From contig JALRLY010000225.1 in the NCBI GenBank assembly GCA_023647555.1, positions 1-29,064 of the forward strand: DNA of 29,064 nucleotides, in the 5' to 3' direction. How positions within the stretch are numbered: the stretch's first letter is position 1; each line of letters begins with the position of its first letter. The stretch is from Pancytospora philotis (taxonomy: Eukaryota > Microsporidia). This document shows, in pieces, positions 1 through 29,064 of the stretch. A program made the position numbers and the translations under genes. The notes under the pieces were generated by a model. It was given only the letters and a program-made list of their open reading frames with translations. It had not been told where the DNA came from and made no database searches.

Positions 1-665
1 ATCTTGCTATCATAGTAAACATTTGGACCTTCAAATGCACCCGAGCAGTCCAGCATCATCCTGATGCGATCCAGCTTCATTGCTTCGGCTGCGTCGAGGC
101 TTTCAAGGTCTTTGTTTGAAACGTGCTTTGAGATAGTATGGATCATCGTTAGCATGTTAGAGAAACTCTGAAACTTCCTACTACACTCACACAATACAGA
201 ATTGATATGCTCGCGACTCTTGAGCAACAGCGTTGAATCCGCAAAAAGCTGCTCCAAATGCGCAGTGAGCTTCTCGACCAAAACGCCTGGAGCCACTGTA
301 TTCCCCTTGTCGCTCTTACGGAAGCTGCTTCGGTGATAGACCCTACTCAGATAATCTCTGAGCGCAGCCAGATATATTTCGAAGGACTGCTTCCTCCACT
401 CTTTGTAGCAACCAAAAGCAGTAGTACCATCTCGGCCTATGCCCAGCGGCTCGCAGCCACGATCCGGTACCGGGATAAACTGCATTTCATAAGAGAAGCC
501 TGTAAAAGAACACGGTGCAGACTGTACATGACTACCGACGATAGGCAGACCGGTGTCAGTGCCGAACACCTGCGCATGATCAGCGGATGTTAACAGCCCG
601 GCCTGGCTCCAGATACTTGTCGCAAGGCATTGCGTAATGCAGGTAAATCTAGCCGTGCAGTGCAT
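1..665 (-). CDS. Array-family protein, copy E (3' end beyond window)
   Basis: An open frame of 221 codons runs from an ATG at 663-665 to the window edge without a stop. It belongs to the same family as the four genes at 22478-29064. The N-terminus has the family pattern CITQCLA then AGLLTSAD, near residue 83 comes CYKEWRK (compare YYKEWKE in the copy at 22478), and near residue 190 DLESLDAAEAMKLDRIR lines up with DLERFDPATIDKLNSLR in the copy at 24469. The start is supported by family alignment and by AAATTT at 672-677 and CCC (GGG on the plus strand, 667-669) directly upstream. The hydrophobic N-terminus could be a signal peptide. Function unknown. The conserved YPELDYEGWG region would lie outside the window. 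Confidence 0.8.
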   Translation of the reverse strand, partial: MHCTARFTCITQCLATSIWSQAGLLTSADHAQVFGTDTGLPIVGSHVQSAPCSFTGFSYEMQFIPVPDRGCEPLGIGRDGTTAFGCYKEWRKQSFEIYLAALRDYLSRVYHRSSFRKSDKGNTVAPGVLVEKLTAHLEQLFADSTLLLKSREHINSVLCECSRKFQSFSNMLTMIHTISKHVSNKDLESLDAAEAMKLDRIRMMLDCSGAFEGPNVYYDSK

Positions 666-671
666 AGGGCA

Positions 672-677
672 AAATTT
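672..677 (-). promoter_or_regulatory. AAATTT start signal of copy E
   Basis: AAATTT lies 6 nt upstream of the ATG at 665, with CCC at 667-669 (read on the minus strand). It matches the start-site signal seen at nine other genes here. Confidence 0.6.
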
Positions 678-1484
678 TCACTGCGTTTTATAGCTAAGTT
701 AAAAGGCGTAGAAATAACTTGTGGAGACTGGGTAGATAGTCTACATGTACTGTCGGTCTTATCATTTACTCAAGTATACCGTTCTACAGTCAGAGCCTGG
801 CTACTGACGGAGTTCTTTCCTAAAAATGATCGGATCATTATTTTTTATTTACCACGTAGCAAAATGATTTAAAAATCAAGGAATTTTGTAGGTGAATTCA
901 TTGAAGGTTATCACATTTCTAAATAGAATAGCGACCCCTGCCGCCGCATCTAACTTGTTAAAGCTGAAATGGGCATAAACATCATCGACTTCTAAATCTT
1001 TGTAAAGTATGGTTATACAATTATCTTTGGCTCAAATAGGTATGAACAAGCGCGTTTTGCTTGCTTCCACTTCGCCCGTTCTGCTGCTCCTGTCAGTAGT
1101 ACTTCGGACTAATACCCGCGGCAGTATTCTAAGAGGCGTTCCCAAACGTCTGGATGCACGTTTCAATGGACTCGCGAGTCTCAGAGCCATTATGCAGCGT
1201 ATGTGGTGTTAAAGAAGCGATGCCATAATATACGTTATGTTGCGCATCTTCTAATCGTGTGCATAGCCCATTTGCTAGCTAGAGCGCCGTGAATACGCGT
1301 ATTTTCAGTCTTCGCGACACCCGTAGCAGCACTTACACTAATCTATGCGTAAATTCGCATCATCGTTCTTGTTCCACTGAAAGAATCTTCCTGCCACCGC
1401 TATGGCTGAGCGGTAAACAACAGCATCGCTCTATCAGTTGCCACCAGCTTGCCTGTTTTTTCCTAGTGTTTTAAATTTCGCGCA

Positions 1485-1490
1485 AAATTT
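1485..1490 (+). promoter_or_regulatory. AAATTT start signal of the 301-residue gene
   Basis: AAATTT lies 5 nt upstream of the ATG at 1496, and CCC lies at 1492-1494. A second AAATTT is at 1473-1478. Confidence 0.6.
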
Positions 1491-1495
1491 ACCCT

Positions 1496-2401
1496 ATGTT
1501 CGCGTTGCTGAACATGTTTGCATGCATGTGCCTCGGGGATAGGGTATTCGATCGTCTGGAAGAACCACTAGAGACTTTGCGCCAGTACTCTATGGATAAT
1601 GAAGCGTACTTCAAGTCTCTAGGTGACTCTAAATCTCTCGTTCCTGCTGTTGGCTCCAATCATTGCGGTAATATAAGAGGGCCGAGCGTGCCTGGCTGGT
1701 ATTATCAATTGCTCGGGGCGGTTTACAGAAAATATCAATTGGCATGCGATTTCATCGATAAGATGCGAACCACAGTTGACGAAGACACAACTGCTCTAAC
1801 TGAATGGCTTGTGTCTAATCGTACTGATGTCAATAGTGCTAACGCCGCGCAGTTTGACGTTGGATCATGCTTTGCCCAAAATAGGCATTATGTTACACCT
1901 AGCGATGGGTTTCCGCGTCCCGAGCTCTGGCTGCGCATTAATATCACTAGCCTCCGCCATTCCGATTTGCGGGCCAAGTTTGCTGTTGATGACGGTTCTG
2001 AAGAGCGTTCACCTTGCGCTGTTTTAGCTAGCGATCTTATAACATTCATCACAGATGACACGCAGACTATATTGCCTGTACCTCGACGGGTATCTAAGTA
2101 TAGAAGGTGTGCGTGGGCCTTGGCTTATCAAATCAATAGCAGATGCGCAAAAATGCATTCAAGCGTGCTCGACTTGATTAAGAGGAAAGAGTTTTCTCGG
2201 ATCGAGATGGTAATTTCAGCAGCGGCAGAGCTCAAAAAGGTATCTGCAGAGTATTATGGTCTTCTCTTAAAACTCTTGAATGACGACATGCAGCTGATAG
2301 AGAGGCTTAACTATGCGCTGTTTATACAGCAGCGAGAGGAGTTTGACCGCGCGGTGTCTGAAGCAAAACTGCCCATGGGGTATGCCGATTACGATCAATA
2401 A
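1496..2401 (+). CDS. Lineage-specific protein of 301 residues, possibly secreted
   Basis: I do not recognise this protein. The N-terminus (MFALLNMFACMCLGD) is short and hydrophobic, compatible with a signal peptide. The rest is mostly helical, with a long charged helical stretch near residues 215-285 (RKEFSRIEMVISAAAELKK) and no evident membrane segment. The start fits the AAATTT plus CCC signal. The stop codon overlaps AATAAA at 2397-2402, as in the array family. The moderate AT content and strand-alternating position next to copy E suggest a lineage-specific gene. PGWYYQLLGAVYRKY distantly recalls the YYKEW block of the array family, but I cannot establish homology. Being real is likely; function is unknown. 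Confidence 0.7.
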   Translation: MFALLNMFACMCLGDRVFDRLEEPLETLRQYSMDNEAYFKSLGDSKSLVPAVGSNHCGNIRGPSVPGWYYQLLGAVYRKYQLACDFIDKMRTTVDEDTTALTEWLVSNRTDVNSANAAQFDVGSCFAQNRHYVTPSDGFPRPELWLRINITSLRHSDLRAKFAVDDGSEERSPCAVLASDLITFITDDTQTILPVPRRVSKYRRCAWALAYQINSRCAKMHSSVLDLIKRKEFSRIEMVISAAAELKKVSAEYYGLLLKLLNDDMQLIERLNYALFIQQREEFDRAVSEAKLPMGYADYDQ

Positions 2402-3101
2402 ATTTCTACAATAATTCATCGATGTATTTCATGGTCTGCGCAATATCGGTTTCTGTTAGACTTAGCAGCTCTATTTTAGTATCAAACAAGCATGCACTTG
2501 GCAGCATTAGCAGCTTACTGGCAAAGAATAGAAGAGTATCAGCGAGTCATTTGTGCATTTTATCTGGTCCATCCCAGCCGCTATAGCGTAAAATAATGAT
2601 GGCGCGATTGAGTTTCATCCAATCCATTGCGCTACCTTATAATTGGAGGTTATATTGAAGGTTGTTGTGTTATCAAATTTATGTAGCAATCCTGCCAGCC
2701 AAACGCGATCCGCTCCGCGTGTTTTCCCGCCTCAGTCGACGGTCATTCGGATGGGCACTTGCGGCGGTGTTCAAGAGAGATGCTCTCAAGCCTTGCGCAC
2801 GGTCGTCTGATCGAAGGTCTCAGCAGAATCGGCAAGCTCAGTTCTTCGGAATGTTATCTGTGGAAAGTCGTAGCCATCTCATTACGCAAGGAATGATCTT
2901 TTCGCATCTGCGTTCTGCGTCGAGCTTATTAAACAGGTTACTGCACATAGTTACTCAGTGATTCCAACCATATACAAAAGCTTGCGTGTTCTACCTGCTA
3001 TCCGCAGCTCAGCAAATTCTGTTTGAATGCAAGCTTTTAAACAGCCAATAAAGCGCATTGCAATTATAGGAATGAATATGACAATTTAATGAAGCGCCGC
3101 A
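2402..3101. other. Intergenic, 700 bp, possible decayed coding DNA
   Basis: Apart from the interrupted frame at 2406-2627, the stretch from about 2690 to 2960 is more GC-rich than true spacer. Read on the minus strand it gives short protein-like pieces in different frames (for example KLDAERRCEKIIPCVMRWL). This could be an old gene with frameshifts or plain spacer. No family was recognised. Confidence 0.3.
2406..2627 (-). pseudogene. Possible small gene interrupted by an in-frame TGA
   Basis: On the minus strand an ATG at 2625-2627 opens a 74-codon frame broken only by TGA at codon 27 (2547-2549) and ending in TAG at 2406-2408. Around the break the frame reads WDGPDKMHK, stop, LADTLLFFASKLL, and ends TDIAQTMKYIDELL. 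The composition looks protein-like on both sides of the stop, and the frame ends only 4 nt from the convergent stop at 2401, as is common in compact genomes. No homologue is recognised. Chance is a real alternative, because 74 codons with one stop is not rare. Confidence 0.25.
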
Positions 3102-6100
3102 CTACTTAAGCACAGCCACGCGGGGCTTCTGGTCCTGGATGTAGACCCTGAACACCTTGTTGGCGTTCTCGTACATCGTGTTCTTGAGGCTGATGACGAT
3201 GAACTGCGCGCTGCGGAACTCGCTGCGGATGATCTGGCCGATGCCCTGCGTGTAGCTCAGGTCGAGCGCCGCGTCGATCTCGTCGAAGATGTAGAAGGGC
3301 GCGGGCCGGTACGAGAGCATGCTGAAGATCAGGCAGAGCGCGATGAGGGAGCGCTGCCCGCCGCTCAGCTCGGCGAGCGAGTTCTTCCACGTGCCGATCT
3401 TCACGCGGATCTCGTACTCCGCGGTTATTTCGATGTCCGCGTCCTTGAGGAAGTACGCGAGGAACTTCTTGAGCGCAGCGTTGATGTGCTCGAAGGTCCT
3501 GCGGTTCTCCTTCAGCCCGAGCTCGGAGAATGCGCTGATGCTGCGCACAATGTTGGCCTTGTCGCGCTCGAGCTGCTCTACCTTGAGCTCAAGCTCGCGG
3601 GCCAGCGCGATGTTCTTCTCGAGGACCTCGAAGCTCGACGGATCCATAGTCGTACGGATCCGCTTGGCGGCCAGCTGCGTCTTCAGGACGGCGATTCTCT
3701 CGTCCAGGGCCGCGGCCCGCTCCCTCGGCAGCGGCTCGGGCACCGCAGAGAACACCGCCGGATCCACGCCCAGGCTTGCAAACACCTCCAGCGTGGCATC
3801 CGGGTAGGATGGGCGGTCGCCTCCCGGCGCATTGGCTGCGTTTTCCATGGAACGACCCGCAGAGGGGGCCCCGCGCTGCTGCTTCTCGTAGGCGCCGACC
3901 TGCTCGCGGAGCTTGGCTATCTTGCTCTTGAGGGCAACGGTGCTGCTTATCAGATGCTTCTTCCTGAGGTCCAGGCTCTCTGCCATCCGCACGCTCGTTT
4001 TCTTGGCGCTGTTCCGCAGCTCGGCATCGCGGAGCCGCTGCTGCAGCCGCTCGAGCTCCCGTTCGTGCTGCACGAGCGCGCGCCGGTTATCCTCCAGCCC
4101 GCGCTCGTACTCCGCAATTCTCGCGTCGAGATCGCCGAGCTCCCGGGCGACCTCTTGCGCTGCGTTCTCCTCTTTCGTTGCCTCCACGATGTCGCGGCGC
4201 ACCGCCGCCAGCTCCTTGCCGATATCGATCTGCGAGCTGCACAGCTTCTCAAGCTGCTGCACCTTCCCAGCGGTGCTATCGATCGTCTCCCTGAGCCCCG
4301 CGTACTTCTCGAGCCGCTCAAGCACAGAGCTGAGCTGCGCCGCCTCGTGGTCCGCCAGCACGGAGCGCGCGAGCTCTTCAGCGCGCGCCTCAAAGTCCCT
4401 AACATCGGACAAACGGACGACGTCCTGCCGGTACTGCAGCTTGCCGCCGGTGAGCGTGCCCTTGGGGTCGTAGACCGTGCCGTCGAGCGTGACGCACACG
4501 ACCTTGTGCTCGAAGCAGCAGCGCGACGCCTCCTTCTTGTCCTCAAATATGTAGAAGTTGCTGAAAATGTGCCTGAAGGCCTTCTCGTACCGGGCATCGA
4601 AGCGGATCGCGTCGAGCGCGTGCAGGCCGTTGCCGCGGACGTGCGTCCGCCCGTACACCGCTATCTTGTTGAGAGGAATGCAGGAGATCTTCCGGTCGCT
4701 CGTCTGCAGCAGGCCGGCAGCCACGTTTTCGTTCTCGCAGATAACAAACTTGGCGCGGCCGCCGAGGATGGTCGCGATCGCGTCGCGGTGCTTCGCGTCC
4801 AGCAGCTCGAAGTTCTCATCGACCGTGCCGTAGATGCCGTCGCCCGGCGGATAGACCAGCTTCCCGCGCAGGCCTTGCGCCTTGTCCGCAAAGGCGGCGC
4901 GCTGTTTGCTGCTCTCGCGGGAACGCTCCAAAGCGGTGCGCAGCGCCTCGGCGAAAGCCGCCGCATTGGAGCCGTCGGGGCTGAGCCAGTGGGCGGCCAC
5001 TTCGCGCGCGGGGATACTCCCGCTCCCCACGGACGCTCGCATGCGCGCAATCTCGGCGACGCCCTGGGCGGCCTGGCGCTCTGCAGCCTCGGTCCTGCTC
5101 AGCACGAGTCTGAGCCGGTCGAGCTCGTCGATCCGCCCCATGCGCTGGCCGCTGCACGCGTCCTGCGCCAGCAGCCGCTCCCTCTCGACGAGCTCGCTCT
5201 TCTTGTGATGCAGCTTGGCGGGGCGGGCCAGCGCCGCGCGTTTGCTGCGCAGCTGCTCCAGCTCGTCCGGGCTGGCGCGCGCACGGACGTCCTCGAGCCT
5301 GAGCCTCTCGGCGTTGATCGCGCTCTTGAGCTCCACGACATCAGCAGCGCCGCGCATCTCGTCGACGGCGGCCAGCTGCGCCTCGATCTCGTCCAGCTCG
5401 GCCTTGTCGGCCACGTACTCAGAGAGGAACCCCTCGAGCGCCGTGAGGGCCTCCGCGTGCTCGTGCTGCTGCTTGGCGGCCTCGCACTCAGCCAGCTCGG
5501 CCGCGGCCACCTTCCGGCGCGCGTCGAAGTCCCGGTTCTCCTCGTAGATCTTCTTCTCCTTGAGCACCTCGCTCATGTACGGGCTGACGCTGCGCCGCAG
5601 ATACTCCTGCGCCTCGCGGAGCTTCGCCTCCTTCCGGCCCAGCTCCTCGACCGCGCGCTCCTTCTCCTCGTTGTAGCTCCGCGTGCCGGCCACCTCCTCG
5701 ACCATCCCGCGCAGCTCGCCGCTCTTCATGTTCAGCACCTTCGTGATGCGCCCCTGCAGCACCACGAAGTCGATGCTGATGCCCACGCTCCGCGCCATCT
5801 TCTCGACGGTCCCGCGCGTGCAGCTGTGCCCGTTGATCCGGTACTTGCTCTTGCCCTCGTGGTCGAGCATGCGCGCGACCTCGATGGCGTCGTGGTGCTC
5901 GTAGCCAGCGGGCGAGCGCGCCTTGTCGCTGTTGTCGAACACGAGCTGCACGCTGCACTCCTTGCGGTGTATGTTGATCAGCTCCTTGAGCGAGGCCGCG
6001 CGCATCAGCCGCGACGAGCTCAGGTCGAGCGCAAACACCACGGCGTCGATGATGTTGCTCTTGCCCGAGCCGTTCAGGCCCGTGATCGCGGTGAAGTTCC

Positions 6101-6173
6101 TGTCGAGGTTCCTGATCGCCGTGCGCTCGGCGTAGCACTTGAAGCCGTCCATCACGACGTCCTTCACGAACAT
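3102..6173 (-). CDS. SMC2: Condensin subunit SMC2
   Basis: SMC2 is the ATPase arm of condensin that, with SMC4, compacts chromosomes in the nucleus. The 1023-residue protein has the full SMC layout. Walker A is GLNGSGKS at 32-39. The Q-loop region FVVLQGRITKVLNMK is diagnostic of SMC2. Coiled coils lie at about 160-430 and 590-900, and the hinge at about 438-580 contains GTLTGGKLQYR. The ABC signature is LSGGQRS at 936-942 and Walker B is FYIFDEIDAALD at 960-971, followed by the D-loop. All catalytic motifs are intact. The protein is shorter than typical SMC2, mainly in the coiled coils. The start matches the SMC2 N-terminus (DGFKCYAERT) and is preceded by AAATTT and CCC. The GC-rich third positions create a very long open frame on the opposite strand, which is not a gene. 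Confidence 0.97.
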   Translation of the reverse strand: MFVKDVVMDGFKCYAERTAIRNLDRNFTAITGLNGSGKSNIIDAVVFALDLSSSRLMRAASLKELINIHRKECSVQLVFDNSDKARSPAGYEHHDAIEVARMLDHEGKSKYRINGHSCTRGTVEKMARSVGISIDFVVLQGRITKVLNMKSGELRGMVEEVAGTRSYNEEKERAVEELGRKEAKLREAQEYLRRSVSPYMSEVLKEKKIYEENRDFDARRKVAAAELAECEAAKQQHEHAEALTALEGFLSEYVADKAELDEIEAQLAAVDEMRGAADVVELKSAINAERLRLEDVRARASPDELEQLRSKRAALARPAKLHHKKSELVERERLLAQDACSGQRMGRIDELDRLRLVLSRTEAAERQAAQGVAEIARMRASVGSGSIPAREVAAHWLSPDGSNAAAFAEALRTALERSRESSKQRAAFADKAQGLRGKLVYPPGDGIYGTVDENFELLDAKHRDAIATILGGRAKFVICENENVAAGLLQTSDRKISCIPLNKIAVYGRTHVRGNGLHALDAIRFDARYEKAFRHIFSNFYIFEDKKEASRCCFEHKVVCVTLDGTVYDPKGTLTGGKLQYRQDVVRLSDVRDFEARAEELARSVLADHEAAQLSSVLERLEKYAGLRETIDSTAGKVQQLEKLCSSQIDIGKELAAVRRDIVEATKEENAAQEVARELGDLDARIAEYERGLEDNRRALVQHERELERLQQRLRDAELRNSAKKTSVRMAESLDLRKKHLISSTVALKSKIAKLREQVGAYEKQQRGAPSAGRSMENAANAPGGDRPSYPDATLEVFASLGVDPAVFSAVPEPLPRERAAALDERIAVLKTQLAAKRIRTTMDPSSFEVLEKNIALARELELKVEQLERDKANIVRSISAFSELGLKENRRTFEHINAALKKFLAYFLKDADIEITAEYEIRVKIGTWKNSLAELSGGQRSLIALCLIFSMLSYRPAPFYIFDEIDAALDLSYTQGIGQIIRSEFRSAQFIVISLKNTMYENANKVFRVYIQDQKPRVAVLK

Positions 6174-6184
6174 TGGGAATCTAA

Positions 6185-6190
6185 AAATTT
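6185..6190 (-). promoter_or_regulatory. AAATTT start signal of SMC2
   Basis: AAATTT lies 11 nt upstream of the SMC2 ATG, and CCC at 6175-6177 (minus strand) lies 1 nt upstream of it. Confidence 0.6.
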
Positions 6191-6606
6191 GCGGCTTTGG
6201 CGCGTGTTTTCGCTGCTCGAGGGAGGTCTGTTGCAGCAGTGGATGGCAGCAGCAATAGTGTTAGAGGTAGTAGCAACGAAAGCAGCAGGAATGGCAGAAG
6301 CAGCGGTTGCGCACTCATGAACTAATTTATTGCTGGGCAAATCGAGTTTGACTGGGCGTGCAGCCTGAGCAACTATCAGCACCAAGTAGTAAACTTATAC
6401 TGCTCCACACATGTCGTTTCTGTGTTGTGCGCAGCAAAATCTGAAACTCTTATTGCGCATGCGCTATTTGTTTTTATTTGCTATGCATATTAATATTAAA
6501 TGAAGTGCCGTAGAGAGGCTGAAACAGGCATACGCGCAGCAGGGAGACGCGGCGATCGGCCAGCGCGCACTGCACCGCAGCTGGGTCCCTGCCCGTCGCG
6601 CATGCA

Positions 6607-6630
6607 GGCGCGCCGGCGCGCCCGCGCGCC
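6607..6630 (+). repeat. Three tandem GC octamers
   Basis: GGCGCGCC occurs twice in tandem (6607-6622) and is followed by CGCGCGCC (6623-6630). The array is self-complementary and almost pure alternating G and C, so it could form hairpins or unusual helices. It lies 88 bp before the TATA box of the strongly codon-biased gene at 6745. Confidence 0.7.
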
Positions 6631-6717
6631 GATGCCAATGACATCATAGTTTGCCTTTAATTAATTTTAATAGGGCATTTCTGAGCTGTTAATTAAAATG
6701 ATGTATCGAAACAAAGG

Positions 6718-6724
6718 TATAAAT
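6718..6724 (+). promoter_or_regulatory. TATA box of the first Cys-rich surface gene
   Basis: TATAAAT ends 20 nt before the ATG at 6745. The spacing matches four other secretory genes in the window. CCC also lies directly before the ATG. Confidence 0.65.
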
Positions 6725-6744
6725 CTCGCGAGCCTGTCGTACCC

Positions 6745-8046
6745 ATGTTTTTTGGCATTTGCACGCTGCTGAGCACTGCGTACGCTGCTGTCATTGCGCC
6801 CACCCTCACCGACCGCATCGTCAAGCGCGAGTGCCTCGTCCCGATTGAGCCGCGGACCAACCCCTTCTTCCGCCACTTCACCATCCGCTTCGGAACCGGC
6901 GTCGGCGCGGCCTTTGTGCCCATCGACAACGTGCTCGAGTTCCTGCAGGACAAGGCCAACAACAACAGCCGCCACCTGCTCGCGATCTCGACGATGAACG
7001 CGACGTCCGTGACGCCGATCACGAACCCGACCGCCGCCGCGTACACGATCGAGATCAAGGCGAACTCGCTCGACAAGTTCTACGAGATCGTGAAGATCTT
7101 CGCGCTCTACGAGCGCCTGATCACGGCCGGCACCGCCGCCGCGACCACGGTCACCGTCGACGCCGCGTCCTACACAATCGACATCAACCTGCCCGTCGGC
7201 TACCAGATCTCCGACCAGATCTTCTTCCTGCAGTTCGCGACGTACGCCACCGCCGCGTCCTACACCGTCGTCACGCCTGTCGCCGACCCCGCGGTCTACA
7301 ACGCCAAGTTCACCGCCGAGATCTTCTCGTCCGGCTTCACGACCGTCGCCATCGAGGGCAACGCCGGCGAGAACCGCATCTACCAGGACTACACCGGCCT
7401 CATCCCCGCGACCGAGAGGCGCACGCGGCTCATCAAGTGCGCGATCGAGGAGAGCGCGCTCTCCTTCACCGTCGGCGAGTGCGACATCAAGCAGATGTAC
7501 CTCGAGAAGACGCTCGCCGAGCTGCGCTGCGGCACGCGCATCAACACCAAGGTGCGCTGCCTCAAGCCGATCTGCGGCGACAGCCTCAAGAACAAGTTCT
7601 TCAACTGCATCGCGTTCGCCGCGTCCTCGCTCACCGCCTGCACGAACGTCAAGAACACCGACGTCTTCCGCTGCGACTCCTACAACGGTGCTAAGAGCGT
7701 CTTCGACGTCATCGTCGCCGTGTTCGTGCGCCTCTCCATGGAGTGCAAGGACGAGTCCGTGAACTTCTTCTCCGCCATCATCGGCAGCACCATCGCCACC
7801 TCCTACAGCCCGTGCGGCGCCGGCGAGAACGACGGCCTCTGCTCCGAGGACTCCGCGATCGTCGACGGCCTCTGCGGCTGCGAGGAGAACGCCGCCGCCG
7901 AGAAGACGGAGGCCAACAAGGCTGACGACTGCGACGAAGACTCTAGAAAGGACAAGAAGCGCGGTGGCATCAGCAGAGTCTGGACCATCACCATCGTCGT
8001 TGTGGTAGTCGCTGGTGCGGCTGCAGCTGTCTTCGCCCTGTATTAA
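6745..8046 (+). CDS. Anchored Cys-rich surface protein 1
   Basis: This 433-residue protein has a signal peptide (MFFGICTLLSTAYA, cleavage likely near residue 15). A beta-rich N-terminal region contains three AASYT-like repeats near residues 97, 140 and 170. A Cys-rich region with about 14 cysteines spans about 231-395. A charged linker rich in E, D and K follows, then KDKKR and a final hydrophobic segment (412-433) that runs to the C-terminus. The last part fits a membrane anchor or GPI-attachment signal. It shares this architecture with the proteins at 9380 and 17334, so the three are probably paralogues. Codons are almost all C- or G-ending, stronger than in its neighbours, which suggests high expression. 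A spore-surface or secreted structural role is possible but is inference only. Confidence 0.85.
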   Translation: MFFGICTLLSTAYAAVIAPTLTDRIVKRECLVPIEPRTNPFFRHFTIRFGTGVGAAFVPIDNVLEFLQDKANNNSRHLLAISTMNATSVTPITNPTAAAYTIEIKANSLDKFYEIVKIFALYERLITAGTAAATTVTVDAASYTIDINLPVGYQISDQIFFLQFATYATAASYTVVTPVADPAVYNAKFTAEIFSSGFTTVAIEGNAGENRIYQDYTGLIPATERRTRLIKCAIEESALSFTVGECDIKQMYLEKTLAELRCGTRINTKVRCLKPICGDSLKNKFFNCIAFAASSLTACTNVKNTDVFRCDSYNGAKSVFDVIVAVFVRLSMECKDESVNFFSAIIGSTIATSYSPCGAGENDGLCSEDSAIVDGLCGCEENAAAEKTEANKADDCDEDSRKDKKRGGISRVWTITIVVVVVAGAAAAVFALY

Positions 8047-8134
8047 ATTTCTTGACTGTCTTTTCTGTTCGATATTAGTTTCGATTAGTACAAATAATTT
8101 ACTGATTGATTACAGCTGCTTATACGCCATACGT

Positions 8135-9196
8135 TCACTTCGCCAGCAGGCTTTTGTTGATCTCGCCCAGAAAGTGGTTGTAGGCGATCTCGTCCATCGC
8201 GCTAAAGAGGTCCTGGAACGTGGCGATCTGGTACGTGGCGACGAGGCTGTAGAACTTGGTCCGCGCCGTGGTGCTGAACACCAGGAACTCCTTGGTGATG
8301 TTCGTCCAGAAGATGTCGTCCAGCGCGATCTCGACGCCCAGGTCGGCCCTGTCAAGCGACGGAAACGCCTTGTGGAAGTGGGCGTCGAATATCTCGCGGT
8401 AGTGGTTGCCGCGCGGCTGGTCCTCCGGCGCCGGATGGCCGCCGCGCTCGGCCTCGTAGGCGGCCGCGCAGCCCTCGAGGAAGCCGCGCAGCTGCGCGAA
8501 GTCCACGTCCAGCGAGCAGTAGAAGTTGAAGTGCAGGATGTGCGCCATCAGCAGCACCGTGTCCACGTCGCCGCCCGAGCTCTGCAGCGGGCTCTTCAGG
8601 AACTTGTTGACCCGCGCGAACAGCGTGCTCTGCGACACGTTGAGGCGTGCGCTCAGCTCCCGCCACCCCTTCTCGTCGGTCGGCACTTGCCCCTTTCTTA
8701 CGATCTCGGCGATCTCGTCCACGGTGATGTAGCTCCGGCTGAGCCCCTTGAGCTCGAGATAGCGCGTGCGGCAGGCGTCGCGCACGAAGTTGAGCTCGCG
8801 CCCGATCTCCTTCCAGCGGTAGCCCTTGCGCTCGACCATCTCGAGCAGCCGCAGCTCGGCCTCGCGGTCGAACTTCTTCTCCGTGAGCGGGTTGTAGAAC
8901 CACGCGACGAAGCCGCTGACGGACTTGAAGGTGCGGCACGGGATGCTCTGCGTGACGTGGAGCAGCAGATCGTGCAGCGGGAAGGCCGCCCCGTGCATGA
9001 GGTGCTCCTGCAGCGCGTCCAGTGGCAGCCCCTCGCGCTGCAGAAACTCGTCGACGGCGTTCTGCGCGAGCTCCAGCTCCTTGCGCGAGAAGAACCCGTT
9101 GCGGAACTTCAGCTTGTGCTCCTTGGCGAGCTCCTTCGTGCGTTTCGCCGTGCAGTATTTTGAGCGGATGTCGTTGTACGCGGCGCTCTCGTCCAT
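8135..9196 (-). CDS. Reb1/TTF1-like Myb DNA-binding protein
   Basis: The 353-residue protein carries Myb-type repeats in the arrangement of Reb1/TTF1 factors, which bind rDNA terminators and some promoters. A degenerate N-terminal repeat (about 33-100) includes GFFSRKELELAQ. The clearest repeat (about 106-150) has RWKEIGRELNF then ACRTRYLEL, and a third (about 155-205) has GWRELSARLNVSQS. The helical C-terminal part is not recognised. The start at 9196 is preferred over an upstream in-frame Met because CCC (9197-9199) and AAATTT (9215-9220) sit directly before it. The family is assigned from motif spacing, so another Myb/SANT factor remains possible. A nuclear role in RNA polymerase I termination or replication-fork blocking is family knowledge, not shown here. 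Confidence 0.6.
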   Translation of the reverse strand: MDESAAYNDIRSKYCTAKRTKELAKEHKLKFRNGFFSRKELELAQNAVDEFLQREGLPLDALQEHLMHGAAFPLHDLLLHVTQSIPCRTFKSVSGFVAWFYNPLTEKKFDREAELRLLEMVERKGYRWKEIGRELNFVRDACRTRYLELKGLSRSYITVDEIAEIVRKGQVPTDEKGWRELSARLNVSQSTLFARVNKFLKSPLQSSGGDVDTVLLMAHILHFNFYCSLDVDFAQLRGFLEGCAAAYEAERGGHPAPEDQPRGNHYREIFDAHFHKAFPSLDRADLGVEIALDDIFWTNITKEFLVFSTTARTKFYSLVATYQIATFQDLFSAMDEIAYNHFLGEINKSLLAK

Positions 9197-9214
9197 GGGC
9201 TCGGCGCGCCGGCG

Positions 9215-9220
9215 AAATTT
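9215..9220 (-). promoter_or_regulatory. AAATTT start signal of the Myb-like gene
   Basis: AAATTT lies 18 nt upstream of the ATG at 9196, and CCC lies immediately before the ATG. Confidence 0.55.
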
Positions 9221-9379
9221 ACCGGAGCGCCGAGGCAGAATAGCGATGGTGGGATCAAATAACGTGATTAAAGGAAGCAAAGCAAGTTAGCACGCGGAGA
9301 AGTATGAACTGGGAGGATGCTTGAGCCATAGAAGAACAGAATGGTGCAAGAAGCAAACAACAGGGTGTACACATTTTAA

Positions 9380-10939
9380 TTACATGATCAGAAGGCCGCC
9401 AACAGCTACTATGATGACCGATACAACTACGGCGACGACGATCTTTGTCTTCAAGCTCCAGCCGGGCCCGCGCTTTTTGTGCGCATCGTCGTCCTTTTCA
9501 CCAGACTCCTCGGCGCGCTCGATGGCTGCTGCTCCATCCTCGCCATAGCCCGGCGCGCTCTCGATGAACGCACGCTCTTCAGCGGTGAGGCCGTCGTGCA
9601 GCGCGCGCACGAAGCTGCCGCCGGACCTCGCATCGAGATGGCACTGGAGCATCGACAGCCACTCCCTGCCGTAAAGCTGGTTGGATCCGGTGCTCTGCAT
9701 CGCGTAGAGCAGCAGGCTCGAGCACGGATTGGTGAACTCTCTGATGGCCCGCAGATCCTCGCATGTGTGCTTTACGCTGCTTTTGTAGACCGAAACGAAC
9801 AGCGAGAGCGTGTAGCTGGCAAACAGCTGCGAGCACGCGAGCCGGCTCACGGCGGAGCGCATGCGGGCCCTGCGGCAGCTTCTGCCTTCCTTGTTGAAGC
9901 ACAGTGCGAGCGGGTCATCGCAGGAGTGACGCAGCGCGCGAAGCTCCTCTGACCTCCTGTTGCTGCAGAAAAGCGCGCGGATCTCGTCCATCTGGCATTC
10001 CGGGACGGCTGCGCGCCTGCTGCCGCACTCGATCATGCGCTTGACCTCCTCAAAATGCTTTACGGTGCAGAATCCGGAGGCGGGCAGGGTGTAGTTCGGC
10101 AGGCCAGACACGCGCCGCACAGCCCAGCGCGGGGCTATCCACTCATCTGTCCACCCACCGCGTTTTAGCACTTTGCTGTCCGCCCCGACGACTTTGATCT
10201 TTGAGAGGTGCTCGAGCGCGGTGTCTTTCGCGGTGCGGAAGTTCCAGAAGCTTCCGCCGAAGCCGATCTTGAACAGCTGGCAGCCCGCGTGCCCAGCGGG
10301 GAGCTTGAACCGGATGGACAGCCTCGAATTGCCGGTGAAGGGCTCGTATTCGTCTACATCGACCGAGTCTTTGAAGCAGGGGTCGCTGATGCAGCTGAAG
10401 ATGCTGTAGAGCGGGACGGGGCTGCTTTCGGACGCGGGCGTCTCCTTGTGTTTGAGTGCGACGATGTACTCCGCACCGGGGATGCATTCGCTGGGATCGA
10501 TCGCGAGAAATACGGGCTCGCGGCCGTCGGCGCACTGGGAGTGGGCGCTAGATTTGCACACCGAGACAACCAGCTTGTTGCTGATCTGACTGCAGCGCTC
10601 CACAGTATTTCTTATAACATAGTCACTGCTCTCAGCGGCCTCAGCTGAATCATCTGCATTGCCGAAGACGCTGTGGCTGCTCTCGGCAGCTTCGCTGCTG
10701 CTCTCTTGCTCCGCCTTAACGCCACTGCTATTCTGGGGCAGGACCGGGTCCACCCTGTATAGCTCGAGCTCCACATGGTTGGTCAGCCAGTTGTAACTGT
10801 AGTCGCGCGGAACAACGACCGGGCTCAGGCAACAGTTTGTAGCGCAATTCAGTGCATTTTTACCGGAGCACAGTAAAGGATTTAGCCACAGCTGCGCTAC
10901 GCCTTGCAAAGCGCGTAGTAACACCAGCCTTTGGCGCAT
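9380..10939 (-). CDS. Anchored Cys-rich surface protein 2
   Basis: The 519-residue protein has a hydrophobic N-terminal leader (MRQRLVLLRALQGVAQLW). A Ser- and Glu-rich low-complexity stretch lies near residues 80-115. A middle region of unknown fold precedes a Cys-rich helical region (about 285-440). An acidic linker (EESGEKDDD) is followed by HKKRG and a hydrophobic segment that ends at the C-terminus (IVVAVVVSVIIVAVGG). The layout matches the proteins at 6745 and 17334, and CSQLFASYTLSLFV here resembles STLFASASLNLAV in protein 3. A TATA box lies 19 nt upstream. The ATG at 10937-10939 is used because an overlapping upstream ATG is in another frame. Function unknown; a surface or secretory-pathway location is inferred from the leader and anchor. 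Confidence 0.82.
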   Translation of the reverse strand: MRQRLVLLRALQGVAQLWLNPLLCSGKNALNCATNCCLSPVVVPRDYSYNWLTNHVELELYRVDPVLPQNSSGVKAEQESSSEAAESSHSVFGNADDSAEAAESSDYVIRNTVERCSQISNKLVVSVCKSSAHSQCADGREPVFLAIDPSECIPGAEYIVALKHKETPASESSPVPLYSIFSCISDPCFKDSVDVDEYEPFTGNSRLSIRFKLPAGHAGCQLFKIGFGGSFWNFRTAKDTALEHLSKIKVVGADSKVLKRGGWTDEWIAPRWAVRRVSGLPNYTLPASGFCTVKHFEEVKRMIECGSRRAAVPECQMDEIRALFCSNRRSEELRALRHSCDDPLALCFNKEGRSCRRARMRSAVSRLACSQLFASYTLSLFVSVYKSSVKHTCEDLRAIREFTNPCSSLLLYAMQSTGSNQLYGREWLSMLQCHLDARSGGSFVRALHDGLTAEERAFIESAPGYGEDGAAAIERAEESGEKDDDAHKKRGPGWSLKTKIVVAVVVSVIIVAVGGLLIM

Positions 10940-10958
10940 GCATATAGCATTTAGCCTT

Positions 10959-10966
10959 TATTTATA
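10959..10966 (-). promoter_or_regulatory. TATA box of Cys-rich surface gene 2
   Basis: TATAAATA on the minus strand lies exactly 19 nt upstream of the ATG at 10939. Confidence 0.65.
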
Positions 10967-11575
10967 CCTTATATTAACCAAACAACTTTACTGATTGATT
11001 TATATGCTTTATAAAGGATTAAAATTAGTTCATTTATTTGGCAGCTCTCAAATGTCTACACGATCGCATGCCAATGGTTGCTTAATTCTGGCTGGTCTAT
11101 GGCCCGGCGCTGGTAATTCCGCCAATGCATTGAAGTGGTGCGGGCGGACCGAGGGGATGCGCGAGGAGCTGTGGCAGCCACGATACAAATAAATCGTGCG
11201 CAATCCATAGAATATTAGATTTTAATGGCATCAATGGGCGCAATATTATCTCGGACACTACAAATAATACCAAATGGAGCAAGTTGGGCTGCTAACAGAC
11301 AGCGGAAGGTGATAAATATCACCAAAATGCGTCTCTCTGTGCGTTGTATTGCGCAGCATGTTTCAAGCTCACGCATGGCATTTCACAAATTGCGGGCTGG
11401 ACTGTGTCGTAGCGCGTTTTGTAGGTATTGTACTACCTTCGTGCGTTAGCTTTTGTATTTGCACAGTGATGAGCGATGTTGCAGCTGCGTACAATCACAA
11501 ACTTTGCATTGGCATTATCGCCCATATTGATTTTATTATTGCACCTATAATCTATTCGAAATTGTAAAATTCGCC

Positions 11576-11583
11576 TATAAATA
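11576..11583 (+). promoter_or_regulatory. TATA box of tandem secreted gene 1
   Basis: TATAAATA ends 19 nt before the ATG at 11603. The core CTATAAATAGCA is identical at the second copy. Confidence 0.7.
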
Positions 11584-11602
11584 GCAGTGTTTGACCGAGG
11601 GC

Positions 11603-12331
11603 ATGCTCGTGCGCGCGCTGGTAAACATGGCTGCGACCTGCCATGCCCAGCCGGGAGCGGGAGAAGAAAACGGGATGCGGGAAGAAAGCATTCACGAGAT
11701 CCTGCCCGACTGCGCAGAAAACTGGTTTACGAGTAACTTCGATATACGGCTCGTCGGGGTGCTAGAAGACGAGCCCACTGGCGATATATATGGCCACTAT
11801 AAGTGGGACACGATCGTGGCGGAAGTCGATCTCAGCGAGCAGTTGGTTTTGGCAGGGACAGTGGGCGGAAACATTAGCGATAGTGATACCATTCAGCTTT
11901 CTTTAGAACATCCTATTCACAGCGTGTATCGGTGGTGCTATTTAACATTGAGCCCGAAAGAGGAAGCTGAAATTCTACACTCAGAGGAGGAGATCCCCTG
12001 CGTCGGAATCGTGCCGAGTGAGATGTTGTACGGTAGCTCTAATGAACTCGCACTTTTTAAAACCAGGAAAGGCGAGCTGGGAATTTACCTCAAAGCGCTG
12101 GAGTTTGAGGCAGGCGGAGCTGTGCTGCAGCTCAAGCGCCCCAAAGAGCCGATTATTTATACACAACTATTCTACAACCAATGGAACAGCAAGACACAGT
12201 GGGCGTGGCGTGGTCTGCTACAGTTTAGCAGTACTTATGAGTTCCAATACACGACAATGTTCGAACTCTCTACTAATGACGATTCGATATACCTAAACGT
12301 TTTTATAGATCAGAGCGGAAGCGAGTTTTAA
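11603..12331 (+). CDS. Tandem secreted protein, copy 1
   Basis: The 242-residue protein has a signal peptide (MLVRALVNMAATCHA) and no other membrane segment, so it is probably exported. The mature part looks beta-rich. It is a close paralogue of the next gene, with the same length and shared blocks NWFTSNFDI, DEPTGD, KWDTIVAE, SEQL, AGTVGG, YRWCYLTLSPK, EEIPC, KGELGIY and FYNQW. Two cysteine positions (in YRWCY and EEIPC) are conserved between copies and could pair. The start is set by alignment to the second copy (GAGGGCATGCTCGTG at both). Tandem stops TAATAA overlap AATAAA. The family is not recognised; an exported host-facing or surface role is inference. Confidence 0.85.
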   Translation: MLVRALVNMAATCHAQPGAGEENGMREESIHEILPDCAENWFTSNFDIRLVGVLEDEPTGDIYGHYKWDTIVAEVDLSEQLVLAGTVGGNISDSDTIQLSLEHPIHSVYRWCYLTLSPKEEAEILHSEEEIPCVGIVPSEMLYGSSNELALFKTRKGELGIYLKALEFEAGGAVLQLKRPKEPIIYTQLFYNQWNSKTQWAWRGLLQFSSTYEFQYTTMFELSTNDDSIYLNVFIDQSGSEF

Positions 12332-12795
12332 TAAATTAAGTACGCAAATTTATTAGTCAAAGAATCGGATGTTGAGGGGTGAGTCTGGTCTCCTCGGAGA
12401 TACTGATAATTTTCTATCGAGTATTTTAAATTATAATTAAATATTTTATATAGGGAGGTATTCTAATTTATACCCAATAGAATAGTATGATTCATCATAA
12501 GCCATTTTAAGCTGTGCTCAATACGACCCTAAGTGATTGACTAGAGTGACCACTTAGCAATAATGATGAAAGTAATTTAGCTGGTTGACAAATTATGGAA
12601 GACATTGTGTACTCGTTCAGTAGATGCACGCAATAAGGATATTCATCTGCACATTGTCAGCGAAATTTGGCAGCAGCTTACAATTACAAATCTTTACAGT
12701 GACATTATTGCCCGTATTGAGAGGCCATAAATCACGGTCGAATTATATTTGAGATAGTAAAAATCGACTATAAATAGCAAAGCTAAATTGAGGGC
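12332..12795. other. Intergenic spacer between tandem secreted genes
   Basis: This is AT-rich spacer. It begins with the 3' end signal of copy 1. From about 12648 it is homologous to the promoter of copy 1. No gene is seen. Confidence 0.6.
12769..12776 (+). promoter_or_regulatory. TATA box of tandem secreted gene 2
   Basis: TATAAATA ends 19 nt before the ATG at 12796, the same distance as in copy 1. Confidence 0.7.
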
Positions 12796-13524
12796 ATGCT
12801 CGTGCGTGTGTTTGTAAACATTGCCGCGATCTGTTATGCACAGCCTGGTGCGGTAGAGAAGAATGACCAACAAGAAGAAAGCCCCCAGGCGATTCTGCCC
12901 AACAGCACAGACAACTGGTTCACGAGTAACTTCGATATACAGCTCTTCGGCGTGCTAGACGATGAACCCACTGGCGATGTGTGCGGCAGCTTCAAGTGGG
13001 ACACGATTGTGGCAGAAGACAATCTCAGCGAGCAGTTGGCTTTTGCAGGGACAGTGGGCGGAAGCGTCAATGGCAGCGATATCATCCAATTCTCTGTGAA
13101 TCACCCTATTCACAACGCTTATCGGTGGTGCTATCTAACCCTGAGCCCGAAGAAAGATGCCGATACTTTATACTCCTCGGAGGAGATTCCTTGCATCGAA
13201 ATTATACCAAACGAGATGGTATGCAGCGATTCTAGAGCGCTTACAGCATTCAAAACCAAGAAGGGAGAGCTGGGAATATATTTCAAGGCGGTAGAATCTG
13301 GAGTAAACGGGGTAGTGCTGCATCTCAAGCGCCTAAAAGAACCGATAATCTACACGGAACCATTCTACAACCAATGGACCCGTGAAACGCAGTGGATGCG
13401 ACGCGGCCTGCTACAGTTCGACGGTAGTAAGAAATTTCGGTTCGCGACAATGTTCAAACTCTCCACTAATGAGCACCCATTATACATCAACATTTTAATG
13501 GATGAAAGCGAGAGCACCGTTTAA
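12796..13524 (+). CDS. Tandem secreted protein, copy 2
   Basis: The 242-residue paralogue of the gene at 11603 has a signal peptide MLVRVFVNIAAICYA. It keeps the conserved blocks (NWFTSNFDI, DEPTGD, KWDTIVAE, AGTVGG, YRWCYLTLSPK, KGELGIY, FYNQW, RGLLQF). The two copies have no length difference, so substitutions dominate their divergence, mostly in the segment after the signal peptide, around residues 130-180 and at the C-terminus. Stops TAATAA overlap AATAAA at 13523-13528. It lies just upstream of the subtilisin gene and on the same strand, each with its own promoter. Function unknown. Confidence 0.85.
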   Translation: MLVRVFVNIAAICYAQPGAVEKNDQQEESPQAILPNSTDNWFTSNFDIQLFGVLDDEPTGDVCGSFKWDTIVAEDNLSEQLAFAGTVGGSVNGSDIIQFSVNHPIHNAYRWCYLTLSPKKDADTLYSSEEIPCIEIIPNEMVCSDSRALTAFKTKKGELGIYFKAVESGVNGVVLHLKRLKEPIIYTEPFYNQWTRETQWMRRGLLQFDGSKKFRFATMFKLSTNEHPLYINILMDESESTV

Positions 13525-13722
13525 TAAATTAAGTGCGTAAAATAATTAAGTGAGGTGTTAGAACTACAATAATGTACAACTGTAGTACTTATTTATAGGG
13601 AATAGCCGCAAACCAGGCGATTCCGGCCTTCCGGGCCTCCTACCGCAAGGCTGACACATGGACAACAGTCCGGAAACAAACGCGGGTTTCAACTATGTAC
13701 GCAGGCAGCAGCAAATAAACAC

Positions 13723-15297
13723 ATGCTGCTGCGTACGCTACTTCTAGCAGGTGCAGCGCTAGCTGCCAACAAGCGATACATCGTGATGTTCAAGATGCCC
13801 GAGCACGCCAGCTTCGCTAGCATGCGCAGCTACAGCGCCATGACGCTGGAGTCCAGCCGCGGGATGCTCGGCCCGGACGATCGGATATACACGTCGCTGA
13901 GCGGCGGCTACATCGCCGGGCTGAGCGAGGAGACGCGCAGCAGGCTGGCCAAGGACCCGACGATTGCCACGGTGGAGGAGGACACAAACGTCAAAATAGA
14001 AGTGCCTGGCGGCATGCAGTTCGCGTTCAACAGCGACGTCCATAAGGTTGAGTCTGCGCCCCTGTGGGCCTATCTGGGCGAGAGATACCGCGCGGCCATG
14101 CGGAGGTGGGATGCTCGTGCGCGACGGGCGGCGCACAGCGGCGACTCGCCCGACAGCCGCCACGGGAACCCCAGCAAGCGGCCTGAGACGGTGCTCAATT
14201 TTGTCATGCAGCCCGATGCACCGTGGGGCCTGGGACGTATCTCGGGTCACGATACGTGGTACGAGTACATCGAGGGCATGGGCCGCCAGGTGTACGCGTA
14301 CGTGCTCGATACCGGTATCGACACCGCGCATCCGGATTTCGAGGGACGCGCACGGTGGGGATACAACGCCGTTCCGGGCTCGCCAGATGCCGACGAGCAC
14401 GGGCACGGGACACACTGCGCAGGCACGATCGGCGGCAAGCGCACGGGCGTGGCCAAGTCGGTGAACCTGGTGGCCGTCAAGACGCTGAACGGCGCGGGCG
14501 AAGGCAAGATCTCGGCCCTGATCGAGGGGATCGACTTCGTGATGCGCGACTACGAGTCCAGAGTGGCGGCGTACGAGGAGTCCGCCGGGACCGAGTATAT
14601 GGAGGAATTGGCGAGGGAGGACGGTCGGTACTCAGCGCAGGGCCTTCTGTCAACGCTCCGCAACCTGTTCCGCGACAGGAAGGAGCGACCGCAGGCAGTG
14701 GTCAATATGAGCATCGGCGGGGGCAGAAGCGCGGCCCTTAACTTCGCGATCCAGTACGCATCGAAGTACCTGAATATCCATTTTGTGACGGCCGCTGGGA
14801 ACGAGTCTGCAAACGCGTGCGACTACTCGCCGGCGTCTTCCCAGCACGCCATCACGGTGGGCGCTTCAGATAACAGCAACCGCGCAACCGGCTTCAGCAA
14901 CAGAGGGATGTGCGTGGATGTGTACGCGCCGGGAATGAATATCCTGAGCACCTGGCCAGGCAAAACTATGAAGATGGCATCGGGGACGAGCATGGCCACG
15001 CCCCACGTCACCGGGATCCTGGCTGTATACCTCAGCCTCTCGGGCTTCACGCCTGAAAAGCTGCGGGAGCGCGTGCTCAAAGACGCCAATGCACTGATCG
15101 AGGAGACGGGCGTCGCTCCGATTCAGAGCAGCATGCTGTACCCCTCCGGCGCCGAGCTCTCACTTCTGTACAGTGCGCAGCGCCTCCCCGGCGTCGCGCT
15201 CTCCCTGCCGTGGCACTGGGCGCGTCCTACAAGCGTCACCGATAAAGCGCCTATGGCTTCGCTAGAGAAGCTGTACGAGAGGCTTAAGGCAGAGTAA
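13723..15297 (+). CDS. Secreted subtilisin-like serine protease (S8, proteinase K type)
   Basis: This is a 524-residue preproenzyme. The signal peptide is MLLRTLLLAGAALA. An I9-type propeptide (about 16-90) starts KRYIVMFK and ends around ATVEEDTNV. A charged spacer (about 115-155, DARARRAAHSGDSPDSRHG) precedes the catalytic domain. The triad is complete: Asp196 (VLDTGIDTAHPDF), His228 (GHGTHCAGT) and Ser423 (SGTSMATPHV), with oxyanion Asn360 (AAGNESA). An unusual Glu- and Arg-rich insertion lies between the GIDFVMRDY and VVNMSIGGG segments (about 285-325). No C-terminal membrane segment is visible, so the mature enzyme should be soluble. There is no clear TATA box; TATGTACG lies 21 nt upstream. 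Microsporidian subtilisins have been linked to spore-wall and polar-tube processing, but its substrate here is unknown. Confidence 0.95.
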   Translation: MLLRTLLLAGAALAANKRYIVMFKMPEHASFASMRSYSAMTLESSRGMLGPDDRIYTSLSGGYIAGLSEETRSRLAKDPTIATVEEDTNVKIEVPGGMQFAFNSDVHKVESAPLWAYLGERYRAAMRRWDARARRAAHSGDSPDSRHGNPSKRPETVLNFVMQPDAPWGLGRISGHDTWYEYIEGMGRQVYAYVLDTGIDTAHPDFEGRARWGYNAVPGSPDADEHGHGTHCAGTIGGKRTGVAKSVNLVAVKTLNGAGEGKISALIEGIDFVMRDYESRVAAYEESAGTEYMEELAREDGRYSAQGLLSTLRNLFRDRKERPQAVVNMSIGGGRSAALNFAIQYASKYLNIHFVTAAGNESANACDYSPASSQHAITVGASDNSNRATGFSNRGMCVDVYAPGMNILSTWPGKTMKMASGTSMATPHVTGILAVYLSLSGFTPEKLRERVLKDANALIEETGVAPIQSSMLYPSGAELSLLYSAQRLPGVALSLPWHWARPTSVTDKAPMASLEKLYERLKAE

Positions 15298-15462
15298 TCC
15301 AAGTAAAATTCATTTAATAACAGATGCATGTATTATAAATTCAGATGGTGTACTCGTGCTGCCTTCCAATATCTTATACGATCCGTGCAATGAAGCCAGG
15401 TCCATTCACGTTTAACCATAACTGAATCTGCTACGACACAACACAACCTTCAAAATCAAATT

Positions 15463-16992
15463 CTATCCCTTAATGACAATCACAGGTCTGACACGCGCCA
15501 CGCGCTGGACTACTCCTACCTTGACCGAGTGGTCTACGACGCTCTCAATGTCCTTGTAGCAGCCGCACGCCTCCTCGACGAGCCCGCCCTTCGAGCCAGC
15601 ACGCACCACAATTCCCTTGGCCTCGAGGTCTCTGAGCACCTCCTCGTAGGTGAAGGCGCTGCGGGCAGTGCTGCGCGAGAGCAGCCGGCCGGCGCCGTGG
15701 CACGTCGAGTAGAACGTCTTTCTGGAGCCCTCGGCGCCCACGAGCACGTACGAGCATGTGCCCATCGAGCCGCCGACCGGTATCGGCTGGCCTGTCTCGC
15801 GGTAGCACGCGGGGAGCTCCTTGTGGTGGGGCGGCAGCGCCCGCGCCGCGCCCTTGCGGTGGACCAGCAGGCTCCTGGTATTCCCGCCGTCCTCGTACTC
15901 CTCGATCTTCGCAATGTTGTGGCACACGTCGTACAGGAGCTTGAACTGCGCATGTGCAACGGCCCCGCCGAGCACCTCCTTGGCACGGTGGCCGATCAGC
16001 GCGCGGTTGGCCCAGGCGTAGTTGGAAGCGCTGTTCATCAGCGACACGTAGCGCTGGCCGAGGCTGGAGTGGTACGGAACCGACGAGACGCCCCCAGCGG
16101 CCTCGGTACCGATATTAGCATGCGCCTGCGAGACCTCAGTGCGGCGCATGTCTTTGTACTTCGCGGCATCGGCCCTGGCTCGCTCCAGCTCTTCGACGAA
16201 TTTGGAGCAGGTCACGTGGCCGAGGCCGCGCGATCCGGTGTGGACCGAGATGAGAATCTGGCCGGGCTTAAGCCCGAGCGCCTCGGCCTTCGCCTCATCG
16301 AAGATCTCGTCCACCACCTGCACCTCGAGGTAGTGGTTGCCGGAGCCCAGCGTCCCGAGCTGCGCAAGGCCCCGCGCCTTCGCCCGCTGGTGCACCAGCT
16401 TGCTGTCGCCGGGCAGGTGTCCGCAGCTCTCTGTGTTGCTCACATCGTCCGCGTCCAGCGGCAGAAAATCGCTGGGCACTCCGTCCAGGCCGCTGTCCAG
16501 AATCGCGTTGAGCGCACGGACCCCGCCGGGGAGGCTGGTGTCCGAATCGACAAGCCCCGAGGGGATGCGCTGCACAAGCCTGTCGGCGATCTCGTCCAGC
16601 ATGCCCGCTATGTCGCTGAGATACAGGTTCGACACGAGGCAGCGGACCCCGCAGTTGATGTCGAATCCGATCCCATCGGGGCTGACAACCGCATCGTCGC
16701 GCGCCAGGTCGATCGCAGCGACCGAGCCGACCGGGAAGGCGTAGCCGGCGTGTATGTCGGGGAGGCCGACGGCGCCAACGAGCCCCGGCAGTTTCTGCAT
16801 GTCAGCGAACTGCTTGAGCGTCGTGAGCCGCGCCAAGGCCTCGGCACTGATATCCGTATCGCCCTCGTTGACGAGCGGCTCTGCGACTGCGCCGCACTCA
16901 TCGACCAGCAGCGGCGCCCGCAGATCGCTGCTCACGTAAATCCGATGGCCGTTAATCTCGATGTAGTCCTCGTGCCAGCCGATTTGGGCCAT
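15463..16992 (-). CDS. RTCB: RNA-splicing ligase RtcB
   Basis: RtcB joins 2',3'-cyclic phosphate and 5'-hydroxyl RNA ends using GTP and a divalent metal (Mn2+), for example in tRNA exon ligation. The 509-residue length matches animal and archaeal RtcB. All active-site residues are present: Asp111 and Cys114 in GFDINCGVR, His220 in GSGNHYLE, His251 in VHTGSRGLGH, His358 in YDVCHNIAK, and the guanylylated His432 in TCHGAGR. The C-terminus VRPVIVIKG is canonical. The start at 16992 is preferred over an in-frame Met 84 nt further upstream because CCC and AAATTT sit right before it. No Archease or other ligase-complex partner is encoded nearby. The gene is convergent with the subtilisin gene across a 165-bp spacer. 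Confidence 0.97.
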   Translation of the reverse strand: MAQIGWHEDYIEINGHRIYVSSDLRAPLLVDECGAVAEPLVNEGDTDISAEALARLTTLKQFADMQKLPGLVGAVGLPDIHAGYAFPVGSVAAIDLARDDAVVSPDGIGFDINCGVRCLVSNLYLSDIAGMLDEIADRLVQRIPSGLVDSDTSLPGGVRALNAILDSGLDGVPSDFLPLDADDVSNTESCGHLPGDSKLVHQRAKARGLAQLGTLGSGNHYLEVQVVDEIFDEAKAEALGLKPGQILISVHTGSRGLGHVTCSKFVEELERARADAAKYKDMRRTEVSQAHANIGTEAAGGVSSVPYHSSLGQRYVSLMNSASNYAWANRALIGHRAKEVLGGAVAHAQFKLLYDVCHNIAKIEEYEDGGNTRSLLVHRKGAARALPPHHKELPACYRETGQPIPVGGSMGTCSYVLVGAEGSRKTFYSTCHGAGRLLSRSTARSAFTYEEVLRDLEAKGIVVRAGSKGGLVEEACGCYKDIESVVDHSVKVGVVQRVARVRPVIVIKG

Positions 16993-16998
16993 GGGCAA

Positions 16999-17004
16999 AA
17001 ATTT
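16999..17004 (-). promoter_or_regulatory. AAATTT start signal of RtcB
   Basis: AAATTT lies 6 nt upstream of the ATG at 16992, and CCC is at 16993-16995 (minus strand). Confidence 0.6.
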
Positions 17005-17306
17005 ACTAACCATTTTGTGCTTGATACAGCTTGAGTAGGCTGAGTAGAAATGGAAGCATATGCGCGCCGCAACCAAACGGTGGTATGATGAGTTTTCATT
17101 ATTAATCTAGTCAGAGCTTGTCTGCAACACGATTATAGCTGAGATACTCTAAAAGCACCCATCCATACGCTATTTATTATCATCTTGCCTTCACGGTTCC
17201 CGCAAAACCGACGTAAATATTCTGAAACATATTATCCAATCAAATAAAATTTATTTTTTTAATATGCCGGTGAATTACGTTATCGCACAAATACAAATAT
17301 TGAAGC

Positions 17307-17314
17307 TATAAATA
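17307..17314 (+). promoter_or_regulatory. TATA box of Cys-rich surface gene 3
   Basis: TATAAATA ends 19 nt before the ATG at 17334. Confidence 0.65.
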
Positions 17315-17333
17315 CGAAAAAGCATCATAATAT

Positions 17334-18725
17334 ATGGAGCTGCTGCTAGTGATGCTCTTTGCGCTCTGCATTCGCGCCTCCAACCCGACCGCTTCGCGGC
17401 TGACGTTCCAGTTCCTGCAGATCGATCCCACCTCGGGTATCGACGGCGATGGAGACATCGTCCCGCCCCCGCCGGTCGATGTCAGCGGCGCAATCACAGT
17501 CACGCCGAACGATTCCAATGGCAGCGTGGCGGTGTCATTCAACACGGCGGCCGCGCCCGCCTTCGACCCGGCGCTGCAGCACGTGATCATGGTGCAGGGA
17601 GTCAACCCGGCCGTCTTCTCGCCCGATGTCTACACGTACGCGGTGTTTAACAACGATCCGTCCCAGGTGCCGTTCTACATCGGCCCCTCGGCGTACATGT
17701 ACAACGGATTCATCGTGGCCTTCACCAACAACACGGTATTCACCAGCCAGGTCTACACGTTCGTCTTCACGAGCATCGCGACGTCCCTGACCTACGAGGG
17801 CACCGACTCCAGCGGCTCGCTGCTGAAATACAACCTGGCGCTCACCGCGGTCATCCTGAAGGACCCGACGGTGCCCACGCAGACCCAGGCGAACACGAAC
17901 CTTGACATGGACGGCACGTACGAGTTTGTGGACTACAGCGATCCGTCCCTGGGCGTCCTGCCGGCGGCCGGATCGTCTGCCATTGTAGACCCGACAGACC
18001 CAATCGAATTCTTGAAGGCTATGAAGATCCGGATCACCACCAGCGCCGTTCCGCTCTTCGTTGACGACTGCACGCTTGCCGAGCTCAAGTGCATCCGCGA
18101 GCTCACCCAGCTGCAGGGCACGTACTGCCGGCGTGCCGACGAGGAGTGCCCGCGCGCCAGCGGATCGCGCAGCAGGTGCCGTGAGACCGTCGCCAGATCT
18201 ACGCTGTTTGCGTCTGCGAGTCTGAATCTGGCCGTGCGTCCCCGCCTCGTGCAGGAGTGCGAGCGCAAGCTGGGCAACGATTGCTGGCGGGCTATGCGGC
18301 CAGCCGACGTATTCTTCTGGCTCTGCGCGCATCTGCTTGAGCTCGGTACTACGGACGGCCAGCCATGCGGCACCTTCCAGGGCGGCTCGGGTGCAACTAA
18401 GCTGTGCGACATCTTCCAGGGTGTCGGGGGACACAGCGTGTGCGGCCTGCGCAGCTGGCACCTGAGGAGCATCTGCCCGCTGACTGCCGGCGACCAGAAG
18501 CTGGTCGATTCGCTCTGCGGCGAGGGAGCCGCGGAGGGAGAGGCCGTGGACGAGGAGTGCGACGTTGTAGAGAGCAAGGAGTCCGAGGAGTCTGAAGAGA
18601 AGGCTGCGCACAAGAAAAAGCAGTCCAAACAGCTTTCTCGTGCTGGCAGGACGGTTCTCATCGTCATGGTGGCGGTCTGCGGCTCTGCTGTTGCCGTTTA
18701 CATCGGCTACTCTCTGCTCCTCTGA
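17334..18725 (+). CDS. Anchored Cys-rich surface protein 3
   Basis: The 463-residue protein has a signal peptide (MELLLVMLFALCIRAS). A beta-rich N-terminal region (about 25-235) is rich in T, S, V and F. A Cys-rich helical region spans about 244-392 (DDCTLAELKCIREL, ECERKLGNDCW, WLCAHLLELG). An acidic linker (EECDVVESKESEESEE) is followed by HKKKQSK and a final hydrophobic segment at 441-463 ending at the C-terminus. This matches proteins 1 and 2 in order and proportions. The lack of any residue after the hydrophobic segment, with the basic cluster on its N-terminal side, suits a GPI signal or an unusual anchor. Function unknown; a surface location is inferred. Confidence 0.83.
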   Translation: MELLLVMLFALCIRASNPTASRLTFQFLQIDPTSGIDGDGDIVPPPPVDVSGAITVTPNDSNGSVAVSFNTAAAPAFDPALQHVIMVQGVNPAVFSPDVYTYAVFNNDPSQVPFYIGPSAYMYNGFIVAFTNNTVFTSQVYTFVFTSIATSLTYEGTDSSGSLLKYNLALTAVILKDPTVPTQTQANTNLDMDGTYEFVDYSDPSLGVLPAAGSSAIVDPTDPIEFLKAMKIRITTSAVPLFVDDCTLAELKCIRELTQLQGTYCRRADEECPRASGSRSRCRETVARSTLFASASLNLAVRPRLVQECERKLGNDCWRAMRPADVFFWLCAHLLELGTTDGQPCGTFQGGSGATKLCDIFQGVGGHSVCGLRSWHLRSICPLTAGDQKLVDSLCGEGAAEGEAVDEECDVVESKESEESEEKAAHKKKQSKQLSRAGRTVLIVMVAVCGSAVAVYIGYSLLL

Positions 18726-19040
18726 GAGAGGTGTGGAGTTTGCTGGTAATGCCCAGTCCGCATCTGTAATTAAATCTATTGTAGTAACTAACGTGCAGTG
18801 TTGGGATACAAAAAAGTTTATTGGAAGCAGCTCTGAACAAGTTCGAATAGATTAACCACACAGATCACACGGGCAGCGCCAGCCTGCTGGACCAAAAAGA
18901 GGAGCTTGACTGCTCCTAAAAACGTCGCAGCGGCTGGCACAAACGCTGCATCGGAATATGCACTGATTGCTTGGCTCATACCGCGTACAATTATCATAGT
19001 TGGACCAAACAGCAAGGCTCTATTTACAAGTTACAGCACG
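18726..19040. other. Convergent intergenic region, 315 bp
   Basis: Both neighbours end here. A hydrophobic 53-codon minus-strand frame (18818-18979, MSQAISAYSDAAFVP) is the only coding candidate. It lacks the AAATTT or TATA signal of real genes here, so it is not called. Confidence 0.4.
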
Positions 19041-19826
19041 CTACGGCAGCAGGTTCCACTCATCGTCTACGACACCGAGCGCCGCCCAGAATTCCTTGTG
19101 CGCAGGCGCGTTGCTGATGAGCCCGTCCAGCTGGGAGAGCGTGACCGTGAGCTCCCGCGCGCCGATCGCAACCACAGCAAAGCTCAGCTCCGGGACCAGC
19201 GTGCCTCGAATGTCCGGCGATACGTCGAGCGTCTCGGCAACGGCGGCCAGCCGCAGCGCATCGGCACTGATTCTGCCCGCCTCCGCGCTCGACCAGTAGG
19301 CCAGCGATATGCAGGACTCGAAGCGCAGCAGATCCTCGGCCATAATCAGGAACGTGTTGTAGGACTCCTCGAAGTGCTCTTTGATGAACTGCAGGCAGTC
19401 CAGCGGGGCCTCCCCGATGATGCTGCTCCGCGCGTAGTAGGCGCGGTACGCCTCCACAAAGCCGGGGATCAGCTGTTTGATGAAACTGAACACATTGTTG
19501 ATCTTAAAGCCCGGGATCCAGTAGTAGAGGCTCGAGCGTACGGTGGAGTTCTTGAGGAAGAGCAGCGCGGCCTCGAACAGATCGCGGCGCCCGAGCAGCT
19601 CCTCGCGAATCGCGTCGAGACGCTTGAGCACGTACTTGTCGCCCAGGTTGAAGGACTCGTCGACGTAGTTGAGGATGTTGACCGTCGAGAGGTTGTGGAT
19701 TTTGAGGCGCGTCGAGAGCTTGGGCTGGTCCGCGAGCAGCTCCGGGATGTAGGACTTCTTGTCCGGGGCGGCGTCTGCGCCCTCCTCCATGAGCAGCTTG
19801 CGGTCGGCCTCGATCTGCTCTGTCAT
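19041..19826 (-). CDS. Conserved-looking 261-residue helical protein, unknown
   Basis: I do not recognise this protein. It is GC-rich like the housekeeping genes, has no signal peptide or clear membrane segment, and appears almost entirely helical. A charged N-terminus leads to LSTRLKIHNLSTVNILNYVDE, then LKRLDAIREELLGRRDLFEAA and YYWIPGFKINNVFSFIKQLIPGF. The last block is the most distinctive and could be tested for homology. The start at 19826 is chosen because CCC (19829-19831) and an AATTTTTT element (19840-19847) sit directly before it. Composition and promoter class suggest an intracellular core function, possibly a complex subunit, but nothing more specific can be supported. Confidence 0.7.
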   Translation of the reverse strand: MTEQIEADRKLLMEEGADAAPDKKSYIPELLADQPKLSTRLKIHNLSTVNILNYVDESFNLGDKYVLKRLDAIREELLGRRDLFEAALLFLKNSTVRSSLYYWIPGFKINNVFSFIKQLIPGFVEAYRAYYARSSIIGEAPLDCLQFIKEHFEESYNTFLIMAEDLLRFESCISLAYWSSAEAGRISADALRLAAVAETLDVSPDIRGTLVPELSFAVVAIGARELTVTLSQLDGLISNAPAHKEFWAALGVVDDEWNLLP

Positions 19827-19839
19827 AAGGGATGGTATG

Positions 19840-19847
19840 AAAAAATT
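19840..19847 (-). promoter_or_regulatory. AATTTTTT start signal of the 261-residue gene
   Basis: An AAATTT-like element lies 13 nt upstream of the ATG at 19826, and CCC lies 2 nt upstream. Confidence 0.5.
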
Positions 19848-20101
19848 CACCTTTGCTGGGCGCCGCAAGATGGCGTTACTCTGTGTATTGTTTGTAAATG
19901 TCCGGTAGATCGCTAGCGAGGGGAGTTGTAGTATAGCCGAAGGGCATTATGAGTCCCAGTGTATAGGATACCTGGGGCATCGTGTATAATACGCTGGCGC
20001 AATGGTAAGAGATAATACATCGCATAACAACTCACTTAGCCCTATAACACACACAGCCACTATTTACATGCTACTTCCCATGCACATATCCCAATCAGTA
20101 G

Positions 20102-20108
20102 AAAAATT
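20102..20108 (+). promoter_or_regulatory. AAAAATT start signal of the MscS-like gene
   Basis: AAAAATT lies 20 nt upstream of the ATG at 20129. CCCC at 20124-20127 ends 1 nt before the ATG. Confidence 0.55.
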
Positions 20109-20128
20109 GGCCGGGGATCGGCGCCCCG

Positions 20129-22042
20129 ATGAGCAACAAGTTCAAGCACTACCGCGGCCAGTCGGAGGACGAGGACAGCCACAACTACATCGACGACGAG
20201 AGCGAGGCGATGTCGCTCGAGGAGATGTCGGAGCCGTACGAGTACAGCTACCGCGACGCGCTGGTCGACTTTCTGTATTCGAAGCGCGTGCTCTTCACTG
20301 TGATCGCGCTCCTGCTGTGCTTGACCGCTGTGCTGCTATGGAAAGTCAACATCGACGCCGTCTCGGAGCTCGGCGGCACGAAGCGCGTGCTGCTCGGCAA
20401 GCTGCTGCTGGTGCTCGGCGCGGGCGTCGGCGCGACGGTGCTGCTGGACTACCTCCTCGAAAAATTCAGTCTGCGGCAGCTGAAGCGCGGACGCCGGAAC
20501 GCCTCGCTGTGGTTCTACATCAACGAGCTCTCGCTGTACCTCTCCTTCGGCGTCGCCATCACGGCGCTGCACGCGTACATGAGCATCTACCTCTTCAACT
20601 TCTACATCGAGACGCCGTACGCGCTCAAGTTCTACGTGTACGATCTGCTGCGGATCGGGCTGCTCACCACGCTCGTGCTCGCGTTCCAGCGCGTGATCGT
20701 GCAGAACATCTCGATGGGCTTCAACTACAACTTCTACATCAGCCGCATCAAGAAGTGCATCCTGTTCGACTTCTTCGTGAGTCTGATCAACCATCTGAAC
20801 GGGCCCGACTCGGACGGCGCCGAGCAGGAGGCCGCGCCCGACGACGACGGGCCCGCGGTGCTCGTCGGGCCGCACGGGAACAGCCGCGCGTTCAACACGT
20901 TCATCTTCCAGAAGAAGTTCCGGACGCGCGATGCGGAGAGCCTCGGGCTCGATGCGCGGCGCGTCCTGCTCAAGGCGTTCCAGGAGATGGTCAAGAACAC
21001 GGTGAGCTACGCGGGCAGCCTTCCGACCATCCTCGGCAAGATCCGCGCGCTGTCGGTCGCGCGCGCCAACAAGCTCGTGCGCAAGCTGATCAGGACGGAC
21101 AAGGTCGAGAAGATCGGCGACATGCGCAAGTACTTCGCGGACCAGGAGGTGTTCGAGTACATCCTCGAGCAGCTCGGCCTCAGCAGGGACGAGAAGGTGG
21201 AGCGCTCGAACATCGCGCGCATCATCGAGAAGGCCTACAAGGAGCGCTACATCATCTACAAGAGCATCGAGCAGATCAACGCGGCGATCGACAAGGTCGC
21301 GCTCTTTGTCAAGGCGTGCACGCTCGTCGTGGCGTGCATCGCCGTGTACCTCTCCGCGCTGGAGAACAAGTCGTCCGTCACGGGCGTCGTATCCACGATT
21401 TTCGGCGCGCAGTTCGTCAACCGCATCATCTCGGACAACGTCGTGCGCTCGCTGCTCTTCCTCTTCGTCATCCACCCCTTCGACATCGGCGATCGCGTGC
21501 TCATCACGCTGAACGCGGTGGAGGAGAACTTCGTGGTCGCCGAGCTGAACGTGTTCTCGACGCTCTTCTACCGCTGGGATGGCACCTCCGTCTTCATCCC
21601 CAACCACATCCTCGCCAACCAGCCGATCACGAACATCCGGCGCAGCGGGCCCACGATGGAGACGCACTCCATCCAGATCGACTCGGCCACGGACCCCTCC
21701 AAGCTGTACGTGCTCAAGCAGATGCTGCTCGAGTTCGTGCGCGCGAACAGCGAGATCTACACCGACTACGTGCTCGTGAACTACGAGAAGATCGAGAACA
21801 GCAGCAAGCTCTTCGTCAAGGTGCTCATCCAGTACCAGAGCAACCTACAGAACTACGAGTCGTACCTCAAGAAGCGCAGCTATTTCATCATCGAGCTCAA
21901 CCGCGCGCTGCGCAGCCTGGACATCACCTACACGCTGCCGGCGCAGCGCGTGAAGCTCTCGCGCGCGGCCGACGAGCCGGTCGAAAAATCCGCGTTGCTC
22001 AAGAAGAGCGAGCATCCCCGCGCCGGGCCGGAGGTTATTTAG
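20129..22042 (+). CDS. MscS-family mechanosensitive ion channel
   Basis: The 637-residue protein matches eukaryotic-type MscS channels, which open under membrane tension and release osmolytes. An acidic N-terminal tail (1-50) is followed by four predicted membrane segments (about 54-73, 87-108, 131-158 and 172-191). A long soluble insert (about 200-390) contains an acidic loop (DDDGPAV) and a helical region. A fifth segment spans about 390-411, and the pore-lining helix about 416-447 leads into HPFDIGDRV at 449-457, the family hallmark. The beta domain has VVAELNVFSTLF and VFIPNHILANQPI. MscS genes are known in microsporidia. Whether this one sits in the plasma membrane or an internal membrane cannot be told. 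Confidence 0.93.
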   Translation: MSNKFKHYRGQSEDEDSHNYIDDESEAMSLEEMSEPYEYSYRDALVDFLYSKRVLFTVIALLLCLTAVLLWKVNIDAVSELGGTKRVLLGKLLLVLGAGVGATVLLDYLLEKFSLRQLKRGRRNASLWFYINELSLYLSFGVAITALHAYMSIYLFNFYIETPYALKFYVYDLLRIGLLTTLVLAFQRVIVQNISMGFNYNFYISRIKKCILFDFFVSLINHLNGPDSDGAEQEAAPDDDGPAVLVGPHGNSRAFNTFIFQKKFRTRDAESLGLDARRVLLKAFQEMVKNTVSYAGSLPTILGKIRALSVARANKLVRKLIRTDKVEKIGDMRKYFADQEVFEYILEQLGLSRDEKVERSNIARIIEKAYKERYIIYKSIEQINAAIDKVALFVKACTLVVACIAVYLSALENKSSVTGVVSTIFGAQFVNRIISDNVVRSLLFLFVIHPFDIGDRVLITLNAVEENFVVAELNVFSTLFYRWDGTSVFIPNHILANQPITNIRRSGPTMETHSIQIDSATDPSKLYVLKQMLLEFVRANSEIYTDYVLVNYEKIENSSKLFVKVLIQYQSNLQNYESYLKKRSYFIIELNRALRSLDITYTLPAQRVKLSRAADEPVEKSALLKKSEHPRAGPEVI

Positions 22043-22477
22043 AAAGCTGCGTCTATTGATTAAAATGGTACGCGCTGAGCTTATTTTAAAACTTTTGTTT
22101 CTTTGGGGCGGGTGCCTGGAGGCTTGGCTGGTTACTCTTCAAAATGGTGGTACCATTAGCCTCTCCGCTTTAAGCGTGCTGGTTCAATTATCGCAAGTTT
22201 GTCAGAGTGAGATGGACTTACACTGAACACTTGAATGCACAACCCGCCTTATGGCTGATGCCTGCTGGCTCATTTTATTTTACTTCAGCATAGCCTGGGG
22301 CCTTCCTAACAGCTGCGCTGCCCAAAGCAACGAAAACAATACCAAAATCAGGGCGCGAATCAGATTTAATATCACGGACAAACCGAGTGCATCATGCGAA
22401 CATAATTAAAGTGCCTCAAAGAGAGGGCTGAATGAAAAGGCCCAAGCAAAGGCAAAATTGATAAATGTTAACCCATT
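22043..22477. other. Convergent intergenic region, 435 bp
   Basis: A 53-codon hydrophobic plus-strand frame (22065-22226, MVRAELILKLLFLWGG) follows the MscS gene but has no start signal. From about 22286 the sequence is homologous to the 3' flanks of other array units: GGGGCCTTCCTAACAGCTG here against AGGGCCTTCTAACAGCTG near 26321, and AACATAATTAAAGTGCC near 22399 against AACATAATTAAAGCGCC near 24392. Confidence 0.5.
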
Positions 22478-23743
22478 TTATTCCTCCATCTTCTTTTGCT
22501 CCCCAGTGGACTCAGCTTTATCAGTCCTCGTCTCTTGTACAATAGCCTCACAGATTCGGGTAGACACTCTTTTGGCAACATTTTCGATTTCGCCGGGAAT
22601 AATCTTACTGATCAGACGAGATGTGGGCACTATAGTATGATCGGGATATGTTGCATTGTGCGTGTTAATAGCGAAAATAACATCATTGAATGCGTTATCC
22701 ATCTCCTCAAAAAGCTCTGGCTCAACCTCAAGATTGTTGGACCGGAAGTTAGCAACATCATTGACATGCCTCTCCAGGGCTTTTAACTCAGTAGTAACCT
22801 GGATTAGCGCCTCGCGCCAAAACGATCCCCACCCTTCATAGTCTAACTCTGGATACACATAGTGTAGATGCTCATATGGGTCCTCTGGACTATCTCTTCC
22901 TCTACAGCGCGTTGCAAACCAAACAATTTCCCTCGATATTTCTTCTGGGAATGAATATATGTATGCAAGCGCCTCTTTGCAGCATTCCTTAAAGTTATCC
23001 ATAAACTGATCATTAATTATTCTAGATGCCGTGTTTGAGCTTGGGCCTAATATACCATTATATTTGCGGTGGGGGAAGCTTCTTCTAGACGCCATACCCG
23101 AAGGATTGTCTAATGTCATCCTAGATCTGTTCAGATCATCTATCTTGGCGCCATCTAAGCTATCGAGTTCTTCGCCCTGGAGACCTTTAACAAATTTTGA
23201 AAACGCGTAAGAGTTTGCGTTAACTGTGATTGCATTTATAACATCCCGAAATCTATAATATGCGTAGTCGCATGCGCTCAACAGACACCTAGCATATGAA
23301 TAGCTTTTACGCAGTCGTTCTGAAGATGAAAATAGTTGCTCCAGCTCTGCAGCATGCTCATTGATAAAGGTAGCTGAGTCTACTGCATTCGCTACACTGC
23401 GTTTACGCAAACTATCTCTTTCGTAGGCTTGTTCTACATAGATTTTGAGTATTTCTTCGAAAAGCAGTTCCTTCCATTCTTTATAATAGCCCAATACGGT
23501 AGTATTGCCAGCCTCCTCCACCTCTAGCGGGTTTTCGCCATAGATCGGTTTTGCAAGTCGATGAATTTTATAAGTGAAGCGCTCGCATTCATGCGGCTTG
23601 TACTCCTTCCCGTTATCGTCAGCAGACAGCACGCCCTCACCGATCAATTCGTCGCAATCATCTTTTGTTAGCAAACCGGCCCTGTGCCACATGTACGCCG
23701 CGAGGCATTGGGCAATGACTGTGAACTTGGCCGCGCAGCGCAT
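22478..23743 (-). CDS. Array-family protein, copy A
   Basis: The 421-residue protein belongs to a family I do not recognise. The N-terminus (MRCAAKFTVIAQCLAAYMW) is hydrophobic and could be a signal peptide, followed by the conserved AGLLTKDDC. Then come YYKEWKE (about 91), a helical region with RKSYSYA, LDSLDGAKIDDLNRSR, and the most conserved block, YPELDYEGWGSFW, followed by an amphipathic helix (VTTELKALERHVNDV). The C-terminus is acidic (KKMEE). GAATAAA overlaps the stop (22477-22482). CCCC and GAAAAAT lie upstream. It resembles copy C in the first 200 residues. Exported-protein status is inference. Confidence 0.85.
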   Translation of the reverse strand: MRCAAKFTVIAQCLAAYMWHRAGLLTKDDCDELIGEGVLSADDNGKEYKPHECERFTYKIHRLAKPIYGENPLEVEEAGNTTVLGYYKEWKELLFEEILKIYVEQAYERDSLRKRSVANAVDSATFINEHAAELEQLFSSSERLRKSYSYARCLLSACDYAYYRFRDVINAITVNANSYAFSKFVKGLQGEELDSLDGAKIDDLNRSRMTLDNPSGMASRRSFPHRKYNGILGPSSNTASRIINDQFMDNFKECCKEALAYIYSFPEEISREIVWFATRCRGRDSPEDPYEHLHYVYPELDYEGWGSFWREALIQVTTELKALERHVNDVANFRSNNLEVEPELFEEMDNAFNDVIFAINTHNATYPDHTIVPTSRLISKIIPGEIENVAKRVSTRICEAIVQETRTDKAESTGEQKKMEE

Positions 23744-23750
23744 GGGGTAG

Positions 23751-23756
23751 ATTTTT
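23751..23756 (-). promoter_or_regulatory. AAAAAT start signal of copy A
   Basis: AAAAAT lies 7 nt upstream of the ATG at 23743, with CCCC at 23744-23747 between them (minus strand). Confidence 0.5.
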
Positions 23757-23807
23757 CGTTATGTCATTATTTGAAGTTGGCACTAAAGGGGTAGTGTTGA
23801 CTGCTTA

Positions 23808-23815
23808 GATTGGTC
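23808..23815 (-). promoter_or_regulatory. CCAAT-like box of copy A
   Basis: GACCAATC (minus strand) lies 64 nt upstream of the ATG. The same box is at the matching position of copy B, and a degenerate form is at copy C. Its position fits a CCAAT box, but no factor is shown. Confidence 0.45.
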
Positions 23816-24468
23816 AGATGGTGCACACGACCCAATAGATTCTCGGTAGACGACCACTCCTTTAAGTTCAACGCTTGCACTCCTGTAAGGCCGCCGGACG
23901 GTTCTGCGAATGGTTGTGCACCGTTGATCGGATGAAGCGTATAGTCGCGAGCACAGCGGGTTACGCTAGTGGCTAAGTATCCTATGCTCGTATCCGCTGG
24001 CGCCATATCCCACATAGATAATAGCTCGATGGCTGAAGTGCAGAACTACTAGCAGTTATGCGGATAGGCCAGTTATTGTCAGCATTTTGATTGGTCGCTT
24101 ATGGTTAATGAACCAGTCACAACAGCCGCCATTTAAGACACGCCTGCAAAAGGACCATTTCCATGAATAGCTTTATTAGTTAAAATCGTGCTAACATCTG
24201 TAAGGCTGTCGGACCCATACTCAACTAGTTAAACGGTAGTACCCCATCACACGGCTGAAGATTGCTAACCCGTTCCCTTTTATTCGAGCGCACCCTGGAG
24301 CTCTTCAATTGCCAAACTATCCACAGCATTGAAAACCAACACTGCAAAAATCGGGCTCGCATTAGAACTTGCAAGCAGCCTGCTCCACGCAAACATAATT
24401 AAAGCGCCGCAAAAGAAGCACGAGGCAGAATAATATAGATAAAATAAGCCAGATAATGTTAAATCAGT

Positions 24469-25740
24469 TTATTCCTCCATTTCTACGGCAGGCGTTTCCG
24501 GTTCGCCGGGCAGTGCAGCTTCATTGCTGTTCGCGTTTTCAGAGATATTTCCATGAATTTGGTTAATCGTTCGTTCGACAACAACCTCAATTTCATTCGC
24601 AACTATGTGATTGATCAAACTGGGAACACGCATAACATTATCAGGATAATTGATCGTAGTGTGACCTGACATAGTATTGTCAAATTTATCGATCAATGAT
24701 TGTATAAACTCTTGGGGGTTGGACATGCAAATAGATACTTCCTCGACATGCTTCTGTAAGGCCTCCAGTTCACTAGTGACTTGATTCTGGATCGCCCGCC
24801 AGCATTTTCCCCAGCCTTCATAATCTAACTCCGGGTATACGAGGTGTATATATGCAAAGGGGTCCTCAACTTCATCAAATTGGCCCTTAGCGAATATATC
24901 AAATGTTCTATGTAAAATTGTATCTTTAGATATTCTTCCTGGGATTTTAGAAGCATGTGCAAGCGCATCAGTGCAATAACTCTTGAAGACAGTAATAAAA
25001 TTATTATCAATCGCCCTGGGAGTTTCAGCTGTCCCTAACACGCTTTCGTCTATGCGCCCAGCAAATTGTACCATAAGGCCCTTCTCTCGACTATCAGCTT
25101 CTAATTTGCTCCTGAGAGAGTTCAGCTTATCAATTGTAGCCGGATCAAAACGCTCGAGGTCCTTATATGGTAAATTTTTGACAATGTTTGAAATCTTGCT
25201 TGATATACAGCCAATCGCCACCATAACACCGTCAAACTCACCATATTTACAGGCATAAGCAAGCATCAAATTCTTGACATATTCATAACTTTTACGTAGC
25301 AGTACTGAAGACGGTGTTGCTTGTATCGAAAATGCACGCAGTTCATTGGCCAAAGAAGGTATATCTATTGGGTTACCCCCAGCGCGTTTTTTAAAGCGAT
25401 CATACCTATAGCTCTCCTTAACATACCTCTTAAGTAAAACAGTGCAGAAATTGCTGAGCTGATCCCTCCATTCTCTATAGTAACCAAGAGCTGTATTATC
25501 GCATACACCTGCCAAGTCTTCGCTCAGAGGCTCATCGCCACGGATCGGTTTTGAGATACGCTGCATCTCATACTTGAAGTCCTTGAATGTACTTGGCGTG
25601 TATTGCACGCTGCTATCATTGGCATGCGGATGGAAGTGTGTCACTAGTGCATAATCATCGCTAGTTAATAAACCAGCCCGATGCAGCATGGGCGCCGCTA
25701 GACAATGTGCAATACATGTGAGCTTGGACACGCTGCGCAT
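24469..25740 (-). CDS. Array-family protein, copy B
   Basis: The 423-residue member has N-terminus MRSVSKLTCIAHCLAAPML then AGLLTSDDY. YYREWRD, LRKSYEYVKN, DLERFDPATIDKLNSLR and YPELDYEGWGKCW follow. The last 130 residues are nearly the same as in copy C (VTSELEALQKHVEEVS, IVANEIEVVVERTINQ, NSNEAAL.GEP), while the N-terminal 250 residues are much more different, suggesting gene conversion of the 3' end. The start is defined by CCCC and AAATTT upstream. GAATAAA overlaps the stop (24468-24473). Function unknown. Confidence 0.85.
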   Translation of the reverse strand: MRSVSKLTCIAHCLAAPMLHRAGLLTSDDYALVTHFHPHANDSSVQYTPSTFKDFKYEMQRISKPIRGDEPLSEDLAGVCDNTALGYYREWRDQLSNFCTVLLKRYVKESYRYDRFKKRAGGNPIDIPSLANELRAFSIQATPSSVLLRKSYEYVKNLMLAYACKYGEFDGVMVAIGCISSKISNIVKNLPYKDLERFDPATIDKLNSLRSKLEADSREKGLMVQFAGRIDESVLGTAETPRAIDNNFITVFKSYCTDALAHASKIPGRISKDTILHRTFDIFAKGQFDEVEDPFAYIHLVYPELDYEGWGKCWRAIQNQVTSELEALQKHVEEVSICMSNPQEFIQSLIDKFDNTMSGHTTINYPDNVMRVPSLINHIVANEIEVVVERTINQIHGNISENANSNEAALPGEPETPAVEMEE

Positions 25741-25749
25741 GGGGTAACG

Positions 25750-25755
25750 AAATTT
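25750..25755 (-). promoter_or_regulatory. AAATTT start signal of copy B
   Basis: AAATTT lies 9 nt upstream of the ATG at 25740, with CCCC at 25741-25744. Confidence 0.6.
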
Positions 25756-25802
25756 CGAATTTTTATAGCTAGCGTGAAAAAAATAAGGGGGCTATTCGCT
25801 TG

Positions 25803-25810
25803 GATTGGTC
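25803..25810 (-). promoter_or_regulatory. CCAAT-like box of copy B
   Basis: GACCAATC (minus strand) lies 62 nt upstream of the ATG, with CCCCCTTATT between the box and AAATTT, as in copy C. Confidence 0.45.
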
Positions 25811-26489
25811 AATGAGAGGTAGCAAAGGGGGACATCCGCTTAGAGTGGTCGTATGATACACATGAACCAACGAATATTTGTCGAGATTTCACTCCTTTTT
25901 ATTCTTACGCATGCGGGTTCGCCGTGGCACCGTACAATATTACAGCCATTCGCGTACGCCGCTCAGATAAAGCGCAGAGTAATCAAAATCGGAAGCCGGC
26001 TGGCGTGTAGGCAACTGGTGTGCTTATCTGCTAGCTCGATATACACCATATATAGATATTGATTGTCAAATAAGAAACTACAAATAGAAGAGAGACAAAT
26101 CAGCTATTATCGAGTTATTGATTGGATATCCCTTAATGTGAACCAGTACACCATTGGCCATTTGAAATACCCCTCATGTGGGAAATTCACTATGAGTAAC
26201 GCTATTGGCGCGAGCTTCGCTGACACTGAAAAGGGGACAGACTCATACGCAATAATCGCATGCATCGCCCATTACACGACGAGGACTGCAGACCTGTTTC
26301 TTCGCTTCAGCGATACCTTAGGGCCTTCTAACAGCTGAATCACCCATAACAGTAATAATACCACCCAAAGAATTGAGCTCGAAATAGAATCGGTAAAGAG
26401 CCTGCACCATGTGTGCAAAATGCAAATGCTATGAGAGGAACGCTGGATTAAATAGCTCAAGTGATGGTAAAACTAGGAACATCAACCAT

Positions 26490-27716
26490 TTATTTTTCTA
26501 CTTCGTCGGCAGTCGTTCCCGGTTCCCCGGCCAGTGCAGCTTCATTGCTGTTTGTGTTCTCAGAGATTTTCTCATGAACTTGGTTGATCGTTCGTTCGAC
26601 AACAACCTCAATTTCATTTGCAACTATGTAATTGATCAAACCGGGAACATGAATAGCATCAGGATACTTGATCGTATTGTGACCTGACATAGCACTGTCA
26701 AAATTATCGGCCAGTAGTTGTATAAACTCTTGGAGGTTGGACATGCAGACAGAAACTTCCTCGACATGCTTCTGTAAGGCCTCCAGTTCACTGGTGACTT
26801 GATTCTGAACCGCCCGCCAGCAAATTCCCCAGCCTTCATAATCTAACTCAGGATACACATAATGCGCATACTTATAAATATCCTCTATGCATACTCTCTT
26901 TATACAATTATGAGTTATTTCATTTGATAATTTTGGGGGAACCTTATGTGCATATGCAAGCCCTTTTTCACAGTAATCCCTATAGCTTTTAACAATATCA
27001 TCATCAACTGGCTTAGGATTTGTAGCAGTGCCTAGTATATCATCGGATATATAAAGGTTGAAACCTCTTGCAGATGTAAATTTTGAGCGTTGGTTCAATT
27101 CACCCCTAAGTGTATTTAACTTCATTATTGTGGCGTCTTCGAGACTGTCGAGGCTTTTATCCTTAAAATCTTCACCGAGTTTTGAAAGCTGCCTCCATAT
27201 ACGATCTATGGCCAGTGGAATCTCAGTAAAATCACCAAATGCAAAATCATATGAACGCATTAGAAGCACAAGATACTCATAGCTACTACGCAGCTGCGCT
27301 GAAGGTGAAAATACCTGCTTAAACTCTTCGGGGCGCTCATTAATCAGAGCAATTAGGTCTACTGTGCTTTCTCCTTCCCGCCTTTTAAAACTATCTTTTT
27401 TATAGGCTTGTTCCGCATAAATTCTGAGTATTTTGTGCAACTGCTCCCTCCATTCCCCATAATTGCCTACCGCAGTAGTGTTATGCCCATTTACCTGCAG
27501 CGGGTTGTCACCACGGGTCGGTTTAACAAGACACGTAATCTTTTGGGTGAACCGTTCGAAGTCGTGCGGCGCGTAACGCTCGCCGCTATCGTTTGCTGGT
27601 AAAATACCTACACTGGCCAATAGTGCACAATCGTCCTTTGTTAATAAACCGGCCCGGCGCCACATGTACGCAGCGAAGCATTGTGCAATGCAAGTGAACG
27701 TGACTGTGCAGCGCAT
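26490..27716 (-). CDS. Array-family protein, copy C
   Basis: The 408-residue member has N-terminus MRCTVTFTCIAQCFAAYMW then AGLLTKDDC, close to copy A. YGEWREQ, LRSSYEYLV, SLDSLEDATIMKLNTLR and YPELDYEGWGICW follow. The C-terminal third is nearly that of copy B. The start at 27716 is chosen over an in-frame Met 120 nt upstream because family alignment begins at MRC and CCCC plus AAATTT sit directly before it. AATAAA overlaps the stop (26489-26494). The 5' half resembles A and the 3' third resembles B, giving a mosaic gene. Confidence 0.85.
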   Translation of the reverse strand: MRCTVTFTCIAQCFAAYMWRRAGLLTKDDCALLASVGILPANDSGERYAPHDFERFTQKITCLVKPTRGDNPLQVNGHNTTAVGNYGEWREQLHKILRIYAEQAYKKDSFKRREGESTVDLIALINERPEEFKQVFSPSAQLRSSYEYLVLLMRSYDFAFGDFTEIPLAIDRIWRQLSKLGEDFKDKSLDSLEDATIMKLNTLRGELNQRSKFTSARGFNLYISDDILGTATNPKPVDDDIVKSYRDYCEKGLAYAHKVPPKLSNEITHNCIKRVCIEDIYKYAHYVYPELDYEGWGICWRAVQNQVTSELEALQKHVEEVSVCMSNLQEFIQLLADNFDSAMSGHNTIKYPDAIHVPGLINYIVANEIEVVVERTINQVHEKISENTNSNEAALAGEPGTTADEVEK

Positions 27717-28424
27717 GGGGCAAAATTTTCTTGATTTTTTGTAGTCAGCAATAAGGGGGCAAGTTGATAGGTTCAGATTTGCCAAACAGGTTGCACAACC
27801 CAATAAAAACTGCATTACACATTCGACTTTTTTCAATTTTTGCGCTTACATATTTGTAGCGGCGCTATGCAGTTGTGCAGCCATTCGCACCCATTCTAAA
27901 CGGATGCAGCGTATATTGCTATAACGGTAGATCAGCTCGACTCATGATCCAATGCACTCATTTACAGGCTGAAAACATTTAGAGATAATGCTGTGACAGC
28001 CGAAGTAAAGCACTACACACAGTATGACAAATAAACTGCGTAGTATTACAAATATTGATTGGACATCTTTTAGTATTAGATCGTGTGCCATTAGCCACTC
28101 GAGATGTTTCTCACATGGGAATATCGCATCAGGTAACTCTGTCGGTTCAAACTTCCTTGACATCTTAGAAGTGGACAAAGCCATACTTAACACCGCGGAT
28201 AATAGCCCACTCTACAATTGAATATTGTATGTCCATCTTCTTTCACCCAGGCCCAGCCGGTGCTACTCCAACGGGTGCACTGTCCACAGCAGTTGAAATA
28301 AATACTGAAATCAAGCTTCCACAATATTCAATGAACTGTAGAAAGCATGCAGGTTATACCTTAATCACTATAGGAGTAGCTTCAAAGATCAATAATGTGA
28401 AAGTAAAGAAAATGTTAAGTCACT
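27717..28424. other. Array spacer C-D
   Basis: This spacer is homologous in parts to the other two (CGGATGCAGCGTATA near 27900, ATTGATTGGACATC near 28053). A degenerate form of the CCAAT-like box lies at 27776-27783. Frames at 27942-28193 and 28229-28462 lack start signals and are not called. Confidence 0.55.
27723..27728 (-). promoter_or_regulatory. AAATTT start signal of copy C
   Basis: AAATTT lies 6 nt upstream of the ATG at 27716, with CCCC at 27717-27720. CCCCCTTATT (minus strand) follows further upstream, near 27751. Confidence 0.6.
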
Positions 28425-29064
28425 TTATTCTTCTATTCCCGGCTGTCTTTGAAGATGCATAGAATGTTCTTCTGCTTGGAGTCTTGCCAACCATCCGCGC
28501 ATGCGTTCGAACAGCTCCGAATCTGATTGCGACTTCGCAGACTCAGCAGCTAAAATCTCTTCCAGCCTCTCGCTCATACGTTCAACTAGCGTTGGTTCGG
28601 ACTGCGGCTTTTCGGACCGGATGGTCGCATCCGCGCGAGAAGGCTGGAAAATCCCTTCAGCAGAATTTGGAGTATTTTCAGCACTCATTCGTCTATGACT
28701 CCTCTTGCGGCTCAGATCAGGCGCATCATTGGTGACAGAATCAGCCCAGTAAGCAATAAGTTCATCGGTGTCTTCAGGACTTAGGGCAAATATGGTCTTA
28801 GCATGGGCTGTCATAGCGACATCAATTATCCTATCGAAATCTTCACTGCTTAGTGCGCAGCTCCGATAAACAGCCCCAAGACTCTTAAAAGTAACATCAA
28901 TACTGTCGACTAAGTATTTCACGTATGACTCAAGCTTGTGTGCAGACTGGCACATTTGAACCTCATAGACATGCTTCTGCAAAACTTTCACCTGATTAGC
29001 GACTTGCACTTGAGCAGCTTTCCAAAAAGATCCCCATGCTTCATAGTCCATTTCTGGGTATATA
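28425..29064 (-). CDS. Array-family protein, copy D (5' end beyond window)
   Basis: The C-terminal 212 residues of a fourth array member. The frame is open to the window edge and begins IYPEMDYEAWGSFW, aligning with YPELDYEGWG in A-C. The following helix (VANQVKVLQKHVYEVQMC) is also conserved. The tail then diverges: a basic stretch (SRKRSHRRMS) is followed by two imperfect 25-residue charged repeats, LVERMSERLEEILAAE and LFERMRGWLARLQAEE. It ends GIEE, as the family usually ends in acidic residues. AATAAA overlaps the stop (28424-28429). The Met at 29049-29051 is internal, not the start. Confidence 0.8.
   Translation of the reverse strand, partial: IYPEMDYEAWGSFWKAAQVQVANQVKVLQKHVYEVQMCQSAHKLESYVKYLVDSIDVTFKSLGAVYRSCALSSEDFDRIIDVAMTAHAKTIFALSPEDTDELIAYWADSVTNDAPDLSRKRSHRRMSAENTPNSAEGIFQPSRADATIRSEKPQSEPTLVERMSERLEEILAAESAKSQSDSELFERMRGWLARLQAEEHSMHLQRQPGIEE
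28490..28640 (-). repeat. Two 75-bp imperfect repeats inside copy D
   Basis: CATGCGTTCGAACAG near 28500 and CATACGTTCAACTAG near 28575 begin two copies 75 bp apart, and similar ends (GATTGCGACTT and GACTGCGGCTT) follow. The period of 25 codons keeps the frame. Confidence 0.7.

Follow-up and report, generated by a model that had tools for sequence, protein, structure and literature searches.

A tandem gene family apparently specific to Pancytospora philotis, with a constrained leader and bodies and tails of mixed ancestry

The nematode-infecting microsporidian Pancytospora philotis harbors what sequence searches indicate is an apparently lineage-specific expanded gene family. The body and C-terminal tail of its proteins have mosaic ancestry, and the N-terminal leader is constrained in four of five close pairs of copies. 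With moderate confidence, we interpret these genes as a lineage-specific family, probably exported, that diversifies by swapping C-terminal modules. On its minus strand, the window analyzed here, a whole contig of 29,064 nt, carries three complete copies (A, B, and C) together with two fragments, one C-terminal (D) and one N-terminal (E) (Table 1).

The first-pass annotation of this contig described four same-strand genes recurring every 1.94–2.02 kb, in agreement with reading-frame ends at 22478, 24469, 26490, and 28425 (spacings of 1991, 2021, and 1935 nt), the fourth gene being fragment D. The motifs that it listed as shared are exact in some copies and altered in others. Copies A, B, and C carry YPELDYEGWG without change, and D reads YPEMDYEAWG; YYKEW is exact only in A, with YYREW in B and NYGEW in C; and AGLLTKDD, which follows the hydrophobic N-terminus, is exact in A and C and reads AGLLTSDD in B, the region being absent from D. 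Homology is far above chance: copy B matches C at E = 1e-113 and A at E = 3.5e-68 in its own genome, and a search of the same genome matches copy E at 24–659 (E = 8.3e-27). At the DNA level, the YPELDYEGWG block forms a four-copy repeat family, the other three members being 67–71% identical to the first, that of A, and the N-terminus forms a three-copy family in the window. Lengths of the complete copies in Table 1 are counted from the conserved Met; the frame of copy C is open farther upstream, and one database record gives it 441 aa.

Table 1. Positions of family copies and their parts in the window
Feature	Position	Strand	Evidence
Copy A, complete gene of 421 aa; tail of short type	22478..23743	-	ORF, homology, alignment
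Leader of A, residues 1-26	23666..23743	-	Conservation, codon changes
YPELDYEGWG block of A, residues 298-332	22754..22855	-	DNA repeat family, alignment
Copy B, complete gene of 423 aa; tail of short type; subject of structure model 1	24469..25740	-	ORF, homology, alignment, model
Leader of B, residues 1-26	25663..25740	-	Conservation; mean pLDDT 34 (residues 1-10), 52 (11-20)
YPELDYEGWG block of B	24736..24837	-	DNA repeat family
Tail of B, 84-93% DNA identity to tail of C (40-codon windows), dS 0.30	24469..24840	-	DNA comparison
Copy C, complete, 408 aa, mosaic gene	26490..27716	-	Alignment, mosaic tests
Leader of C, residues 1-26	27639..27716	-	Conservation, codon changes
YPELDYEGWG block of C	26754..26855	-	DNA repeat family
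Switch interval in C, codons 286-314, covering YPELDYEGWG; C22-like body before, B-like tail after	26775..26861	-	Informative codons, trees
Tail of C, B-like	26490..26858	-	DNA comparison, trees, informative codons
Stop-proximal 3' flank of C; 58 nt at 86% identity to flank of contig C25 copy	26430..26487	-	Flank comparison
Farther 3' flank of C, ~70% identical to flank of contig C22 copy (weak match, E 1.7e-5)	26220..26355	-	Flank comparison
Copy D, 212-residue C-terminal fragment cut off by right contig edge; tail of long type, with SRKR	28425..29063	-	ORF, homology
Conserved block of D (YPEMDYEAWG)	28959..29060	-	DNA repeat family
Copy E, N-terminal fragment, 221 residues, cut off by other contig edge	3..665	-	ORF, homology
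Leader of E, residues 1-26	588..665	-	Leader search

Further copies were found beyond the window. Searches of the genome return 28 places with copy B as query and 27 with the leader, which reduce to about 26 distinct close copies, a lower bound, once split and duplicate places are removed; a diverged cluster of four genes (C16) is present besides. Several copies lie in same-strand tandem. The 27 places matched by the leader query (45 residues) are all family copies or fragments recognized by their leader, so the leader does not appear as a part common to unrelated proteins; at one of these matches an extended open frame runs through N and is therefore not evidence of fusion. In a profile search that scored 7,996 candidates and needs shared words, all 13 matches were proteins of P. 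philotis or of the window and none was from Nematocida. The C16 cluster was considered as a bridge to other species and gave three matches, all from P. philotis, in a searched set uncontrolled for P. epiphaga and Nematocida proteins. PAPHI01_0471, an example of PanLGF1, is absent from the matches of both the profile and the C16 searches. Tags belonging to the family are PAPHI01_0284, 0285, 0682, 0975, 1802, 1965, 1968, 2085, 2251, 2347, and 1708–1710.

Searches against Pfam, PDB, and known folds yielded nothing credible. In the Pfam search of 20 members (E ≤ 1), 25 of 26 families were listed; DUF1609, DUF3654, DUF1686, DUF2463, and the LRR, RING, and ricin-B domains are not among these 25, none of which is matched by more than three of the 20 members. 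Peptidase C78 (PF07910) was rejected as a candidate, being matched by copy C only, one of the 20, with a score of 22.8 bits where the cut-off is 29.1. The Pfam, profile, and own-genome searches thus uphold the earlier description of a tandem, apparently lineage-specific family without a recognized domain, and they gave no strong match to a widespread intracellular family.

Copy C has mosaic ancestry, a feature absent from the first-pass annotation: until about codon 288 it tracks a copy from contig C22, and beyond that point its neighbor B, the switch falling at YPELDYEGWG. Before the switch, 169 of 196 informative codons are C22-like; after it, 76 of 80 are B-like. Trees were built from 22 rows, comprising P0006, P0003, P0013, and 19 complete copies represented by DNA; they leave out the C16 cluster, fragments, the duplicate on contig C24, and any copy that runs into N. 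The body tree joins C with the C22 copy (support 100/100) and the tail tree joins C with B (100/99); by the AU test, grouping B with C is rejected for the body (p = 2.8e-5), and so is grouping C with C22 for the tail (p = 1.9e-5). Farther along its 3′ flank, C resembles C22 once more, consistent with a conversion tract. Tail type also conflicts with the body tree: the six long-tail rows are not monophyletic there (p = 1.35e-53), and at least five changes of tail type are needed.

Constraint on the leader is seen at the level of the protein. Its mean pairwise identity is 62% (171 pairs) versus 28–45% in the other stretches outside the block. In four of the five close pairs, pN is 0.017–0.088 in the leader versus 0.161–0.195 for codons 27–290, with pS of 0.28–0.45 versus 0.33–0.45. 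The B/C pair was omitted from this test because the divergence of its body is deep (dS 1.5); over its first 39 codons dN/dS is 0.48, not below the 0.39 of the body. Nor is the leader the single most constrained stretch, ranking 17th of 263, 27th of 258, 9th of 265, and 9th of 265 blocks. Diversifying selection was considered for bodies and tails; pairwise dN/dS is 0.29–0.46 in the measurable segments of the five close pairs, one C/C22 tail segment being saturated, and no measurable value exceeds 1, hence no sign of an arms race at the pairwise level.

The leader resembles a signal peptide, and the family proteins are probably exported. Under proxy scoring, a short hydrophobic stretch and a possible signal-peptidase site, of loose −3/−1 type, at residue 15 occur in all 19 complete copies. 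The mean best 10-residue hydrophobicity score is 1.80, compared with 1.54–3.29 for seven signal-like genes of the window and −0.87 to 1.54 for five others, which makes the leader less hydrophobic than most signal-like controls; it is largely lost in one copy (c26b, score 1.26). Canonical-looking signal peptides start two diverged family members at the same place. Signal peptides are usually variable, so a constrained leader is odd for a plain one.

Two structure models, of copy B and of member P0006, are mainly helical; the layout that we propose for complete proteins is about residues 1–26 for the leader, 60–297 for an alpha-helical body, and 307 to the end for an alpha-helical C-terminal module. 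This module occurs in short and long types, the long type often having an extra disordered linker and a helical hairpin. In the mechanism that we propose, the leader would take the protein into the secretory route, toward the parasite surface or the host cell, and duplication with gene conversion would re-pair bodies and tails through an exchange point in or beside the YPELDYEGWG block, diversifying a set of host-facing binding proteins. Trypanosome VSGs are likewise a variant family diversified by gene conversion between paralogs; their one-at-a-time expression, expression sites, and surface anchoring are not among the features suggested by sequence for the P. philotis family.

Clade-specific families of secreted proteins are described as a general feature of microsporidia in the available text of PMC5423893 and PMC10393165. 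Like the NemLGF and PanLGF families, the present one has at least 10 paralogs in one species, no Pfam domain, a distribution that is clade-restricted as far as searched, and a secretory-type N-terminus. The definition of a microsporidian large gene family in PMC10393165 includes a signal peptide (SignalP 4.1) or transmembrane domain (TMHMM) in at least half of members. PMC5423893 reports that NemLGF1 and NemLGF5 are enriched at chromosome ends and that adjacency is frequent among members of four Nematocida families. NemLGF1, with 81 members reported in P. philotis and membership judged by profile match (1e-5), is described as having N-terminal, middle, and helical C-terminal domains; our two models are mainly helical. 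InterB/NemLGF26 is marked by DUF1609, which is not among the families listed above. Tail exchange between paralogs is not described for NemLGF or PanLGF in the available portions of PMC5423893 and PMC10393165. In Encephalitozoon cuniculi, InterAE, InterB, and InterD are subtelomeric repeated families, rDNA lies at chromosome ends, recombination sites map inside interD genes, and interAE and interB carry an ER signal peptide (PMC4704409, available text). The likeness, on that account, lies in repeated families with recombination within genes and a signal-type N-terminus; the difference is that here a C-terminal protein module is exchanged and the evidence is tree conflict.

Several family copies lie at contig ends, both ends of the window contig fall within copies, and elsewhere a small-subunit rRNA gene adjoins one copy. 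Telomeric repeats, which the first-pass annotation suggested seeking beyond the right edge, did not appear: with periods of 15, 24, and 30, the three tandem arrays of the window do not resemble telomeres, and four-fold TTAGG, the sole pattern tried, has no match in the assembly. It is quite improbable, in our judgment, that the genes are neutral passengers of rearranging AT-richer regions, with duplication and conversion as by-products of repetitive contig ends and proteins of little consequence. That idea suits the positions just described and the GC3 of 0.36–0.65 in 19 copies versus 0.76–0.96 in nine other window genes, but dN/dS is below 0.5 wherever measurable in the five pairs, and at the lengths used the reading frames of all 19 aligned copies run uninterrupted from Met to stop, though c45 stops before the end of its match to relatives. 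Repeats are also sites where assemblies break and join, and 3,569 bases are identical between contigs C8 and C24; nevertheless, we think it very improbable that the mosaic of copy C was assembled from reads of different copies. Divergence separates the B tail from the C tail (dS 0.30, dN 0.125) and the C body from the C22 body (dS 0.435), therefore neither part was copied from the other copy's reads, and the repeated changes of tail type across the body tree also argue against an artefact.

The leader is modestly hydrophobic and, for a signal peptide, unusually well conserved, as would suit an intracellular family with a conserved N-terminal helix for folding or membrane contact and with tails that serve dimerization or partner binding. 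We consider this unlikely: the leader is of low confidence in both models (pLDDT below 50 for residues 1–14 in B and 1–17 in P0006), signal peptides of canonical appearance occupy its place in the two diverged members, and, according to the available text of PMC5423893, signal peptides and large clade-specific families are enriched among host-exposed microsporidian proteins. Secretion to a structural role in the spore wall, polar tube, or secretory pathway, with copy number serving dose rather than host contact, is rather unlikely; a signal-like leader suits any secretory destination and the Pfam families listed include no host-binding domain, yet a mean identity of 28–34% in four stretches outside leader and block is much divergence for a dose-driven structural protein.

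Our preferred reading, a probably exported family that swaps its tails, can be carried further. Host-targeting motifs are known from Plasmodium and oomycetes, and the leader could similarly be a dedicated export address (a hydrophobic stretch plus R-A-G-L-L-T-x-x-D) in a combinatorial effector system, where one constrained address and one exchange block let gene conversion re-pair bodies and tails, and some tails, with SRKR in a disordered linker, might reach the host nucleus; this extension is speculative and rather doubtful.

Lineage-specific expanded families are already a known kind in microsporidia, and the tail swap and constrained leader are new as far as searched. Microsporidia must pass proteins into host cells, and we know of no microsporidian export address beyond the signal peptide. 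Potential secondary signals are described as still to be discovered in the available text of PMC5423893. An N-terminus conserved at the protein level while the body diverges is a testable candidate for such an address. The combination of body type and tail type offers a marker traceable between strains. Tail exchange also points to a way for novel protein combinations to arise within a small parasite genome, and the exchange of back ends may help the parasite to vary its host-facing proteins.

The tandem, same-strand array described in the first-pass annotation is real, and the repeat spacing proposed there is borne out at 1991, 2021 and 1935 nt from stop to stop. The motifs said to be common to the copies are indeed present, but their exact form differs slightly from copy to copy. 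The window is the whole of contig C83 (bases 1–29064), the 29,064-nt length also recorded in the database for the contig carrying its proteins; the assembly totals 3.68 Mb in 83 contigs, and the genes near the array encode an SMC protein, a Myb-like protein, a subtilase, RtcB and a mechanosensitive channel. Relatives of the family in the database bear the name Pancytospora philotis, a microsporidian by taxonomy, whose hosts are nematodes (PMC10393165).

Family copies and other features in the window and on fetched stretches (L-numbers) of other contigs
Feature	Position	Strand	Remark
Copy A	22478-23743	-	complete
Copy B	24469-25740	-	complete
Copy C	26490-27716	-	complete
Copy D	28425-29063	-	truncated by contig end
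Copy E	3-665	-	truncated by opposite contig end
Window gene	1496-2401	+	GC3 0.48
Tandem pair, first gene	11603-12331	+	GC3 0.58
Tandem pair, second gene	12796-13524	+	GC3 0.58
Window gene	6745-8046	+	type I membrane protein-like
Window gene	9380-10939	-	type I membrane protein-like
Window gene	17334-18725	+	type I membrane protein-like
Microsporidian SSU rRNA gene, 5′ end	L014 1-259	-	truncated by contig start; adjoins C25 family copy
C45 family copy	L017 3299-4474	-	
Nuclear RNase P RNA gene	L019 7814-8061	-	shares stretch with family copy; tRNA alongside
C16 cluster	L022 1066-6442		PAPHI01_1708-1710 and neighbour

Searched against its own genome, copy B matched 28 places at E ≤ 0.001, and other family queries, under looser limits, matched 27, 28, 31 and 33. 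With split matches joined, and with contig C24 left out as the same as part of C8 across 3,569 bases, the assembly holds about 26 close copies. Five lie in the window and another five on C8; C38 has three, one of them a contig-end fragment; C10, C22 and C26 have two apiece; and C25, C45, C51, C56, C57, C81 and C82 have a single copy each. Same-strand tandem groups occur on C8, C10, C22, C26 and C38 as well as in the window. The C51 and C56 copies both run into N and match each other as far as that point, so they may be one gene. Two database copies seem to be missing from the assembly, namely PAPHI01_1802, whose best genome match is 55%, and PAPHI01_0975, going by its 73,167-nt contig, a length unlike that of any contig fetched; the copy count is therefore a lower bound. 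The identical bases on C24 and C8 (L013 1-3569 and L010 6432-10000, reaching the end of the fetched C8 stretch) represent either a duplicated assembly stretch or an unmerged overlap. In the C45 copy the match to relatives continues beyond the TAG, so its tail seems shortened. Four diverged genes clustered on C16 may represent an older version of the family.

A 20-member profile, scored against 7,996 candidates from a set of 5.8 billion, matched 13 proteins at E ≤ 10; three belong to the window and ten to P. philotis. All three proteins matched by a C16 profile are likewise from P. philotis. Restriction of the family to this species is provisional, since the searches rely on shared words and may not have covered sister species.

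The C-terminal tails (from about residue 307) have clearly been exchanged as modules among family copies. The alignment comprised 20 complete distinct copies, 19 of which, with DNA, were used for codon work. In 40-codon windows, the DNA identity of copies B and C is 41–64% to about codon 261 and 84–93% from about codon 281, whereas that of C and a C22 copy is 70–90% in windows starting at or before codon 291 and 39–42% from codon 321. The dS values run the same way (B/C, body 1.5 and tail 0.30; C/C22, body 0.435 and tail saturated). Trees built separately from body and tail disagree, each with full support, and in AU tests the pairing seen in one part is rejected for the other. In C the switch is best placed after codon 288 (range 286–314, spanning the YPELDYEGWG block and the following stretch); C22 is favoured by 169 of the 196 informative codons ahead of this point, and B by 76 of the 80 that follow. 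The first 58 nt beyond the C stop share 86% identity with the C25 copy's flank, while the farther 3′ flank is C22-like again (70%, a weak match at E 1.7e-5), which points to a replaced tract within a C22-like locus, the pattern that gene conversion would leave. The long-tail type (six rows across the family) forms one group with 100/100 support in the tail tree, yet requires at least five changes on the body tree, where a single clade is rejected. Across the family, the identity contrast along 11 of 171 pairs was matched in 0 of 400 column shuffles.

Mean identity over 171 pairs is 62% in the leader (residues 1–26) and 60% in the YPELDYEGWG block (298–332), against 28–45% in other stretches. 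In four close pairs, pN over leader codons 2–26 is 0.017, 0.088, 0.052 and 0.051, compared with 0.161, 0.195, 0.190 and 0.187 over codons 27–290, while pS is 0.453, 0.278, 0.340 and 0.313 in the leader versus 0.327, 0.451, 0.394 and 0.375. Because amino-acid change is low while silent sites differ, conservation in these four pairs acts on the protein, and from these comparisons the leader appears unusually constrained. However, in a fifth close pair (B/C) the dN/dS of the first 39 codons is 0.48, not below that of its body, and some body blocks are as conserved as the leader, which ranks 17 of 263, 27 of 258, 9 of 265 and 9 of 265. Upstream of the ATG, C occupies positions -3 and -2 in all 19 copies and -1 in 18, preceded by an A-rich stretch.

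Under a loose rule that asks for a small residue at each of positions 13 and 15, a possible signal-peptidase site follows residue 15 in 19 of 19 copies. The best ten-residue hydrophobicity of the leader averages 1.80, attained by 4.5% of 380 internal 30-mers from the same proteins. Seven window genes judged signal-bearing score 1.54–3.29. A further five fall between -0.87 and 1.54, three of which (Myb, RtcB and the gene at 19041) have uncertain starts; the leader therefore falls at the weak end of the signal-like range. Canonical-looking signal peptides stand at the start of the C16 members 1708 (2.41) and 1709 (3.18).

AlphaFold models of copy B (pLDDT 75.7, pTM 0.72) and the long-tail protein P0006 (pLDDT 70.8, pTM 0.63), built from 13 and 14 sequences, are both predicted to be mostly helical with a similar helix order; pLDDT is below 50 over the first 14 and first 17 residues. 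The P0006 tail is modelled as a low-confidence linker (417–489) followed by a helical hairpin (493–532). Within the linker lies SRKR (453–456), found in 4 of 23 scanned sequences (copy D and the C22, C10 and C8 copies c22a, c10a and c8a), which we would guess to be a nuclear localisation signal.

Codon composition divides the window genes into two groups. GC3 is 0.36–0.65 in the 19 copies versus 0.76–0.96 in nine other, core-type window genes; three non-family genes, the tandem pair and the AT-richer gene at 1496, join the family in the lower group. The tandem pair is 62% identical with signal-like N-termini, and no further copies were found in the genome. The gene at 1496 also has a signal-like start, its N-terminus weakly similar to places on C56 and C12. 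Three other window proteins look like type I membrane proteins, each being hydrophobic at its N-terminus and having a Lys-rich region ahead of a second hydrophobic segment at the C-terminal end; none has a Pfam family at E 0.1, and no second copy of the one at 17334 was found in the genome. Several family copies lie at contig ends, although assemblies also break at repeats. About 420 bases separate the start of the C25 copy from the 5′ end of the SSU rRNA gene, which lies on the other strand; this copy may be subtelomeric, since Encephalitozoon cuniculi carries an rDNA unit at each chromosome end (PMC4704409).

Recombination within microsporidian subtelomeric genes is on record (PMC4704409). 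No published description of the family or of microsporidian tail exchange was found; the PAPHI01 tag appears in one paper (PMC10393165), a supplementary table of which may already list the family. In Nematocida, large families and targeting signals are over-represented among host-exposed proteins, with signal peptides predicted in three of four nucleus-specific host-exposed proteins (PMC5423893); export of the present family is by this analogy likely rather than proven. The family has expanded, with a conserved leader and mosaic tails. Measurable pairwise dN/dS never exceeds 0.5, so its diversity seems due more to duplication and exchange than to fast amino-acid change. The family is real, of a known kind, apparently lineage-specific and probably secreted; its proteins may contact the host, where exchange of tails could bring a benefit.
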